64,000 nt of DNA from Vulcanimicrobiota bacterium (GTDB lineage Bacteria > Pseudomonadota > Gammaproteobacteria > Xanthomonadales > Rhodanobacteraceae). The stretch is from NCBI GenBank assembly GCA_903970555.1, contig CAJCJD010000246.1, positions 62,001-126,000 of the forward strand. Direction: 5' to 3'. Of the stretch, positions 1 to 64,000 are shown one piece after another (the first letter of the stretch is position 1; every line of letters starts with the position of its first letter). Below the pieces are notes generated by a model. That model did no database searches. It saw only the letters and a program-made list of their open reading frames with translations, and was not told where the DNA came from. The position numbers and the translations under genes are program-made.

Positions 1-2774
1 TACGCGGCCTGCCTGAGGTCGGCACCATGTTGAACGGCGAAGTGTTCATCACGGCCGATCAGATCGACTCGCAGCAGCCCGACTTCACCATGTTGCCGTC
101 CACGCTGTTTCACGGCGTGGACGTGGTGAAGTCCTCGACCGCCAACGAGACCGACGCTGGTATCAGCGGTGCCGTCGACCTGCACACCTATCGCCCATGG
201 GACCTTCCCAGCGGATTTACTTACAGCTATTCAACCGATGCAGAGCGTGGCTCCACCACCAATCATTTGGGGCCCGAGGCCAACGGACTGGTTTCGTACA
301 ACGATAGCGGCCGCTGGGGTTTGCTGATCGCCGCCGATTACTCCAACACCACGCGCTTCAACTCGTCGGAAGGTCTCGATCAATACGGCGTGGTGCTCAA
401 TGGCGAGAACGCCGCCAGCGCAGGTGGCTACAACGGCTTTCTGACGCCGTGGAACGGCGCGCCCATTCCATCGAAGATCGTTCAAAACGCCGACGGCAGC
501 GTGGACGTCAATGGCGACGGCAAGTCCAACGGCGTATTCATGGGTAGCCAGGACATCAACATCAATGACATTACGACGCAACGCAAACGCAAGTCCGGCA
601 ATGCGTCGTTTCAGATGGATCTCGGCAACGGGCTGAGTCTGACCAGCGACTACTTCTACTCGCAACAACGCGAGTACGACCTTAATGACGGCATTCAGTT
701 CAACTCCACCAACTGGCAGGGCGCAACCTACGTGCCGCTGCAATCGCGCAATACTGGAAGCCCTGCCCTGGGCTCCTATGGCACGCCGGAGCCCGGTTGG
801 CAGGGCTCGCAGATCTACACCACGCAGGTGTATGAGAAGTGGCCCGGCGACGTGGAGTCGTACTCGCAGATCATCCAGAAAAGCTCCAATGCGAAGAACT
901 TCAATCTTCAGTTGGATTACGACGACGGCGGACCTTTCACGGCGAGCGTACGTGGCATCCGCGACACCGCGTTCCAGTCGAATGTAGAAACCGACATCAA
1001 CGTTTCCGACTCCGACGGCGCACTGTGGCCCAACGTGTTGATGCCCGGCGCGAATGTACCGCCCGGTACGTTCGTCTACCCGGCACAGCTGGGTGGTGAC
1101 CGCGTATTCAACGCGAATGGCATTCCGCAGAACACGGTGCCGATCATCGCGAACTTCGGGGGACGTTACATCACCGTCAACATGCCACCGTCGTTGGCGG
1201 CCGATTTCGCCAACCCCAACGCGTGGACGATGAAGACGCTGGAATCTTCCGGCGACTACGACCGTCAAGTGGCGTTGAACGCATTGCGCTTCGACGGGAA
1301 ATACGATTTCCAGGACGGTTTCAAGCTCGAATTCGGTGTGCGCAACAGCATCCGCAACGCCAACAACTACGGTTGGACGCTGGAAACACCCGTCTATGCA
1401 GGCATCGGTGCCAGCGATCCGAACGGATGCCTGGTGCGTTATGTGGGTGCCGACGTGGTGTTGAATAGCGGCTCGTGTACCGCGGGCAACTCAGAGGGTT
1501 ACTTCCGCGCCGGACCGCTGTCGGCGATATCGATGCCCAATACGGCTACACCGCTGTCGAGCAACTTCAAGGAGTACAACAACCTGCTTGGTTCGGGCAT
1601 CAATTTCTGGGCGGTCAACCCTAACGCGATGGTCAATCCCATTTCGTATTGGAAATCGCTCTACCCTGATACCACCGAAGTCGCTGAACCGGGAACGAGT
1701 TGGGACGTGCAGCTGAAAGAGTTGACGGGCTATTTGCAGGGCGATTTCGATGGCACTCTCGGCGACATGCCATACAGCGGCAACATCGGCGTTCGCATGA
1801 TCCACACCAATCTAAACGTTACCCAGTTTTTGAGTGGCGCGCCCGGTGCGTACGGTGACGAACCCGTCGAAACAGGCACGGCCGTCACCAAGCGCAGTTA
1901 TCAAGACGTGTTGCCGTCGGCCAACTTCTCGCTGGATATCTTCGATAACCTGAAGTTTCGATTGGCGGCATCCAAGAACATGATGCCACTGGACCTCAGC
2001 GCGTGGGGCGGCGGCTTGCAGTTGAATTATTCGCTTGCCGAAACGCCGCAGGGGCCGATCTTCCGCGTCGCCGATGGCACGTCGACCGGCAACCCGAACC
2101 TCAATCCGTGGCGCTCTACCAACTATGGCGCATCGCTGGAGTACTACATCAACCCCACCAGCATGCTCAGCCTCGCGCTGTTCCGCATCAACGTGGAAAG
2201 CTTCATCAAGAACGGCAGCGTGACCAATTGCACGCTGCCCGACGAGGACGGTGTGGTTCGCGATCATTGCATCGTGATCACCGAACCCGTGCAGGGCACT
2301 GGCAACAGCATTCAGGGCGCGGAGTTCGATTACCGCCAAGGCTTCACCTTCCTGCCAAGCTTCCTGTCCAAGACCGGCATGGAAATAAACGCCACGTATG
2401 CACCCAGCAATTCGGGCGAAAAGGATTTGGCTGGCAACAAGATTCCCTTCCAAGACAACTCCACCGAATCGGGCAACTTCATCCTGTGGTATCAGGATGA
2501 TCACTTCCAGGCCCGCCTTGCGTACAACTATCGTTCGAAGCGCGCGGTGATGGATAGTGTGGGCGGCATCACGGGGATGGAGATGTACGAAGCGCCGCAG
2601 AAGTATCTCGATGCGTCGGTCTCCTACAAGTTCAACAAATACGTCGAAGTGTTCCTGGATGGCACCAACCTCACCAACGAGTATCAGCATTACTACCTCG
2701 TGTGGCCCGATCAGCCTGCGCACTCGACGTTCTCCGAGCGCATGTTTATGTTGGGCGTACGTGGTCAGTGGTAA
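1..2774 (+). CDS. TonB-dependent receptor, 5'-truncated by window edge
   Basis: Outer-membrane receptor that uses TonB-ExbBD energy to import ligands, here probably oligosaccharides given the neighbours. The reading frame is open to the left edge, so the ATG at 27 is not the start: the codons before it give an RGLPEVGT stretch that continues into the plug domain. The plug signature follows (FTMLPSTLFHGVDVVKSSTA, then a GISGAVDLHTYRP segment). The remainder is a long beta-barrel rich in aromatic and Asn/Gly residues, ending in a TonB-receptor-like strand (ERMFMLGVRGQW). About 920 residues are present; the signal peptide, TonB box and first part of the plug lie outside. The GH2 enzyme and LacI regulator downstream suggest a carbohydrate-utilisation locus of the xanthomonad type. 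The family call is secure; the ligand is inferred. Confidence 0.93.
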   Translation, partial: RGLPEVGTMLNGEVFITADQIDSQQPDFTMLPSTLFHGVDVVKSSTANETDAGISGAVDLHTYRPWDLPSGFTYSYSTDAERGSTTNHLGPEANGLVSYNDSGRWGLLIAADYSNTTRFNSSEGLDQYGVVLNGENAASAGGYNGFLTPWNGAPIPSKIVQNADGSVDVNGDGKSNGVFMGSQDININDITTQRKRKSGNASFQMDLGNGLSLTSDYFYSQQREYDLNDGIQFNSTNWQGATYVPLQSRNTGSPALGSYGTPEPGWQGSQIYTTQVYEKWPGDVESYSQIIQKSSNAKNFNLQLDYDDGGPFTASVRGIRDTAFQSNVETDINVSDSDGALWPNVLMPGANVPPGTFVYPAQLGGDRVFNANGIPQNTVPIIANFGGRYITVNMPPSLAADFANPNAWTMKTLESSGDYDRQVALNALRFDGKYDFQDGFKLEFGVRNSIRNANNYGWTLETPVYAGIGASDPNGCLVRYVGADVVLNSGSCTAGNSEGYFRAGPLSAISMPNTATPLSSNFKEYNNLLGSGINFWAVNPNAMVNPISYWKSLYPDTTEVAEPGTSWDVQLKELTGYLQGDFDGTLGDMPYSGNIGVRMIHTNLNVTQFLSGAPGAYGDEPVETGTAVTKRSYQDVLPSANFSLDIFDNLKFRLAASKNMMPLDLSAWGGGLQLNYSLAETPQGPIFRVADGTSTGNPNLNPWRSTNYGASLEYYINPTSMLSLALFRINVESFIKNGSVTNCTLPDEDGVVRDHCIVITEPVQGTGNSIQGAEFDYRQGFTFLPSFLSKTGMEINATYAPSNSGEKDLAGNKIPFQDNSTESGNFILWYQDDHFQARLAYNYRSKRAVMDSVGGITGMEMYEAPQKYLDASVSYKFNKYVEVFLDGTNLTNEYQHYYLVWPDQPAHSTFSERMFMLGVRGQW

Positions 2775-2805
2775 TCGGATTGCCTTCTGGGAATCTTGCA
2801 TAGCA

Positions 2806-2893
2806 CGTCATCCCGGCGAACGCCGGGATCCAGTGTCTTGCGCTTCCATGCGTTAAAGACGCTGGGCCCCGGCTTTCGCCGGGGCGACGATGA
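2806..2893. repeat. REP-like inverted palindrome pair (BIME-like)
   Basis: Two GC-rich palindromes in opposite orientation: CCCGGCG-AA-CGCCGGG at 2812-2827 and CCCCGGC-TTTC-GCCGGGG at 2867-2884, flanked by cgtcat and cgacga. This is the layout of REP doublets found between genes in many gammaproteobacteria. A single related palindrome lies at 26438-26457. It sits just after the receptor stop codon and may also limit read-through or protect the mRNA 3' end. Confidence 0.75.
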
Positions 2894-2967
2894 AGTACGG
2901 GGCAACAAGATCGTTTTCCGGGGTGGCTCCATCGCGCCCCTTCGCAACCCATCACGACTAGGCAAGC

Positions 2968-4356
2968 ATGCAGGATTCCAACGTGCCCCAGAACGTTCGC
3001 GATAACGCCTTCCATCGTTCCATCGGCCTGTTCTCGGGAACCGCAATCAACATGACCCAGATGTGCGGCATCGGGCCGTTCATCACCATCCCCATCATGG
3101 TCGCGGCGATGGGTGGTCCGCAGGCCGTCATCGGTTGGATAGCCGGCGCCATCCTGGCCATGGCCGACGGCCTGGTGTGGGCCGAACTCGGTGCGGCCAT
3201 GCCGGGTTCCGGCGGAACGTATGTCTATCTGCGCGAAGCATTCCAGTACCGCACCGGCAAACTGATGCCATTCCTTTTCATCTGGACGATGTTGCTGGCG
3301 ATTCCCTTGCTGATGTCCACGGGCATCATCGGCATGGTGGAGTATCTGGGGTTCTTCTTTCCAAACTTGGGTTGGTGGTCGGTGCATGTCATCGGCTTGG
3401 CGGCGACTGCCATCGTTACGTGGCTGCTGTACCGTCGCATCGAATCGGTTCGCGCGATCACGATCGCGTTGTGGGTGATCATGCTGGTCTCCGTCGTCGG
3501 CGTGACGGCGGCAGGCTTCTCACACTTCCACTCAAGCTTCGCCTTCACCTATCCGCCCGGCGTATTTGGCAGCCACTTTTTCATGGGGCTTGGCGCCGGG
3601 TTGATCATCGGCATTTACGATTATCTAGGCTATAACACGACCGCCTACATCGGCGATGAGTTGCGCAATCCGGGGCGCACGATGCCCGGCACCATCATCG
3701 TCTCGGTGATCGCAATGATGTTTGTCTATCTCCTGCTCAACATAAGTGTGCTTGGCGTGGCGCCGTGGCAGGACATTGCCCAGTCCAAGTCGGTGGCTTC
3801 GCTGGTGGTGGAGCGTAGTTGGGGACATCTGGCCGCTGCCGTCATGACCGTGCTCATCATTGTGACTGCGTTCGCCTCGGTGTTCACCGGCCTGCTGGGT
3901 GGCTCGCGCGTGCCCTTTCAGGCATCGCACGACAAGGTGTTCCTATCCGTGTTCGGACGCTTGCATGCGAAGCACGGCTTCCCGCACGTGGCGTTGCTCA
4001 CGATGGGTGTGGTGACCGCCATTGGCACGTTCTTCGATTTGACTGAAGTCATCAACATGCTGCTGGCCGCGACCATCATCGTGCAGTCCATCGCGCAGGT
4101 CGCCGCACTGGTCGTGCTGCGCAAACGTCAACCCAACCTTGATCGCCCGCACAAGCAATGGCTTTACCCCGTGCCGTGCGTGATCGCGTTGTTGGGCTGG
4201 ATCTATGTGTATGTGTCTGCCTCCACGTTGTCGCTAATCCTGTCCAGCATATGGATCGTCGCCGGCCTCGTGGTATTTGCGGTCTGGGCCAAACTCAATC
4301 AATCGTGGCCGTTCGCGCCCGTTGAAATACACGAAACCTATCTTGAGAAACACTGA
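2968..4356 (+). CDS. APC-family amino acid/polyamine permease
   Basis: Inner-membrane secondary transporter of the amino acid-polyamine-organocation superfamily, 462 residues, the usual length. About twelve hydrophobic segments are visible. TM1 carries the unwound-helix pattern typical of APC carriers (MTQMCGIGPFITIPIM, about residues 31-46), and the motif GSGGTYVYLREAF follows the second helix. The start is the ATG at 2968, with only a weak ribosome site. It lies between the TonB receptor and a GH2 glycosidase and ends 4 nt before the latter starts, so the two are probably co-transcribed. An APC carrier rather than a sugar transporter is odd for a glycan locus. The substrate could be an amino acid, an amine or an amino sugar and cannot be read from sequence. 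Confidence 0.9.
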   Translation: MQDSNVPQNVRDNAFHRSIGLFSGTAINMTQMCGIGPFITIPIMVAAMGGPQAVIGWIAGAILAMADGLVWAELGAAMPGSGGTYVYLREAFQYRTGKLMPFLFIWTMLLAIPLLMSTGIIGMVEYLGFFFPNLGWWSVHVIGLAATAIVTWLLYRRIESVRAITIALWVIMLVSVVGVTAAGFSHFHSSFAFTYPPGVFGSHFFMGLGAGLIIGIYDYLGYNTTAYIGDELRNPGRTMPGTIIVSVIAMMFVYLLLNISVLGVAPWQDIAQSKSVASLVVERSWGHLAAAVMTVLIIVTAFASVFTGLLGGSRVPFQASHDKVFLSVFGRLHAKHGFPHVALLTMGVVTAIGTFFDLTEVINMLLAATIIVQSIAQVAALVVLRKRQPNLDRPHKQWLYPVPCVIALLGWIYVYVSASTLSLILSSIWIVAGLVVFAVWAKLNQSWPFAPVEIHETYLEKH

Positions 4357-4360
4357 CGCC

Positions 4361-7072
4361 ATGCAAACTCCAGCCAAGCACGCACTTTGGATGATGGCCG
4401 CGTTAGCTGTATTAGCGTCGCCGCCTGCTCACGCCCAAACGACCTACGCACCCACTCAGGTAAACGTCGACGCCGGCTCGGTCACCGCCATTGGTCATTG
4501 GCAGATTCAAGACAGCGCTAAAGCGCAGCAAGATGGCGCTGAAATTTCCTCGACGGGTTTCTCGACTGAGGACTGGTATCCGGTCAGTGGCCGAGCAACC
4601 GTGATGGCGGGGTTGTTGGAAAACGGCACGTACAAGAACGACGTGTTCTACAGCGACAATCTGCGTGCCGTGCAGGTGCCAGACTCCAGCGGCAATCTTT
4701 TCGTGACGTCTTGGTGGTATCGCGCCGAATTCATGCTGTCGAAGGACTTGTCCGGACGGCATACGCTGCTGCGTACGAACGGCATGATCGCGAGCGCCGA
4801 CGTGTGGATCAACGGGCACCAGGTCGCCGACCATGCTGAGGTCGCCGGCGCCTATCCCGTGCATGCGTTCGACGTGACGCGCTGGGTGCACGCGGGCGCC
4901 AACGTTCTCGCCATGCGCGTGCATCCGGCCGATCCAAGAAAGAGTTTGTCCATGGGATGGGTGGATTGGAACCCCACGCCTCCGGATAACAACATGGGAC
5001 CATGGCGCGGCGTGGAGATCGTGCAGACTGGACCGGTCGAATTGAGCTTCCCTCATGTTCTTTCGACGCTGCCTCTGCCCGATCTCTCCCGCGCCACACT
5101 TACCGTGAAGGTAGACGCGAAGAACCTTGATACGGTCGCGCATGATGCGACGATCACCGGCACAGTAGCCGGCGTTCCCCTGCAACAAACCGTGCACCTC
5201 GCGCCCGGAGAAACGCGGATCGTATCGTTCTCGCCCAGCACAACACCGGGCCTCGCACTGGATCATCCAAAGATTTGGTGGCCCGTTGGCATGGGCGAAC
5301 ATCCGCTGTACCAACTCGCGATGACCGCTGCGGTCGATGGCGCAACGTCCGACAAGGCCACGGCGACGTTCGGCATACGCAACGTCAGTTCGAGTCTGAC
5401 GAAACAGGGTTATCGCCAGTTCTTCATCAATGGGAAACCCGTGCTGATCCGCGGCGGCGGCTGGGCGCCGGACATATTCCTGCGCGACGATCCCGCGCGC
5501 ATGGAATCCGAGTTCAACTATGTTCTCAACCTCGGCCTTAACGCTATCCGCAGCGAAGGCAAGTTGGAGAATCAGCGTTTCTACGACCTCGCCGACCGCG
5601 ACGGCATTTTGATACTGGCAGGCTGGGAATGCTGCGACAAATGGGAGTCGGCCGCCAAGACCGGCGGCGCGCCCTGGACCGCAGCCGACATGAAAGTGGC
5701 CGAAGATTCCATGGCCAGCGAAGCGCGCCTGCTGCGCAACCATCCATCTGTGATCGGCTTCCTGATCGGCAGCGATAACCCACCTCCGCCGCCCATCGCG
5801 AAGATGTATGTCGACACGTTGCGCGCAGCTGACTGGTCATTGCCGATCATCTCGGCGGCTGTCGCAAAAGGCACAGCGGAAGCCGGGCCTTCCGGCCTGA
5901 AGATGGACGGTCCTTACGACTGGATACCGCCGTCGTACTGGTATGCCGACAAGTTGGGCGGTGCATTCGGCTTCGATTCGGAAGTCAGCGCAGGCGCGGA
6001 TATTCCACGCTTGGAAGATGTGCGGCGCATGCTGTCGCCGCAGGAGCAGGAAGCATTGTGGAAATACCCGGAGGCAAGGCAATACCACGCGTCTGCGGAC
6101 TGGTCGACCTTCGCCGTGTTGACGCCGTTCGACAAGGCGCTAGCCGCTCGCTACGGCGCACCCACGAATCTTGCCGATTATGTCGCCAAGGCCCAGCTCG
6201 ACAACTACGACAACGTCCGCGCACAGTTCGAAGCGTTCAACGCGCACATGGATGCCGATAAGCCAGCAACCGGCGTGATCTACTGGATGCTCAACAATGC
6301 GTGGCCTTCGTTGCACTGGCATCTGTACGACTACTTCATGAATCCTGCGGGCGCTTATTTCGGCGCCAAGAAAGCCAACGAGTTGGTGCACATCCAGTAT
6401 TCGTATGACTCAAAAAGTATCGTGCTGGTAAACCACGCGCTTGACGATGTCCATGACCTGCAAGCGAACATCCGTGTGCGCAATCTGGACGGTAGCGTGC
6501 GTTACGAGAAGCACCTGCAGAACATCGACCTTGCGGGCAACCACACGCGGTCATTGGCAACACTGCCGACCATCGCCGGCCTTTCGTCCGCGTACTTCAT
6601 AGAACTTGAACTCGCCTCTTCCGACGGCAAGCCCGTCAGCCGGAACGTCTACTGGCTATCCACACGCGCGGACGTGCTCGACTGGGCGAATTCGAACTGG
6701 TATCTCACCCCGCTTACGCAATACGCAGACCTAACCGCGCTGCGATCCTTGCCGCCCGCGACAAGCGTGGTCCACGCAACGACACGACGTGAGGGAAACG
6801 ATGACATCACCATAGTCACGCTGTCCGTGCCCGCATCGTCCAAGGCCGTGGCGCTGTTCCAGCACGTATCGATCAGGCGTGGCGCTCACGGCAACCTTGC
6901 GCTGCCCATACTGTGGAATGACAATGACGTCACGCTTTGGCCCGGTGAGTCGATGGTTCTGACCGCGCGATACGCATCGCAGGGAACGGCCGCACCCGTC
7001 GTCGAAGTGAGTGGTTGGAACGTTCCGACCCAAAGCGTGCCGGCTGTCACCATGCAGGGAACAGATCATTGA
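4361..7072 (+). CDS. Secreted GH2 exo-beta-D-glucosaminidase-like glycosidase
   Basis: Retaining glycoside hydrolase of family 2, 903 residues. The start at 4361 gives a clean signal peptide (MQTPAKHALWMMAALAVLAS, then PPAHAQ); the open frame runs further upstream but overlaps the permease. The order is a jelly-roll sugar-binding domain (about 30-220), an Ig-like sandwich (about 230-350), a TIM barrel from the RGGGWAPDIFLRDD motif (about 365-680), then C-terminal beta domains. In the exo-beta-D-glucosaminidase (CsxA) subgroup the acid/base is Asp in an SD motif rather than Glu. That arrangement is seen here: IGSD gives D472 and FGFDSE gives E541 as predicted nucleophile. A beta-mannosidase-like activity is an alternative. 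The LacI gene starts 16 nt after it. Confidence 0.88.
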   Translation: MQTPAKHALWMMAALAVLASPPAHAQTTYAPTQVNVDAGSVTAIGHWQIQDSAKAQQDGAEISSTGFSTEDWYPVSGRATVMAGLLENGTYKNDVFYSDNLRAVQVPDSSGNLFVTSWWYRAEFMLSKDLSGRHTLLRTNGMIASADVWINGHQVADHAEVAGAYPVHAFDVTRWVHAGANVLAMRVHPADPRKSLSMGWVDWNPTPPDNNMGPWRGVEIVQTGPVELSFPHVLSTLPLPDLSRATLTVKVDAKNLDTVAHDATITGTVAGVPLQQTVHLAPGETRIVSFSPSTTPGLALDHPKIWWPVGMGEHPLYQLAMTAAVDGATSDKATATFGIRNVSSSLTKQGYRQFFINGKPVLIRGGGWAPDIFLRDDPARMESEFNYVLNLGLNAIRSEGKLENQRFYDLADRDGILILAGWECCDKWESAAKTGGAPWTAADMKVAEDSMASEARLLRNHPSVIGFLIGSDNPPPPPIAKMYVDTLRAADWSLPIISAAVAKGTAEAGPSGLKMDGPYDWIPPSYWYADKLGGAFGFDSEVSAGADIPRLEDVRRMLSPQEQEALWKYPEARQYHASADWSTFAVLTPFDKALAARYGAPTNLADYVAKAQLDNYDNVRAQFEAFNAHMDADKPATGVIYWMLNNAWPSLHWHLYDYFMNPAGAYFGAKKANELVHIQYSYDSKSIVLVNHALDDVHDLQANIRVRNLDGSVRYEKHLQNIDLAGNHTRSLATLPTIAGLSSAYFIELELASSDGKPVSRNVYWLSTRADVLDWANSNWYLTPLTQYADLTALRSLPPATSVVHATTRREGNDDITIVTLSVPASSKAVALFQHVSIRRGAHGNLALPILWNDNDVTLWPGESMVLTARYASQGTAAPVVEVSGWNVPTQSVPAVTMQGTDH

Positions 7073-7088
7073 AGACGCAAAGGCTTCC

Positions 7089-8096
7089 ATGTCACGCGTG
7101 ACCATCAACGATGTAGCCCGGGCGTCGGACACCTCGAAGAAGACCGTATCGCGCGTGCTAAACAACGAACCGAACGTGCGCGACTCGGTGCGCGAGCGCG
7201 TGCTTTCGGCTGTGGCAGAACTCAACTACCGGCCGCTCACTTCGGCGCGCAGCCTCGCGACAAATCGGTCCTTCATGATCGGGCTGCTCTACGACAACTT
7301 GTCGCCGAGCTACATCATGGAAGTCCAGGCGGGCGTGCTGGAAGCGTGCGAGGCGCAGCAATACAGCATGATGGTGCAGCCGTTGGTGTCGACGGCGCCG
7401 GACTTTGTCGAACGCGTCGAGAGCATTCTCTGGCGGCACCGGCCCGATGGACTGATCCTTACGCCTCCCATCACCGACCACCCGGAACTGCTAAAACATC
7501 TGCGCAAGAGCGATCTTCCGTTTGCCTCGATCGCTCCGCGCCAACCCAAGGGCTGCATCGGCGTGATGCTACGCGAGCGCGAAGCGGCTGCGGCCATGGT
7601 GGAGCACCTTGCATCGCTGGGCCATCGTCGCATCGCCCACATCCTGGGCGACCCCAAGCATGGCGCAGGTATCTGGCGCCTCGCCGGTTACCGCGATGGC
7701 TTGAAGCGTGTGGGGTTGGAAGAAGACCCCGCGTATATGGTGCAGGGGCGTTTTTCTTTCGAGTCGGGTGTGGAAGCCGCACGCCGGTTGCTCGCACTAA
7801 AGCAACGGCCAACCGCCATTTTCGCGGCCGACGATGACATGGCCGTCGGCGCGATCTGGGCTGCGGCAGAGGCTGGCGTGTCGGTTCCCGGCGACATGTC
7901 CATTTGCGGCTTCGACGACACCACCATCGCGACGCAAGTGTGGCCATTGCTGACCACCGTCCACCAGCCCGTGCGCGAAATGGGTAAGCGCGCCACCGAA
8001 GAGTTACTGCTACGCGTGCTGGGCAAAGGCGAAGCCAGCATGGTCGAAGTCGGCTACGAAATGCGTATGCGCGCATCGACGGCACCCGCGCCTTGA
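7089..8096 (+). CDS. LacI-family transcriptional regulator
   Basis: Sugar-responsive DNA-binding repressor or activator of 335 residues. The start at 7089 (MSRVTINDVARASDTSKKTV) places the LacI helix-turn-helix at the extreme N terminus as in the family; the longer frame from 7011 overlaps the GH2 gene and is not needed. The hinge helix region (RPLTSARSLATNRS) and a periplasmic-binding-protein-like effector domain follow, with the motif SICGFDDTTIATQVWPLLTT near the end. It lies 16 nt after the GH2 gene and probably controls the receptor/permease/glycosidase genes in response to a released sugar. Its operator is probably upstream of the receptor, outside the window. Confidence 0.93.
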   Translation: MSRVTINDVARASDTSKKTVSRVLNNEPNVRDSVRERVLSAVAELNYRPLTSARSLATNRSFMIGLLYDNLSPSYIMEVQAGVLEACEAQQYSMMVQPLVSTAPDFVERVESILWRHRPDGLILTPPITDHPELLKHLRKSDLPFASIAPRQPKGCIGVMLREREAAAAMVEHLASLGHRRIAHILGDPKHGAGIWRLAGYRDGLKRVGLEEDPAYMVQGRFSFESGVEAARRLLALKQRPTAIFAADDDMAVGAIWAAAEAGVSVPGDMSICGFDDTTIATQVWPLLTTVHQPVREMGKRATEELLLRVLGKGEASMVEVGYEMRMRASTAPAP

Positions 8097-8144
8097 AACG
8101 TGCGCAATCTGCAACCCACGCCACCGATTGAGAGGATGAATCAC

Positions 8145-8990
8145 ATGCCCACCACGCCAGACGCCAGCAACTCGCCGCGGAAGTTCCATTTCATTTCCGG
8201 GCTACCGCGCGCCGGCACCACACTACTGGCCGCCATCCTCAATCAAAATCCGCGCTTCCGAGCAGGCATGACCAGCCCGCTTGCAGACATCATGGGCGTG
8301 GTGATGTCCGAGGCAAGCAGCAAGAACGATTTTTCGTTCGATGTCTCCGACGAGCAGCGCGTTGCGCTGTTGCGCGGGTTGGTCGAAAACTTCTACTCGG
8401 TCGAGGCTGGCTCCAACGTGGTGTTCGACACTAGTCGCCTGTGGTGCAGCCGGATGCAGTTGCTCAACGTGCTATTTCCTGGCGTGAAGGTGATCGCGTG
8501 TGTGCGCCAGTTGGCATGGGTGCTGGACAGCATGGAGCGATTGGTGCGCAGGCAACCGGTCAGCGTCAGCAAGGTATTCCGCTTCGACACCAACACCACG
8601 GTGTACTCGCGCGTTGAAGCGTTGACGGATCCGCGCGGTATGGTGGGCTTCGCCTACCAGGCTACCAAGGAAGCATTTTACGGCCCGCATGCACAAGATC
8701 ACCTGTTGATGCTGACCTACGAAAGCCTGGTAAGCGATCCGGCCGCGGCCGTGCGCGCGGTTTACCAATTCCTAGACGAGCCTTGGTTCGAACACGACTT
8801 CGACCACATCCAATACAACGCCGACGAGTTCGATGCCCGCGTCGGCATGCCCGGCCTGCATTCTGTTCGGCCGAAAGTAGAGTTGATCGAACGCCAGCCG
8901 ATCCTGCCACGCGAGATCTTTGGACGCTTCGCGAACGAAGCGTTCTGGATGGAGCCCAAGAACAACATCAATCAAGTACGCATCGTGTAA
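8145..8990 (+). CDS. Sulfotransferase family protein
   Basis: Predicted PAPS-dependent sulfotransferase of 281 residues. The 5'-phosphosulfate-binding loop is visible near the N terminus (FISGLPRAGTTLLAAIL), and the 3'-phosphate-binding region is probably ACVRQLAWVLDSMERLVRR with Arg and Ser in place. ATG 8145 is chosen because GAGAGG at 8130-8135 is 9 nt upstream; ATG 8136 and GTG 8100 are in-frame alternatives. There is no signal peptide, so it acts in the cytoplasm. The acceptor is unknown. It is 48 nt after the LacI gene and is the last gene before a strong terminator, so it may belong to the same transcript. Confidence 0.85.
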   Translation: MPTTPDASNSPRKFHFISGLPRAGTTLLAAILNQNPRFRAGMTSPLADIMGVVMSEASSKNDFSFDVSDEQRVALLRGLVENFYSVEAGSNVVFDTSRLWCSRMQLLNVLFPGVKVIACVRQLAWVLDSMERLVRRQPVSVSKVFRFDTNTTVYSRVEALTDPRGMVGFAYQATKEAFYGPHAQDHLLMLTYESLVSDPAAAVRAVYQFLDEPWFEHDFDHIQYNADEFDARVGMPGLHSVRPKVELIERQPILPREIFGRFANEAFWMEPKNNINQVRIV

Positions 8991-9014
8991 AGGCTTGTCA
9001 TCGTCACAAAACAC

Positions 9015-9038
9015 AAAGGCCGCTTGCGCGGCCTTTTT
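9015..9038 (+). terminator. Rho-independent terminator
   Basis: Perfect 9-bp stem AAAGGCCGC / GCGGCCTTT with a 4-nt loop (TTGC), continuing into a T-run, 24 nt after the sulfotransferase stop codon. It ends the glycan locus transcript. Confidence 0.9.
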
Positions 9039-9235
9039 CACGGGCGCCAGGGTATTTTCCGCTGCCCACAAGCAAGAGCCCGACGGACCATACATAATCA
9101 CTGCGACGCGGCGCGGTACATCGCAAATGCAAGGCCGTCACCATGCAATGACCTTCGGCACAGCATGACCAACGTCACTGTGTGTGTCTGTGCGACTACG
9201 GCCAGACTGCGGTCACGTTCGCCAGGGGATCAGCC

Positions 9236-10183
9236 ATGTTTGTTTCCGATCAGAAAGTCGCCTTCGTCGCACCCGTTGCGGCGCCAACCTGGAAGCGATG
9301 GTTGCTGTATTCCTCGATCGCGCGGCTTGCAATATTCATCGGGCTGTTCGTGCCCGGTGTAATTGGGATAACCCATGCCATGCATGCCTTGGGTTGGGTA
9401 CATACCGCTCCGCCGCTACAAGCCGGATTAGGTCAGATGGTCGGGCGTATCGCGCCGGCGTTAACGGCGTATTTGCTGTTGACGTACTTCGTCGAGCGCC
9501 GCCGGCCCGTTGAACTGCTATCGCGTAACGCTTTTTCACGAGCCCTGGCTGGACTGGTAATAGGCACATTATTGTTCAGTGCTGTCGTCGGCATGCTGTG
9601 GCTGTTGGGCAGCTACCATGTCGTCGGCTTCAACCCACATGCCAATTGGATCACTGCACTGATGATGGTGGGTCTGGGCGCCGGCATCGGCGAAGAGATC
9701 ATGTTCCGTGGCGCCTTGTTCCGTATCCTGGAAGAGGATTTTGGTAGCTGGGTGGCACTGATTGTCTCGGCATTGTTCTTCGGTGTAGCGCACATCAGCA
9801 ACCCAGGTGCCACGCTGTGGAGCTCGCTTGCCATTGCCGTGGAGGCAGGCCTGCTGTTTGGCCTGCTGTACATGGTGACGCGCTCATTGCCGATATGCAT
9901 GGGCCTGCACGCTGCGTGGAACTTCTGCCAAGGCACGGTCTACGGCATCCCCGTATCGGGCACAACCGCAGACGGCTGGTTGGTATCCACCCGCACAGGA
10001 CCCGATTGGCTTACCGGCGGCGCGTTCGGCGCCGAGGCGTCGGTGATCGCGTTGCTGACCTGTGTGCTGTTGTCACTGGTACTTCTCACCATCGCGCTGA
10101 AACGCGGCTGCGTTGTCTCCCCCGCATGGATGCGGCGCAGGCAGTCCGTTACATCGCTGAGCGGCGCACCGGCAGTGACCTGA
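9236..10183 (+). CDS. CPBP-family intramembrane metalloprotease
   Basis: Membrane protease of the CPBP (CAAX protease/bacteriocin-processing, Rce1-like) family, 315 residues, with about eight hydrophobic segments. The family motifs are in order: IGEEIMFRGALFR with E153-E154 and Arg, then FFGVAHISNPG, then GLHAAWNFCQG with His and Asn. The start at 9236 is supported by AGGGGA 6 nt upstream; the GTG at 9182 gives an unlikely 18-residue extension. Such proteins cleave within membranes or take part in peptide immunity and protein anchoring; the substrate is not apparent. It stands alone, convergent with the arabinofuranosidase gene. Confidence 0.88.
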   Translation: MFVSDQKVAFVAPVAAPTWKRWLLYSSIARLAIFIGLFVPGVIGITHAMHALGWVHTAPPLQAGLGQMVGRIAPALTAYLLLTYFVERRRPVELLSRNAFSRALAGLVIGTLLFSAVVGMLWLLGSYHVVGFNPHANWITALMMVGLGAGIGEEIMFRGALFRILEEDFGSWVALIVSALFFGVAHISNPGATLWSSLAIAVEAGLLFGLLYMVTRSLPICMGLHAAWNFCQGTVYGIPVSGTTADGWLVSTRTGPDWLTGGAFGAEASVIALLTCVLLSLVLLTIALKRGCVVSPAWMRRRQSVTSLSGAPAVT

Positions 10184-10245
10184 CGGCGATACGTTGTTGG
10201 CCGACAACTGCGCATATTTCAGTTATGCCATCACCCGGCTATCGC

Positions 10246-10275
10246 GCGTGCCCTTTCGTAAATGACATGGCACGC
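10246..10275. terminator. Possible hairpin between convergent genes
   Basis: GCGTGCC at 10246-10252 pairs with GGCACGC at 10269-10275 across a 16-nt loop, in the gap between two converging genes. No T-run follows, so any terminator role is tentative. Confidence 0.3.
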
Positions 10276-10346
10276 CCAGCATGAAGTAAAGCGGAGCGGA
10301 TCGCTCGGTGGCAGCCCAAGCGGCCCTTTCAACCGTTTAGCTTTCT

Positions 10347-11909
10347 TCAGTGAAGATCCAGCACGACTACGGATTTCGGAGGCAATACGGCCGTGACCAT
10401 TCCGTGCTTCAACGTAGCGCCGCCAAAGGCTGCAGGTTTAACCTGCTCCGGTAGATCGAACGTATTGATAGCGTTGATGGCCGGCGCCGTAAGCACGCGT
10501 CCGTGCACGTTCGATTCGTTGACGCCAGGCAACGTCATGTGAACCGTTTCCGCGTGATGCGGATCAAGATTCACCAATGCCACATGCACTACGCCGGCCG
10601 CATCGCGTCCCGCAGTCGCATGGATACTCGGCACCGAAGCATTCCCGTAGCGATACGTTGGTACTTGCACATCCACCGGAAGATAGGTGGCGCCCTGAAA
10701 AACCTTGTACATGTCGAACACATAGTACGTTGGCGTCAGCACCATCCTGGATTTGTCGGTAAGAATCATCGCCTGCAGCACGTTCACCATCTGCGCGATG
10801 TTGGCCATGTGCACGCGGTCGGCATGAGCCTGGAAGATGTCCAAGGTGATGGCTGCCGACAGCGCGTCGCGCAGGCTGTTCTGCTGATATAGCGCGGGCT
10901 GATCCGCGCCGGGGTCCTGATCCATCCAGTTACCCCATTCATCGACGGCCAGCCCCACGCGTTTCTTGGGATCGTATTTATCCATCACCGCGCTGTGCTT
11001 GGTGATGAGATCGTCCATGTGCAAAGCGCCTTGCAGGGTGGCCATCCATTCATCCTCACCGAACTGCGTGGCCGAACCTTTGTGCGACCAGCTGCCGGTT
11101 GGAATGGTGTAGTTGTGCAAACTGATCGCATCGACCTGGCTGCCGGCGATCGACATCACGGTATCGGTCCAGCCAACATCGTCGGCGTTCGCGCCGCTGG
11201 CGATTCTGACGATGGGTGCACTCGCCGATGCGTGCACGAATGTGGCGTACAAACGATAGACATCGGCATAGAACTGCGCGCGCATGGAACCGCCACAACC
11301 CCACATCTCGTTGCCGATGCCGACGTAATCGAGCTTCCAGGGTTTATCGCGTCCGTTCGCGCGCCGCTCCGACGCCAAGGTCGAATGCCCGTCCGCCGTG
11401 ATGTATTCGATCCATTGACTCATCTCGCGCGGCGAGCCGGTACCAACGTTGATGCTGAGATAGGTCTTCGCACCAATCAACGCGGCGAAATCCATGAATT
11501 CGTGCGTACCGAATTGATTGCTATCTTCGCCACCCCAGGAGGCATTCATTCGTACGGGGCGTTTGTCGCGCGCACCGATACCATCGCGCCAGTCGTATTG
11601 ATCCGCGAAGCAACCGCCAGGCCAGCGAATGACCGGCACCTTGATCGCTTTCAGCGCTTCGACCACGTCCTTGCGATAACCCTTGATATTGGGGATGGGT
11701 GAATTCTCGCCGACCCAGATACCACCGTAAATTCCACGCCCAAGTTGTTCGGCGAATTGACCGTAAATCTCAGGATGGATGATCGCCCCCGGCCGATCCG
11801 AATGCACGGTGATCTGCGCGTTCGTCGTGGTGTCTGCGTAACCGGCACTCGATATCAGCAGCCATATGGCGGCCAAGCCGCCTCTCCACGCGCGAGTCTT
11901 CACGTTCAT
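10347..11909 (-). CDS. Secreted GH51 alpha-L-arabinofuranosidase
   Basis: Retaining exo-enzyme that releases arabinofuranose from arabinan or arabinoxylan, 520 residues. The start is the ATG at 11909 with AAGGGGA upstream, giving a signal peptide (about 1-26, ending SSAGYA); a TTG five codons earlier is less likely. The N terminus has the GH51 pattern HPEIYGQFAEQLGRGIYGG, then VIRWPGGCFADQYDWRDGIG. The acid/base Glu is E201 in GIGNEMWGCGG and the nucleophile is probably E324 in VDEWGNW. The TIM barrel is followed by the C-terminal beta-sandwich of the family. It is a single gene, convergent with the CPBP gene and not linked in an operon. Confidence 0.95.
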   Translation of the reverse strand: MNVKTRAWRGGLAAIWLLISSAGYADTTTNAQITVHSDRPGAIIHPEIYGQFAEQLGRGIYGGIWVGENSPIPNIKGYRKDVVEALKAIKVPVIRWPGGCFADQYDWRDGIGARDKRPVRMNASWGGEDSNQFGTHEFMDFAALIGAKTYLSINVGTGSPREMSQWIEYITADGHSTLASERRANGRDKPWKLDYVGIGNEMWGCGGSMRAQFYADVYRLYATFVHASASAPIVRIASGANADDVGWTDTVMSIAGSQVDAISLHNYTIPTGSWSHKGSATQFGEDEWMATLQGALHMDDLITKHSAVMDKYDPKKRVGLAVDEWGNWMDQDPGADQPALYQQNSLRDALSAAITLDIFQAHADRVHMANIAQMVNVLQAMILTDKSRMVLTPTYYVFDMYKVFQGATYLPVDVQVPTYRYGNASVPSIHATAGRDAAGVVHVALVNLDPHHAETVHMTLPGVNESNVHGRVLTAPAINAINTFDLPEQVKPAAFGGATLKHGMVTAVLPPKSVVVLDLH

Positions 11910-12004
11910 CAGATCCCCTTGCAAAAGGCACGATGCTCGATTCGAGCAAATTCGGGAAGTGATTTCTAGGGAGAGGCCTTTATGATTTTTATCGGCTCGC
12001 GATT

Positions 12005-12646
12005 TCAGTAGTCACGAATGTCCAACGCGATAAAGCAACGCGCGCTATATCCCTTCTCTGTTGATGGCCAAGCCAACCGGCTCAGCAGACGATCGCCACC
12101 CGGCCATGGCTGGTTGTCCAGCAACGCCTCGGCAATCACCGAGCCGTCATCGGCACGGCGATGGAACAGGCGGATCCAGTGCAATTCGCCACTCAACGAT
12201 TCGTCGCGCAAGGCATCGTGCAAGCCTGACAACAAACCTTCCGGCGCAGCCACATCGTCACGACTGAAGGTCAACGGGCCGACAAATACATCCCAGCTGC
12301 GTGCGCCAAGATCCCAGCTTTGCAGTTGAATGCGTCGATCATCGGTGACGTACCAACATGCGGCCAACAACACGTGCAAGACATTGCGCTCGAACGCGGC
12401 TAGCGCGTCGCGCGCGCCGATGTCACCGCGTCCGTTGCCGGCAAAGCTTTCTTCGATGTGACGCTCTTCGCTGATCACCACGTCCACATCGAGCCGACCT
12501 GGCGCACCTTCTTCGCCCTCATGCCAACTGGCGCGCACGGCGGGAAAATCGCCATCGGTTACGAGCCAGTCTTCATCCACTTCCAGCTCTACGTCGTGGT
12601 GCTCGAATACGCGAAGTACATCAGTTTGCAGGGTATCGTTGGTCAT
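12005..12646 (-). CDS. Conserved hypothetical protein, DUF6348-like
   Basis: Soluble acidic protein of 213 residues with no signal peptide or membrane segment. The start at 12646 (MTNDTLQTDVLRVFEHHDVE) has AGGAG 8 nt upstream; an ATG two codons earlier is too close to that site. Recognisable stretches are FPAVRASWHEGEEGAPGRLD, IEESFAGNG and HWIRLFHRRADD followed by EALLDNQPW. From memory these match the DUF6348 family of unknown function, but I cannot verify this. There is no neighbour on the same strand that suggests a role. Confidence 0.7.
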   Translation of the reverse strand: MTNDTLQTDVLRVFEHHDVELEVDEDWLVTDGDFPAVRASWHEGEEGAPGRLDVDVVISEERHIEESFAGNGRGDIGARDALAAFERNVLHVLLAACWYVTDDRRIQLQSWDLGARSWDVFVGPLTFSRDDVAAPEGLLSGLHDALRDESLSGELHWIRLFHRRADDGSVIAEALLDNQPWPGGDRLLSRLAWPSTEKGYSARCFIALDIRDY

Positions 12647-12994
12647 CGTCATTACTCCTGCGCGGGAAGCCGTGATAGCCTCCAATAGTAAATGAGCTGC
12701 TGCTCGCGCGCCGTCGTTGGAGTTGAGACGACCGATTTTTGTGGGACCCACACACGTTCAGCCCAATGATTTCGGCCATTACCTCGCGGTGAGATGATGA
12801 CTGCTCTGGGGCGGAGGCGGACCGAGAGTCTACCGCCTAGCCGCGATAACAAGGGCTAATCATGTGCTGCCCCGCGTTCGAGGGCAGAGGCGGCCACTCG
12901 CCAAAGCCGGACGGAACCGGCATGGAATAATCCTTCCAGCCGCATTCTGCCCTTTCTTGCCAGCACCGGCGATCTCCACTAGCTTGCGCCGATT
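12647..12994. other. Gene-free stretch between divergent genes
   Basis: Separates the hypothetical gene (minus) from the sensor kinase (plus). It must hold both promoters, but no clear -35/-10 pair or operator is visible. Only a weak GCCGG/CCGGC inverted repeat is seen near 12913. Short open frames here lack ribosome sites and family features. Confidence 0.5.
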
Positions 12995-14422
12995 GTGGTT
13001 CGCAGGCCGACACGCTTGAAGGTTTCCATTGGCCACCGCTTGTTCCTTGCCGTACTGCTGTCCTTCTTGGCGGTGGCCGCGGTTGGCGTGGAACTGGTTC
13101 GCTGGCGGCTGTCCGACAATTTTTCGCAGAGCGTACCCAACACCGAACTGGAGCATGTGGGCGGCTTGGTCAGCATGGTATCGACGCAATATAGGCAGCA
13201 TCATGATTGGTCGTTCCTGCCCGTCGATGCCACAGCGCGCAAGGCGTGGCTGCGGGAAGCGCTGCTGCGTTCGCAGCAGGATCAGCAGGCAACCCCTGGC
13301 GCTTTGTCACCTTCGCCAAACCTGGCTTACCGGATCGGTTTGCTGGACCCGGACCGGCGCTATCTGGCGGGTGCGGTTGCAAGTCCGGCTCTGATCGCGG
13401 CGGCGTCCATCGATACAATTCAGCGGCCACTCGTTATGGACGGCAGGACGGTCGGATACCTCGTTCTCGCCAAATCACAAAATCCCGACGATGAGCTGGC
13501 GGTGGCCTTTCTGGTCGAGCAGCAACGAAACCTTTTCGTCATTGCGTCCATCGGCGTTTTATTGAGCGCGCTGGCGGCGGTGTTGCTGGCGGCGCACTTC
13601 CGCAGGCCGGTCAGGCAACTGGTCGAGGGTGCACGGCACCTCGGCAAGGCACGATTCGATACCCGCCTGAACATCAGCCGCAGCGACGAGCTGGGCGAGC
13701 TGGCCGATACCTTCAATCAACTCGCCGCGAAGCTTGAGGACACGGAGCGTTCGCGCCAGCAATGGGTTGCCGATACGTCGCACGAATTACGCTCGCCACT
13801 GGCCGTGCTGCGCGGGCAGCTGGAGGCCCTTCAGGATGGCATCCGCACGGCCACACCCGAGAACATCGCATTGATGCTGCGGCAAGTGCTGTCGCTGACG
13901 AAACTTGTCGACGAGCTGCATGAACTCGCGCGTGCCGACGTCGGGCAGTTGCCGTACCAGATGGCCGCCAGCGACGCATGGCAACTCGTGCAGCACGTAT
14001 GGGACGGTTTTTCGGAGAAATTCCGCGTTGCCGGGCTAGCCGCAACGATCGGCGCGCCCCCCGCCCGGTCGATCGTGCACTGCGATGTCGACCGGATCGG
14101 CCAGGTCGTGACCAACTTACTTGAAAACAGCGTGCGCTACACCGCTGCGGGCGGTCGCATCGGGGTCGCCGGCGCAGTCATCGGCGATGAGTTGCACATC
14201 GTGATCGAGGATTCCGCGCCGGGCGTACCCGCGCCGTCGCTCGATCGTCTGGGCGAACGGTTCTTTCGCGTCGAATCGTCGCGCAACCGACAGCTTGGCG
14301 GTGCCGGGCTGGGGCTTGCGCTCAGCCGTCAGATTCTCGAAACGCATGCAGGCCGCCTGGAGTTCGGCCCGTCGCCGCTAGGTGGCCTGCGCGCCGCCAT
14401 CATCCTGAAGCTCGAAGGCTGA
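12995..14422 (+). CDS. BaeS-like sensor histidine kinase
   Basis: Inner-membrane two-component sensor, up to 475 residues. The order is TM1 (about 13-33), a periplasmic sensor of about 130 residues, TM2 (about 177-198), HAMP (about 199-252), a HisKA domain with the phospho-acceptor H263 in DTSHELRSPLAVLRGQLEAL, then the ATPase domain with N-box VVTNLLENSVRYT, G1-type box DSAPGVP and G2 box GGAGLGLALSRQILE. The GTG at 12995 is used here. A TTG at 13016 would give a family-typical N terminus (MKVSIGHRLFLAVLL) and may be the true start. The response-regulator gene follows after 1 nt. Relatives respond to envelope stress; the signal here is unknown. Confidence 0.93.
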   Translation: MVRRPTRLKVSIGHRLFLAVLLSFLAVAAVGVELVRWRLSDNFSQSVPNTELEHVGGLVSMVSTQYRQHHDWSFLPVDATARKAWLREALLRSQQDQQATPGALSPSPNLAYRIGLLDPDRRYLAGAVASPALIAAASIDTIQRPLVMDGRTVGYLVLAKSQNPDDELAVAFLVEQQRNLFVIASIGVLLSALAAVLLAAHFRRPVRQLVEGARHLGKARFDTRLNISRSDELGELADTFNQLAAKLEDTERSRQQWVADTSHELRSPLAVLRGQLEALQDGIRTATPENIALMLRQVLSLTKLVDELHELARADVGQLPYQMAASDAWQLVQHVWDGFSEKFRVAGLAATIGAPPARSIVHCDVDRIGQVVTNLLENSVRYTAAGGRIGVAGAVIGDELHIVIEDSAPGVPAPSLDRLGERFFRVESSRNRQLGGAGLGLALSRQILETHAGRLEFGPSPLGGLRAAIILKLEG

Positions 14423-14423
14423 G

Positions 14424-15089
14424 ATGGCCACAACCATACTCATCGTGGAAGATGAAAGCGATCTATCAGCCATCGTTGCCGATTACGTTACGGCAGCAGG
14501 CTACCAGGCCGAGGTCGTCGCGGATGGCCGCGAAGCGCTTGCCGGCATTCGACGCAAGCCGCCGGATCTGATCGTGCTGGACATCATGCTTCCCGGCCTG
14601 GACGGTGTGGCATTGTGCAAGACGGTGCGCGAGTTTTCCGAGGTGCCGATCATCATGGTCACCGCCAAGGTGCAGGAGATCGACCGACTGCTGGGCCTGG
14701 AAGTCGGCGCCGACGACTATCTGTGCAAGCCCTTCAGCCCGCGTGAACTGGTCGCACGCATCAAGGCCGTTCTGCGCCGCTCGCGCAAGCCGCACGACGA
14801 TGCGCGGCTGGTCGAGATCGACGAAGCCGCACGCAGCGTCCGCATCCGTTCGCAGCTGCTGGACCTCACGCCAACGGAATATAGCCTGCTCGCCGCGATG
14901 GCGAAGCGCCCGGGCGCCATCTTTTCGCGAGCGCAGCTGCTGGATCTGGCCAGCCGTGACAATCTTGACGTTGCCGACCGCGCGATCGACAGCCACATCA
15001 AGAACCTGCGCCGTAAACTCGCCGCGGCGATGCCCGATGTCGAGATCATCCATTCCGTCTACGGGCTCGGCTACCGGTTCGAGCTGTAA
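14424..15089 (+). CDS. OmpR/BaeR-like response regulator
   Basis: Cognate DNA-binding partner of the upstream kinase, 221 residues, starting 1 nt after its stop codon (tightly coupled). The receiver domain has the acidic pair in VEDESD, phospho-acceptor D53 in DLIVLDIMLPGLDG, the Thr of IIMVTAK and the Lys of LCKPFSPREL. The C-terminal winged helix starts around residue 130 (LLDLTPTEYSLLAAM) and ends with HSVYGLGYRFEL, typical of the OmpR class. It is likely to regulate its own operon and the peptidase gene that follows 90 nt later. Confidence 0.96.
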   Translation: MATTILIVEDESDLSAIVADYVTAAGYQAEVVADGREALAGIRRKPPDLIVLDIMLPGLDGVALCKTVREFSEVPIIMVTAKVQEIDRLLGLEVGADDYLCKPFSPRELVARIKAVLRRSRKPHDDARLVEIDEAARSVRIRSQLLDLTPTEYSLLAAMAKRPGAIFSRAQLLDLASRDNLDVADRAIDSHIKNLRRKLAAAMPDVEIIHSVYGLGYRFEL

Positions 15090-15179
15090 GTCATCGCTGC
15101 ATCCCCACAATATCTCCACATTCCTTTGTGAGGCTGGACTCCTCGGTTACCGATGAAGATCCCAACGAGGAGTGCGCAA

Positions 15180-16280
15180 ATGGATACAAAGCGAAAGACC
15201 AAGACGGCAAGCATCGCCATGCTGGCCGGTGCAGGTGTGCTGGGGGCGGCAGGGTTTGCGCTATTCGGGATGCCCGGCCATGCCCAGTCGGGGCCGCCGC
15301 AGAAAGACATGGCCGTGGACAACTCCATCCGCAGCGAAGTGATCGACGGCATCATTGCCAATCTCGATCGCGCCTACGTCTTTCCTGACAAGGCCGCGGT
15401 GATGGGGCAGCACCTGCGCGGACAACAGCAGCATGGTGATTTCGACTCGGTGACCAGCGCCGAGAAATTCGCCGACACGCTCACGGATGCATTGCAACGC
15501 GACAGCCACGACCAGCACCTAGTGGTCCGTTACTTCGAAAACGCGATACCACTGAAGCAAGATCCGGACGACTCACCCGTCGACAAGGCCGCGGAACTGG
15601 CTGACGAGAGCCACTTCAATTTCGGTTTCAACGGTGTCGACCGTCTTAAAGGCGATATCGGCTATATCGACCTGCATCAGTTCGGTCGACCCGAAGGGGT
15701 CGCTACGCGGATCGCCGCAGCCATGACCTTGCTCGGTGATACCAAGGCTTTGGTCATTGACCTGCGCCACTGCGGTGGCGGCGATCCGGAGTCCGTGATG
15801 TTGTTTGCCAGCTATCTGTACGACAAGCCAACCCATCTCAACGACGTCTACTGGCGCGACGAGAACCGCACCGAACAGCGCTGGACCCAGGCCGACGTGG
15901 CGGGTACGAAGTATGGCGAGGCGCGCAAGCTCTATCTTCTGACCAGCAGCGATACGTTTTCAGGCTGCGAAGATTTTGCCTATGCGTTGAAAAACAATAA
16001 ACGTGCGACCCTGATTGGCGAGACGACTGGTGGCGGCGCGCATGCGGGCAGCCCGCATCGCCTGGATGCGCACTTCATGATGTTTGTTCCCTCCGGCCGG
16101 CCGATCAACCCGATCACGCATACGGATTGGGAAGGGAGAGGCGTCGTGCCGGATATCAAGGCTTCAGCGAAGAATGCACTCGACGTGGCGCAGATAGCCG
16201 CCTTGAAAGCACTGATTCCCGTCGAGACGGATCCGGAGTGGAAAAAGAAACTGCAGGAGCGGCTGCACGAGCTGGATTGA
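15180..16280 (+). CDS. Secreted S41-family peptidase
   Basis: Periplasmic or secreted serine protease of the S41 (tail-specific/interphotoreceptor retinoid-binding) type, 366 residues. The start at 15180 has a strong GAGGAG 7 nt upstream and gives a signal peptide or anchor (AMLAGAGVLGAAGFALFGM). An N-terminal helical domain (about 45-140) precedes the TSPc core: GDIGYIDLHQFG, ALVIDLRHCGGGDPESV, then the predicted nucleophile S261 in SDTFSGCEDF and IGETTGGGAHAG. No PDZ domain is seen, which fits IRBP-like rather than CtpA-like members. It follows the two-component genes by 90 nt and may be their target. Confidence 0.9.
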   Translation: MDTKRKTKTASIAMLAGAGVLGAAGFALFGMPGHAQSGPPQKDMAVDNSIRSEVIDGIIANLDRAYVFPDKAAVMGQHLRGQQQHGDFDSVTSAEKFADTLTDALQRDSHDQHLVVRYFENAIPLKQDPDDSPVDKAAELADESHFNFGFNGVDRLKGDIGYIDLHQFGRPEGVATRIAAAMTLLGDTKALVIDLRHCGGGDPESVMLFASYLYDKPTHLNDVYWRDENRTEQRWTQADVAGTKYGEARKLYLLTSSDTFSGCEDFAYALKNNKRATLIGETTGGGAHAGSPHRLDAHFMMFVPSGRPINPITHTDWEGRGVVPDIKASAKNALDVAQIAALKALIPVETDPEWKKKLQERLHELD

Positions 16281-16614
16281 AGCGCAGGGCAGTGCTCAAG
16301 GGACCTCTTACGAAACTCTGATCCTACGCAAGCACGGGTCAGAGCTTCGCAGGATGGTTGAGTTCACTGATCGGGATACATTTCAATTCAATCGCGCGAC
16401 CACCATGCAATGGCAACACTACCCCCGTGATAGGCATGGATACATCATGGCCAAGCGACGGCCGAAGCTCGCTGTCCAACAAGACGTGCTCTCCTATCTG
16501 TCATCGAGTCAAGCTCGGTTTAGGACTGATCAGCGCACGAACGGTTGGTTCGGGTGATCAAGTATTGCTCGGGTATTTGTCCGACACATCTCATGCTGCC
16601 TCGCGTCCTGAGTC
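16281..16614. other. Gene-free stretch between convergent genes
   Basis: Contains an imperfect inverted repeat, CTCTGA at 16316-16321 with TCAGAG at 16339-16344 (extended by near-matching ATCC/GGG), 36 nt after the peptidase stop. It may act as a terminator, but it has no T-run. Open frames of 67 and 127 codons here show no family features. Confidence 0.4.
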
Positions 16615-16938
16615 TCAGCGGCGGCTGCTTTCCGCCAAGCTCCACATCAAAGCTAGCAACGACATAGCCGCCATCATTGCCCACATGCCGATGGCAGACA
16701 TGGAGGGTTGTCCGGCCAGCCAGTCGTGCCAGCCGTTGTGAAACAGCGGCACGCTATCCATGCAGATCCAGCATGCTGCGGCGCCTATCAGCACACCTAG
16801 CCACAATGGCCACGTGGCTCGGCGGCGGTGCGTTGGTAAATGCTGCATTACGCGCTCGCTGAAACCCTCGTCGGCAATGGGGCCTTCGAACTGGTGGCGA
16901 AGCAGTGCATCGATGGTGTCGTCGTGCGATTCATTCAT
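16615..16938 (-). CDS. Small membrane protein, putative anti-sigma factor
   Basis: A 107-residue protein whose ATG overlaps the sigma-factor stop by 4 nt, so it is translationally coupled to it. Residues 1-40 are polar and cytoplasmic (MNESHDDTIDALLRHQFEGP), followed by two membrane segments (about 43-61 and 82-101). The layout of a short cytosolic head, membrane anchor and position directly after an ECF sigma gene suggests that it tethers the sigma factor. There is no zinc-binding HxxxCxxC motif, so it is not a ZAS-type anti-sigma factor. Function is inferred from position only. Confidence 0.72.
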   Translation of the reverse strand: MNESHDDTIDALLRHQFEGPIADEGFSERVMQHLPTHRRRATWPLWLGVLIGAAACWICMDSVPLFHNGWHDWLAGQPSMSAIGMWAMMAAMSLLALMWSLAESSRR

Positions 16939-17510
16939 GATATTTCCTCCGTGCTCGCATCACGCCAGTCCGCCAGCCACGTTTTCAATTTTGCTTTGCC
17001 GCGTGCCGCGTGAGTCTTGACTGTGCCAAGCGGCATCGCCAGCACGTACGCGGCCTCTTCGTGACTAAGGCCCATCTGCACGCAATGCAGCAGTACTGCC
17101 TGTTCGGCCGTGGATAGCCGCTGCATGGCTTGCGTCAGGTCGAGCTGTAGATCCATCGCGTGCTTCGGACCCTCTAGCTGTTGCAACACATCATCGTCAA
17201 CGCCATCGTGTGGCACGGGAGTACGGCGCGCTTGCAGGAAACGGGTATAGGCAATGCGATACAGCCAGCTGGAAAATCGCGCCTCGCCGCGGAACTGGTG
17301 CAGGTTACGCCAGGCCAGCATAAAGGTTTCCTGCGCCATGTCGTCAGCCGCAGCGTCATCACCGTGTAGCAGCCGACGCAGTTGCGCACGCACCATGCCT
17401 TGATGCCGGCGTACCAGTTGTTCGAATGCACGACGGTCGTCATCCCGCTGTACGCGTGCTACCAGGGCATGATCGATACGCGCCTCGGCAGCGCTATCAG
17501 CCACGCACAT
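16935..17510 (-). CDS. ECF-type RNA polymerase sigma factor
   Basis: Alternative sigma factor, 191 residues. Region 2 is clear (FEQLVRRHQGMVRAQLRRLL, then DDMAQETFMLAWRNLHQFRG and FSSWLYRIAYTRFLQARR). Region 4 carries the helix-turn-helix (LSHEEAAYVLAMPLGTVKTH, then ARGKAKLKTWLAD). It overlaps the DUF6249 gene by 14 nt upstream and its partner membrane protein by 4 nt downstream, giving a compact three-gene operon. Such triplets occur in xanthomonads. The controlled regulon cannot be told from this window. Confidence 0.94.
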   Translation of the reverse strand: MCVADSAAEARIDHALVARVQRDDDRRAFEQLVRRHQGMVRAQLRRLLHGDDAAADDMAQETFMLAWRNLHQFRGEARFSSWLYRIAYTRFLQARRTPVPHDGVDDDVLQQLEGPKHAMDLQLDLTQAMQRLSTAEQAVLLHCVQMGLSHEEAAYVLAMPLGTVKTHAARGKAKLKTWLADWRDASTEEIS

Positions 17511-17865
17511 CGCCTCGCCGGTTCAACCACCAACTGGCGAGGTAACCCAAACCCGTCATCAACGGCAACAAGCCGATACCCCATAGACGATCGATGCCCA
17601 GGCCGTTATCAAGCTGGCCTGGCAATGCCAGAAACATGGCCATCAGCCCCAAACCGCCACCGATCAGCACCAATGCCCTGCGCCGCTCGCAATAGATTAC
17701 CCGCGGTTCCAGCAGCAGTTCTGGCGTCAGTTGCACGCCTTTGTCGGCCAGTTGCAGCAGGGTGTTGTAGCGCGCCTGTGTCCGCTGGTAGTTGTAGCGC
17801 AGCACGATCAAGATGATGAGCACAGGGGCCGACATCACGACGAGGGGAATCAAAAAGTAATCCAT
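17497..17865 (-). CDS. DUF6249-like inner-membrane protein
   Basis: A 122-residue membrane protein, first gene of the sigma-factor operon. It has an N-terminal membrane helix (about 4-22), a cytoplasmic stretch with RYNYQRTQARYNTLLQLADK and a LTPELLLEP motif, then two further helices (about 65-82 and 93-113). The pattern of a helix, a short Arg/Gln-rich segment, and LLQLADKG resembles DUF6249 proteins, which are often found beside ECF sigma genes. It may sense or transmit the membrane signal; this is inference from position. Confidence 0.8.
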   Translation of the reverse strand: MDYFLIPLVVMSAPVLIILIVLRYNYQRTQARYNTLLQLADKGVQLTPELLLEPRVIYCERRRALVLIGGGLGLMAMFLALPGQLDNGLGIDRLWGIGLLPLMTGLGYLASWWLNRRGDVRG

Positions 17866-17944
17866 GGTCTTGCTCCAAAAGGTGTATCGAGCCGAAAGGC
17901 TTTAGTAACAGATGATGGGACGATGTGCTTTCCGTTTTCGAAGT

Positions 17945-19468
17945 TCAGTTTTTTGTGCCTTCGGCGGCAAGCAAGTCTGCAATCTCCTCGGCCAGCAACC
18001 AGTGTTGCGACGGCCCTTCGTTACTGGTCAAGGCAACAGCCGCACCGGTTTCCCAAACCATCTCTAGGTTTGCCGTAGTGCCCTCGATGCCCCCTTGATG
18101 GCCACGGATGTGGCGGCCGTGTGATAGCCGTTCGTCGATTCCGGCTCCAATGGCACCGGGCCCGTCGTTCGGCACTTCGCCGTCGAACATCTTCGCAAGC
18201 GTTGTGGACTTGACCAGCTTGCCTCCGTGCAAGGCGTTGGCGAACCGCAGCAGATCGGCATTAGTCGAATAAGCGCCACCTGCGGGACTGCCCTTGTAGA
18301 TGCCCTGCGCCCAGTTTGCCTTCCACGTACGGGAGAACACCCCATCGTCGTGGAAATAGCCAACCGCAAGCCCGGGCACGATCGCGTCCTCGCTGTCGAA
18401 GCCGCTGGATGTCATCTGTGCGGGTTCGAAGATGTGGTGCTGGATGTAGTCGAAGTAACTTTCGCCCGATACGTTCTCGATGATGCGACCAAGCAGGATG
18501 TAGCCGGCATTGCTGTAGTTCAGCCCCTTGCCTGGCTCGCCGACCTTGGGCTGGCGGGCGATCAGTCCCAGATAGTCCGCCGGGTTGACGTAGCGCGCGG
18601 AGTGCTCGAAATAGTCCGGCACCATAAAATCGCCCAGGCCCGAAGTATGGTGCAGAAGTTCCCACACCGTGATCTTCTTCGCCGTCGTCTGGTCGGGATA
18701 TTCCGGAACCAGTTTCGCCAGCGTGTCGTCCCACGAAAGCTTGCCGGCCTCGACCAGCTGCGCAATGGCGACCGCGGTGAACATCTTGCCGACCGAGCCG
18801 ATGTGGAACTTCGTTTGGTGATCCGCGGGTACGTTGAAACTGCGTTCGGCCAGACCGCGGCATTCGTCGAACACGGTCTCGCCGCCATCGAAAACGGTCA
18901 CGCAGCCGGAGAAATCGGATACGCGCACCAGACCGTCCAATACGGCGCGTATCTGCTTACCTAGCTCCGCGTGCGACACCGACTTCTTGGGCCAGTCGAT
19001 ATAAAGCGGATTGTCCATCGGCACTAGCATCGCCTGCGTCAGCCGGTCCAGATGTGCTGGGTCAGCGGTCAGCCAGAACAAGGCCGCCTGAGCATTGCGA
19101 CGCCCCTTGACGGCAACTTCGAGCACTCCCGGCTGGTGTGGATCAGTGCGTACATCGAACACGTCCAGGCCACCGCTGTCGCGTGCCGCCGAGGCCAAGT
19201 CCGTGACAAACGCTGCTTTGTCGTCGGAGGCCATGGACGCTGACAAGACATTTGGCGCCCATTGTGTGATCCGTACAGGGCTATCGTTATTAGCATGGCG
19301 GATCAGCTCGCCAGCGAGGTGGCCCACTGGTGTATCGGGCAGCTGTGTGCTGGCGGGCGCAGCGGCCATGCAAGGAGTCGCGGCGCATAGCAGCGAAATG
19401 GATGCGCACAAGGGGATGAGCCGGAGCGCGTAAGTCGTGGCCCGAACGATGGAGCTGCGGTCGATCAT
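17945..19468 (-). CDS. Secreted class C beta-lactamase-like serine hydrolase
   Basis: Periplasmic serine hydrolase of the AmpC/S12 fold, 507 residues. The start at 19468 (MIDRSSIVRATTYALRLIPL) gives a signal peptide ending near CMAAAPA; the longer frame adds 27 implausible residues. After an N-terminal extension of about 150 residues of unknown fold, the catalytic domain shows S225-x-x-K228 (HIGSVGKMFTAVAIAQL), the YSN motif (LNYSNAGYILLG), and HQGG near the C terminus in place of KTG. HQGG-type members are usually esterases or D-aminopeptidases rather than antibiotic-hydrolysing enzymes. It is monocistronic. Confidence 0.88.
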   Translation of the reverse strand: MIDRSSIVRATTYALRLIPLCASISLLCAATPCMAAAPASTQLPDTPVGHLAGELIRHANNDSPVRITQWAPNVLSASMASDDKAAFVTDLASAARDSGGLDVFDVRTDPHQPGVLEVAVKGRRNAQAALFWLTADPAHLDRLTQAMLVPMDNPLYIDWPKKSVSHAELGKQIRAVLDGLVRVSDFSGCVTVFDGGETVFDECRGLAERSFNVPADHQTKFHIGSVGKMFTAVAIAQLVEAGKLSWDDTLAKLVPEYPDQTTAKKITVWELLHHTSGLGDFMVPDYFEHSARYVNPADYLGLIARQPKVGEPGKGLNYSNAGYILLGRIIENVSGESYFDYIQHHIFEPAQMTSSGFDSEDAIVPGLAVGYFHDDGVFSRTWKANWAQGIYKGSPAGGAYSTNADLLRFANALHGGKLVKSTTLAKMFDGEVPNDGPGAIGAGIDERLSHGRHIRGHQGGIEGTTANLEMVWETGAAVALTSNEGPSQHWLLAEEIADLLAAEGTKN

Positions 19469-19586
19469 GGAGGATGCTCTGCGGGTTACCGGCCGACATG
19501 GCGGTCTTAACCTCTTAGATGCAGCACCACCATCGATTGGATTCAGCAAAGTTGGTTTTGCAGAAGCCGCTGCAATCCAAACTGCA

Positions 19587-20195
19587 TTAAGAACGCCGAG
19601 GTCTTACCCCTCGAAACACCTGGTCAATGAGGTCATTACCGTATTGCTCGGTGAGCGGCGTGTGGCGCAGCAGCAGCCCGTAGTAAATAGGGCCGAATAT
19701 GGCGTCGATCAGCAATTCAGCGTCGGCATCGGACGCAAGCTCACCTTTTGCCTTGGCTTGCTCGATATCGGCCACTGTGGAAGCGCGCCGAATGCGGATA
19801 TGGCTTTCAAAAAGCTCGCGCAAAATGGAAGGGTCGCTTTGACCCTCGGCGATCAAGTCCGCCATGACCTTGCCGAATAGTCCGTTGAATTCTTTGATGA
19901 GATGAAGCGCCTTGATGCGAATCGTCGCTTCGACCGTCGCCGTAGGCGGCACTTCCAGATTGCCGGCCAGGCGCTCATGGAACATTGCCATGATGAGGGC
20001 CGCCTTGGACGGCCACCATTTATAGAGCGTCGGCTTGCCCACTTTGGCCTGTTTCGCCACCGCCTCCATCGTCAGCTGACTGGCAGGCTTTTCTTTCAGC
20101 AGTTCATACACGGCATCCAAAATCACGGCGTGTGAGGTCGCCGCATCGCTGGGCGGCCGGCCTATGCGTGCGCGGGTCGGGGGCGTGGGGCTCAT
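19587..20195 (-). CDS. TetR-family transcriptional regulator
   Basis: Repressor of 202 residues. The start at 20195 (MSPTPPTRARIGRPPSDAAT) is preferred; the upstream extension would run over the promoter. The helix-turn-helix is LTMEAVAKQAKVGKPTLYKW followed by WPSKAAL, the version with a double Trp recognition helix. The C-terminal domain binds an unknown ligand. It is divergent from the esterase gene with 123 nt between starts, and an inverted repeat in that gap (20261-20280) is the likely operator, so it probably represses both itself and the esterase. Confidence 0.93.
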   Translation of the reverse strand: MSPTPPTRARIGRPPSDAATSHAVILDAVYELLKEKPASQLTMEAVAKQAKVGKPTLYKWWPSKAALIMAMFHERLAGNLEVPPTATVEATIRIKALHLIKEFNGLFGKVMADLIAEGQSDPSILRELFESHIRIRRASTVADIEQAKAKGELASDADAELLIDAIFGPIYYGLLLRHTPLTEQYGNDLIDQVFRGVRPRRS

Positions 20196-20260
20196 AACGG
20201 CCAAATTACTTGAACGCCCCGTAAAAGAAAATGCTGGACAAGCTCCGAGGGTCACTTTAT

Positions 20261-20280
20261 ATTACGGTACGTTTCGTAAT
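20261..20280. promoter_or_regulatory. Probable TetR operator
   Basis: ATTACGGTACGTTTCGTAAT is an inverted repeat (ATTACG / CGTAAT arms, 8-nt spacer) in the only intergenic space between the divergent TetR and esterase genes. It lies 39 nt before the esterase GTG. Position and symmetry fit a TetR dimer site; binding is inferred. Confidence 0.65.
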
Positions 20281-20318
20281 TATAAACAACTAAGTAGCCA
20301 CCCACCTGGAGAAAAACC

Positions 20319-21293
20319 GTGCGCAGCGCCCTGTCTCACCCGGCAACACAGAAGGATTTCATCCTGATCCATCCACTTTCACCCAAAGACGCCGAGACGA
20401 CGAAAGTGATGCGGCAAATGTCGGCCGGCATAAAAGGCAAGTTGCGCGGCATTGAGGCCCGCGCTCCCTTCGACGGCATCATGGAAGGCGTTGTTCCGGC
20501 GGAAGGGGTGTCCTTCGAAGCCGGCACGGTGGGTGGCATTTCAGGGCTTTGGGTGCGGCCCAAGCACTTCCAAACGGACGAAGCGATTCTTCATCTTCAC
20601 GGTGGCTGGTTCCACTGGGGAACCTCGCGCGCCTTCCGCCATTTGGTGGGGCACATCGCCATGCGGGCCAATGCTCAGGCTTTTATTCCCGACTATCGGC
20701 TGGCACCGGAACATCCTTTTCCAGCTGGGGTGAATGATGTCGAAGCGAGTTATCGCGCCTTGGAAAAAGAAGGTATTCGCCGTGTTGCTGTCATCGGTGA
20801 CTCGGCGGGTGGAAACTTGGCGCTGGTGCTTTCCTCGCTCGTAGCTACTCGTGCAGTTTCAACGGATACGAAGCTCGTTGCGACAATTGCGCTGTCGCCG
20901 GTCACCGACCTCACACTTTCTGGCGCAAGCTACGACACGCGCGCTGAGGCCGATCCTTATTTTGTAATGCCCCAAGTGATCGAGCTTGTGCGTTCTTACT
21001 TGGGAAACACCGAACCCCAGCATCCACTCGCATCGCCGCTGTTCAACGATCAGCTAGCTCATTTGGCGCCGCTACGCGTGCATGTCGGCGATGATGAAAT
21101 GCTTCTGGACGACTCGCGCCGATATGTTGAGCAAGCTGTCGCCGCCGGCGTCGACGCCAAGCTCGATATATGGATGGGCATGCCGCATGGATTTACCGGC
21201 GGCGTGGGCAAATTGCAAGCAGCGTCATCGGCTTTGGAAGCGATCGGCATATTCGTTGAAGAAAAATTTTCCGATGCGCGTTCGGCTGCCTAA
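20319..21293 (+). CDS. HSL-type alpha/beta hydrolase (esterase)
   Basis: Cytoplasmic carboxylesterase or lipase of the hormone-sensitive-lipase family, 324 residues. It starts at a GTG (20319) with GGAG 7 nt upstream. The oxyanion-hole motif is HLHGGWFHWG, the nucleophile S162 lies in GDSAGGN, and the other triad residues are predicted as D258 (VGDDEMLLDD) and H290 (MPHGF). HGGW replaces the usual HGGG, a known variant. It is controlled most likely by the divergent TetR regulator; the substrate is unknown. Confidence 0.92.
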   Translation: MRSALSHPATQKDFILIHPLSPKDAETTKVMRQMSAGIKGKLRGIEARAPFDGIMEGVVPAEGVSFEAGTVGGISGLWVRPKHFQTDEAILHLHGGWFHWGTSRAFRHLVGHIAMRANAQAFIPDYRLAPEHPFPAGVNDVEASYRALEKEGIRRVAVIGDSAGGNLALVLSSLVATRAVSTDTKLVATIALSPVTDLTLSGASYDTRAEADPYFVMPQVIELVRSYLGNTEPQHPLASPLFNDQLAHLAPLRVHVGDDEMLLDDSRRYVEQAVAAGVDAKLDIWMGMPHGFTGGVGKLQAASSALEAIGIFVEEKFSDARSAA

Positions 21294-21437
21294 GGAATGC
21301 CAAAAGAGTGGTCATTCTTCAGTACCTGCACAGACTTCATGTGTCGGGTATCCGCCCCAGACTGGCAACCCACGCTAGATCACGCGCAAATGTCAGATCC
21401 TCAGAAGATCGGCAGCTTGCCAAGTTGCCGACGCAAA

Positions 21438-23264
21438 TCATCGCGTCGGCGATAACTCGATGGAACGTATCGTCACAGGCAGGCGACTGCCCTGTTCGAA
21501 TGGCGCGGGCGGCGTCAGTTCCAGCTTCATCGCGTAAGGATGCGTACCGCGGTCTCGATGCACATGGATCGTTTGGCTGGCGATCTCCTGGCTATACGCA
21601 ACAGCACTCGCCAAATTCAGGGGATAGCGCTGTCCATCGACCCATAGATCAATCTGCGTGCGTTGAGGCAAAGGCTTGTAGCTGACGGTGGCGGTGTAAT
21701 CCGATGCCTTCGCGTCGATCTGCCACGTCAGCTTGTATAGGGTGGATGGGTCTTCGTAGCCTTCGCCGTTGTAATTGAGATAGTGCGAAGCTTGCCCGGG
21801 CTGGAGGTGAAAACTGCCATCGGGCGCAGCGGCGATACTTGCAGGCCGAACGTGAAGCGCGCCTTTGAAAGGCAGCACAACGACAGGCATGAAGGAATCC
21901 ACATTCGTGCCACCGGAATCTGCTGCTGGCCAATGTGGCAGGCGATCCAACGGAATGCTTATGCCATCGGCATCGTGTTGTATTTCAACGGTGCTCTCGG
22001 GCGAACCAAGTCGATAAGCACGGCCTAGCGCGGTGTCAGTCAGCCCCGGCAGGTGAAGCTGGTGATCCGCGGGAATTTTGGACACGAACAGATAGATCGC
22101 GTGCGGGCCTACCGTTGCATAACCAAAGTCCAAGGCTGCAAACGGCTGTTTGCGGGTGCCGTAAATGGCGTCGCCGTTGCGCTGCAGCCACGCACCGATG
22201 CCCTGCAGTACCTGCGCTTCGTACGGCACGACGGAGCCATCTCCCTCCGGGCCGATATTGAGAATGTAGTTGCCGCCTTGGCTAACAACCCGCACCAGTC
22301 GTGTGATGTTCTCGCGAATCTTGCCAGGCAAATCCGTCCTTACTTGCCACGAGCGATAACCCCAGGTTTCCGGAAACATGGAAGCCGGCGATTGCCAGGG
22401 CAATTCCACCGATACATCCGGCTCGCCGTTATCGCCCATCACGGCGAAATCGCCGCGATAATTCCAAACGCGTCCGGAGATCATGGTTTGCGGCTGCAGC
22501 GCATGCACCGTTTGCGCGAAGTGGGCGCTTTGCGCCGGCGTAGGTTTGCCCATATCAAACCAAATTTCGGCGATGGGGCCGTAATGGCTCAACAACTCTT
22601 TTAGCTGTGCAACATTGAAAGCTTCCTGCGCTGGCGTGATCGGATTGCTATTGCCTTCGATGTACGTGTTTCCGCCCGGATGATGCCAATCGATCGTCGA
22701 GTAATAGACGCCGAACTTCAAGCCAGCACGCGCGCACGCCTCGGCGAGCTGTTTGACGATATCCTTGTGATAAGGCGTGCCATCCACCGCGTTGTAGGGC
22801 GTTTGCGCGGTCTGAAACAAATTGAACCCGTCGTGATGCTTGGCCGTGATAACGATGAACTTCATGCCCGCCGCCTTAGCAAGCGCGACGATTGCATCCG
22901 CATCGAAATTCACAGGATCGAAGCGATTTGCCAGCGCTTCGTATTCTTTAGGCGGTATCGGCGCATTAGCGAGAATCTGCTCGCTATAACCCTTATCCAC
23001 ACGCTGCCCATTCCACATACCACCGGCCAAGGAATACAGACCGAAGTGAATGAACATGCCGAACTTGCGATCCTGCCACGCGTCTATCGTGGCGGAGTTC
23101 GGGCCCTGCCCCAGCGGCGACTGGGGTTGGTCTAGCGGGCGTTGTACCGGTGGTGGAATATCGGACTGAGTGATCGGAGGCCCAGCCCAAATGCCCTCCG
23201 CCCACACCATCATGCCGATCAATAAACACAGCACAACTCGCTTCCCAACCGACCTATTCCCCAT
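21438..23264 (-). CDS. Secreted GH29 alpha-L-fucosidase
   Basis: Retaining alpha-L-fucosidase, 608 residues from the ATG at 23264, which gives a signal peptide (VLCLLIGMMVWAEGIWA). The GH29 barrel begins with WQDRKFGMFIHFGLYS; further motifs are KFIVITAKHHDGFNLF, KFGVYYSTIDWHHPG and IAEIWFDMGKP, where D237 is the predicted nucleophile. Fucosidase-associated C-terminal beta domains follow, including a carbohydrate-binding-like end (about 480-608). The upstream frame could add 35 residues but lacks a ribosome site. It stands alone and complements the arabinofuranosidase and GH2 enzymes in plant or microbial glycan scavenging. Confidence 0.93.
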   Translation of the reverse strand: MGNRSVGKRVVLCLLIGMMVWAEGIWAGPPITQSDIPPPVQRPLDQPQSPLGQGPNSATIDAWQDRKFGMFIHFGLYSLAGGMWNGQRVDKGYSEQILANAPIPPKEYEALANRFDPVNFDADAIVALAKAAGMKFIVITAKHHDGFNLFQTAQTPYNAVDGTPYHKDIVKQLAEACARAGLKFGVYYSTIDWHHPGGNTYIEGNSNPITPAQEAFNVAQLKELLSHYGPIAEIWFDMGKPTPAQSAHFAQTVHALQPQTMISGRVWNYRGDFAVMGDNGEPDVSVELPWQSPASMFPETWGYRSWQVRTDLPGKIRENITRLVRVVSQGGNYILNIGPEGDGSVVPYEAQVLQGIGAWLQRNGDAIYGTRKQPFAALDFGYATVGPHAIYLFVSKIPADHQLHLPGLTDTALGRAYRLGSPESTVEIQHDADGISIPLDRLPHWPAADSGGTNVDSFMPVVVLPFKGALHVRPASIAAAPDGSFHLQPGQASHYLNYNGEGYEDPSTLYKLTWQIDAKASDYTATVSYKPLPQRTQIDLWVDGQRYPLNLASAVAYSQEIASQTIHVHRDRGTHPYAMKLELTPPAPFEQGSRLPVTIRSIELSPTR

Positions 23265-23498
23265 ACGCTTCGCACCCGCTGCCGTTTTCAATGATGGCCA
23301 TCGCCACAGATCAGCCAACATAGCCCAAGTAATGCTTTGTGGCGCAGCCAAACTACTGACTCCACGCACGTGCTCGGAGTTCTCGCAGAATTTGTCCTAT
23401 AGCAGCGCCTGATAGTGTTATTCCACTCATCGTAATGTCGGATTGGGAAGCGGACATGTTGTTGGTCCATCTCGACTCCATCCTACCGCTTGTGCCAG

Positions 23499-24140
23499 TT
23501 ACCGAAGTCTGAGAACAACATCGCGATTAGGAAGCTTGAGGGAAGCTCTCGTTCTGGCAATGATGGACGAAACCTCAGCTTTAAATGCATCTTTACTATC
23601 TAAGTGCCGCATCAACCCTGCTGTCACTTGCCTAATTTCATTACACCAAGATCGATTGTCCGGATTTGACATCACTTCATCAAAGGATCGTCTCGCTACG
23701 TCAATCTCGCCTGCCAAGCCTGCTGACACACCTGAATGGTATTGGTCCCAAATCGATGCAAGTGCTCTATTGGATAGCAACTTTGTTACATCCATTGGCG
23801 ATCGGAAGCGCTCCCGCAGTGCGATAACTTCGGACTTTGCTTGCTCAGCAAGCGAAGCTGCGCTCGCTGAAAATTGGCCTATCTCACGGAAAGGATAGAA
23901 GCCACTGGCTGTGTTTCCAGCGTCAAACGAGACGTAATCTTTTTCGTACCAAAGCCAACATGCGCCCACATTGAGATAGCTGCCCATCGACCAGCCGCTC
24001 GGCTGAAATTCGACCACTCCCACCCACCAGGACTGGTCATCGAGCCATACCCGGGACCGGCCCTTTTGCAAGCATCCAATGGGTCGAAGTACCGCCTTGG
24101 CTGCGTTTGTAATCAATTTCGTAGCTTCAGAGTTGGACAT
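23499..24140 (-). CDS. Hypothetical protein
   Basis: A 213-residue soluble protein I do not recognise. It has an N-terminal alpha/beta segment with several Trp residues (SRVWLDDQSWWVGVVEFQPS, then YLNVGACWLWYEKDY) and a helical second half (AEQAKSEVIALRERF and later). The first half vaguely recalls DUF4304-type proteins, where a conserved Lys/Gly segment precedes a beta strand, but the match is weak. It is the last of three minus-strand genes spaced 88-94 nt apart. The base composition is less GC-rich than the surroundings, which may mark a later acquisition. Confidence 0.7.
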   Translation of the reverse strand: MSNSEATKLITNAAKAVLRPIGCLQKGRSRVWLDDQSWWVGVVEFQPSGWSMGSYLNVGACWLWYEKDYVSFDAGNTASGFYPFREIGQFSASAASLAEQAKSEVIALRERFRSPMDVTKLLSNRALASIWDQYHSGVSAGLAGEIDVARRSFDEVMSNPDNRSWCNEIRQVTAGLMRHLDSKDAFKAEVSSIIARTRASLKLPNRDVVLRLR

Positions 24141-24228
24141 ATGAACGGCTTGATAATCAGGTTTTGCATTCGACGAGTGGACGTCCGCCTTGGGTGGGCA
24201 TTTGTCTCACTGCTCCATAAACCTTCTT

Positions 24229-24717
24229 CTATCGAACTCCACCCGTGACGGCCTTCTGGATACAACTGATCAAATGATCTGATGCCTGCGCTCCAAATTG
24301 ACGCTGACATGCCACTACTTGCGGGGCCACTGCTGCCAAAGTTGCTGGCGTGGTTCTTCCCATATGGCGACGCATGCAAGTGATGTTGCGAAACACAAAA
24401 TAAGGGAAATGCGAAACACCCGGATTTTCGTAGACGTCGTCCAAAATGGACTTCATGATCAAAGCAGAAGCGCCAGTTTCCGCCGGAAGCGCAGCGGCAG
24501 CTTCTTCTTTGCTTTTGCCAGAATCGCGCAACTCCAACGCAGCAGACGCCTCAGTGAGCTCAAAGCTACAAGGACCATCCGTGCTGAGTTGAAATTCTGA
24601 AGGGTCCCAACCAGGCGCAAAGGCCGACGAACCTTGGCCGATCGCCATGAACGACACGTACATCGTCATGGTCGCCACGATCATCAGCAGTGGATTCCTA
24701 GACATGTCTTTTCTCAT
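24229..24717 (-). CDS. Hypothetical secreted protein
   Basis: About 162 residues from the ATG at 24717 (MRKDMSRNPLLMIVATMTMY), with a signal peptide or N-terminal anchor up to about residue 35. The mature part has three Cys (PCSF, ITCM, VACQ) plus one near the C terminus (LISC), consistent with two disulfides in the periplasm, and a helical middle (LRDSGKSKEEAAAALP). The start is uncertain: the frame continues upstream and overlaps the next gene, and ATG 24705 is also possible. No family is recognised. Confidence 0.62.
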   Translation of the reverse strand: MRKDMSRNPLLMIVATMTMYVSFMAIGQGSSAFAPGWDPSEFQLSTDGPCSFELTEASAALELRDSGKSKEEAAAALPAETGASALIMKSILDDVYENPGVSHFPYFVFRNITCMRRHMGRTTPATLAAVAPQVVACQRQFGAQASDHLISCIQKAVTGGVR

Positions 24718-24811
24718 CTCTGAGTTCTTCGCAGCGAACCGCGTCGGCTTTGAGTGGCGGACATCCTCATCTGCATTTGAACCACGACCCACTTTTTCGG
24801 AAGCAAATGCA

Positions 24812-25282
24812 TCACACGTTCCCATTGCTTCGTTGCGCGCGCCGTTCTTTCTCAAACTTGAACCATGCGCTCACTCGCGGTGAATACAGAACCAGCAACG
24901 CTAGAAACCCAATCAATAAGGCAACCTGCGTAACGTGATTTTGCCCGCTCAGGTGGTTTATGGCTTGCGTGGCTTGGCTTGGGTTATCGGCTCCGCCTGT
25001 TGCGCCCTTCCTGAGCCGCTCGAAAAGAGAGAGCACGAAACTCACGGGGATGATCCATATCACCCATGTTCTTACCCAGCTTGTCCCGCGCCAGAGCAAG
25101 TACAAAATAATCGGCCTGATTGCTACGAAGGCAACGAATGACCAAACTAGTATTGCGGTGATCTTGCCTTCGCCATTTGCGCTAATCATGCGGAAAAAGG
25201 AGACCAAGTATTGTGGCATTACAGCCAGATACTCGATCAATAGGACCACCAGACCAATTGTCAGCTCAATAGGTCGCTTCAC
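24812..25282 (-). CDS. Hypothetical inner-membrane protein
   Basis: A 156-residue protein with four likely membrane helices (about 7-30, 44-64, 69-88 and 116-134) and a basic C-terminal tail (FKFEKERRAQRSNG). The start is set at the GTG at 25282 because AGGGG lies 6 nt before it; the GTG at 25288 abuts that site and could not use it. It is first of three unrecognised minus-strand genes that may form an operon. Confidence 0.65.
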   Translation of the reverse strand: MKRPIELTIGLVVLLIEYLAVMPQYLVSFFRMISANGEGKITAILVWSFVAFVAIRPIILYLLWRGTSWVRTWVIWIIPVSFVLSLFERLRKGATGGADNPSQATQAINHLSGQNHVTQVALLIGFLALLVLYSPRVSAWFKFEKERRAQRSNGNV

Positions 25283-25288
25283 ATCCAC

Positions 25289-25597
25289 CCCCTGTTCTTA
25301 TTGCCTACATTGCCACTGTGCGAAGGCTTTATATAGCAGCAGCCCGAGATGAAGGCTAACGCCTCCTGCACACAAGGTCTGCCTTAGGCCGAAAGCCGAC
25401 GTTTTGATCAATCTAACGCTTCCCGCACGCCCTAAGCATAGGGTGGCTCGCATCACGAGGCGAGTGGGCCATATCTACTTTCGGGATCTGGCTGGGTCAT
25501 CGTGACCTACAGATTTACACAAGGGATGCAGCTGAGATCGCCATGTGCTCGGTATCGCTTCTTTGCGTGGCGGGATGGGCGTTATGTGTTACACATA
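25289..25597. other. Gene-free stretch with a palindrome at its right end
   Basis: Separates two minus-strand units and should hold the promoter of the membrane-protein gene. TATGTGT-T-ACACATA at 25583-25597 is a perfect 15-bp palindrome directly after the stop codon of the small 90-residue gene. It could be a 3'-end hairpin or an operator. No other structure is seen. Confidence 0.45.
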
Positions 25598-25870
25598 TCA
25601 ATGCACATGCGAAGGGACGTCGACGACTTTGGCAGTCGGCTTTGCGGTTGCCATGACGTCGTCAATCTGTAGACCGATTTGCTCGAAAAACTTTCCCATC
25701 TGCGAGCGGCGAATCGATAAGAACGCACTGTTCTCGCCTTCTTGCGTCAGGGCGTAGGTGATCTGCGCCATCAGGAACAGCATGTCGCGAATGGCGAGTA
25801 GTTCGTCGTGGCTGTCTGCGGAAAGCGTGTATCCGGTGATGTCGATGATGCTTTCGATTTTGTTATTCAT
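25598..25870 (-). CDS. Small hypothetical protein
   Basis: A 90-residue acidic, mainly helical protein (MNNKIESIIDITGYTLSADS, then HDELLAIRDMLFLMAQITYA). The start at 25870 has GGAG 7 nt upstream, and the longer frame from 25978 has none. There is no signal peptide. I recognise no family; the length and helical content suit a small regulator, chaperone or peptide-associated protein. It lies 113 nt downstream of a 34-codon ORF on the same strand, with two hairpins between them, so its expression may depend on that leader. Confidence 0.65.
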   Translation of the reverse strand: MNNKIESIIDITGYTLSADSHDELLAIRDMLFLMAQITYALTQEGENSAFLSIRRSQMGKFFEQIGLQIDDVMATAKPTAKVVDVPSHVH

Positions 25871-25892
25871 TGGGTTGCTCCATGACCGTAGG

Positions 25893-25919
25893 TCACGCCG
25901 CGTATTGCGCGCGGCGTGA
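25893..25919 (-). promoter_or_regulatory. Strong hairpin before the 90-residue gene
   Basis: TCACGCCGCG / CGCGGCGTGA forms a perfect 10-bp stem with a 7-nt loop, 23 nt before the ATG of the small gene. It has no T-run. A second hairpin (GGAATC-AGCC-GATTCC on the minus strand) lies about 30 nt further upstream. The pair could affect read-through or ribosome access. Confidence 0.6.
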
Positions 25920-25983
25920 AGGGCTACAGGAAAGATCCTGCATGCGAGGTCGGAATCGGCTGATTCCGTTTTCGACAAACGCC

Positions 25984-26088
25984 CTAGGTGGCTCGACGTC
26001 GCTCAGTGTGAGTGACGGTGAAGCAGGGGAAAAGCGGCACGGCGGGGACACGCAAGCGTGCGGGTGCCTTATGATCGAGCGTAACCAT
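25984..26088 (-). CDS. 34-codon small ORF with a strong ribosome site
   Basis: A short frame starting MVTLDHKAPARLRVPAVPLF and ending in a basic tail (TERRRAT). AAGGAG lies 6 nt before its ATG, a better site than many long genes here. The product is basic and Pro/Arg-rich with one Cys. It precedes the 90-residue gene by 113 nt on the same strand. It could be a leader peptide, a secreted or modified peptide, or a small protein. It is not recognised, and coding is inferred only from the ribosome site and position. Confidence 0.45.
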   Translation of the reverse strand: MVTLDHKAPARLRVPAVPLFPCFTVTHTERRRAT

Positions 26089-26167
26089 GATCAACTCCTT
26101 ATTCAGTTGGTGGTGGCCAGCGGATCGTTTGGGTGCCAGCCCAGGCGATCCGCGCTACTTCACATCA

Positions 26168-26211
26168 TGTCGGGCGTGTCGTGTCATCGCTGGGGATGGG
26201 CACGCCCGACA
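26168..26211. repeat. 11-bp perfect inverted repeat
   Basis: TGTCGGGCGTG at 26168-26178 and CACGCCCGACA at 26201-26211, separated by 22 nt. It lies about 80 nt upstream of the 34-codon ORF and can form a stable hairpin in its leader RNA, or a dimeric protein site in DNA. Confidence 0.7.
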
Positions 26212-26437
26212 GTCGCACCATGTCATGGTTTTGGGGTGTTGATCTGTCAGCGGATGCGGATGGGATGCCGGTGACAATGCTGAGTATTTGAAGGCGTGAC
26301 GGTGAAGAAGAAAGTGACGCCTATTTGTTTCGCGATCGGGTTGTCTTTTTTTGCGGACTTAGCTGCACTTTTGGCGTCTATTTAAGGCCTGACGATTGTG
26401 GATTGATTTCGTGTGCTACGCACGCTTGTTTCACTGT

Positions 26438-26457
26438 GTCCCGGCGTTCGCCGGGAC
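26438..26457. repeat. Single REP-like palindrome
   Basis: GTCCCGGCG-TT-CGCCGGGAC, a 9-bp stem with a 2-nt loop, has the same core (CCCGGCG/CGCCGGG) as the doublet at 2806-2893. It lies 126 nt after the stop codon of the giant glycosidase gene. Confidence 0.75.
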
Positions 26458-26583
26458 GACGAGCAAATGCTTGGAGATAACTCGGGCGGGGCGGCTCGCC
26501 TATTCTTCTGATGGGCATTTGTCGAATGCGGGTCTGTTTTCGCTCAGTGGAGCATTCACAGACCCGCACACATTTTCAACCCA

Positions 26584-29500
26584 TTACCAACCAATGCCGA
26601 AGGCCATGTGTTCCGGCTGCTGCGTCGTGATGGTTGTGCTCTGGTTGTTGTTGTCGTCGTACGAGAAGCCGTATGCCAGTCCGCCAACCGAGTGTTGGTG
26701 CCAGAACCACGAATAGAAGTTCGCCGGTGATGATTGGTAGTACGCCGCGGCCTTCGTCCAATTTGCGGTGTTGAGCAACACGCCACGATTGGTCGCTGCG
26801 CAGATCTGGTTTTCCAATTGCAGCTGGATGGCGTTCTCGTCTTGTTGTTGCGGCGTGCTTCCCGCAACACCGCTGGCCATCGTTCCGGCGCACTGCAGTA
26901 CATCCTGCGTGGACGGTTGTTGGACAACAAAGACTTCGCCTACGTTGGCAGCGGCCGGATTGACCTCGGTGAAGGTGAGCGTTGATCCGGAAGCGGTGCC
27001 GCTGAACTGGCGGCCGTTGACGGTTATCGTCACAGGCGTGCTGCTGTATTGCGCCCATGCGCTTGCGATATAGCTGTCAAAGTAGTTTCCGTTCACACCA
27101 CCGGTACCGAAGGTGGTTTCCGCAGGCGAGAGAATGCGCAGACTGGTCGGCGCTGGCGTGTTGAACGCTGCGGGCGTTTGGGCGGCGTACTCCTGATCGA
27201 TATTGGCGATCGATTCGTTGATGCCTACCTGCATGTGGTAGGTCTCGTTGGCACCCCACACATCCAACAGCAGCGGCAGGCCGAACTGATTGACCTGGGT
27301 GGTGTTGATGAAGATGCCACCGTTCGCGCCGTAGGTGAACTCATACCAATCGTAGTGAACGTTGATATTGGGATCGGTGTTGTTGAGCGGGTTGGGCCCG
27401 GCGTATCCATTATTGCCGCCGTTCGCGCCAGCCATGATCGACATGTAGAGCGGGCCGCCTTCTGAAATGTAGATGCGTCCGGAGGTCAGCGGCGGCAACA
27501 ACAGTTGATGATTGGCCTGGGCGAGCGTGAAGGCATAGTTGGGATACGTCTGCCCGTTCGGACCGACCAATGCGTTGGACGCCGTGTTGTCCGACACGTT
27601 TGCCGGCGTGATGGTGCCGTCGTAGTTGACCCATGACAATGCGCCGGTAGCCGGATCGTTACCTAGGATCTCGATGTAGATCTGGCTATCTGCCCATACG
27701 CCGTTGGTGTTGTTGTTGAGGTCGGTGGCGATGACACCCGGAATGACCGTGTAGCTGGGCGCGAGATTGACGCTCAGCGTTGCGGCCGACGATGTCTGAG
27801 AGCCTGCAGTGTTGCTGACCGACACGGTGAACGTGCTGGTGTTATCGCCATACGTGGTTCCCGGCGTGGTGTAGCTCGCGCTGGTTGCCCCGGTGATGGC
27901 GGTGCCATTCTTGTACCACTGGTAAGCGAGCGGGCTGCCGCTGGCGACAACGGAGAAGCTAGCGGTACGTCCGATCGTGACCGTTTGGCTTGTCGGTCCG
28001 GTGGTGATGGCAGGCGCCGTTACCGTCCCAGAGCCTGAGCCCGATGCCGGCGTCGTCGTGACGGCAGTGTTGGATGCCGGCGACGTGCCGGCCGCGTTGA
28101 TTGCTTCGACCACATAGGTGTACGCGGTCGATGCGGTCAGGCCGGTGTCGCTGTAAGCGGTACCCATCACGCCATCGGCGATGGCAACACCGTTACGAAT
28201 TACCGTGTATGTCACGCCGGATGTCGTCGATGCAGTCCAACTCAGGTTGACCACGCTGGAAGAAGCCGCTGTTGCCGCCAGGTTCGTAGGCGCGACCGGA
28301 ATCGCCAGGGTATTGGCGCTGGCTTGCGCAGTCGGTGCCGACGTGCCGGAGGCATTCGAAGCCTCGACCACGTAGTAGTAAGTCGCGTTGGTCGCCAAGC
28401 CGCTGTCGGAATAGCTGGTGTTGGTTGCCGTGGCAATTTGATTGGCGCTGGAAGGCGTGAAGCCAGCCGTCGTGCTTCGGAAGATGTCGTAGACCACGCC
28501 GGACGCTGGCGAAGCCGTCCAGTTCAAATTGATCTGGCTGGCCGACACGGATGTCGCGGTCAGGTTGCTCGGCGCGCCGATGGGAGCAGAAACCACCTCG
28601 ATGCCATTGACCACGGCGTTGTCAGTGATCGCGTTGAACTGCAGCACGATCTGCCCTTGCGCATTCGCCGTTGCGGTGAAGGGCTCGACGATCGCTATGT
28701 CCTGTCCACCGGCCGTTGCGAAGACGTCGAAGTTGCTCAGCACCTGCGTGCCGTTGATGCTGACGTTGAACACGCGCTTTCCGGCTTGGGTCCAGTAGAA
28801 CTCGTCGAAGTGCAAGCGCACGAGGTAGCTGGCACCCGCGGTGAGACCAGGAAGCGTGTAGCTGAAATTGTTGCCCACGCGCTGGTTCTGATACACCGAC
28901 TGCGGTGCGGGATTGGTCACGCCGGCAGTGTCGATGGTCGAACCGGTACCCGATGCCGCACCGCCGTTGAAGTCTTCGTCAGCGACGTAGTCACCTGCTG
29001 CAGGGCCACCTGCACTGATCGCAAGCGCATCCGAGCCACACCCCGACGTGCCGCAGTTGACGTCGAACGTGGTTGCCGTGGCCGTGTTGGAAGCCATCGA
29101 CGTGCCCGCCGAATCGACTGCCTCCACCGTGTAGGAGTACGTGGTGGTGGATGTGAGACCGGTATCGGTGTAGGTCGTCCCCGTCAGGCTGTTGGCCACC
29201 GCGACGCCGTTACGGAACACCGTGTACATCACTCCCGATGCCGCCGAGGCTGTCCAGCTCAGGTTGATCTGGCTGGAGGAAGCCACGGTTGCCACGAGGT
29301 TCGACGGCGCATTGGGCGGTGTGTTCGCCGCAGACGCGGTTTCAATTTCAATGCCGTTGATTTCGGCGTTGTCTTTGACCGAGACGAACTGCAGTACGAC
29401 TTGTCCCTGCGCATTGGCCGTCGCGGCGAACTGCTCGACTACTGCAATATCCTGACCGCCAGCGGCAGCGAAGACATCGAAGTTACTCAACACCTGCGTG

Positions 29501-32500
29501 CCATTGATGCTGACGTTGAAGACACGCTGCCCTGCCTGAGTCCAGTAGAACTCATCGAAGTGCAGACGCAAGACATACGTGGTCCCTGGCGTCAGACCAG
29601 GCAGCGTATAGGTGAAGTTGCCGAAGCGCTGATTCTGGTACACCGACTGCGGCGCGGGATTGGTTACGCCATTGATGTTGATCGTCGCATTGCTGCCCGA
29701 TGCCGTACCACCGTCGAAATCTTCATCGGCGGCGAAGTAGCCTGCGCCAGGACCGCCCGCACTGATCGCAATGGCATCCGGGCTCGTGCAGTTCGACGTG
29801 CACGTAGAGACGGACGTGGTCGCCGTGGCCGTGTTGGAAGCTGCCGAAGCACCAGCCGAATCATTCGCCTCGACGATGTAGTAGTAAGTGGCGGCGGCAG
29901 CCACGCTGGTATCCGAATAGGTGGTGCCGGATGTCGTGGCGATCTGGTTTGCGCTGGACGGTGTGAATCCTGCAGCGCCGCTGCGATAGATGGTGTAGCT
30001 GACAGTACAGCCACTTCCCGCCGTACTCGCGCCCCACGTCAGGTTCACCTGGTTGGAGGCATTGGCGCCCGCGGCCAGTGTGCCCGGTGTGCTCGGAACA
30101 GCGCTGCACGTGTTCTGTTGCACGGCGAGTGTGGCCGCGTTGCTCATGGTCGTGCCAAACACGTCGCTGACAGCCACGCTGAAGGTCGCGCCATTGTTGG
30201 CCGCTGCGGTAGCCAGCGTCGTGTAGCTGGATGACGTTGCGCCAGCGATGGGGCTTCCGTTTTCAGACCACTGGTAGGTCAAGCTGCCGAGACCAGTCGC
30301 CGCCACACTGAAGGTTGCGGGTTGACCAGGGGCTACCGTCTGATTGCTTGGTTGCGCGGTAATGGCAGGCACCGTTCCGGCGTCGGTGCCGGAGACGCAC
30401 AGCGTGGCGCCAGGATAGTTGACGGTAACTTGGTAGTTGGACGTGCCGTCGAAATTCACCAGCAAGGATTTGGTGGAATCGTTTGGATCGACGGTTGACG
30501 TCCATGTACTCCACGTTCCCGAGAAAGCGGTCGTGTTGTTATTGACGCCACTGATGCTCAGCGCTTCCGCTTGCGTCGGCAGACGCATGTTGATGCCCGC
30601 GCAATAGGTCTGCGCATTCACGCCGGTGAACTGCGAACCGGGCGTGGTGTCCGTCATCACCGTGCGAGTCCAGGTCAAACCGGTCAGGTTGTCCGTCACC
30701 AGGTTGGGGTTGGACGTGTTGACGGTGTATCGATCCGTCGCGGTACAACATTGCGCCACGTTGTACACCTGGAACTCATAAACCGAGTAGCCATACTGTG
30801 TTGCGCGCTGCACGCCGTTCAACCGCACATAGCGTCCGGTGACGGTTGGGAAGTTGAGCGTTTCCGTGCCGCCCGCACCGGCGTTGTTGGTGTAGGCCAC
30901 GTTCCAGGTGGGATTGGTTGCCGGATCCTGGTTGGTATAGAGGATCTGGTACTGGGTCGCATACGCATTTTCCCAGTTGATAATCACGGTGTTGAACGAT
31001 TGCGTCGAGCCCAAGTCGATCTGCAGCCACGAGGGATCGACACCGGGAACGGCAGGTGTAGGCGGCGCACCCGCGGTTGCCGAACCCCAGCGCGTGGATA
31101 GATTGCCATCGACGGCATTCTCCGGTCCCAGACACCCCGTGCCGGTGTACGGCGGCGTTGTCGTTCCGTCGTTGCACGCGTTCTGCGTGCTGCTTGAAGT
31201 CGCCAGCGTATTCAAGGCCAGGTTGACACCTGGCGGCGCGAGCGTGATAGCCGCCGCGTTGCTGGTGGCAGGTGCGCCGGCGGCGTTGTTCACCGTAACG
31301 GTGTACGTACCAACGTTCGCGGCGCTCACCGCCGGGATGGTGTAGGTGAGCGTATTGGACAGCTGCGTTCCACTGCTGACGATGGTGGCGCTGCCACCCG
31401 TCGGCGTGAACTGCCACTGATACGTAAACGGTGCAGACCCGGTAACGATGGCCATGAACTGAACTGGCTCATTGACGGGCGCAATAGTGCTGGCTGGCTG
31501 CGACGCAATCGATACCGGTGTTGCTGCATCGACCGTCACCGTAGCGTTCGACGATTGAACCGAGCCGAGGTCGTTGGTCACCACGACATAGAAACTTGCG
31601 CTTCCTGCCGCGGTAAAGACAGGTGTGGTGTACGTCGCTTGAGTGGCGCCAGCAATAGCGCCCGAGCCAACTTGATACCACTGATAGGTGATCGTGCGCG
31701 AACCGGTTGCAGCCACCGTCAAGGTGGCCGATTGTCCATCCACCACCGATTGCGAAGCCGGCTGTTGGCTGATGACCACGTTGGCGGGCGCATCAACACT
31801 CAGCGTGACTGGCGTAGAGGTGACCGAGCCGAAGCTGCTGGCAATCGTTACGGTGAAGGAGTCGCCGTTGTTTGCAGCCGTCGTCGGAGGCGTGGTGTAT
31901 GTGGCGCTGGTTGCGCCGGCGATAGGGCCGCTCGAATCGGACCATTGATAGCTAAGCGTGCCCGAGCCCGAGGCCACGACACTGAAAGTCGCCGTGTAGC
32001 CGGATGTGGTTGCCGCGCCGATCGGAGGAACAATGATGGCCGGCGCTTGCGATTGCGCGGAAGCTGGCGGTGCCACCGAGGCCAGCGTAACGCTGCCGCT
32101 TGCCAGACCGGGCGCCGTCGCCGTAACGGTGACCGTTCCAGGCGTAAACGTGCTGCGTAGCGCGATCTTTTGCAATCCACCTTCGAAGTTCAGCTCTGGA
32201 TCGCCGGGCGAATGGAAGAAGGCATAGGGCACGCCTTGAATTACATTGCTGTTCGCCTGCGAGAACGCGTCCTGGTAGTAACTGGTCCAGGAGGGATCGG
32301 CCACCAGTTGCTGCGTGCCGCCCATATAGCTGGCCGGTCCGCTGACGGAGAACGTGACATTGTCGGCTGCCGTCGGCACGAGGTTGCCATTGGCATCCTC
32401 AACCTGCGCGACAACAAAGGCTGCATCCGAGCCATTTGCTGTCCACTGAAAACTGGTGCCGTCCGGCTTGGTCATTTCAGGAACAACGCTGAGAACAATC

Positions 32501-34947
32501 TTGTTCTCCGGACCCGCTGTCGTGCGCGTATCGCTTACGCCCGGAACCGGATTGCCGTTCCCATCCAAGCATTCAGCAGTGACCGTGCCAGGCGCCCAGT
32601 TCACCATCCAGTGAACCTGTCCCGGCATCACGGTGGTGTTCTGCGTGAGATTGGTGCTGGAGTTGATGTTCCACGGGTTAGGTGTCTGGTCCTGCAACAG
32701 CGTGCCAGTTACAGGATCGGCAGGAACGCCGTTGATGAGCAGACGCACGCCAGGGCAGTTGCTGAAAGCATTCTCTTGCAGCGGCGTGCCTGCGGTGTAC
32801 TCGTACGCGCGATTCCAGTGATGCGCCAAGTGGACAACCGGCTGAACCGTGTACGGAATCCAGTTGGCCTGATAGATGTAATAGAGCAAACGCGGGAAAC
32901 GATTCGCATCGGTCGAGGAATAACCCAGCGAGCGCACGAAGTGCACCATGTTGGGCTGATTCTGATATTCGGCCCAGAGGCTATCTTCGCCGGGCGATTC
33001 GGCGAAATACCATTGCGCCATGCCGAATGCATTGGCCGCACGGCCGCGGCGCCAGTCATCGAGATACGGCGCGGCGAACGCGAGCTCGTAGTCATAGGCC
33101 AGGCCGCGCCCGGTGCCCATGTTGTCCCAGTACTCGGCGCCAAAAGCCGGGTTGTTCGGGTTCTGCTGCTTGTTGCCGACCTCACAACCTGCGCCGTCGC
33201 ATTCGTCGATGAAGCCGTAGGAAGAACTGTACGTGCGATCCGCACTCATGCGCGGATTGATGTTGTCCCACGTCGTTTCGATGGAGCCAAGTTCGCTCGC
33301 AAGCGCCGGATTCATGCCGCCGTTATCTCTCTCCCAATCGAGAATCGACGGATGGTTGCGATCGCGGATGATCATGTCGCGATGCAATTCCTGCTTCAGC
33401 TGCAGGTCGTCGGGGGTGGGATTGGAACTGGCGTTCCAGTAGCCCTCGCCGTCGCCGCTGGGCTGATCGATCATGATGCCGTACGCATCTGCCGCTTCCA
33501 CCATCTCTTCACTGCTGGTGGAGTGGCCGGGCCGCCATACGTTGCCGCCCTGCGCCGCGATCTGCGCCATGTCGCGCCACCACTGCTCATCGGGAACCGA
33601 CGAACCAAGACCCGGATAGTCGTAACGGCTTGAACCACCCCAAAGATAAACGGCATGGCCATTGAAATAGGGAAAGTTGGCATCCCACGTAATCGTGCGA
33701 ATGCCCAGCGTGCTCTGTGCCGAATCGACCACCACGCCGTTCACGCTGACGATGTGATAGACCTTGTACAGATACGGCGATCCGCACGATACCGGCGGCG
33801 TTCCGCAGGTTGCGTTGTTCGGATACCACAACGTGGGATTGGGCACCGTAATCAACTGATCAAACATCGGCGTGGCGCCGGACGGAAACGTGCTTGGCGT
33901 CATCGCCGGCACAGCTTGCGTAATCGGCGCCGCCGTAGCGACTACGTTGCCCTTCGCGTCCACGATCTGCGTTGTTAACGTGACTTGCTGCGTCGATGTA
34001 GTCTCGTTCAGTACATTCGTTTGCACGTCGACCACGGCGGATGCGGCCGTTGCGGTTCCCTGCGCAGCGGGGACCTCCGATACCGTTCCTACGTAGGTAC
34101 CCCAGGTCTTTTGATTCGAATAAACGTTTTGCGGAATGTGAATCGGATTGGTGACGTACAGCTTTACGTTCCGGAACAACCCAGCCATGGCCTGACCGAA
34201 GCGGAAAGCGCCGGAGAAGTTGGGATTCTCAAACCAAGGGGCGCCGCGCGAGACATCGATAGCGATGACATTGTCTGTGCTGCCATCCGCGACGATATAC
34301 GGCGTCAGGTCGACGATCACCGGAATGAAACCCACCACGTGGGTGGCCTGCGAATCGGCCGTTACCGCGCTGACGCCGGGCAACAACGTACCGTTTATAA
34401 AGACCTGGATACCGGTGTGCGACCCTTCGATATTGAGCAGGAACTTCTGGCCTGCGTACTTCGGATCCACTTTAAAGTGCAAGCGATACCAGTTGAAGTT
34501 TCCGGTCAACGAACCTTGGCCGCCGCCCGAATCCTGGTTGATAAAGGTGCGTGGAATATTCGCATCGTAGGGCAAGCCCACTTGCTTCCAGCTGGCACTC
34601 GTATCGGAGCTCTCGTTGAGGCTAGGCGTTGAGTATGTCGTCGAATTATTGGTGTTCTGGAACCACCAGTTGCTCTGCGGAGCATTCGACGTGGTGCTGG
34701 CATTGCCGATGTACTGCGGAACGCCGGCTGCAAGATTGATCGTTAGGCGCTGCGAGCTTGGCAGTGTCGGTTCGACCTGTTGTGCATTGGCATAACCGGT
34801 GGTCGCCGACGCCAGCAGCACGAAAAGCATCGCGCCGAGCATCCGCACTCTGTTCGCGATTTTGGTCGCGCCGTGCCTCGCTCTTCGACCTGGAGGGACG
34901 AGACTGCACGTCGAAGCCGCGGATTCCCAATGCGTACGCAGTCCCAT
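26584..34947 (-). CDS. Giant secreted GH2/GH64 multidomain glycosidase
   Basis: A 2,787-residue exported protein. ATG 34947 has AGGGGAA upstream and gives a long signal peptide cleaved near residue 55 (YANA). Modules in order, with approximate positions: GH2-type sugar-binding, Ig and TIM-barrel region (60-930), with E539 in LDWERDNGG as possible acid/base; three Ig-like domains (969-1236); F5/8-type discoidin (1240-1400); DUF1566/Lcl-C (1404-1516); Ig-like (1521-1607); FN3 (1612-1705); malectin-like (1725-1870); FN3 (1880-1962); a second malectin copy (1974-2120); two FN3 (2125-2305); Ig-like (2310-2390); and a C-terminal GH64/thaumatin-like beta-1,3-glucanase domain (2395-2787; SYTVIPGVIATDLNNNTNGV, DWYEFTYGANGGIFINTTQV). 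It probably attacks fungal or plant beta-glucan. The GH2 barrel is divergent and may be binding-only. Confidence 0.9.
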   Translation of the reverse strand: MGLRTHWESAASTCSLVPPGRRARHGATKIANRVRMLGAMLFVLLASATTGYANAQQVEPTLPSSQRLTINLAAGVPQYIGNASTTSNAPQSNWWFQNTNNSTTYSTPSLNESSDTSASWKQVGLPYDANIPRTFINQDSGGGQGSLTGNFNWYRLHFKVDPKYAGQKFLLNIEGSHTGIQVFINGTLLPGVSAVTADSQATHVVGFIPVIVDLTPYIVADGSTDNVIAIDVSRGAPWFENPNFSGAFRFGQAMAGLFRNVKLYVTNPIHIPQNVYSNQKTWGTYVGTVSEVPAAQGTATAASAVVDVQTNVLNETTSTQQVTLTTQIVDAKGNVVATAAPITQAVPAMTPSTFPSGATPMFDQLITVPNPTLWYPNNATCGTPPVSCGSPYLYKVYHIVSVNGVVVDSAQSTLGIRTITWDANFPYFNGHAVYLWGGSSRYDYPGLGSSVPDEQWWRDMAQIAAQGGNVWRPGHSTSSEEMVEAADAYGIMIDQPSGDGEGYWNASSNPTPDDLQLKQELHRDMIIRDRNHPSILDWERDNGGMNPALASELGSIETTWDNINPRMSADRTYSSSYGFIDECDGAGCEVGNKQQNPNNPAFGAEYWDNMGTGRGLAYDYELAFAAPYLDDWRRGRAANAFGMAQWYFAESPGEDSLWAEYQNQPNMVHFVRSLGYSSTDANRFPRLLYYIYQANWIPYTVQPVVHLAHHWNRAYEYTAGTPLQENAFSNCPGVRLLINGVPADPVTGTLLQDQTPNPWNINSSTNLTQNTTVMPGQVHWMVNWAPGTVTAECLDGNGNPVPGVSDTRTTAGPENKIVLSVVPEMTKPDGTSFQWTANGSDAAFVVAQVEDANGNLVPTAADNVTFSVSGPASYMGGTQQLVADPSWTSYYQDAFSQANSNVIQGVPYAFFHSPGDPELNFEGGLQKIALRSTFTPGTVTVTATAPGLASGSVTLASVAPPASAQSQAPAIIVPPIGAATTSGYTATFSVVASGSGTLSYQWSDSSGPIAGATSATYTTPPTTAANNGDSFTVTIASSFGSVTSTPVTLSVDAPANVVISQQPASQSVVDGQSATLTVAATGSRTITYQWYQVGSGAIAGATQATYTTPVFTAAGSASFYVVVTNDLGSVQSSNATVTVDAATPVSIASQPASTIAPVNEPVQFMAIVTGSAPFTYQWQFTPTGGSATIVSSGTQLSNTLTYTIPAVSAANVGTYTVTVNNAAGAPATSNAAAITLAPPGVNLALNTLATSSSTQNACNDGTTTPPYTGTGCLGPENAVDGNLSTRWGSATAGAPPTPAVPGVDPSWLQIDLGSTQSFNTVIINWENAYATQYQILYTNQDPATNPTWNVAYTNNAGAGGTETLNFPTVTGRYVRLNGVQRATQYGYSVYEFQVYNVAQCCTATDRYTVNTSNPNLVTDNLTGLTWTRTVMTDTTPGSQFTGVNAQTYCAGINMRLPTQAEALSISGVNNNTTAFSGTWSTWTSTVDPNDSTKSLLVNFDGTSNYQVTVNYPGATLCVSGTDAGTVPAITAQPSNQTVAPGQPATFSVAATGLGSLTYQWSENGSPIAGATSSSYTTLATAAANNGATFSVAVSDVFGTTMSNAATLAVQQNTCSAVPSTPGTLAAGANASNQVNLTWGASTAGSGCTVSYTIYRSGAAGFTPSSANQIATTSGTTYSDTSVAAAATYYYIVEANDSAGASAASNTATATTSVSTCTSNCTSPDAIAISAGGPGAGYFAADEDFDGGTASGSNATININGVTNPAPQSVYQNQRFGNFTYTLPGLTPGTTYVLRLHFDEFYWTQAGQRVFNVSINGTQVLSNFDVFAAAGGQDIAVVEQFAATANAQGQVVLQFVSVKDNAEINGIEIETASAANTPPNAPSNLVATVASSSQINLSWTASAASGVMYTVFRNGVAVANSLTGTTYTDTGLTSTTTYSYTVEAVDSAGTSMASNTATATTFDVNCGTSGCGSDALAISAGGPAAGDYVADEDFNGGAASGTGSTIDTAGVTNPAPQSVYQNQRVGNNFSYTLPGLTAGASYLVRLHFDEFYWTQAGKRVFNVSINGTQVLSNFDVFATAGGQDIAIVEPFTATANAQGQIVLQFNAITDNAVVNGIEVVSAPIGAPSNLTATSVSASQINLNWTASPASGVVYDIFRSTTAGFTPSSANQIATATNTSYSDSGLATNATYYYVVEASNASGTSAPTAQASANTLAIPVAPTNLAATAASSSVVNLSWTASTTSGVTYTVIRNGVAIADGVMGTAYSDTGLTASTAYTYVVEAINAAGTSPASNTAVTTTPASGSGSGTVTAPAITTGPTSQTVTIGRTASFSVVASGSPLAYQWYKNGTAITGATSASYTTPGTTYGDNTSTFTVSVSNTAGSQTSSAATLSVNLAPSYTVIPGVIATDLNNNTNGVWADSQIYIEILGNDPATGALSWVNYDGTITPANVSDNTASNALVGPNGQTYPNYAFTLAQANHQLLLPPLTSGRIYISEGGPLYMSIMAGANGGNNGYAGPNPLNNTDPNINVHYDWYEFTYGANGGIFINTTQVNQFGLPLLLDVWGANETYHMQVGINESIANIDQEYAAQTPAAFNTPAPTSLRILSPAETTFGTGGVNGNYFDSYIASAWAQYSSTPVTITVNGRQFSGTASGSTLTFTEVNPAAANVGEVFVVQQPSTQDVLQCAGTMASGVAGSTPQQQDENAIQLQLENQICAATNRGVLLNTANWTKAAAYYQSSPANFYSWFWHQHSVGGLAYGFSYDDNNNQSTTITTQQPEHMAFGIGW
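28590..29765 (-). repeat. Duplicated malectin-FN3 coding module
   Basis: Two copies of a malectin-like domain (coding about 29335-29765 and 28590-29025) share long near-identical protein stretches such as PAPQSVYQNQR, LHFDEFYWTQAG and FNVSINGTQVLSNFDVFA. An FN3 unit separates them. This looks like a fairly recent in-frame tandem duplication inside the giant gene. Confidence 0.8.
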
Positions 34948-34981
34948 TGTCTTCCCCTTTGCGAGTCATACCCTCACAAAA

Positions 34982-34999
34982 TATGTGGCGCACCACATA
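34982..34999. promoter_or_regulatory. Palindrome just upstream of the giant glycosidase gene
   Basis: TATGTGG-CGCA-CCACATA, perfect 7-bp arms with a 4-nt centre, 35 nt before the start codon. It could be an operator near the transcription start or a hairpin in the 5' untranslated region. Confidence 0.5.
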
Positions 35000-35178
35000 C
35001 TTTCCGTCAGGCGGCAGTAAGCCGGGCCACGATTAACTCGTGTCCTTGGACTAGCGCCGCATGAACCCCTGATAGGGTGGCCGAATCATCCGCATTGCAA
35101 ATGACCAACGCAATGCACAAGAGAAGATTTTTACGCTTACTTTCGTGTAAATCTTTGCGTATTGCGACGCAGTCATCA

Positions 35179-35206
35179 TTTAGACGTCTAAATTTAGACG
35201 TCTAAA
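35179..35206. promoter_or_regulatory. Two adjacent copies of a 14-bp palindrome
   Basis: TTTAGACGTCTAAA at 35179-35192 is repeated without a gap at 35193-35206. Each copy is a perfect palindrome with a central CG, the symmetry usual for LacI-type sites. It lies about 230 bp upstream of the giant glycosidase start and is the strongest operator candidate for that gene. The core AGACGTCT equals the enterobacterial MetJ box, but the 14-bp spacing does not fit MetJ. Confidence 0.7.
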
Positions 35207-35659
35207 TTGACATGGAAAAGAAACAATTGCATCGATGGATGCTTTAGCAACATGCCCGCCCACATCATCAGCAGACTTTCGCTCGGCGTCTGTTGCGTCA
35301 AAAAGTTGTCGCATGCAACCAATGACACGATTTATCGCACACACGCTAATGGCCTCCATGGTTGCCCATCCTTGGGCAAAAGCATCCATTGACCAATCAT
35401 GCAGGCCTAGGTTGATGATCGGAAAGCTCACCGTATCCAGCAACCGACTCGTGCAACATCGGAATACTCCGAAATTTTTCGATTAGACATGGCCGCTGTA
35501 TTGCCATAGCGCCACGCAAAGCACATGCATGCAACGAAACAAAAAATCCCGACGGACCGGACTCGATGGGTTCAAGGCCATAAATGATCCGCCGCGCGCG
35601 TCACCGCGGGCTCATGCGCTTGGCTACGCAGGGGGAAAACCTCTCTCACCGCAATGGAG

Positions 35660-36124
35660 TCAACGTAGGCTGTATCCGGAAACACGCCATACGTGATCAT
35701 TGTCCAGGTGAAATGAAATCAGCTCGCGCACGTTTTGCTTGGTGTTGGCAAATCGCGTCGCGAAGGCGACGTTGGCGTAAGAGCCCTGCGGGATTTGGCC
35801 ACCAGCAGATTGCCTATACGTCACACCAGACACACTACGAGAGAGCAGCGCACCAAGCGCCTGGCGGTCGGCACTGATCTGTCTCACAAAGGCATCACGT
35901 GTCACAAGTTGCTTGGCGATGAGGGACGCCCCATCCCAGACCTCGCCAACTTTGTGCTGATCGACCAATAGCGCCACCTGTAACGCAGCCTGCGCCATCT
36001 TCTGATTCTGCTGAACATCCTGTGCCGTCGGCTGAGCGTTCGTTTGCGCCACGGCAGACTGTGATGCCGCACTTGCTGTGATCGCGGCAAACAGCGCGAT
36101 CGACAAGAATTGATTACGTAACAT
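35660..36124 (-). CDS. DUF4019 secreted protein
   Basis: A 154-residue protein with a signal peptide (MLRNQFLSIALFAAITASAA, then SQSAVAQ). The mature part has the DUF4019 pattern: LVDQHKVGEVWDGAS, then DRQALGALLSRSVSGVTY, a polar ...QGSYANVAFATRFANTK segment, and a C-terminal VWRVSGY strand. The family folds like a small periplasmic domain of unknown function. It lies 30 nt after the hypothetical gene at 36155 and is probably the last member of the adhesin operon. Confidence 0.87.
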   Translation of the reverse strand: MLRNQFLSIALFAAITASAASQSAVAQTNAQPTAQDVQQNQKMAQAALQVALLVDQHKVGEVWDGASLIAKQLVTRDAFVRQISADRQALGALLSRSVSGVTYRQSAGGQIPQGSYANVAFATRFANTKQNVRELISFHLDNDHVWRVSGYSLR

Positions 36125-36154
36125 GGAGTAACACCTTAGGTTTCCGGTTCGCTA

Positions 36155-36862
36155 TCAAGATAACCACCATCGCGCAAAACTCTTTTCGACCCTGGCCACA
36201 CGACTCAACTCTTCCGCACTGACTACCAGTGCACGCAACCAGTCGCTTCCGAAATAAATGGACCAGCGCCTAGTCTCGGGACGACGTGTGTAGCCGACTT
36301 CATTAGGCGGAATACCCTTAGTTCGGCCATGCGCGCATTCGCGTCCCAATTGCACTTCGTCGTAGAGCAAATTCGCATAGCTGAATTGGCGAATGAACGA
36401 TCGCGGCACGTTCGGGCATATCGTGGTTATCTCGAACTCATCGGCATCCCGTTCGATTCCCAGCATGAAGTCGCACTCATCGGACTCACACCAACGCTCG
36501 CCTAATGCCTTTGCCTCCGGCACCCAGCCCTTTTCCAGAAGAAACGCTTTGAACAGTGGCACGCTGATCGTTTTTGTACCGAAGACGGGGTCGACATAAG
36601 CCACGAGCAATTCAACGAAACGCTGTCTATCCTTGTACTTTCCGGGCCAGAGTTCAGCAGCAAGCGCACCGATGATGCTTCCCACGATGAGTATGTGCGC
36701 ATCGTATTCACTCATGTCAGCGTCCTTTCCAAACCGCTCGATCAAGCCGAGCTTGCGAGTGACCCACTTCTCTCGCCAAGCCAGGTTGCTCGACTCTTGT
36801 ACGATGCTCAACGTGATCGCCTGCACCGTCGACCGCCTTGATTTCGGCTCAAGATCAATCAT
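36155..36862 (-). CDS. Hypothetical protein in the adhesin operon
   Basis: A 235-residue soluble protein with no signal peptide. The start at 36862 (MIDLEPKSRRSTVQAITLSI) has AAGG 8 nt upstream; the longer frame overlaps the OmpA gene. The first half is helical (AWREKWVTRKLGLIERFG, and HILIVGSIIGALAAELWPG). The middle has three Cys in an acidic stretch (RWCESDECDF), and the end is basic and aromatic (RRWSIYFGSDWLRALVVS). No family is recognised. It is 31 nt after the OmpA-like gene and 30 nt before the DUF4019 gene, so co-transcription is likely. Confidence 0.7.
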   Translation of the reverse strand: MIDLEPKSRRSTVQAITLSIVQESSNLAWREKWVTRKLGLIERFGKDADMSEYDAHILIVGSIIGALAAELWPGKYKDRQRFVELLVAYVDPVFGTKTISVPLFKAFLLEKGWVPEAKALGERWCESDECDFMLGIERDADEFEITTICPNVPRSFIRQFSYANLLYDEVQLGRECAHGRTKGIPPNEVGYTRRPETRRWSIYFGSDWLRALVVSAEELSRVARVEKSFARWWLS

Positions 36863-36893
36863 TGCCGCGCCTTTAAGTTGGCCGATGACCGCG

Positions 36894-37781
36894 TCACGTC
36901 GACGCATCTTTTGCCTGTGTACGCACCTGCACGACGACACGTCGATTGGGGGCAAGGCAGGTGATCAATGCATCCCTTGGCAAGGACGGGCATGTCGCGA
37001 CCGCATCCGATTTTCCGCGGCCTTCGGCAACGATCAGATCTTGCGGAACGCCTTTCGCAACCAGGTAAGTCATCACGGTGTATGCGCGTCGCTCGGACAG
37101 CGTGAAGTCGTAGTTGTCGCTGCCGAGACGATCGGAATAGCCGCGAATGCGGATGTCCTTGATGTGGCTTTGCTCAGCCATCAAGTTCTTGGCGAGCTTG
37201 TCGAGCTGAGCTTGCCCATCCTGGGTGATATCGCCGATCGACGAGCGATCGAACTTGAACATCGCATCGGTTGAAAGCGATACCTGCTGCTCGGGCGCCT
37301 GTGCTGTCGTCGGCGAGACGGGAGCCGCCATGTAGCGCGAGCACGCTTCCGGGTACCAGTAAAAACTTCGCGCGAGTTTGTGCTCGTCGAACAGTATCTT
37401 GAACTGGCATACGTCGGTGCGATCCGTTCCACCCTGTCGGAAGTTGAAAACGTAGTTCCACTCTCGTACGGCCCACACGCCCTCATCGAAGTGCGGATAG
37501 CCGATCAACGCGGCAATCTGCTGCTTGTTCATGCCATAACGAATCAACTGCAGTTCCGCAGGTTCCGGATATGTGCCGCCCTTGTGCATGGGCGTGACGC
37601 TATCGGGCGAAGGCCATACCAATCGCGATGCACTGGCGCCGTCTTTGGCCACTCCTTGACTTACATTCCCGCACCCTCCAATCAACGGAGCGCTTGCGAT
37701 GGCGAGGGCTGCCATTGCGACTGAAAGTGTTGGGAGCGCGTTGCGCACGGCCACCCGGGGTTTCGAGTTGAAGATGGTCAT
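36894..37781 (-). CDS. BamE/SmpA-OmpA fusion lipoprotein
   Basis: Outer-membrane lipoprotein of 295 residues. ATG 37781 with AGGGGA 6 nt upstream is preferred; ATG 37784 and GTG 37802 are alternatives, and the coding region overlaps or abuts the adhesin stop. A lipobox (LIGGC, Cys37) follows a signal peptide. An SmpA/OmlA (BamE-like) domain comes next (about 80-150; YGMNKQQIAALIGYPHFDEG), then a Pro/Ala linker and a C-terminal OmpA peptidoglycan-binding domain (about 175-290; IRGYSDRLGSDNYDFTLSER, with APNRRVVVQV). OmpA-type lipoproteins often follow trimeric autotransporter genes and may aid their assembly or anchor them to the cell wall. Confidence 0.92.
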   Translation of the reverse strand: MTIFNSKPRVAVRNALPTLSVAMAALAIASAPLIGGCGNVSQGVAKDGASASRLVWPSPDSVTPMHKGGTYPEPAELQLIRYGMNKQQIAALIGYPHFDEGVWAVREWNYVFNFRQGGTDRTDVCQFKILFDEHKLARSFYWYPEACSRYMAAPVSPTTAQAPEQQVSLSTDAMFKFDRSSIGDITQDGQAQLDKLAKNLMAEQSHIKDIRIRGYSDRLGSDNYDFTLSERRAYTVMTYLVAKGVPQDLIVAEGRGKSDAVATCPSLPRDALITCLAPNRRVVVQVRTQAKDAST

Positions 37782-37795
37782 CATTGGTCCCCTGC

Positions 37796-40700
37796 TCACC
37801 ACATCACCGCCGCACCGACGCTGAGGCCAGCGTCGCCGCGTGTGTCGTCGGTCAGATTGAGTTTGTAGACCCAGCGACCACTCTCCGACACGGTGGACAT
37901 GCCGACGGCGATACCGGTCTGGCCATGGAACGATCCCAATGCAACCGCCGCCGAATTCTGGTTCGGCTGATACGCCTGCGGCAGGCCGGCCATCGCCATG
38001 GCCGAAGCAACACCGGCGTTGGCGCGATTGCCGATCGTGTTGAGGTTTTGGTTGATGGTGTTGAACTTCTGATCGGTGTAGCTCTGCGCCCAGTTCTCCG
38101 CCGATTGCACGCCCGCGTTGAGCTGGCCGAGATTGACTGCATCACCGGGCGCCGTGCCATTGGCCACGTTGTGAATTTGCGCCGGCGTACTGCTGTTACC
38201 GACGGTGATGCTGCTGTAGTTGACGCTACCGTCGCTGTTTCGGTCGTATTGAACGGTGCCAGCAGTCGTGGCATCCAACTGGCTGACGTTTACCGCGTCC
38301 GTCGCTGCCGTGCCTGCGGCGACGTTGGTAATTTGCCGCGTGTTCCCAGCCGATCCCACCGAAACAGTATTGGCTTCATCGGCGACGGAACCTGTGCCGA
38401 TCGCCGTCGCATTGGCTGCTGTGGCTTGCGCATTCGCACCGATGGCCGTGCTGTTGCTGCCCGAAGCACTGCTACTGCTGCCGACTGCCACGCTGTTTCC
38501 ACCCGACGCGTTACTGGCATTGCCGTACGCCGCATCATTCGCATTCGATGCAGTGCTTGCATTGCCCGCAGCGATGCTGTTCGCACCCGCAGCGACAGCA
38601 GAAGGGCCCGCTGCTACGGCGTTGTTGCCCGTCGCCTGACTGGCCGCCGCGGTGGAATTGGCTTGGTAGTATTTCTGCGCACTACTGTTGCTGAGGTTAT
38701 TGACCGTGCTGCTCAAATTGCTGACGTTCTGGTTGGTCTGATAGAGCTGCGAACCATTCACCGCATCGGTACTGGTTGCACTGACTGTTCCAGCGGCGAC
38801 ATTGATGATCTGGCGCTGCTGCGTGGAGGAGCCCACCGACACCACATTCGCCTGGCCGCCATCGGTCGATCCCGCGCCGATAGCCACGGAGTTGCTGCCG
38901 GTAGATGTAGCTCCGGTACCAACGGTCGTGCTGTTCGTTCCGGATGCCGTGCTCGTATTGCCCACGGCAAGACTGCCATTGCCCGATGCCGTGGCGTTGG
39001 CGCCGCCCGCAGCCGAGTCCGTACCTGTTGCCGAAGGCGACTTACCCGCTTCGTCCGGGCTGACCTCGAATGCACCGCTCGTGCCGTTGGTGATATTGCT
39101 GACTTGCCCGCCAATGCCGTTGACGGCCTGATTGGTGGCATAGAGCTGCGATCCGTTCACCGCGTTCGTGCTTGTCGCACTGAGCTGGCCTGCCGCAACG
39201 TTGGTGATGGTGCGTTCTTTGCCTACGGACCCGACGCTTACCGTACTGGTTGGCGTCGTGCCGGCAAAGTTATAGGTGGTTCCGTTGATGGTCGCACTGG
39301 CCGTTCCCACGGCCGCCGCTGTTACCGAGTTTGCACCCAACGCCACGTCGTTAGCATTGGCGGCAACCGCGTTTGCACCGAGTGCCACACCGCCCGCTGC
39401 CTGCGCATTAGCGGTATCACCTAGTGCCACCGCACCATCTGCGGAAGCAGTACTGCTGTTGCCGAGCGCTACCGAGCCTTGTCCCGTTGCGCTGTTGGCG
39501 TTGCCAAGCGCAACCGCACCCTGGCCATTGGCGATGTTGTCATTGCCCATCGCCACGGCACCCGCGCCCGTTGCACTGTTCGGATCACCTATCGCTACAG
39601 CGCCGTTGCCCGAAGCCGTGTTGCCTACGCCGATCGAAACCGCCTGACCGCCTGTCGCTGTCGCTGCTTGACCGATCGCCACTGCACCGGCAGCGTTGGC
39701 GCTACTCATCGCACCAAGCGCGATGGCGTAGCCGGCCGTGGCCTGCGCACCTGTATTGATGTTGCCGCCGATAGCGATGGAATCCATGCCACTGGCCAGT
39801 GTCTTCTTGCCAATCGCTGTCGCATCATCGACCGGGCCCGCCACCGCACTTGCGCCGATGGCGATGCCGTTGGCACCGTTCGCCGTTGCGCTGTCTCCGC
39901 CCGCGAAGCTGCTCACGCCAAGCGCCTTAGCATTGGCACCCACTGCCGTGGCATTTGCGCTGGTGGCCTGGGCACTGTCACCGGCCGCCAATGAACTCGT
40001 CGCGGTGGCTTGCGTGTTGGCACCCAGCGCCGTGGCATTGATCCCGCTTGCAGCCGCGCTGTCGCCGAGGGCTGCGCTGCTTGTCGCTGTAGCCTGCGTG
40101 TTTGTACCTATCGCTGAAGCATTGATACCACTTGCATCTGCCAGGTCACCCAACGCTGTGCTGCTTGTTGCCGTAGCTTGGGTATTCACCCCAAGAGCAA
40201 CGCTATCGGCGCTACTGGACACTGCCGTGTTTCCTAGGGCGACCGAGTTGTTGCCTGCCGAACTCGCCCCATAACCTACAGCTACGCTGCCAGAGCCGGC
40301 CGAGCTGGCATTTACGCCGGCAGCCAGCGAGCCGCTGCCAGAAGCGCCGTTATTGGCGTAATTGCCACCCTGCGTGCCGCCGTCGTTGACGCTGTAGTAG
40401 TGCGTCTGGCCTGTTGTGACTGTACCGGTCAAATTGTTGATGGCCTGGTCCGTGGCATACAGCTGGCTGCCGTTCACTGCATCCGTGCTCGTCGCGCTGA
40501 CCTGGCCTGCCGCCACGTTAGTGATCTGACGCTCGTGACCGGCTACGCCAACGCTCACAACGCCGGCCGGTGTTGCGCCGGCATAGTTGTAAGTTGTGCC
40601 GTTAATCGTGCCACTCGCTGTGGGCACCGCTGCCGCGGCTACCGTCGAACCTTGACCCAATGCCACGTTGGACCCACTCAGCCCGGTGGCAATGCTCGCA

Positions 40701-43700
40701 CCCTGACCCACTACCGTCGCATCGGCGTTGCCGTTGTCGGTAGCTTGGTTACCTACCACCGTGGAGGCAGCACCCGTGGCCGATGCACCGAAACCGCCCG
40801 CCGATGCATTCGCTCCCGAGGACACCGGCTGCGTCGTGGTGGCGGAGTTGTCCGACACGAACGGGCCGATTTTGCCGTTAGTGAGGTTGTTGATCGACGT
40901 CGTGTTGTTGGCGATGTTGGTGGTGTTGGTCGCCACTTGTTGATTCGTTGCATAGAGCTGCGAGCCGTTCACTGCATCCGTGCTGGTACTGCTTAAATTC
41001 CCTGGTGACACATTCGTCAGCGCAACCGTGCTCGTATCGCCCGCGCCGCCCAGCGTTACGCTGGTTTTGCCGACGTTGTCGTACTGCACGGCATTGCTGC
41101 TGGTCGTGCTTATCTCCGTGCCGAGGCTGTCTACCGCCTGGTTGGTCGCGTACAGCTCCGAACCATTCACCGCGTCCGTGCTTGTCGCGCTGATCCGACC
41201 TGCCGCTACATGAGTGATGGTACGTTCGCTGCCGGCCACACCCACGCTAACCGTGCTCGTTGGATTCGTACCAGCGAAGTTGTAGGTGGTGCCGCTGATG
41301 GTGGTGTTCGGCGTAGCAACGGCCGTTGCCGTCGTCGACCCGGCACCGAGTGCCACGTCATTAGCATCATTTGCGATCGCGCCCGCACCAAGGGCAACAC
41401 CTGATGTCGCTGCACTGACCACCGAAGACGATCCACCGATGGCAATGCCGTTGGCAGATGCCGCCGTCGCACCGCCCGAGAGCGACGACCCGGTGCCATT
41501 GCCGCCAAGTGCAATCGAGCCCTGTCCCGAGGCGGTAGCGATACGGCCGATGGCGTTGCTATCAGCGCCGCTTGCATTCGCCAACTCACCCACGGCGGTA
41601 CCTGCTACACCTGTGACGGTGGCACCGGTGCCCACAGCTAGACCGCTGGCACCGCTCACGCTGGCGTTATAGCCAAACGCCGCACCTTCAGATGCCGTGG
41701 TAACCGTGTCCGTACCAAATGCCATGCTCGCAAGCGCGCCCGCCGAAGCCCCGTTACCGACGGCCACCGACTGATCACCTAAGGTCTGTGCGGCCGAACC
41801 GATTGCCACACTTCCGGATCCATTGGCGACCGCTTGTTGCCCAAGCGCCACATTCCCTATGACGGTTCCTTGCGGCGCAACAGCAATGGTGCTGCTGTTG
41901 GCCGAGGCTGCAGAGCCAATTGCTATGTCGCCCGTGTTTGTTGTCGCTGCGCCATTACCTTGCGCAATATCGTTCTGTGCATTGGCGGTAGCCGTGTTAC
42001 CGATAGCAATAGCGTTGTCGGCATTGGCCATAGCACTAGTGCCAACGGCAACGGTGTTATTAACCGACAACGGCGTTCCGGACACACCGTTGCCGGCAAA
42101 AGAGCCCAAGGCGACGTTGCCCGACCCGGTAACAAAATTGCCAGAGGCAATGCCAGCGGCAAGATTCTCATTACCCGTTAGGTTATTACCTGTATTCGAG
42201 CCAAGAGCGGTGTTGGCTGTCCCGGTGAGCACGCTCCCCGCATCGGTACCGAAACCCGTGTTGTAAGCACCTACAACATTGCTACCAGTACGTACGCCCA
42301 GCGCATTGTTATCGTAACCATTGACGTTTTGGCCGGCGTAACTGCCTATTCCGACGTTATCGACATTTCCTGAGGCGCCCGTCGCACCAGTGCCTGCATC
42401 TGTGCCAATGTAGACATCGCGATCGTATTGCGCGGTAGCGCCGTCGCCGATCGCTATGCCGTCGTTTCCTATCGCGGCCGCGTTCACGCCGGCTGCAAGA
42501 GCGTTGCTTCCGGTGGCGCCGTTGTTGTTGTAGTTGCTGCCCTGCGTGCCGCCATCGTTGACGCTGTAGTAGTGCGTCGTCGCCGCTGCCAACGCCGAGC
42601 CTACGTCGTTGTAGGTGTTGCCATTGATCGTATAGCTCGGCGCGCTGATCGCACCCGTGCTGGTGTTGTAGGTCGAGCCACCGCCCAGGTTGCTGGCAAC
42701 GCTGCTGCCCAGGTTCGTCACCTGGCTGCTCACGTTCGTGATCGCCGTATTCGTGGCGTAGAGCTGGCTGCCGTTCACGGCATTCGTGCTGGTACTGCTC
42801 AGTGTCCCTGGCGCTACGTTGTTCAAAGCGACGGTGCTGGTATCGCCCACACCACCCAACGTCACGCTGGTTTTGCCGGCGTTGTCGTACTGCACGGCGT
42901 TGCCGCCCATCGAGCCGATCTCTGTGCCCAAAGCGCCGACTGCCTGGTTGGTGGCATATAGCTCCGAACCGTTCACTGCATCCGTGCTGGTCGCACTGAT
43001 GCGCCCTGCCGCCACATTGGTGAGGGTGCGCTCGCTGCCCGACGCGCCCACACTCACGGTGCTGCTCGGCGTCGTGCCTGCGAAGTTATAAGCGGTGCCG
43101 TTGATCGTCGTTCCGGTGGTCGCAACGACGGTCGCTGTCGTCGAACCCGAACCCAGCGCTACGTCACCCACATTCGCAGAAGCCGTAGCTCCGTTGCCGA
43201 TCGACACGGCATTGGTCGTGCCTGCTGTCGCGCCTGAGCCTAGCGCCACACCATCGGCCGCCTTTGCGTTGGCCGTGTCGCCCAGCGCCAAACCACCAGC
43301 TGCCGATACCGCACTGTTATTGCCCAATGCCACCGAACCTTGACCGGTCGCTGTGTTGGTATTGCCCAACGCCACGGCGCCCTGGCCGTTGGCGGTGTTG
43401 CTGTTACCTGTCGCTACCGCACCGGTCCCCGTGGCGCTGTTCGGGTCGCCTATCGCCACCGCACCATTGCCGGATGCGGTATTGCCCACACCAATGGATA
43501 CTGCTTTTCCGCCGGTCGCTTTAGCCGTCTGGCCAATGGCTACCGCTCCGGCAGAATTAGCTGTCGCACCCGTGCCTTCGGCGATAGAGTTGCCGCCTGT
43601 CGCTTGCGCGCCATTGCCAACTGCGATGTCATTGATGATCGATGACGCACTACCGGATACGCCGGCGATCGCACTCTGGCCTTCGGCCAACGAACTGTTG

Positions 43701-46258
43701 CCGTAAGCATCGCTTTGCGCGCCGATGGCGACGCTATTAGTACCCGATGCAGTCGCGCCTGCTGTTGCGTTGCCACCGATTGCCGTGGCGCCAACCGCAG
43801 AGGCCACAGCGGATGGACCGATCGCCGAGGCGTCCGCAGCGGAAGCCTTGGCGTTGTAGCCGATCGCTTGCGACTGGCCGCCCGTGGCCGATGTCTGGTT
43901 GCCGATCGCCGTATCGTTGGCCACCGTGGCGGAGCCCGAAACACCCGCTACTGCGGCCTCGCCAAGCGCTACCGAACCCGTGTTGTAAGCGTTTACCTCA
44001 TAACCGATCGCAATCGCCGATTGACCCGCCGAATTGGCGGATTGGCCGATGGCGGTGGATTCGTTTCCGGTCGCCGTTACACCAGCCGCGAAGGCATGTC
44101 CGCCGATACCAATGGCATCGGTCCCGGTGGCTGTGGCGTTATCGCCAATCGCGGTCTGCGATCCTGCACCCGTCGCGTTGGCGCTCGTACCTATGGCGAC
44201 AGGTGAGCTGCCAACCGCAGATGTAGAAACTGATCTCGCGAGAGATCCGATCGAAACACCTTCGGTCGTTCCACCAGCGGAATTAATAGTCTGAGCCCCG
44301 CTGCCAATGGCCACGGGCGCCTCACCGTCATTGCCCGCGGGCGCTATAGAGCTGGCGTTTGCGCCATAGCCAATAGCGACGGCACTTTGTGCCATGCCTA
44401 GGCTCGGCGATGAAGAATTTGCTGATGCCTGCGCACCTATTGCAATGTCCGTCGGCGCATTCGCTGTGGCGAGATAACCCTCTGCCAAGGTCTCTATCCC
44501 TTTGCCTTGCGCCTGCTGACCAATCGCTACCGATGAGCTGCCTGACGCACTAGCACTCACACCCGCTGCCAGTCCGTTCTGACCCGTGGCGCCGGCATTG
44601 TTGTAGTTGGTATCCGAAGCAGTGTTTGCCGAGTTGACGCTGTAGTCGTGCGTATCGACCGCCGACAATGCCGCGCCCACGTTGTTGTAAGTGCTGCCGT
44701 TGATCGTATAACTCGGCGCACTGACGGTGCCCGTGCTGCTGTTGTAGGTGGAACCGCCACCCAGGTTGCTCGCGGTGCTGCTGCCCAAGTTATTCAGCGA
44801 TGTGCCCACGGCGTACAACTGCGAGCCGTTTACTGCATCCGTGCTGGTTGCCGTGATCGATGCGGCAGCCACGTTCTGAATTTGCCGATCCGCACCGGAA
44901 GCACCGACCGACACCACGCCTGTCGTATCCGATGTGCCTGCAGCTGTGCCGCCGTTGATGGTGTAGGGACCTGTCGACGGCGATGTCGTTGTCGAGTTCT
45001 GTCCCAGTGCTACATCACCCGCATTGGTCGCTGTTGCACCGGAGCCGAGCGCCACACCATCGATAGCCTTTGCATTGGCCGTATCGCCCAACGCCAAGCC
45101 ACCGGCCGCCGACGCCGCACTACTGTTGCCCAGCGCCACCGAACCCTGACCGATTGCGCTATTGGAATTGCCGATCGCTACCGCGCCATTGGCGGCCGTA
45201 GTGCCCGCCGCGTTGCCAGCAGCGATGTCATTGGCGCCGGTGGCGACAGCACCCGTACCGTTCGCCGTATTGGGATCGCCAATGGCCACCGCACCGTTGC
45301 CGGTAGCGGTTTGCTTCATGCCGATGGCCACGGCACCGCCAGCCGATGAGCCGGCATTGGCCGTCGTGTTCGACGAACCGATTGCCACGTTCTGCCCGGT
45401 CGCGCCACTGGAAATCCCGTCGCCTTCGGCAATTCCGTAGGCACCGTTCACCGTGGCGCCACGCCCGACCGCAATGCCCGATGTCCCCGCAGCAACGACG
45501 CTGGATTGACCACCAATGGCTATCGCATTTGTTGCTGCCGAATTTGCGGCAGCTGTTGCGTTACTGCCGATTGCCACCGCTCCCGCCGCACTGGCAGTTG
45601 CACTGGAACCCGCAGCTAACGCGTAGGCAGCCGTCGCCTGACTGCTCACACCAAATGCCGTTGCACCTGTCGCCGATGCGGTGGTGCCGTTGTTGCCGAT
45701 GGCAAGCGTATTCAAGCCGCTGGCTGTGGTTTGTCCGCCGACCGCAGTGGAGTCTTGGCCGGTCGCCTTCGCCTGAGTTCCAAGCGCCAACGAGTCTCCA
45801 CCATTCGTTGGCGACGACGCTACAGAGCCGATGCCTATCGCAATGGCGCTTCCCGCGCTTATCGTCGCGGCCGACGCGTTGTTACCGATCGCGATACTGC
45901 CGGACGCGGTGCCCCCGCTACTTAAGCTGGAGCCTGCTGATGCACCGGTGCCTAACGCAATTGCATTGGTTCCGGTGGATTTTGAATTCTGACCGACCGC
46001 GACACTGTTGGTGCCCGTCGCATTGCCTCCACCTGCCGAGTACTGAGCACTCGCAGGCATTGCGCCGAAAAATCCGCAAGATAGAAGAATGGCTACGCAT
46101 AGTGGCCGGTGAGTCACATGCCGCAAGCGAGCGTGTGATAACGCGAGCGTCAAAGAGGTGCTATGGGTGACACCGCCTTGCGGTTGGTGAGCCAGCTCCG
46201 AGGCCACCGTCAACTGACCGAGCGATTTATTCCAGACTTTGCTGTAGATCTTGTTCAC
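37796..46258 (-). CDS. Giant trimeric autotransporter adhesin (YadA-like)
   Basis: A 2,820-residue type Vc surface adhesin. It starts at a GTG (46258) with AGGGGG 7 nt upstream. The N terminus is an extended signal peptide (ESPR: MNKIYSKVWNKSLGQLTVAS), cleaved near residue 72 (PASA). The passenger alternates YadA-head repeats of the AIAIG/AVAIG type with stalk connectors; eight copies of a TDAVNGSQLY-type motif are visible, plus degenerate ones near the end. A left-handed coiled coil (AENWAQSYTDQKFNTINQNL) leads into the four-strand YadA anchor (FHGQTGIAVGMSTVSESGRW) ending in Trp. It mediates attachment or aggregation. The downstream BamE/OmpA lipoprotein gene is coupled to it. Confidence 0.96.
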   Translation of the reverse strand: MNKIYSKVWNKSLGQLTVASELAHQPQGGVTHSTSLTLALSHARLRHVTHRPLCVAILLSCGFFGAMPASAQYSAGGGNATGTNSVAVGQNSKSTGTNAIALGTGASAGSSLSSGGTASGSIAIGNNASAATISAGSAIAIGIGSVASSPTNGGDSLALGTQAKATGQDSTAVGGQTTASGLNTLAIGNNGTTASATGATAFGVSSQATAAYALAAGSSATASAAGAVAIGSNATAAANSAATNAIAIGGQSSVVAAGTSGIAVGRGATVNGAYGIAEGDGISSGATGQNVAIGSSNTTANAGSSAGGAVAIGMKQTATGNGAVAIGDPNTANGTGAVATGANDIAAGNAAGTTAANGAVAIGNSNSAIGQGSVALGNSSAASAAGGLALGDTANAKAIDGVALGSGATATNAGDVALGQNSTTTSPSTGPYTINGGTAAGTSDTTGVVSVGASGADRQIQNVAAASITATSTDAVNGSQLYAVGTSLNNLGSSTASNLGGGSTYNSSTGTVSAPSYTINGSTYNNVGAALSAVDTHDYSVNSANTASDTNYNNAGATGQNGLAAGVSASASGSSSVAIGQQAQGKGIETLAEGYLATANAPTDIAIGAQASANSSSPSLGMAQSAVAIGYGANASSIAPAGNDGEAPVAIGSGAQTINSAGGTTEGVSIGSLARSVSTSAVGSSPVAIGTSANATGAGSQTAIGDNATATGTDAIGIGGHAFAAGVTATGNESTAIGQSANSAGQSAIAIGYEVNAYNTGSVALGEAAVAGVSGSATVANDTAIGNQTSATGGQSQAIGYNAKASAADASAIGPSAVASAVGATAIGGNATAGATASGTNSVAIGAQSDAYGNSSLAEGQSAIAGVSGSASSIINDIAVGNGAQATGGNSIAEGTGATANSAGAVAIGQTAKATGGKAVSIGVGNTASGNGAVAIGDPNSATGTGAVATGNSNTANGQGAVALGNTNTATGQGSVALGNNSAVSAAGGLALGDTANAKAADGVALGSGATAGTTNAVSIGNGATASANVGDVALGSGSTTATVVATTGTTINGTAYNFAGTTPSSTVSVGASGSERTLTNVAAGRISATSTDAVNGSELYATNQAVGALGTEIGSMGGNAVQYDNAGKTSVTLGGVGDTSTVALNNVAPGTLSSTSTNAVNGSQLYATNTAITNVSSQVTNLGSSVASNLGGGSTYNTSTGAISAPSYTINGNTYNDVGSALAAATTHYYSVNDGGTQGSNYNNNGATGSNALAAGVNAAAIGNDGIAIGDGATAQYDRDVYIGTDAGTGATGASGNVDNVGIGSYAGQNVNGYDNNALGVRTGSNVVGAYNTGFGTDAGSVLTGTANTALGSNTGNNLTGNENLAAGIASGNFVTGSGNVALGSFAGNGVSGTPLSVNNTVAVGTSAMANADNAIAIGNTATANAQNDIAQGNGAATTNTGDIAIGSAASANSSTIAVAPQGTVIGNVALGQQAVANGSGSVAIGSAAQTLGDQSVAVGNGASAGALASMAFGTDTVTTASEGAAFGYNASVSGASGLAVGTGATVTGVAGTAVGELANASGADSNAIGRIATASGQGSIALGGNGTGSSLSGGATAASANGIAIGGSSSVVSAATSGVALGAGAIANDANDVALGAGSTTATAVATPNTTISGTTYNFAGTNPTSTVSVGVAGSERTITHVAAGRISATSTDAVNGSELYATNQAVDSLGTEISTTSSNAVQYDNVGKTSVTLGGAGDTSTVALTNVSPGNLSSTSTDAVNGSQLYATNQQVATNTTNIANNTTSINNLTNGKIGPFVSDNSATTTQPVSSGANASAGGFGASATGAASTVVGNQATDNGNADATVVGQGASIATGLSGSNVALGQGSTVAAAAVPTASGTINGTTYNYAGATPAGVVSVGVAGHERQITNVAAGQVSATSTDAVNGSQLYATDQAINNLTGTVTTGQTHYYSVNDGGTQGGNYANNGASGSGSLAAGVNASSAGSGSVAVGYGASSAGNNSVALGNTAVSSSADSVALGVNTQATATSSTALGDLADASGINASAIGTNTQATATSSAALGDSAAASGINATALGANTQATATSSLAAGDSAQATSANATAVGANAKALGVSSFAGGDSATANGANGIAIGASAVAGPVDDATAIGKKTLASGMDSIAIGGNINTGAQATAGYAIALGAMSSANAAGAVAIGQAATATGGQAVSIGVGNTASGNGAVAIGDPNSATGAGAVAMGNDNIANGQGAVALGNANSATGQGSVALGNSSTASADGAVALGDTANAQAAGGVALGANAVAANANDVALGANSVTAAAVGTASATINGTTYNFAGTTPTSTVSVGSVGKERTITNVAAGQLSATSTNAVNGSQLYATNQAVNGIGGQVSNITNGTSGAFEVSPDEAGKSPSATGTDSAAGGANATASGNGSLAVGNTSTASGTNSTTVGTGATSTGSNSVAIGAGSTDGGQANVVSVGSSTQQRQIINVAAGTVSATSTDAVNGSQLYQTNQNVSNLSSTVNNLSNSSAQKYYQANSTAAASQATGNNAVAAGPSAVAAGANSIAAGNASTASNANDAAYGNASNASGGNSVAVGSSSSASGSNSTAIGANAQATAANATAIGTGSVADEANTVSVGSAGNTRQITNVAAGTAATDAVNVSQLDATTAGTVQYDRNSDGSVNYSSITVGNSSTPAQIHNVANGTAPGDAVNLGQLNAGVQSAENWAQSYTDQKFNTINQNLNTIGNRANAGVASAMAMAGLPQAYQPNQNSAAVALGSFHGQTGIAVGMSTVSESGRWVYKLNLTDDTRGDAGLSVGAAVMW
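38700..45950 (-). repeat. Internal repeat array of the adhesin gene
   Basis: The DNA is built from many near-repeated units encoding 7-residue head motifs and larger blocks. A block beginning with a (H/K)(D/Y)Y(S/Q)(V/A)N-type motif recurs four times, and a GQGAVALGN-type segment at least three times. This makes the region prone to recombination, length variation and assembly collapse. Confidence 0.75.
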
Positions 46259-46789
46259 TGCCTTACCCCCTGGACCAGCAATGGTCCGACTACCAAATTC
46301 CAGTAGACGGACACGACGTATCCATCTCCCGCGACTTCTCGTGTGAAAACCCCTGAATGGACGTGCCCCCGCAACACTCCTGAAAAGTCACGCCTGCTCT
46401 GGCAGCGCTGTGCACGCCCGACTTGTGACCTCAACGATTCCCGACAATCGAGGGCGCAGGGGGCGCGCCTCGACTGCCGTCGACGTGCTCGTCGAACATG
46501 ACTTCCATGCCATGCGGAAACCCATCGCTCGAAGCGTGGCGATCACCCGCGTGATTCGTGGATCGCCTCACTTACGACTCTTGAGTTCTAGTCTGGGAAT
46601 CCGCACAGCGAGGTTGAATAAGAAGATTCCTAAATTTCCGTGCCAATTTTGTTTGTCGCAACTGCATCGATGGATGCCGATAAAGCATGCGTTTTTCCAG
46701 GCTTATTTGATTAGATGAAAGATAATTTGCTCGATCCAAATGGGAGCCGTGGCGATAGAAATTCGAGGCATCACTGCAAGAAGTGCGAG
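46259..46789. other. Gap upstream of the adhesin gene with an Rcs-box-like site
   Basis: A 531-bp stretch between the RcsB-like regulator gene and the adhesin GTG, on the same strand. It should hold the adhesin promoter. The only strong motif is at 46619-46632. Plus-strand frames of up to 102 codons here have no ribosome site or family features. Confidence 0.55.
46619..46632. promoter_or_regulatory. RcsAB-box-like sequence
   Basis: TAAGAAGATTCCTA differs at one position from the enterobacterial RcsAB box TAAGAATATTCCTA. It lies 157 nt downstream of the RcsB-like HTH gene stop and about 360 bp before the adhesin start. Pairing with that regulator is inferred from position and from the resemblance of the HTH. 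Confidence 0.45.
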
Positions 46790-47023
46790 CTAACCCTGAC
46801 GTTGATGCAGCAGATATTCGAAAAGCTGCTGATCGCGATAGATGCCCAACTTGCGCATCGCATTGCGCTTCTGTTGACTGACCGTTTTCACGCTGCGACC
46901 TGTTTCATGCGCGATTTCCGAAACGGTCAAACCCCGCGCGAGAGAGCGCACAACGGCATCTTCGCGTGCCGACAACCGCGCACCTTGATTGTTATCGCTG
47001 TAGCCAAGTGCTTTGGTATTCAT
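46790..47023 (-). CDS. Small LuxR/RcsB-type HTH regulator
   Basis: A 77-residue protein that is essentially one GerE/LuxR-type DNA-binding domain (LSAREDAVVRSLARGLTVSE, followed by IAHETGRSVKTVSQQKRNAM and RKLGIYRDQQLFEYL). The recognition helix region SVKTVSQQK with AMRKLG resembles the RcsB/FimZ group rather than quorum-sensing LuxR. The start at 47023 has GAGGG 7 nt upstream; a longer frame from a TTG at 47134 would add 37 residues without a receiver domain. There is no phosphorylation site, so it may act alone or need a partner. It probably controls the adhesin operon downstream. Confidence 0.82.
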   Translation of the reverse strand: MNTKALGYSDNNQGARLSAREDAVVRSLARGLTVSEIAHETGRSVKTVSQQKRNAMRKLGIYRDQQLFEYLLHQRQG

Positions 47024-47430
47024 CGCATCGCCCTCTTTCGCCGCCACTGCAGAGATATCGCCGCATTCGTGACTAGTCGAAGCAATACTGCGCGCAGCGG
47101 TGTCCTCGCCGAATCGGAAAAATCCGAATTTCAACCGACGCGTCTTGATGGGATATCAATGCTTGAACGAGTGCAGCAACCGGCGAATTGGGCGTCCACG
47201 ACGCCCAACGCTCGCTCACTGATGTGGGCGACTGCATGCCTTCATTGAAAGGCTCTCTCGCTATCTATCAATTTCTGCCAGAATTCCCGAAGTCTTACGT
47301 AAATTAACGCTTTAGCGGTCACACGCGTGCTGTAGTGGACTTGATCGAATCGAACTTTCTCAACTGATTTTTGATTGCCCATCTCACACCTCAAGACGCA
47401 TGCAGCGCCCAATGTCATCAAGGAATCGCT
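47024..47430. other. Gap between divergent genes with a strong hairpin
   Basis: Contains TTGGGCGTC-CAC-GACGCCCAA at 47188-47208 (perfect 9-bp stem, 3-nt loop) and a smaller TCGGA/TCCGA repeat near 47115-47128. Promoters for the HTH gene (minus) and the conserved hypothetical gene (plus) should be here, but none is obvious. Confidence 0.5.
47188..47208. repeat. Perfect 9-bp inverted repeat with a 3-nt loop
   Basis: TTGGGCGTC / GACGCCCAA around CAC. It is about 165 bp upstream of the RcsB-like gene start. There is no T-run on either side, so it may be an operator or an RNA hairpin rather than a terminator. Confidence 0.6.
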
Positions 47431-47778
47431 ATGTCGCCACACGATTTTGTGACCAAGCTCAGCGCGGCGGTTGTGGATGAGAACAATGCCATTTATCGCA
47501 ACCTGCTCTTGAATACCGCCGCGTGCCAGGCCTCCGATCCGTACTGGCAACGAGTTTTGGGGCTCTTCGGCGAGCTAACCGCCGACCAACGCGAGGTTCT
47601 CTTGGAGCTGACTCGACAGGTGACTATCGATGCTGCCGCGAATGTGCTCGGCGTCATCGATGGGACTCGCGCGCTGGATGGCCGGGGCGGTGAGTTTCGC
47701 TTGACCTACGACGGACAAGATCTCGCAGGGGACCTGCAGAGTTTATTTTTGGAGCATGCTGAACACGCCACGCCGTGA
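47431..47778 (+). CDS. Conserved hypothetical protein
   Basis: A 115-residue soluble protein. The start at 47431 (MSPHDFVTKLSAAVVDENNA) has AAGGA 7 nt upstream; the longer frame has no site. It is mostly helical (DPYWQRVLGLFGELTADQRE, followed by VLLELTRQVTIDAAANVLGV IDG) with a short beta-like C terminus (FRLTYDGQDLAGDLQSLFLE). Similar short proteins occur in many proteobacteria without known function. It is convergent with the alpha/beta hydrolase gene. Confidence 0.75.
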   Translation: MSPHDFVTKLSAAVVDENNAIYRNLLLNTAACQASDPYWQRVLGLFGELTADQREVLLELTRQVTIDAAANVLGVIDGTRALDGRGGEFRLTYDGQDLAGDLQSLFLEHAEHATP

Positions 47779-47871
47779 CACACGTTTTCGATTGCGTCGC
47801 AGACGGCCGAGGTCGCCGAGACGCAAACTCAGCTGCCCACAATTTGCGTTTCTCTTGCGAAAAAGCTCGAT

Positions 47872-48909
47872 TTACGAAGCGCTGGCAACGTTGCGCTTCA
47901 TGAAGTCGCGGATCAGATCGGCAATGTCTCTCGCATTCGTTTCCAACGCGAAGTGTCCGGTGTCTAACAGATGCACTTCCGCATCCGGGATGTCCCGCTT
48001 GTAAGCTTTCGCGCCGGCAGGCAGGAAGAACGGATCTTTATCGCCCCACACGGCCAGCAACGGGGGTTGGTGCTTGCGGAAGTAGGCTTGCCATGTCGGA
48101 TACAGAGCCACATTGGTCCGATAGTCGAGCACCAGATCCAGTTGGATATCGTCCATGCCTGCGCGGCTTATGTATGCGGTGTCGAGCGTGTAGCCGTCTG
48201 GCGAGACTTTGAGTGGGTCTGCGCCGTGCAGGTACTGCATGCGTATGGCTTCGGGCGACAGCGCAGCACGACATGCTTCACGGGTCTTCTCTGAAGGCGC
48301 ACGCCAGTAGGCCTGATAGGGGCCCCATACGTCGCTTAATCCTTCTTCATAAGCATTGCCATTCTGACTGATGATGGCGGTGACCCGCTCAGGATGCGCG
48401 GCGGCAACACGAAAGCCTGTGGGTGCGCCGTAATCGAAAACGTAGAGCGCATATTTACTCAAGTTCAGCGCTTCGGTGAAGTCCGTGATCACTTGCGCCA
48501 GATGATCGAACGTGTAGTCGAACTTTCCTCGCGGTGGTGCTTTGGTATTGCCGAAACCGGGTAGATCCGGCGCGATCACGTGATAGTCGTTCGCAAGCAA
48601 CGGAATCAGATCGCGGAACATGTGGCCCGCAGTGGGATAGCCGTGCAGCAGGAGCAAGACAGGTGCGCCTGGTCGGCCGGCTTCGCGATAGAAGACGTCG
48701 ACGTCGCCCACGGTTTGGGTTTTATAGGTGACCGTCATGGGGGAGTTTTCCTGGGAGGATTTCGTGGCACGAAGCCGCTTGGCGGAAGGATCTGAGCGAT
48801 CCATCGCTGCAGCGATGCGACCGGTCGCCAGAGCGATCGGTGCGAGCAAGGCCGCCGTCAACAGGCCTCGGCGCTGTACGTCGATACGTGCGGTAGTTGG
48901 AGATTTCAT
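47872..48909 (-). CDS. Tat-exported alpha/beta hydrolase with Asp nucleophile
   Basis: A 345-residue hydrolase of the haloalkane dehalogenase/epoxide hydrolase type. The start at 48909 has AAGGAG 8 nt upstream. The N terminus has a twin-Arg signal (VQRRGLLTAALLAPIALATG). The catalytic domain starts near residue 60, with the oxyanion loop LLHGYPTAGHMFRDL, PDLPGFGNT, and D159 in VFDYGAPTGF at the nucleophile elbow, where esterases have Ser. AVWGDKDPFF and DTGHFALE supply the other triad residues. Asp-nucleophile members include epoxide hydrolases and dehalogenases; the substrate is unknown. It is divergent from a TetR gene with a palindrome between them. Confidence 0.87.
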   Translation of the reverse strand: MKSPTTARIDVQRRGLLTAALLAPIALATGRIAAAMDRSDPSAKRLRATKSSQENSPMTVTYKTQTVGDVDVFYREAGRPGAPVLLLLHGYPTAGHMFRDLIPLLANDYHVIAPDLPGFGNTKAPPRGKFDYTFDHLAQVITDFTEALNLSKYALYVFDYGAPTGFRVAAAHPERVTAIISQNGNAYEEGLSDVWGPYQAYWRAPSEKTREACRAALSPEAIRMQYLHGADPLKVSPDGYTLDTAYISRAGMDDIQLDLVLDYRTNVALYPTWQAYFRKHQPPLLAVWGDKDPFFLPAGAKAYKRDIPDAEVHLLDTGHFALETNARDIADLIRDFMKRNVASAS

Positions 48910-48987
48910 GGCAATTTCTCCTTTCGTAGGAATACACATCGGCAACGAGCTTGCATTTCGTCGCTAAATTAGCCGATAATACATCCG

Positions 48988-48997
48988 ACCGATCGGT
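48988..48997. promoter_or_regulatory. Probable TetR operator core
   Basis: ACCGATCGGT, a perfect 10-bp palindrome, lies 20 nt before the TetR start and 79 nt before the divergent alpha/beta hydrolase start. Similar CCGATCGG cores are common in TetR-family sites; binding is inferred. Confidence 0.6.
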
Positions 48998-49016
48998 AGT
49001 ATATGAGCGTAATTCA

Positions 49017-49568
49017 ATGAAAACAACCCTTGAGCAAATCGTGGTGGAGGCGCGCGAACTATTTCGCGAGCACGGTTACGCCGGCGCTTCCATGCAGGAT
49101 CTCGCCGAGCGCGTCGGCCTGAAAAAGGCCAGCCTCTATACACGCTTTGCAAGCAAGGAAGCGCTGGTCGCCCCGGTCTTGGCGCTTACGCTGGAAGAAA
49201 CATTCGCCGATGGCAGCGAGGATTCGGCCGATTGGCTTGAGGCCTATGAGAATGTGCTCAAGCGCATCGCTGATGCGCTAACCGATCGCGCGCGCTGCGT
49301 CGGTCTTCATCTGGCCTACGGTGTTGGAGACGATGCGCCTGACGCTTTGAAAGCGGTGCGCGATTACTTCAGCGCGCTGCGCGATGGCTTGGCGGTGATA
49401 CTCAAGCAAAAGCTGAGCGCCAAGCTTGCCAACACCGTTGCCACCGACGCACTGGTTCGCTTGGAAGGTGCGACGCTTTGGATTGTTGTTGCCCAAGATG
49501 CTCAACCTATGCAACGCGCGCTGAAAACGTTGATCGCGGAAGCCAGGGCGTTTAAGACGGCTAAGTGA
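49017..49568 (+). CDS. TetR-family transcriptional regulator
   Basis: A 183-residue repressor starting at 49017 (MKTTLEQIVVEARELFREHG); an upstream frame would run through the operator. The HTH is ASMQDLAERVGLKKASLYTR followed by FASKEAL. The C-terminal domain (DWLEAYENVLKRIADALTDR) fits the ligand-binding domain of this class. It is divergent from the Asp-nucleophile hydrolase, which it probably controls together with itself. Confidence 0.92.
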   Translation: MKTTLEQIVVEARELFREHGYAGASMQDLAERVGLKKASLYTRFASKEALVAPVLALTLEETFADGSEDSADWLEAYENVLKRIADALTDRARCVGLHLAYGVGDDAPDALKAVRDYFSALRDGLAVILKQKLSAKLANTVATDALVRLEGATLWIVVAQDAQPMQRALKTLIAEARAFKTAK

Positions 49569-49586
49569 TGCGCGGTCGGCGGAATC

Positions 49587-50438
49587 TCAATGCGCTAATC
49601 GCGTAACGACCATATCCAACAGCGCCCGCAATCGTGCAAGACGCCGCATATCGCGATGGTAGCCGACCCAAATATCGCGAACCGGCGGGTCCTCACCCAG
49701 GTCGATCCGCTGGAGGTTTTCGATGACATCGCCGAGCGGACGCGGCAACACTGCAATGCCGGCACCCGTAGCGCACATGCGTGCCTGCACAGGGCGAGCA
49801 TTGCTGCGAAAGGCCACGCTTGCATTGGGAAGCATGCGTTGCAACCACTCGACCTCGGGCATGCCGCCAAAAGCGACGTTCATCACCAGCAACGATGCAC
49901 CCGTGCCGTCGCCCACTTCAGGACGCGGATAGTCCGCGGCCATATACACCCCATACGGCATACGCAGCAGCTTGCGCGAAACGACGTCCGGTTCGTCGAA
50001 TGGCTGAATGCGAAACGCCAGGTCCGCCTCACGGCGTGACAGGCTGAAGAAGCGCGAGTCGGTCAGCAATTCGATGATCACGCGCGGATACTGTTTCGAG
50101 AACTCGGCAATGACAGGCGTCAACGCGTATTCGGCAAACCAGTCGGACGAGGTGATGCGCAACATGCCATCCAATTGTTGCTCTTGCCCGGTGAGCTGAC
50201 GTTGAAAGGCCAGTGCCTCCTCCTCCATGCGCTCAACGTGACTCAGTACGGCGGCGCCTTCGTCGGTCAACACGAATCCATCCTTGGTGCGTTGGAATAA
50301 TTGATGTCCCAGCGCGCGTTCAAGCGCCTGCAATCGTCTCCCCATCGTGGGCTGCGTTTGCCCGAGTTTGCGCGCGGCGGCGCCGAGCGTCCCTTCGCGC
50401 GCAACGGCCAGAAATACACGCAGATCGCTCCATTCCAT
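49587..50438 (-). CDS. LysR-family transcriptional regulator
   Basis: A 283-residue regulator. The start at 50438 has GGAGG 7 nt upstream. The N-terminal HTH is MEWSDLRVFLAVAREGTLGA, then AARKLGQTQPTMGRRLQALE and the LGHQLFQRTKDGFVLTDEG wing. The effector domain follows (about 90-280; TDSRFFSLSRREADLAFRIQ). It is divergent from the quinone oxidoreductase gene with 151 nt between starts, the usual layout for LysR control of a neighbour. The 3' ends of this gene and of the TetR gene meet 18 nt apart. Confidence 0.93.
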   Translation of the reverse strand: MEWSDLRVFLAVAREGTLGAAARKLGQTQPTMGRRLQALERALGHQLFQRTKDGFVLTDEGAAVLSHVERMEEEALAFQRQLTGQEQQLDGMLRITSSDWFAEYALTPVIAEFSKQYPRVIIELLTDSRFFSLSRREADLAFRIQPFDEPDVVSRKLLRMPYGVYMAADYPRPEVGDGTGASLLVMNVAFGGMPEVEWLQRMLPNASVAFRSNARPVQARMCATGAGIAVLPRPLGDVIENLQRIDLGEDPPVRDIWVGYHRDMRRLARLRALLDMVVTRLAH

Positions 50439-50493
50439 CAGCAAACCTCCGTTGGATTGAACCGATGGCGCCCTCAAGGGCGACAGCACCATC

Positions 50494-50545
50494 ATGCAAT
50501 TATGCATGGAATAAATGCATTAATTTTGATTTCCATACAAAATCA
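50494..50545. promoter_or_regulatory. Candidate LysR sites in the divergent promoter
   Basis: ATGCA-ATTA-TGCAT at 50494-50507 and TGATTT-N7-AAATCA at 50527-50545 are inverted repeats in the AT-rich gap between the LysR and quinone oxidoreductase genes. A further ATGCAT is at 50515-50520. The spacing suits LysR tetramer contacts, but this is inference. Confidence 0.45.
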
Positions 50546-50589
50546 TTGGGCGTAGCTTAGCGCTCAGTTCCCCGAGCACTGAGCCAGAT

Positions 50590-51591
50590 ATGAGCAAGTC
50601 CACCTCCATGAAAGCCGTTGTCCTGGAAAATTACAGCGCCCCTTTTCGCCTGACCGACGTGGCGCGACCTGTGCCGCGGGCTGGCCAGGTGCTGGTTCGG
50701 ATCATGGCCAGTGGCGTCAATCCACTCGACCTGAAGATCCGTGCCGGCGCTGCGGAACACGCACGGCACGCGCTGCCGGCGATCCTGGGTATCGATCTGG
50801 CTGGCGTGGTCGATGCGGTAGGCCCCGGCGTCACCACCTTTCGGGTCGGTGACGAGGTTTACGGCATGACCGGAGGCGTGGGCGGCGTTCAAGGATCGCT
50901 TGCCGAATACGCTGCAGTGGATGCAGACCTGCTTGCGCTCAAGCCCTCTCACTTCAGCATGCGCGAGGCGGCATCATTGCCACTCGTTTTCATTACCGCA
51001 TGGGAAGGTTTGGTCGATCGCGCGCATGTGAGCGCAGGCCAAACCGTATTGATACAAGGTGGCGCTGGCGGCGTGGGAAGCATCGCTATTCAGATCGCAC
51101 GCGCTTTTAATGCGACAGTCTTCGCAACCGGTGCCGCTTCCCGCGCAGGCGTGATCGAGCAGCTTGGTGCGACACCCATCGACCACAGCAACATGCAGGT
51201 CGACGACTACGTCGCGGCTTTCACAACGGGCCGCGGTTTCGATGTCGTGTATGACACGGCCGGCGGCGCAAGCCTTGATGCATCATTCAAAGCGATATCC
51301 CGATTCGGCCATGTTGTCAGCGCATTGGGATGGGGCACACATGCGTTGGCGCCTCTTTCTTTCCGTGCAGGCACCTATTCCGGCGTGTTCACGTTGTTGC
51401 CGCTGTTGACGGGAGAAGGCAAGGCGCATCATGGAGAAATTCTGCGAGAAGCAACGCGCCTCGCCGAGGCAGGAATGATCAAGCCTCTTGTGGAACCTCG
51501 TGACTTCGGCTTGAAGGATATCGAAGCCGCGCACGCGCTTATCGAGAGCCGACAAGCGCAGGGAAAAGTCGTGGTGAGCATTCAACATTGA
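50590..51591 (+). CDS. Zinc-independent MDR-type quinone/NADPH oxidoreductase
   Basis: A 333-residue medium-chain dehydrogenase/reductase of the quinone oxidoreductase class. The GroES-like N-terminal domain (MKAVVLENYSAPFRLTDVAR) lacks the catalytic and structural zinc Cys residues. The nucleotide-binding motif is VLIQGGAGGVGSIAIQIARA. It probably reduces quinones or activated alkenes with NADPH in the cytoplasm. The divergent LysR regulator is its likely controller. The AhpD-like gene follows 78 nt later. Confidence 0.93.
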   Translation: MSKSTSMKAVVLENYSAPFRLTDVARPVPRAGQVLVRIMASGVNPLDLKIRAGAAEHARHALPAILGIDLAGVVDAVGPGVTTFRVGDEVYGMTGGVGGVQGSLAEYAAVDADLLALKPSHFSMREAASLPLVFITAWEGLVDRAHVSAGQTVLIQGGAGGVGSIAIQIARAFNATVFATGAASRAGVIEQLGATPIDHSNMQVDDYVAAFTTGRGFDVVYDTAGGASLDASFKAISRFGHVVSALGWGTHALAPLSFRAGTYSGVFTLLPLLTGEGKAHHGEILREATRLAEAGMIKPLVEPRDFGLKDIEAAHALIESRQAQGKVVVSIQH

Positions 51592-51669
51592 CGCAAGAAT
51601 CGTAGGTACCGCTGCCGGCACGCTTACCGCGACCGGTCATTACACTGCAAACATGCTAGGAGAACTCCT

Positions 51670-52017
51670 ATGTTGAACTGGCTTGAATATCGCAAAGAAC
51701 TGATGGGCCGCATTGGCGAAATCGGCAAGCTGAGCCCCGATACGGTTGCCGGCTACCAAACCTTATCCAACGCAGGTCAGAAAACGGGACACCTGGATGC
51801 AAAAACCCGCGAACTGATTGCACTGGCGGTGGCGGTGACCACCCGCTGCGACGGCTGCATCACCGTGCACACGGGCGAAGCGCTAAAGCACGGCGCGACG
51901 CGCGACGAAATTGCTGAAGCCCTTGGCGTTGCCGTCGCACTGAATGCCGGTGCCGCCTCGGTCTATTCCGCCCGGGTGATGGATGCAGTCAGCGAACACA
52001 GTGCAGCGCATAAGTAA
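51670..52017 (+). CDS. AhpD-like/carboxymuconolactone decarboxylase-family protein
   Basis: A 115-residue small helical protein with AGGAG 7 nt before the ATG. It has the AhpD-type redox motif C60-x-x-C63-x3-H67 (CDGCITVH) following the LDAKTRELIALAVAVTTR helix, and LNAGAASVYSARVMDA near the end. Members with CxxC act as alkylhydroperoxidase-like reductases, so peroxidase activity is more likely than lactone decarboxylation. The stop codon overlaps the start of a tautomerase-like remnant (TAATG), suggesting translational coupling. Confidence 0.92.
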   Translation: MLNWLEYRKELMGRIGEIGKLSPDTVAGYQTLSNAGQKTGHLDAKTRELIALAVAVTTRCDGCITVHTGEALKHGATRDEIAEALGVAVALNAGAASVYSARVMDAVSEHSAAHK

Positions 52018-52130
52018 TGCCATTCGTCAGCGTTCAAATGCTGGGCGGCCGCACCAATGAAGTAGATCGTGAGTATTGGAGCGTTGGCATACGAACCATG
52101 GGCAAAATCCAGTCCAGCCGACCCGATTAG
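52017..52130 (+). pseudogene. Truncated tautomerase-like remnant
   Basis: A 37-codon frame beginning MPFVSVQMLGGRTNE, which matches the start of 4-oxalocrotonate tautomerase-family proteins (Pro2 catalytic base, then ...GRT.EQ). The expected C-terminal half of about 30-90 residues is missing: after DREY the sequence no longer resembles the family and stops. It begins inside the AhpD stop codon (TAATG). This looks like the 5' remnant of a deleted or frameshifted gene. Confidence 0.55.
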
Positions 52131-52140
52131 GACTTTCGAC

Positions 52141-52172
52141 GCGGCTCATCAACCCTCTTGCCGATGAGCCGC
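52141..52172 (+). terminator. Stem-loop before the SDR gene
   Basis: GCGGCTCATC / GATGAGCCGC makes a perfect 10-bp stem with a 12-nt loop, 10 nt after the tautomerase remnant. It lacks a T-run, so it may terminate weakly or stabilise the upstream mRNA. Confidence 0.5.
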
Positions 52173-52233
52173 AAAGCCCCACTGGTGCTCGATAGTGAAG
52201 TCGAGCATGAGCTTGCCGTAAGGATAACCATTC

Positions 52234-53058
52234 ATGTCTACAGCACATTGGTTTGTGACGGGCATTTCGCGTGGCTTTGGCAAGGTGCTTTGTGAGGAAC
52301 TGCTTCAGCGTGGCCACCGTGTCGTTGGTACCACCCGAAGCGGCTCAACTGATATGACTCACGAAAACCTTACCGTGATGCAGCTCGATGTTACCGACGA
52401 GCGCCAAACCGAACAGGTGATCAAGCAGGCCGTCGAAAAAATGGGCCGTATCGATGTGGTCGTAAACAATGCCGGGTTTGGCATGGTAGGTGCCGTTGAA
52501 GAAGTGTCTACCGAAGAGGCGCAGGCAACCTTTGATACCAATTTCTTTGGGACATTCAATGTCGTTCGTGCGGTGCTGCCACATTTTCGCGCGAATCGTT
52601 CCGGTCACATCGTCAATTTTTCATCGGTCGGGGGGATTACCGGCTCCGCGGGATTTGGTCTTTACAACGCGGCGAAGTTTGCCGTGGAAGGATTGTCGGA
52701 GGCTCTCGATTTGGAACTAAGGCCGTTTGGCATCAAGGTCACTATTGTCGAGCCAGGCTATTTCCGCACCGAATTCCTTTCATCCGGGTCAATTAAAAAA
52801 GCAGCCAAGATTGTCGATGCTTATGCTGAAAGCGCGGGTAAGGCACGCGGCAATGTTTCTTCCCAAAGCGGCAACCAATCGGGCGACCCTGCAAAAGCCG
52901 TTCGCATAATCATCAAAGCGGTTCAATCGCCCTCTCCCCCTTTGCGTTTACCGCTTGGCCCGGATTGCTATGCGCGCATAGATGAAAAGCTGTCGCGACT
53001 AAAACGAGATATTGGCGACTGGCGCGAGATTGCCTCCGCAACGCAATTTGATCAATGA
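52234..53058 (+). CDS. Short-chain dehydrogenase/reductase
   Basis: A 274-residue classical SDR. It has the cofactor motif TGISRGFG (residues about 9-16), the NNAG motif (VVVNNAGFGMVGAVEE), the active-site Ser in VNFSSVGGITGSAG, and the catalytic pair YNAAK (Tyr-x3-Lys). The PG motif VEPGYFRTEF follows. TTRSG at the end of beta-2 suggests a preference for NADPH. The substrate is unknown. The start is ATG 52234 with AAGGA further upstream. It may be independent of the AhpD gene because a stem-loop lies between them. Confidence 0.93.
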   Translation: MSTAHWFVTGISRGFGKVLCEELLQRGHRVVGTTRSGSTDMTHENLTVMQLDVTDERQTEQVIKQAVEKMGRIDVVVNNAGFGMVGAVEEVSTEEAQATFDTNFFGTFNVVRAVLPHFRANRSGHIVNFSSVGGITGSAGFGLYNAAKFAVEGLSEALDLELRPFGIKVTIVEPGYFRTEFLSSGSIKKAAKIVDAYAESAGKARGNVSSQSGNQSGDPAKAVRIIIKAVQSPSPPLRLPLGPDCYARIDEKLSRLKRDIGDWREIASATQFDQ

Positions 53059-53121
53059 ACACGTCGATGATCGCTACGCCAGCGATTTCGCCCAGGTCTC
53101 CTTAAGAGAATGAGGTTCCCC

Positions 53122-53733
53122 ATGCCTGGCAACGTAAGCGATATACCCGGCTACACCTATGGTGCATCCACCGTCGCTGCATCCTCCGCGACGCTCGATG
53201 ACCTGCAACGACTGAAGATATCCGTCGACTTTACCGAGCAAGATGAGCGCTATCTGCGCATGGCCGGAACCGTGCTGGAAGATCAGGTCGAGAGGATCGT
53301 GAATCACTGGCGCGCCAATATCATCGCCGGCATTCCTCATCTTGCCAGGCACTCACGAAGCCTCGACGGGTCACCGCTGCCCGATTACCTGGCACGCAGC
53401 AATCGCCGGTTTCAGCAATGGATTCTCGACACGTGCCTGCGCCCGTATGACCAAGACTGGCTTAACTATCAGCAGGAAATCGCTCTGAGGCATACAAGCG
53501 TCAAGAAGAACCAGACAGACAACGTCGTTTCTACATCCTATGTTCCGTACAGCGACATCCTGGCTTTCCTGGTCGTTCTCAACGACACGATAAAACCGTA
53601 TCTGGAAGCCAAGGGACATAACGAATCCGACGTAGCGCACATGCACGAGGCCTGGCGAAAATCGATGCACGTGCAAATGGCTCTTTGGGCGAAGCCCTAT
53701 ATGGAAATTGAAAGTTCGAGCCTGGAGTGGTGA
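53122..53733 (+). CDS. Protoglobin (single-domain haem globin)
   Basis: A 203-residue globin of the protoglobin family. The start at 53122 has GAGG 6 nt upstream; ATG 53110 has its purine tract too close. The N terminus carries the family signature DIPGYTYG. The predicted proximal haem ligand is H124 in EIALRHTSVKKNQTD; the following segment YVPYSDILAFLVVLNDTIKP and the C-terminal helices fit the extended globin fold. There is no sensor output domain, so it may bind O2, CO or NO itself. It stands alone, convergent with the tandem-HTH LysR gene. Confidence 0.88.
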   Translation: MPGNVSDIPGYTYGASTVAASSATLDDLQRLKISVDFTEQDERYLRMAGTVLEDQVERIVNHWRANIIAGIPHLARHSRSLDGSPLPDYLARSNRRFQQWILDTCLRPYDQDWLNYQQEIALRHTSVKKNQTDNVVSTSYVPYSDILAFLVVLNDTIKPYLEAKGHNESDVAHMHEAWRKSMHVQMALWAKPYMEIESSSLEW

Positions 53734-53778
53734 GGGTGCAAGGGACACTTGCAAGACAAGATCAATCGACTAGCCGGA

Positions 53779-55002
53779 TCACGGCAATAGGCGGGTGCGT
53801 TCGGCACCCATCTCGCGCGCCATGGTTGCGAAACGTTCCTGCATGGACGTAGGACGCCAGTCGCTGCGCCATGTGATAGCGATGCGCCGACGCAGAACGC
53901 CGCCCTCGATGGGAATTTCGGCCAAAGCACCCGCCTCGCGCTCGAACAGGAACTGGTCGAGCGACATCAAGGTCAGCCATTCGCCTTTAAGCATAAGTCC
54001 GCGCGCGACCAACACCGAGCCGCATTCGATGCGCGGTGTTGGCGGCTCAACGCCGTGGCTGCGGAACAGTGTCTCCCAATTTCGCCGCATCGGTACGCCA
54101 ACTGCCGGCACTGCCCAGGGATAGGCGAACAGGTCCTGGATGGTGACGACTTTGCTGCGCCTTAGAGGATGAGCGCTGTTGCCAACGATAAAGAGCTCGT
54201 CATCGAACAGCGCTTCCTGTTCCACGTCGTTGGCGGGTGCCGGATAGCGCATCGCGCCGCCCATCATCAGGTCGATATCGCCGTGGCGTAGTGCGATCAG
54301 TAACTCACCGTAAGGCGCTTCGCGCACTTCTACCGATGCACCTGGATGCTCTTGCGCGAATCGCGCGAGCAAATCGGGCAGGAAAACGGTGCGCGCCATC
54401 GGCAACGTACCAATGCTGATGCGACCGACGCCGTGTTTGCCAGCGGCGATTTCGTCCAGCCCCGTGCGCAACTCCGCCAACATCAGGCGCACGAAGCGCA
54501 CGAAACGGCTGGCTAAATCGGTGGGCCGCACGGCGCGTCCCGCTCGCACCAGCAATTCCGCACCCAGCGCGTCCTGCAGTTCTTGCACTGCGCGATAGAC
54601 GGCCGGTTGCGATAGCCCGATTTGTTCGGCAGCGGCGGCGTAGCTGCTGCAGTGTTCGACCGCCACCAGCGCGCGTAGCTGAACCATGCTGACACGACGC
54701 TCGATATGACTCAGCGGCGCGAGGCGCGCCGAGCGACGCACCAGGCGCACGCCTTGAGTGAGATAACGCAATGCACGTTCGGCACGAATGATCCAGGCGA
54801 GCCCCGTCGTAGTCGGACGCATGCCAACGGCGCGGCGTTCGAACAGGCGAATTTCAAGATTACGTTCGAGCTTACCGACAGCTTGAGCCAACGCTGGCTG
54901 CGAAAGGCTGACCTGTTCGGCCGCAGCGCTCATGCTGCCGGCACGAGCGATGACGCCGAGTGCGTCCAAGTGGCGAAGGTTCAGGGCATAAATGTGATCC
55001 AT
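53779..55002 (-). CDS. LysR-family regulator with two N-terminal HTH domains
   Basis: A 407-residue regulator, about 100 longer than usual, from the ATG at 55002. Two LysR-type HTH segments occur in tandem: LRHLDALGVIARAGSMSAAA with SQPALAQAVGKLERNL (about 8-65), and VQLRALVAVEHCSSYAAAAE with SQPAVYRAVQELQDAL (about 105-165). A normal substrate-binding domain follows (about 195-400; GRISIGTLPMARTVFLPDLL). It is divergent from the six-gene catabolic operon and is its probable activator. A candidate T-N11-A site lies at 55012-55026, next to its start. Confidence 0.92.
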   Translation of the reverse strand: MDHIYALNLRHLDALGVIARAGSMSAAAEQVSLSQPALAQAVGKLERNLEIRLFERRAVGMRPTTTGLAWIIRAERALRYLTQGVRLVRRSARLAPLSHIERRVSMVQLRALVAVEHCSSYAAAAEQIGLSQPAVYRAVQELQDALGAELLVRAGRAVRPTDLASRFVRFVRLMLAELRTGLDEIAAGKHGVGRISIGTLPMARTVFLPDLLARFAQEHPGASVEVREAPYGELLIALRHGDIDLMMGGAMRYPAPANDVEQEALFDDELFIVGNSAHPLRRSKVVTIQDLFAYPWAVPAVGVPMRRNWETLFRSHGVEPPTPRIECGSVLVARGLMLKGEWLTLMSLDQFLFEREAGALAEIPIEGGVLRRRIAITWRSDWRPTSMQERFATMAREMGAERTRLLP

Positions 55003-55011
55003 ACACAATCA

Positions 55012-55026
55012 ATAGTATTTGCTTAT
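55012..55026. promoter_or_regulatory. Candidate T-N11-A LysR site
   Basis: ATAGTATTTGCTTAT has ATA/TAT ends with the T-N11-A spacing of LysR-type sites, in the gap between the regulator and the catabolic operon, 10 nt upstream of the regulator ATG. The inner bases are only partly symmetric, so the call is tentative. Confidence 0.4.
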
Positions 55027-55257
55027 AGGCCGACAATAAAACGAATTTGGCTTCACGGCCGTTTTCGAGCAGATTTCGTTTCCGAAACGCCAGGGGCCTA
55101 AAGCCCCTATGACAGTCGATATCAAACTCGAAAGTCGGGACGATGCCTTTATTTGCGCAACGCAGCATTAAAGGCGTCCGGTCTACCGTTTTCCCACATG
55201 TGTTGATTGTTGCGGCGCAAGAGAAACACCACGACCAATAGTGAACTGACCACCCTG

Positions 55258-56115
55258 ATGAACATCATTGATTCCCACCTGCACGCCATCGCTTCCGACA
55301 CGATGACCTATCCGAAGAACCCGATCGGCGGTCATCAATCCGCGTGGTCGCAAGAACGTCCGGTCAATGCGGAAGGCGTGATCAAGGCGCTGGATGTCGC
55401 CGGTATTGCAAAGGCCGTGGTGGTGCAGGCCTCGACCGTATACGGGCACGACAACAGCTATGTAGCCGATGCAGTGCGTGCCTACCCGCATCGCCTGGTC
55501 GGCGTGTATTCGATCGATGCGTTGGCGCCGGATGCGGTGGAGCGGATCGATCATTGGGAGGCTCAAGGCCTGCACGGCTTTCGACTGTTTACCACGGGCA
55601 CCACCATGCCCGGCCAATCGGATTGGCTTGGTCACAAAGATTCCTATCCGGCGTGGGCGCATGCCGAAAAGCTGGGCATTCCCGTCTGCTTGCAGATGAC
55701 CATGCAGGGTTTGCCAACGCTGCGCACGTTGCTGGAACATTTTCCCAACTCGCGCGTGTTACTGGATCACTGCGCCCGTCCGGACCTGGATGACGGCGCA
55801 CCATACAAGGCCGCGCAAGCGTTGTTCGACATGGCCCATTACAAAGGTGTTCACCTCAAGCTGACCAATCGCACGTTGGCCGCAGCTGCGCAGGGCCGCT
55901 CCAATCCGACTGCTTTCCTGGAAAAGCTGGTGAGCGCCTTCGGTGCCGAACGCATTGCGTGGGGCTCCAACTTTCCAGCGGCGGAAGGTTCACTCGATGA
56001 ACTGGTGACGACGGCACGCGACGTGTTGTCGGGCTTGCCCAACGACCAGCAGGCGATGATTTTCAGCGGCACCGTCGAACGCATTTATCCGGCGCTGCGA
56101 GGAGTGGCGGCATGA
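55258..56115 (+). CDS. Amidohydrolase-2 family TIM-barrel protein
   Basis: A 285-residue metal-dependent hydrolase-like protein, first gene of the catabolic operon. The start at 55258 (MNIIDSHLHAIASD) places the H7-x-H9 metal motif at the N terminus. Later segments include VVVQASTVYGHDNSYVADAV, VLLDHCARPDLDDG, and WGSNFP. The last motif has N238 where many family members have a metal-binding Asp (GSDFP). The fold matches the LigI (2-pyrone-4,6-dicarboxylate lactonase) group, which fits the pathway, but LigI identity is not certain. It overlaps the next gene by 4 nt. Confidence 0.85.
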   Translation: MNIIDSHLHAIASDTMTYPKNPIGGHQSAWSQERPVNAEGVIKALDVAGIAKAVVVQASTVYGHDNSYVADAVRAYPHRLVGVYSIDALAPDAVERIDHWEAQGLHGFRLFTTGTTMPGQSDWLGHKDSYPAWAHAEKLGIPVCLQMTMQGLPTLRTLLEHFPNSRVLLDHCARPDLDDGAPYKAAQALFDMAHYKGVHLKLTNRTLAAAAQGRSNPTAFLEKLVSAFGAERIAWGSNFPAAEGSLDELVTTARDVLSGLPNDQQAMIFSGTVERIYPALRGVAA

Positions 56116-57011
56116 GCCAGCCGGTCCATCTGCATGCCGTGTTGAAGACCACCGCGCTGACCACGCCGCTGAAGAACGGTGCGCTCCAGAGCGATCGGGT
56201 GGTGCTCGATTTCACCGAGATCGACCCTATCCACAAAGCCTTTGCGCCGATGGTGCGCAACGCGAAGTTCGACATCTCTGAATTGGCGATCGTCACGGCG
56301 CTGCAGGCGATTGCTTTCAAGCGGCCGATCGTGTTGCTGCCGGTGGTGGTGGCGTCGCGTTTCCAGCGCGGCTGCTTGGTGTCGTATCGCCCGCATGGCG
56401 ACGTCAAACCCGAACAACTGCGCGGCAAGCGCATCGGCGTACGCTCATACACGCAGACCACCGGCATGTGGGTGCGCGCGCATCTGGTCGAAGATTACGG
56501 CTTGGCCACGCCCGATATCCGTTGGATCACCCATGATCTGGCGCACGTTGAGCAATATCAGGATCCGCGTTTCGTTGAACATCCGGCGCATGACAAGAGC
56601 CTGCTGGACATGCTGCACGATGGCGACATCGATGCGGCGATCTTCGGCAACGACTTGCCTGAGGGCCATGACTACGTGCCGGTGATCGCCGATGCCAAAG
56701 CCAACGATCTTGCTTGGGCGCAGCAGCATGGCTTTGTGCCGATTAACCATGTGGTAGCTGCGAGCGCTGATATCTGTACGCGTGAGCCGGCTGCCGTGCG
56801 TGCCGCCTATGGTTTGTTGGCGCAGGCCGAAAGCGTGCAGGCCACGGCTGGAGACGGCCCACGCAAGACTTTGTCCGGCTTTGACGCCTTGCGCGGCCCG
56901 CTGGAATGGATCATCGACGCCTGCTTGGAGCAGGCGCTGCTGCCGCGAAAGCTGAGCCTCGACGAGGTATTAGGGCCCGCTCACGCCTTGCTGAAAGGCG
57001 AGATAGCCTGA
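56112..57011 (+). CDS. 4,5-dihydroxyphthalate decarboxylase-like protein
   Basis: A 299-residue protein related to Pht5-type 4,5-dihydroxyphthalate decarboxylases, which share the NMT1/ABC-substrate-binding fold. Supporting stretches are PEQLRGKRIGVRSYTQTTGM with WVRAHL, then AHVEQYQDPRFVE and LLDMLHDGDIDAAIFGND. There is no signal peptide, so it is cytoplasmic and more likely an enzyme than a transporter component. It would convert an aromatic dicarboxylate to protocatechuate or act on a related acid; the real substrate is unknown. Its ATG overlaps the amidohydrolase stop codon (ATGA). Confidence 0.82.
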   Translation: MSQPVHLHAVLKTTALTTPLKNGALQSDRVVLDFTEIDPIHKAFAPMVRNAKFDISELAIVTALQAIAFKRPIVLLPVVVASRFQRGCLVSYRPHGDVKPEQLRGKRIGVRSYTQTTGMWVRAHLVEDYGLATPDIRWITHDLAHVEQYQDPRFVEHPAHDKSLLDMLHDGDIDAAIFGNDLPEGHDYVPVIADAKANDLAWAQQHGFVPINHVVAASADICTREPAAVRAAYGLLAQAESVQATAGDGPRKTLSGFDALRGPLEWIIDACLEQALLPRKLSLDEVLGPAHALLKGEIA

Positions 57012-57074
57012 CATTGTCGATCGCGCTGGCGCACGAAGCGTTGACGCGGCACCTGCCAAGAGTTCAGCTTCACC

Positions 57075-58364
57075 ATGACCCGACCGGTAAACCTCGACAT
57101 GCACCTGACCACGCAACGGCGTCCGTTCTATCGCGACCTGACTTTCCAGGTGGTGGTGGGTATGGTGTTGGGCGTTTTGGTCGGTGTGCTGTGGCCGGAT
57201 ATCGGCACCCGTCTCAAGCCGCTGGGCGATATTTTTATCCGCCTAATTCAGATGGTGGTAGGACTGATCATCTTCTGCACGGTCACGCACGGCATTGCCA
57301 GCGTGCGCGACCTAGGCAAGGTTGGGCGCATCGCACTCAAGGCGATGGTGTATTTCGAACTCGTCACCAGCGTGGCGTTGGTGATTGGCCTGGTCGCCAT
57401 CAATGTGCTCAAGCCTGGCGTGGGCATGCATGTCGACCCGGCGTTGCTCACGCACGGCATGAGTACGGGCGATCAAGCAGCGGCACCGCACAGCTTTGGC
57501 GAGTTCCTCACCAATTTGGTGCCGACATCCGCCATCGGTGCATTCAGCAACGGCGACATCCTGCAGATTCTGCTTTTTTCGGTGTTGTTTGCTTGCGGCT
57601 TGGCCAGTCTTGGTGACAACGCGCAACCGGTGTTGCGCATTGTGGATGTCATCCGCCAGACCTTGTTCTGGATCATTCGCGTGGTGATGAAAATCGCGCC
57701 CATCGCCGCCTTCGGCGCGATCGCTTTCACCACCGCCAAGTTCGGACTCAACAGCCTGGTGCCGCTCGCCAAACTGGTGGCCGAATTCGCACTCACGTGC
57801 GTCGTGTTCCTGCTGGTGGTACTTGCTCCTATTTCGCGCGTATGCGGTTTTAGCCTGCTCAAACTGATGCGTTACTTCCGCGAGGAGCTGGTGTTGGTGC
57901 TCGGTACCAGCTCGTCGGAGAGCGTGTTTCCGCAGCTCACCGAAAAACTCACGCGCCTGGGCGTGGACGAATCAGTGGTCGGCATGGTGTTGCCTACTGC
58001 CTACAGCTTCAATCATGACGGCACCTGCCTTTATTTCGCAGCGGTAGCCGTATTCCTTGCGCAGGCTACCGGTACCGCGCTTGGCTGGCAGGCACAGTTG
58101 GGCCTGTTGTTGATTTTGTTGGTCACATCCAAAGGTGGCGCGGGCGTTTCCGGCTCCGCTATCGCGGTATTGACCATGACCTTGGCGGCGACCAAGACCA
58201 TTCCGGTCGGTAGCGTCGCTTTGATACTCGGCGTGCATCGCATTCTGTCGGCGGGGTTCGTGTTCGTGAACATCGTCGGCAATTGCGTTGCGACCGTGGC
58301 GGTTGGCTATTGGGAGAAAGCGGTCGACCGCAACAAGCTTCGACAAGAACTACAGGCAGGTTAA
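57075..58364 (+). CDS. DctA-like dicarboxylate/cation symporter
   Basis: A 429-residue carrier of the DAACS family, close in length to E. coli DctA, with about eight membrane helices and two re-entrant hairpins. The serine-rich hairpin motif GTSSSESVFPQL and the TM7 motif NHDGT (usually NLDGT/NMDGT) are present. In TM8, where DctA has SEARALTN and the archaeal homologue has DMGRTMVN, this protein has SAGFVFVN. The carboxylate-binding Arg is therefore replaced by F395, so the substrate may differ from C4-dicarboxylates. It supplies the catabolic operon. Confidence 0.9.
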   Translation: MTRPVNLDMHLTTQRRPFYRDLTFQVVVGMVLGVLVGVLWPDIGTRLKPLGDIFIRLIQMVVGLIIFCTVTHGIASVRDLGKVGRIALKAMVYFELVTSVALVIGLVAINVLKPGVGMHVDPALLTHGMSTGDQAAAPHSFGEFLTNLVPTSAIGAFSNGDILQILLFSVLFACGLASLGDNAQPVLRIVDVIRQTLFWIIRVVMKIAPIAAFGAIAFTTAKFGLNSLVPLAKLVAEFALTCVVFLLVVLAPISRVCGFSLLKLMRYFREELVLVLGTSSSESVFPQLTEKLTRLGVDESVVGMVLPTAYSFNHDGTCLYFAAVAVFLAQATGTALGWQAQLGLLLILLVTSKGGAGVSGSAIAVLTMTLAATKTIPVGSVALILGVHRILSAGFVFVNIVGNCVATVAVGYWEKAVDRNKLRQELQAG

Positions 58365-58442
58365 CAGGCAGTTCGATCATGCCTTCAAAACAACATGCAT
58401 CTCGCGGTTCCTATCGGCACCGCGATGGGGAGGGTCGCGTCA

Positions 58443-59933
58443 ATGAAAAGGCTGATGGCACGAAAATCGTTATACCTGAGTCTCGTCACACTGTTGCTTG
58501 CACCTGCCGTGCATGCGCAGAGCGCACAAAACACGCAGTCAGCGCAAAGCGGTGGCCCGAATGCGAATTGGGCCGATGCCTATACCCCATCGCAGCAGAA
58601 CACCGGCAATGGCATCGTTAACCCTTCCGACACACCGGTCGCTGCGCGACCGGCTTCCAAGGAGCCGGCGTTGCCGCGCTCGAAGTTGGTGCAGAAGCTG
58701 CTCGACGATGGCGTCAATATCCGCGCCAGCGAAATTGATCAGTACGCCAAGAACACCACCGGCGGTGTCAAACAGGGTAGCCATAACGTTGGCCAGTTCT
58801 ATATCGGTGCGGACTTCGATCTTGGCAAGATCTTCGGTTGGTCCGGCGCCAGCCTCCATTTCACTGCGTATCGTGATTACGGGTTGAGCCTCAACGCGCT
58901 CGTCACTGGCACCTACAACAAACAGCAGTACATCTATAAGAACGCCTTTCCACGCTGGCACTTGGGCCTGTTCTCTTACGAGCAGAAGGCATTCGATGAT
59001 CGCCTGGATGTCCAAGTCGGTCGCCTGGGCAGTACCACCTACTTCGGCCACCTGGTGGTCAACTGCCAGTTCGTCTCGGCCAATACCTGCGGCGAGCCGC
59101 GAATGCTGGTGTCCGAAACCGGACTCAGCCTGCTGCCTTCGGCGACGTGGGGTGGCAACGTGAAGTTCAAGACGACCGAGAACACTTATGTCGATGTCGG
59201 CGCATTCGAGGTCAATCCCGACGTACAGCCCAGCAACGGCCTGGATTGGGAAATCAAGCATTCGACCGGCTATACGTTGCCGATCGAATTCGGCTGGGCG
59301 CAGAACGACCCCAAGACCGTGCAGTATCCGTTTGAGTTGAAAGGCGGCGTCTATGAGAGCACCGCTCCGCTGACCGACATCAACTTGAACACGAAGGGCC
59401 AGCCTCTGGGCATCGATGGCGGCAAGGCTGCCACCGATAACCACATTCGCGATGGTTTCTACGTCATGGGCGACAAGGTCATCTGGCGTCCGGACCCGGA
59501 CTCGCCGCGTAGCTTCAACGTCTTCGGCGGTTGGGTGCAGCAGTTGGAAGATCAGGAGATCATGCATCAGCAGATCTTTACCGGTTTCGTCATGACCGGA
59601 CCGCTTTCGTTCCGCCCCTATGACACGCTCGGCCTGAATATCTCCGAGTTCGAAATGACACCGGAAGAGCAAGCCTATCTTGCCGAAGTACGCAAGAAAG
59701 AAGGCGGTACCGGCGTAAACGCGCTGCATCAAACCGACTACGACCTGACCTACAGCATTCACCTCGTCAAAGGTCTGGAGCTGATGCCGAGCTTGCAATA
59801 CATCGTGCATCCGGACAATTCAAGTCTCCCGAAAACGTCGGTGCTACCGAAGAACTTGTTTGTATACGCGATCGGCCTGCGCGTGGACATCGGAGTGCTG
59901 ATGGGCTTCCGGCCTGCCGCCGCCAATGATTGA
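58443..59933 (+). CDS. OprB-like carbohydrate/aromatic-acid porin
   Basis: A 496-residue outer-membrane barrel protein. The start at 58443 has GGAGGG 8-9 nt upstream and gives a signal peptide ([17 protein letters not shown]). The mature part has a low-complexity N terminus and OprB-family segments ([20 protein letters not shown] and [15 protein letters not shown]), ending in an aromatic strand ([16 protein letters not shown]). OprB members are known from sugar uptake; here the operon suggests an acid substrate, as with the GalP porin in gallate loci, which belongs to a different porin family. It lies between the carrier and aldolase genes. Confidence 0.88.
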
Positions 59934-59953
59934 TGTTGCGAAGAGGATGGGAT

Positions 59954-60625
59954 ATGTCAGTCGTAGTAACTCGTATTGAACGCGCCGACGCCAACGTGAT
60001 CGATGGTCTAGCTCGCGCTGGCGTCGCTACCGTGCATGAGGCGCAGGGCCGCACCGGTCTGATGCATTCCAGTCTTCGCCCAATCTACGGTGGCGCGCGT
60101 ATCGCCGGCTCGGCTGTCACTGTGCTGATGCCGCCGGGCGACAACTGGATGATGCATGTGGCGATCGAGCAGTTACGTAAAGGCGATCTGCTTATCGCCG
60201 CAACCACCAGCCCTTGCGAAGACGGCTATTTCGGCGACTTGCTGGCCACCTCGGCCAAAGCGCGCGGCTGCCGTGGCCTGATCATCGACGCCGGCGTGCG
60301 TGACGTGCGTGATCTCACCGCCATGGGTTTCCCCGTTTGGAGCCGTGCAATCCATGCGCAAGGCACGGTAAAGGAAACGCTCGGCTCGGTGAACGTGCCG
60401 GTGGTCTGTGGCGGCGCGCTGGTCAATCCTGGCGACGTGGTAGTTGCCGACGACGACGGTATTTGTGTAGTGCCGCGTGCCGACGCTTTCCAAGCGTTGG
60501 AAAAAGCCAAGGAACGCGAAGCCAGAGAGGACGAAAAACGAGAACGTCTGGCTTCAGGCGAGCTGGGCCTGGACATCTACAACATGCGTGAGCGCTTGGC
60601 GCAGAAAGGCCTTAAATATGTCTGA
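59954..60625 (+). CDS. ligK: 4-carboxy-4-hydroxy-2-oxoadipate aldolase (LigK/GalC-type)
   Basis: A 223-residue class II aldolase of the RraA-like fold, the length of known CHA/HMG aldolases. The start at 59954 has GAGG 7 nt upstream; the longer frame lacks a site. The active-site block is [20 protein letters not shown], with the RD pair that binds substrate and metal, plus [15 protein letters not shown] and [10 protein letters not shown]. It cleaves 4-carboxy-4-hydroxy-2-oxoadipate to pyruvate and oxaloacetate, the last step of protocatechuate/gallate 4,5-cleavage. It sits next to ligJ, which makes its substrate. A general RraA-like role is less likely in this context. Confidence 0.9.
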
Positions 60626-60661
60626 ACTGACGTCTTCCGCATTCAAGAATGCAAGCATGCC

Positions 60662-61684
60662 ATGATCATCGACTGCCACGGACACTACACCACCGCACCG
60701 AAAGGTCACGATGCTTTTCGCGATGCGCAACTGAAGCACTTCGACGATTCCTCGCAGCCGTTGCCGATCTATCCCAACATCTCCGACGAGGAGATCCGCG
60801 AAAGCATTGAAGCCCATCAACTGCGCCTGCTTCGCGAACGCGGTTTAGACATGACGATCTTTTCGCCGCGCGCCAGCACGATGGCACACCATGAAGGTGA
60901 TGAGGTAGTCAGCCAGATATGGACGCGTCACTGTAATGATCTGATCGCGCGAGTGGTCGAGCTCTACCCGGAAGCCTTTATTGGCGTGTGCCAACTGCCA
61001 CAATCGCCTGGGGTGACGATCAAGAATTCAATCGCCGAACTGGAACGCTGCGTCAGCGAACTAGGTTTCGTCGGTTGCAATCTCAATCCCGATCCGTCGG
61101 GCGGACATTGGAATGGGCCGCCGCTTACCGACCGCGCATGGTATCCATTCTTCGAGAAGATGGTGGAGCTGGATGTGCCGGCCATGATTCACGTATCTGG
61201 CAGCTGCAACACCAACTTCCACGCTACGGGCGCGCATTACATCAACGCCGACACCACTGCGTTCATGCAGTTTCTGCAAGGCGATTTATTTACGGACTTC
61301 CCAAGCTTGCGCTTCATCATCCCGCACGGCGGAGGCGCGGTGCCGTATCACTGGGGCCGTTACCGTGGCCTGGCCGACATGTTGAAGAAGCCGCCGCTAA
61401 GCGAGCATGTCATGAAGAATGTGTACTTCGATACCTGCGTCTACCATCAGCCGGGTATCGATTTGCTGTTCAAGGTCATCGACATCGACAACATCCTGTT
61501 CGGTTCGGAAATGGTGGGTGCCGTGCGCGGCATCGACCCGACCACCGGCAACTATTTCGACGACACCCTCCGCTATATCGACTCACTGAACATGTCCGCC
61601 GAAGACAGGCACAAGGTTTTGGAAGGCAATGCGCGTCGGATCTATCCACGCTTAGACGCGCAACTGAAGGCACGCGGCAAGTAA
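60662..61684 (+). CDS. ligJ: 4-oxalomesaconate hydratase (LigJ-type)
   Basis: A 340-residue amidohydrolase-superfamily protein, matching LigJ in length. The metal motif is at the N terminus (MIIDCHGHYTTAPKGHD). Other supporting blocks are FSPRASTMAHHEGDEVV, CNLNPDPSGGHWNGPPLTDR, MIHVSGSCN, and IIPHGGGAVPYHWGRYRGLA, with GSEMVGAVRGIDPTTG near the end. It hydrates 4-oxalomesaconate to 4-carboxy-4-hydroxy-2-oxoadipate, which LigK then cleaves. It is the last gene of the operon and starts 36 nt after ligK. Confidence 0.93.
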   Translation: MIIDCHGHYTTAPKGHDAFRDAQLKHFDDSSQPLPIYPNISDEEIRESIEAHQLRLLRERGLDMTIFSPRASTMAHHEGDEVVSQIWTRHCNDLIARVVELYPEAFIGVCQLPQSPGVTIKNSIAELERCVSELGFVGCNLNPDPSGGHWNGPPLTDRAWYPFFEKMVELDVPAMIHVSGSCNTNFHATGAHYINADTTAFMQFLQGDLFTDFPSLRFIIPHGGGAVPYHWGRYRGLADMLKKPPLSEHVMKNVYFDTCVYHQPGIDLLFKVIDIDNILFGSEMVGAVRGIDPTTGNYFDDTLRYIDSLNMSAEDRHKVLEGNARRIYPRLDAQLKARGK

Positions 61685-61768
61685 GCCGTTCATCCTGTTG
61701 ATGCAGCCGTACGCGCCAAACGCTCGCGCTCAGTTGCATAAGCCAACGTCAAACCTTAGCGCTCAACA

Positions 61769-61785
61769 AGCGAGCCTCCCTCGCT
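61769..61785 (+). terminator. Possible weak terminator of the catabolic operon
   Basis: AGCGAG / CTCGCT pair across a 5-nt loop, about 85 nt after the ligJ stop, just before a convergent gene. The stem is short and has no T-run. Confidence 0.3.
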
Positions 61786-61804
61786 CAGGGCCGCACGCGC
61801 GATT

Positions 61805-62308
61805 TCAATCGATCGCGTGGTGCCCATAGCTGAGAATTCGAGTTATTTCCCAGCCCTTGGACGAACGGTGCCAAACAATCAGGAATTTGGCCTCGCCGAA
61901 GCATTTATCGGATTTGATATCGCAGAACGTCTGGTGCCCCTCTTCGATGGCGCCGTAGTCCTTGATGGGAAATACCTGCAAGCTTCCTGCCGTTAATACA
62001 CGCCGAAAATTGCCACACACATTCGCGCGCGTTTTATCAATATAGTCTTTTCTCGTCCAAGAGACGCCGCCTTTATCGTGATAAAACTCGACGTTTTCAT
62101 TCAAATATTTTGCGTGCTTGTCCAGCTCACCGGGAGAGCTGCAATGATTGAATGCATCAAAGAAGGCAGCATCCAATTTTGAAATGGTGTCGTACAAGTC
62201 ATCTTTGTTTGCCGCATTGTTCGCCTCAGATACGGCAGGTGCCGCGGCCCATGCATACGAAGCGAGAAGAGCAAACAACACGCTCGTCAGAAAGATATTT
62301 CTAATCAT
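61805..62308 (-). CDS. Secreted NTF2-like (DUF4440/SnoaL) protein
   Basis: A 167-residue periplasmic protein. The start at 62308 is chosen because GGAG lies 6 nt upstream of the second ATG; the first ATG is two codons earlier. The signal peptide is about 1-22 (LTSVLFALLASYAWA). The NTF2-like body begins DLYDTISKLDAAFFDAFNHC, then YLNENVEFYHDKGGVSW and LIVWHRSSKGWEITRILSYG, with three more Cys besides. These folds bind small molecules or act as isomerases; here the role is unknown. It is convergent with ligJ. Confidence 0.85.
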   Translation of the reverse strand: MIRNIFLTSVLFALLASYAWAAAPAVSEANNAANKDDLYDTISKLDAAFFDAFNHCSSPGELDKHAKYLNENVEFYHDKGGVSWTRKDYIDKTRANVCGNFRRVLTAGSLQVFPIKDYGAIEEGHQTFCDIKSDKCFGEAKFLIVWHRSSKGWEITRILSYGHHAID

Positions 62309-62704
62309 TGCCATCTCCGCACTCTAGGGAAAATTGAAAGTTGCCGCCGCCGATCGAAAGCGGGCAACTGTTTTCCCCGCCCTTCGATTAATGCCGCTCC
62401 ACACGTTCAGACTGAGTGCGCATAGCTTGCCTGAAGAACGAAGCGCACCCGCTGACGAACGCCTGGCCGAACAAGCCCACGTGGAGATCGCCAGCACGTG
62501 CGTGCAAGGCGTCTTCCAGCGAAGCATCGAGACCATAGGCAACGCCCGCCAACATGCACTCGCCATTAACCCTACTGATACGTCGACACATCGATCGGTT
62601 GCAGATTTCTGCCATCGCGGAGAGCAAAGAGACACCGACGGGTTGCTTGGGGGGCGAAAATTGCATTTAGGTGCGGCATCTACGTTGGGTGGTGGACATT
62701 AGCC
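62309..62704. other. Gene-free stretch
   Basis: No supported gene. Frames of 92-122 codons exist on both strands, but none has a ribosome site, signal peptide or family motif. It separates two minus-strand genes and should hold the NTF2-like promoter, which is not obvious. Confidence 0.5.
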
Positions 62705-63214
62705 TTAAGTAGACAGGGTCATTTCGATCTCAAAAATATCGGGCGTATGCGGATACGGTGTTGTGTTGCCAGTCCGGACGAATCCGTTGCGCTCGTAGAA
62801 GGAGATGCCTGCAGTATTGCTGCTCGTCACGAGCAGACGGAGCGTTCGTATACCTCCTTCTTGGGCCCAGCGGCGAATGGCGTTCAGCAGATCCGACCCA
62901 ACTCCACGTCGACGACCGGCCGGTGCCACCCACATTGAAATCACCTCGGCCACTGCGGGGTTTTCGCTGTCGCGAAAGCATGCGACGAGGCCTAAGGCTT
63001 TTTCATCTTCAAGTGCGAAGAAGCCAACGCGATTCTGCCCATCGAGAGATTTCGCACGATTTAGCCAGTCCTGGTCGGCAAGCAACGCTTCGCGCTCATA
63101 AGTACTACCAAATGAGAGCGGATCCTGCTTTAAGGCGGCCAGCCGAATGGCTTTATATGTTTGAGCGGACTGCGCTTGGATACGAACCAACTTAATCAAG
63201 TCTGTTACCCCCAA
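62705..63214 (-). CDS. GNAT-family N-acetyltransferase
   Basis: About 169 residues. The acetyl-CoA-binding motif A is clear: WVAPAGRRRGVGSDLLNAIR. The N-terminal strand (IKLVRIQAQSAQTYKAIRLA) and C-terminal segment (NTAGISFYERNGFVRTG) are typical of the fold. The frame starts at a TTG (63214), and no ATG is available near it; an in-frame TTG at 63199 lies 8 nt after GGGGG, so the exact start is uncertain. The acceptor amine is unknown. Confidence 0.87.
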   Translation of the reverse strand: MGVTDLIKLVRIQAQSAQTYKAIRLAALKQDPLSFGSTYEREALLADQDWLNRAKSLDGQNRVGFFALEDEKALGLVACFRDSENPAVAEVISMWVAPAGRRRGVGSDLLNAIRRWAQEGGIRTLRLLVTSSNTAGISFYERNGFVRTGNTTPYPHTPDIFEIEMTLST

Positions 63215-63290
63215 ACGAGTTCGTTAATCCTTCCCGTTTTCACACAGCCACTTGAAAACGGCCCACTTTAAGTGGCGAGCATCTCCCTGC

Positions 63291-64000
63291 CTAGACGCCG
63301 GCTTTGCCGACACTCGCCATCAAGTCATCAAGGTGTGAAAGGAACAGTTGGAGAATCGGCGACTGATTCGATTCACTGTAACCCACGACAAGGTCGATCG
63401 TAGGTGCGTTGTCGGCCAAGGGCCGACTGACGACCGACCATGGCATGAGAGGTTCCACGTAGGATGGTATTAGCGCGATACCGCGCGTGGATGCCACTAA
63501 GGACATCACCATCGCGGGATTGTCGACCAGCTGGGATGGTGTGATCTTCACTCCCGCATGTTCGAGGTATTGGTCGATGACCGAACGCAGCACTCTCGCC
63601 TTGTTCGCCATAGCGATGAAAGGCTGACCGATGAGATCCTTCGCGCGCACGGAGGTGCGCGCGGTCAGCGGATGATCGCTCGGCATCAAAGCGACCAACT
63701 GCTCTTTTGAAACACGCCGATAGGTCAGATCGAAGTCGGGTTCGGCGCGCATGAATGCAATATCCAGCCGACCGCGCGCTACCGCTTCGCCAAGGTCGGG
63801 CGAGTAGTCACTGGATACTGTCACGTCGATATTGGGCAATTCCGCGCGAAGCACACGCATGGCCTCTGGCAACCATGTCATTTCCTGGCCGGTGAGAAAC
63901 CCCATGCTGAAACGTTGCTTTGCAGGTTGTGCGGCACGTCGCGCTGCCGCCACCGCGGCCTCCACCTGATTGAGCGCCAGCCGCGCGTGATCCAGGAATG
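63291..64000 (-). CDS. LysR-family regulator, 5'-truncated by window edge
   Basis: The C-terminal part of a LysR regulator; the frame continues to the right edge, where the codons read ...HARLALNQVEAAVAAARRAA, so the start and the HTH are outside the window. The effector-binding domain is complete (FSMGFLTGQEMTWLPEAMRV, SDYSPDLGEAVARGRLDIAF, LVASTRGIALIPSYVEPLMP). The GTG/ATG-like internal start at 63965 is not real. This form resembles regulators of aromatic-acid genes (CatR/BenM type), but its target is not visible. Confidence 0.9.
   Translation of the reverse strand, partial: FLDHARLALNQVEAAVAAARRAAQPAKQRFSMGFLTGQEMTWLPEAMRVLRAELPNIDVTVSSDYSPDLGEAVARGRLDIAFMRAEPDFDLTYRRVSKEQLVALMPSDHPLTARTSVRAKDLIGQPFIAMANKARVLRSVIDQYLEHAGVKITPSQLVDNPAMVMSLVASTRGIALIPSYVEPLMPWSVVSRPLADNAPTIDLVVGYSESNQSPILQLFLSHLDDLMASVGKAGV

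Follow-up and report, generated by a model that had tools for sequence, protein, structure and literature searches.

A six-gene operon joining LigJ and LigK to an amidohydrolase-fold enzyme and a Pht5-like protein: a probable route for external polycarboxylates of the pyrone-dicarboxylate type

The operon, its regulator and the identities of the gene products

The window (the whole stretch of 64,000 nucleotides that was analysed) belongs to a Dyella-like soil bacterium and carries at 55258–61684 six genes on one strand, with intergenic gaps of −4, 63, 30, −4 and 36 bases, in the order AMH–PHT5–DctA-like carrier–OprB porin–LigK–LigJ. A LysR gene (53779–55008, minus strand) diverges from this operon. 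Pfam, NCBIfam and structure matches confirmed the composition given in the first-pass annotation (an amidohydrolase, a 4,5-dihydroxyphthalate decarboxylase-like protein, a DctA-like carrier, a porin, LigJ and LigK), and the six gene identities also agree with its remark that no dioxygenase, semialdehyde dehydrogenase or isomerase is encoded there.

The regulator is a PcaQ-like LysR-type protein of 409 aa, in which two tandem winged-HTH domains (two stretches of Pfam HTH_1, aligning to one another with E 7e-10) are followed by one substrate-binding domain (LysR_substrate); its score with the PcaQ model TIGR02424, 210 bits, is under the cut-off of 303.8. The divergent intergenic region contains a candidate operator, TCGA-N8-TCGA (55116–55131), which is present in all six aligned loci (the window and L007–L011). 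A simple promoter scan revealed no promoter-like sites (3.3 expected), and a terminator scan remained at chance level (9 found vs. 8.7 expected).

LigK (59930–60625, plus strand), a 4-carboxy-4-hydroxy-2-oxoadipate aldolase, scored 398 bits with NF006731 (cut-off 179) and 396 bits, also over the cut-off, with TIGR02798, and matched 3noj with E 1e-93; its start codon is uncertain, an ATG lying a few codons downstream. LigJ (60662–61684, plus strand), a 4-oxalomesaconate (KCH) hydratase, matched 6dxq with E 1e-173, and its H6, H8, H177 and E283, which we take to be the metal ligands, are conserved in 35 or 36 of the 36 LigJ rows. Both proteins passed strict family tests and their identities are clear from the sequence, such that the operon holds the LigJ and LigK of protocatechuate 4,5-cleavage. 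A LigJ match was found in 32 of the 398 genomes of the host's order, its own genome counted, and the LigJ regions from 20 of these 32 genomes were examined.

The DctA-like carrier (57075–58364, plus strand) is an SDF-family protein (314 bits) that scored 518 bits with the DctA model PRK01663, barely over the NCBI cut-off of 513. Its substrate site is altered: it bears the motifs NHDGT and H...FVF vs. D...R in the solved aspartate/glutamate carriers, so that, in the alignment to these carriers only, His and Phe replace the Asp and Arg at the positions that we take to be the substrate-site residues D390 and R397 of GltPh. The porin (58395–59933, plus strand) is of the OprB type (PF04966, 218 bits).

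AMH (55258–56115, plus strand; Pfam Amidohydro_2, 111 bits) can be described more closely than as the amidohydrolase of the first-pass annotation, since it falls into the cog3618 fold group of 2-pyrone-4,6-dicarboxylate (PDC) hydrolases, which that annotation did not mention. In the structure comparison it scored best with PDC hydrolases, solved or putative (VIA Z 28.3–25.9), in a tie with the cog3618 proteins 4dlf and 4do7; LigI entries titled D248A and D248N are among the matches. Like LigI, AMH shows the cog3618 TIM barrel with an HxH (H9, H11) and a conserved DH (D172-H173), and it retains R111, corresponding to LigI R124. We assume here the LigI numbering and roles of H31, H33, R124, R130, Y156, H180, R183 and the catalytic D248. 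At the position of this Asp, present in 14/14 aligned LigI rows, all 62 AMH rows (the window and 61 matches, paralogues included, those covering fewer than about 150 residues left out) have Asn (N240); AMH further has Gln at Y156 and Thr or Ser at R130. The absence of the LigI Asp therefore makes a lactonase role doubtful, and on this absence together with the 19–23% identity in the fold alignment we rejected AMH as LigI itself. The NCBIfam names 4-sulfomuconolactone hydrolase and fuconolactonase were rejected because the scores were far under the cut-offs.

PHT5 (56112–57011, plus strand) is a 4,5-dihydroxyphthalate-decarboxylase-like protein with a periplasmic-binding-protein fold. Its closest solved relative is the 4,5-dihydroxyphthalate decarboxylase 9jp7 (E 9e-15, 22–24% identity), and the predicted fold matches 9jp7 with Z 30.2 over 289 residues, the next best value being 18.1; by this model, PHT5 would have the fold of the decarboxylase. 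The two proteins have in common E57, Y113, T116, W120, R122, W138 and H213, whereas R111, Q115, T117 and N212, conserved among the PHT5 relatives, differ in 9jp7. Unlike the setting of the 4,5-dihydroxyphthalate decarboxylase, the operon contains no phthalate dioxygenase genes.

Search for the remaining pathway genes in the same genome

The genome (247 contigs, 91.7% complete) was searched for ligAB/galA, ligC and galD, and a complete dioxygenase and dehydrogenase set was looked for both nearby and elsewhere. No such set was found, in line with the first-pass view of a lower pathway lacking its ring-cleavage enzyme: there was no LigA domain (PF07746, LigA/GalA) and no PrpF (LigU/GalD), and the best LigC match, with 29% identity and E 2e-14, was not convincing. 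LigI was absent at E ≤ 1e-50 and GalB at E ≤ 1e-30. Hence, in this genome we found neither the LigAB/GalA-like enzyme, LigC, LigI and LigU of protocatechuate 4,5-cleavage, nor GalA, GalD and GalB of the gallate (gal) pathway, nor the LigI and LigU of a PDC-type uptake operon. The only LigB-domain protein (PF02900, contig C205) was rejected as a ring-cleavage enzyme, its nearest relative being 4,5-DOPA dioxygenase (NF007914, 199 bits, cut-off 233), and the empty or weak searches given above led us to reject a dioxygenase at another place in the genome; since the genome is 91.7% complete and in 247 contigs, a dioxygenase may still have been missed. A gene of the intradiol dioxygenase family is present.

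The operon thus shares LigJ, LigK and, in AMH, the fold of LigI with the lower part of protocatechuate 4,5-cleavage (LigI-LigU-LigJ-LigK), but it has AMH and PHT5 for LigI and LigU and includes its own carrier and porin. With the Pseudomonas putida gallate pathway (GalA, GalD, GalB, aldolase) it shares the convergence on oxalomesaconate hydration and aldol cleavage, though with LigJ as the hydratase.

AMH-PHT5 loci and a sister operon in other genomes

Close relatives of PHT5, collected by means of short patterns, a scan that may omit records near the own genome, came from 59 loci (Proteobacteria, Actinobacteria and one Clostridiales), some of them cut by contig ends. Presence in a locus here means anywhere in the stretch and does not imply adjacency (e.g., L052, L060). 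AMH exceeded the 150-bit cut in 55/59 loci; L026 and L040 have AMH pieces at the contig edge, and no AMH was detected in L057 and L061. Dyella japonica DSM 16301 (L010) has the operon in full. A carrier gene (SDF, TctA or TctC) was present in 50/59 loci, a LysR relative with at least 90 bits in 42, and LigJ or GalB in 40, while in the available stretches no locus had a LigB/GalA relative over the cut (150/200 bits). GalB, which has the same activity as LigJ and is non-homologous to it (GalB of L014 matched 5cgz with E 6.5e-98), stands in place of LigJ in five proteobacterial AMH-PHT5 loci. In the Clostridiales locus, AMH-PHT5 has relatives of GalB and LigK as neighbours, and the genome lacks a LigA domain.

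The genome-wide tests covered 50 AMH-PHT5 genomes: our own and those of 49 of the 59 loci (L026, L040, L041, L045, L047, L049, L050, L055, L061 and L064 were left out). LigJ was found in 41 of them (E ≤ 1e-60) and GalB in the remaining nine (E ≤ 1e-30), such that every genome searched has one hydratase or the other. Accordingly, of the 19 loci whose stretches showed no hydratase above the cut, 15 had their genomes searched, and all of these genomes carry one; in one of the 15, L033, the contig end truncates a LigJ piece. The LigA domain is absent from 37 of the 50 genomes, including our own, and present in 13; in at least one of the latter (G081), the LigJ copy that the search detected is part of a GalA-LigJ-LigK operon (L071), so that co-occurrence alone does not prove its use by AMH-PHT5 there. 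A LigI-type protein (E ≤ 1e-50) occurs in 27/50 genomes, 18 of them with at least 60% identity, and at E ≤ 1e-50 in none of the five close relatives G061–G065. Neighbours in Alphaproteobacteria and Nocardia include MmgE/PrpD, an HpcH/HpaI aldolase, TctAB, ABC carriers, SDR and FAA hydrolase; an attempt to deduce the substrate from these genes did not converge on one compound.

Furthermore, a sister operon, LysR | LigK-LigU-DctA-OprB-LigJ-LigI, was found in Lysobacterales; it is borne by 9 of the 23 labelled loci, and none of the nine genomes has a LigA domain. Its LigI and LigU are close to solved enzymes: LigI of L128 matched the PDC hydrolase 4d8l with E 3.5e-105, and LigU of L065 the oxalomesaconate delta-isomerase 6p3j with E 7e-158. 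Judging by gene content, the sister operon would be a dioxygenase-free route for external PDC. It has the same kinds of partners as the window operon, namely a related LysR (with tandem HTH where checked), an SDF carrier, OprB, LigK and LigJ, but it encodes LigI and LigU where the window operon has AMH and PHT5, and its carrier bears the motif NLDGT in place of NHDGT; AMH-PHT5 occupies the place of LigI-LigU. Both operon types occur in one genome in L065, where the LigI/LigU-type operon adjoins AMH-PHT5-DctA-OprB-LigK and the genome has a single LigJ; strains with both types include D. monticola (L013/L128) and Stenotrophomonas sp. MMGLT7. In the carrier tree, the carriers of the two operon types are split by a 100/100 branch; the labels of the two groups, assigned from how closely each sequence resembles the window carrier, agree with the operon type. 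The rooting was not used because the outgroup row was aberrant (branch length 10). The presence of both operons, with different carriers, in one genome suggests that the substrate of the window operon is probably related to PDC and not identical with it. External pyrone dicarboxylates exist: PDC is reported as a leaf metabolite of Rosoideae, at 0.1–2% in Rosoideae genera (PMC9415522), and as a compound secreted by Comamonas (PMC10154247).

Proposed route and rival explanations

Taken together, the results lead us to propose, with a probability of roughly 0.75, that the operon serves to import a pyrone-dicarboxylate-type polycarboxylate that is available ready-made outside the cell and to catabolise it through AMH-PHT5 and then LigJ/LigK. 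Under control of the tandem-HTH LysR, the porin and the carrier would import the compound, and AMH and PHT5 would jointly make the LigJ substrate, (3Z)-2-keto-4-carboxy-3-hexenedioate/oxalomesaconate. Most likely, the form handled by AMH is a ring/lactone or an enol, and PHT5 either decarboxylates the compound or shifts a proton, which would make LigU unnecessary. LigJ would then hydrate the oxalomesaconate-type substrate, and LigK would split the product into pyruvate and oxaloacetate. The first-pass annotation had offered two options, uptake of a polycarboxylate feeding directly into the LigJ step or a new aromatic entry route. We favour the former: its uptake part is supported by the frequent carrier genes, the hydratase in all genomes searched, the PDC sister operon and the lack of a dioxygenase set, but "directly" oversimplifies, since AMH and PHT5 probably precede LigJ. 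As for the latter option, the compound acted on by AMH-PHT5 is possibly pseudo-aromatic, and the carrier and porin could in principle import an aromatic precursor instead.

It is unlikely that AMH and PHT5 are mere alternatives to LigI and LigU and that the substrate is PDC itself. The PDC-hydrolase fold of AMH, with HxH, D172-H173 and R111 kept, the same operon position and partners as in the LigI/LigU operon, and the lack of LigI (E ≤ 1e-50) in our genome and G061–G065 would suit this explanation. However, more than half of the AMH-PHT5 genomes (27/50) also have a LigI-type protein, in some cases in a complete PDC-type operon; the carriers fall on opposite sides of the 100/100 branch and differ in their site motifs; AMH departs from LigI at D248, Y156 and R130; and PHT5, by its predicted fold, resembles a decarboxylase and not an isomerase.

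Still less probable is an ordinary gallate, protocatechuate or phthalate pathway with its upper genes, either missed or divergent, in another part of the genome, in which PHT5 would decarboxylate 4,5-dihydroxyphthalate. The kinship of PHT5 to that decarboxylase, the LigA-domain gene somewhere in 13/50 genomes and our intradiol dioxygenase-family gene speak for it, but intradiol cleavage products do not enter at LigJ. It is further opposed by the lack of a LigA domain in our own and 36 other AMH-PHT5 genomes, of a LigB/GalA relative over the cut in all 59 loci, and of LigU and a convincing LigC in our genome, as well as by the Clostridiales locus. Least probable of all, PHT5 would be a substrate-binding protein and AMH alone would convert the substrate, as the fold and the SsuA, TauA and CmpA matches (Z about 15–18) might suggest, but SDF proteins, as secondary carriers, work without a binding protein, the PHT5 N-terminus read by eye has no obvious signal peptide, Z 30.2 to the decarboxylase is far above the binding proteins (at most 18.1), and PHT5 stays together with AMH whichever type of carrier is present.

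As to other inputs of the proposed uptake route, for chelidonate and other plant pyrones we know of no way to the LigJ substrate that could be drawn. Parapyruvate, which LigK can reportedly cleave (PMC11951559), was rejected since it would need no LigJ/GalB. The end steps of riboflavin catabolism, LumW-LumY-LumX, follow a shared logic (pyrone hydrolase, hydratase, retro-aldolase), but that pathway has its own ring-opening dioxygenase, LumE, and yields pyruvate and acetoacetate (PMC12746152). For Sodalis ligni, ligJ and ligK homologues are listed (PMC9241852). Among the literature matches listed, as titles and abstract openings with subscription literature mostly outside the search, none described an AMH-PHT5 operon or a LigI-LigU operon with DctA/OprB. 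Tentatively, AMH-PHT5 might be an undescribed oxygen-independent entry for a compound related to PDC, either an isomer or one richer in CO2 (e.g., a pyrone tricarboxylate), where an Asp-less PDC-hydrolase-fold enzyme and a Pht5-type decarboxylase make the substrate of LigJ/GalB, such that pseudo-aromatic polycarboxylates could be used without a ring-cleaving oxygenase, perhaps even by anaerobes.

The analysis brings to light two enzymes awaiting characterisation, AMH as an Asn variant of the LigI fold and the Pht5-like PHT5, as well as two carriers that are candidates for PDC-type compounds, all relevant to PDC bioplastic production. The finding also suggests a hidden class of nutrients, namely pyrone/enol polycarboxylates of plant or microbial origin that bacteria consume via the end of the lignin pathway. 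This would explain LigJ/LigK in genomes without a ring-cleaving enzyme, and it warns that the presence of LigJ/LigK alone is no proof of aromatic degradation.

The operon and its host genome

The operon at 55258–61684 (plus strand) consists of six genes with intergenic gaps of −4, 63, 30, −4 and 36 bases, which encode an Amidohydro_2 protein of the cog3618 type (AMH), a Pht5-like protein resembling 4,5-dihydroxyphthalate decarboxylase (PHT5), an SDF-family carrier, an OprB porin, LigK and LigJ. The LigK passed two equivalog cut-offs, and the LigJ aligned along its length with the solved LigJ (E 1e-173); thus, the six-gene operon with LigJ and LigK proposed in the first-pass annotation is borne out by family and structure-relative matches. 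The host is Dyella-like: a Lysobacterales MAG aside (89%), the named organisms with the nearest PHT5 relatives are four Dyella species (81–87%). The LysR gene (53779–55008) is divergent from the operon, and the intergenic region bears a TCGA-N8-TCGA element (55116–55131) kept in all six aligned intergenic regions. A protoglobin gene (PF11563, 94 bits; 53110–53733) lies just downstream of the LysR gene end, with no evident operon link.

The same annotation had noted that the operon lacks a dioxygenase, and the search of the whole assembly (4.53 Mb, 247 contigs, 91.7% complete) agrees with this. It detected no LigA/GalA-type domain (PF07746) and no PrpF-family LigU/GalD, and neither GalB (E ≤ 1e-30) nor LigI (E ≤ 1e-50) was found. 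The best LigC match was at the family level (29%). The sole LigB-domain protein is closest to DOPA dioxygenase (NF007914, 199 bits, under the cut-off of 233). An intradiol dioxygenase-family gene is present on another contig (C101), but the products of intradiol cleavage do not enter at LigJ.

Conservation of the AMH-PHT5 loci and their link to hydration

A scan of a collection comprising the genomes of 84,980 species revealed 59 loci with PHT5 relatives, where genes were counted in flanks of up to 10 kb, some shortened by contig ends. AMH was found in 55 of them at the cut used (plus pieces at the contig end in two more), and a carrier gene in 50, either of the SDF type or TctA/TctC (the two Tct types assigned by Pfam from one example of each). 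LigJ was present in 34 loci and GalB in 6, LigK in 25 and an HpcH/HpaI-type aldolase in 14; no LigB/GalA relative was found in these flanks at any of the 59 loci. A porin occurred in 31 loci (18 OprB, 13 Porin_4 type) and in none of those from Streptomyces and Amycolatopsis, in keeping with the lack of an outer membrane in these bacteria. GalB, a hydratase with the PIG-L fold that is not homologous to LigJ (L014 GalB vs. 5cgz, E 6.5e-98), occupies the hydratase slot in five loci from Proteobacteria (L012, L014, L015, L025 and L032). The Clostridiales locus L059, with AMH and PHT5 at 41% and 35%, bears two remoter GalB relatives (one matching 5cgz at E 5e-37, the other a PIG-L family match), a LigK relative that falls short of the family cut-off, an aconitase-type protein and a TRAP-type carrier. 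Its further genes encode a 2-oxoacid ferredoxin oxidoreductase-like protein (by eye), a CoA-transferase and a carboxyltransferase; the whole gene set (L059:2436–20849) may represent an anaerobic form of this route. Five alphaproteobacterial loci (L051, L053–L056) carry additional genes around AMH-PHT5-LigJ: a second PHT5 paralogue, an HpcH/HpaI aldolase, a carrier that is a TctA-TctB fusion, and two more conserved genes, which in L051 are of the MmgE/PrpD family.

The genome-wide search covered 50 genomes, our own and those of 49 of the 59 loci. LigJ (E ≤ 1e-60) was found in 41, and GalB (E ≤ 1e-30) in all nine without LigJ; the background for LigJ was 32 of 398 genomes sampled from the same order, our own counted. 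Circularity was lessened by using loci without a nearby hydratase: 19 of the 59 fell below the cut, and all 15 genomes searched among these bore LigJ or GalB. One such locus, L033, does carry a LigJ piece at the contig end, and in the genome of L028 (G081) the LigJ found belongs to a GalA-LigJ-LigK operon (L071). The latter, from Burkholderia sp. Ac-20379, is an ordinary gallate operon where GalA adjoins LigJ and LigK, with LigJ replacing GalB. The LigA domain was present in 13 of the 50 genomes. With a hydratase in 50 of 50 genomes and a LigA domain in 13, AMH-PHT5 is linked by gene content to the hydration of oxalomesaconate and, for the most part, not to ring cleavage.

A sister operon, probably for 2-pyrone-4,6-dicarboxylate

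When L027, L065, L071 and 20 LigJ regions, 23 loci in all, were labelled with the same query set, a LysR / LigK-LigU-DctA-OprB-LigJ-LigI arrangement appeared in nine, all from Lysobacterales: L065 (1145–7700), L128, L129, L132, L135 and L137–L140. The L128 LigI matched the solved 2-pyrone-4,6-dicarboxylate (PDC) hydrolase (E 3.5e-105), while the L065 LigU matched the solved oxalomesaconate delta-isomerase (E 7e-158) and passed the tautomerase equivalog cut-off. No LigA domain was found in any of the nine genomes bearing this carrier-type operon. The domain was present in all six genomes read that have LigK-LigU-LigJ operons, where neither LigI nor a carrier was found, and in all three read with LigB near LigJ. 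The LigJ operons thus sort into two classes: in one, the genome has a dioxygenase and the operon showed no carrier; in the other, the operon includes a carrier and porin and the genome lacks the LigA domain. L141 and L145 are not placed cleanly in either class. L141 combines LigK-LigU-LigJ-LigI with a LigA domain, yet no carrier was found; the genome of L145 lacks the LigA domain, and the locus holds a GalA-like match (38%) and a remote LigJ-like protein (39%). Judged by its genes, the carrier-type LigI-LigU operon likely serves PDC utilisation in Lysobacterales. PDC is a plausible bacterial food, since it is reported at 0.1–2% in Rosoideae genera and 1–1.7% of strawberry-leaf dry matter (PMC9415522), and to be secreted by Comamonas (PMC10154247). 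This operon merits a separate study.

AMH-PHT5 stands where the sister operon has LigI-LigU; the accompanying LysR, carrier, porin, LigJ and LigK are of one kind in both. The window LysR has two winged-HTH domains with two HTH_1 stretches (copy 1 vs. copy 2, E 7e-10), a layout unusual for the LysR family. It recurred in both relatives checked (L027:6430–7683 and L065:3–1127), so that the three proteins, from both operon kinds, carry the tandem before a single effector domain. In Stenotrophomonas sp. MMGLT7 (L065), the operons are adjacent, and the one LigJ of the genome lies inside the LigI operon; in Dyella monticola, they occupy separate contigs (L013, L128). A LigI-type protein was found in 27 of the 50 AMH-PHT5 genomes, with at least 60% identity in 18 of these. 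The carriers fall on either side of a 100/100 branch: the AMH type bears NHDGT in 39/39 rows and HxxxxxxFVF in 38/39, the PDC type NLDGT and HRILAEGLTF in 9/9. Where the solved aspartate/glutamate carriers have Asp, both types have His, and neither has the Arg of the solved proteins. Given this co-occurrence and the split of the carriers in the tree and at the substrate-site motifs, we infer that the two substrates are related but different.

Putative chemistry of AMH and PHT5

The best matches to the predicted AMH structure (pLDDT 89) were PDC hydrolases, solved or putative, together with another protein of the cog3618 group (all Z 28.3–25.9). AMH retains the HxH, D172-H173, K203 and the Arg at LigI position 124; it has Gln at LigI Y156, and Thr or Ser replaces LigI R130 in 61 of 62 rows. 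Asn is invariant (62/62 rows) at the position of LigI D248, which is Asp in 14/14 LigI rows; this argues for an altered reaction and against decay. For the PHT5 model (pLDDT 93), the top match was 4,5-dihydroxyphthalate decarboxylase with Z 30.2, followed by one at 18.1. A vinylogous decarboxylation would put the double bond where LigJ requires it, which would make LigU dispensable. One candidate substrate that would suit this scheme is a pyrone tricarboxylate, which relates to PDC as its 4,5-dihydroxyphthalate counterpart.

The first-pass suggestion that the cell takes up a compound feeding the LigJ step is supported by the carrier in 50 of 59 loci, by the hydratase in every genome searched and by the lack of a LigA domain in our own. 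Judged from its genes, the system appears to be a dioxygenase-free branch into an already known lower pathway, with two uncharacterised proteins, AMH and PHT5, as its putative entry enzymes.
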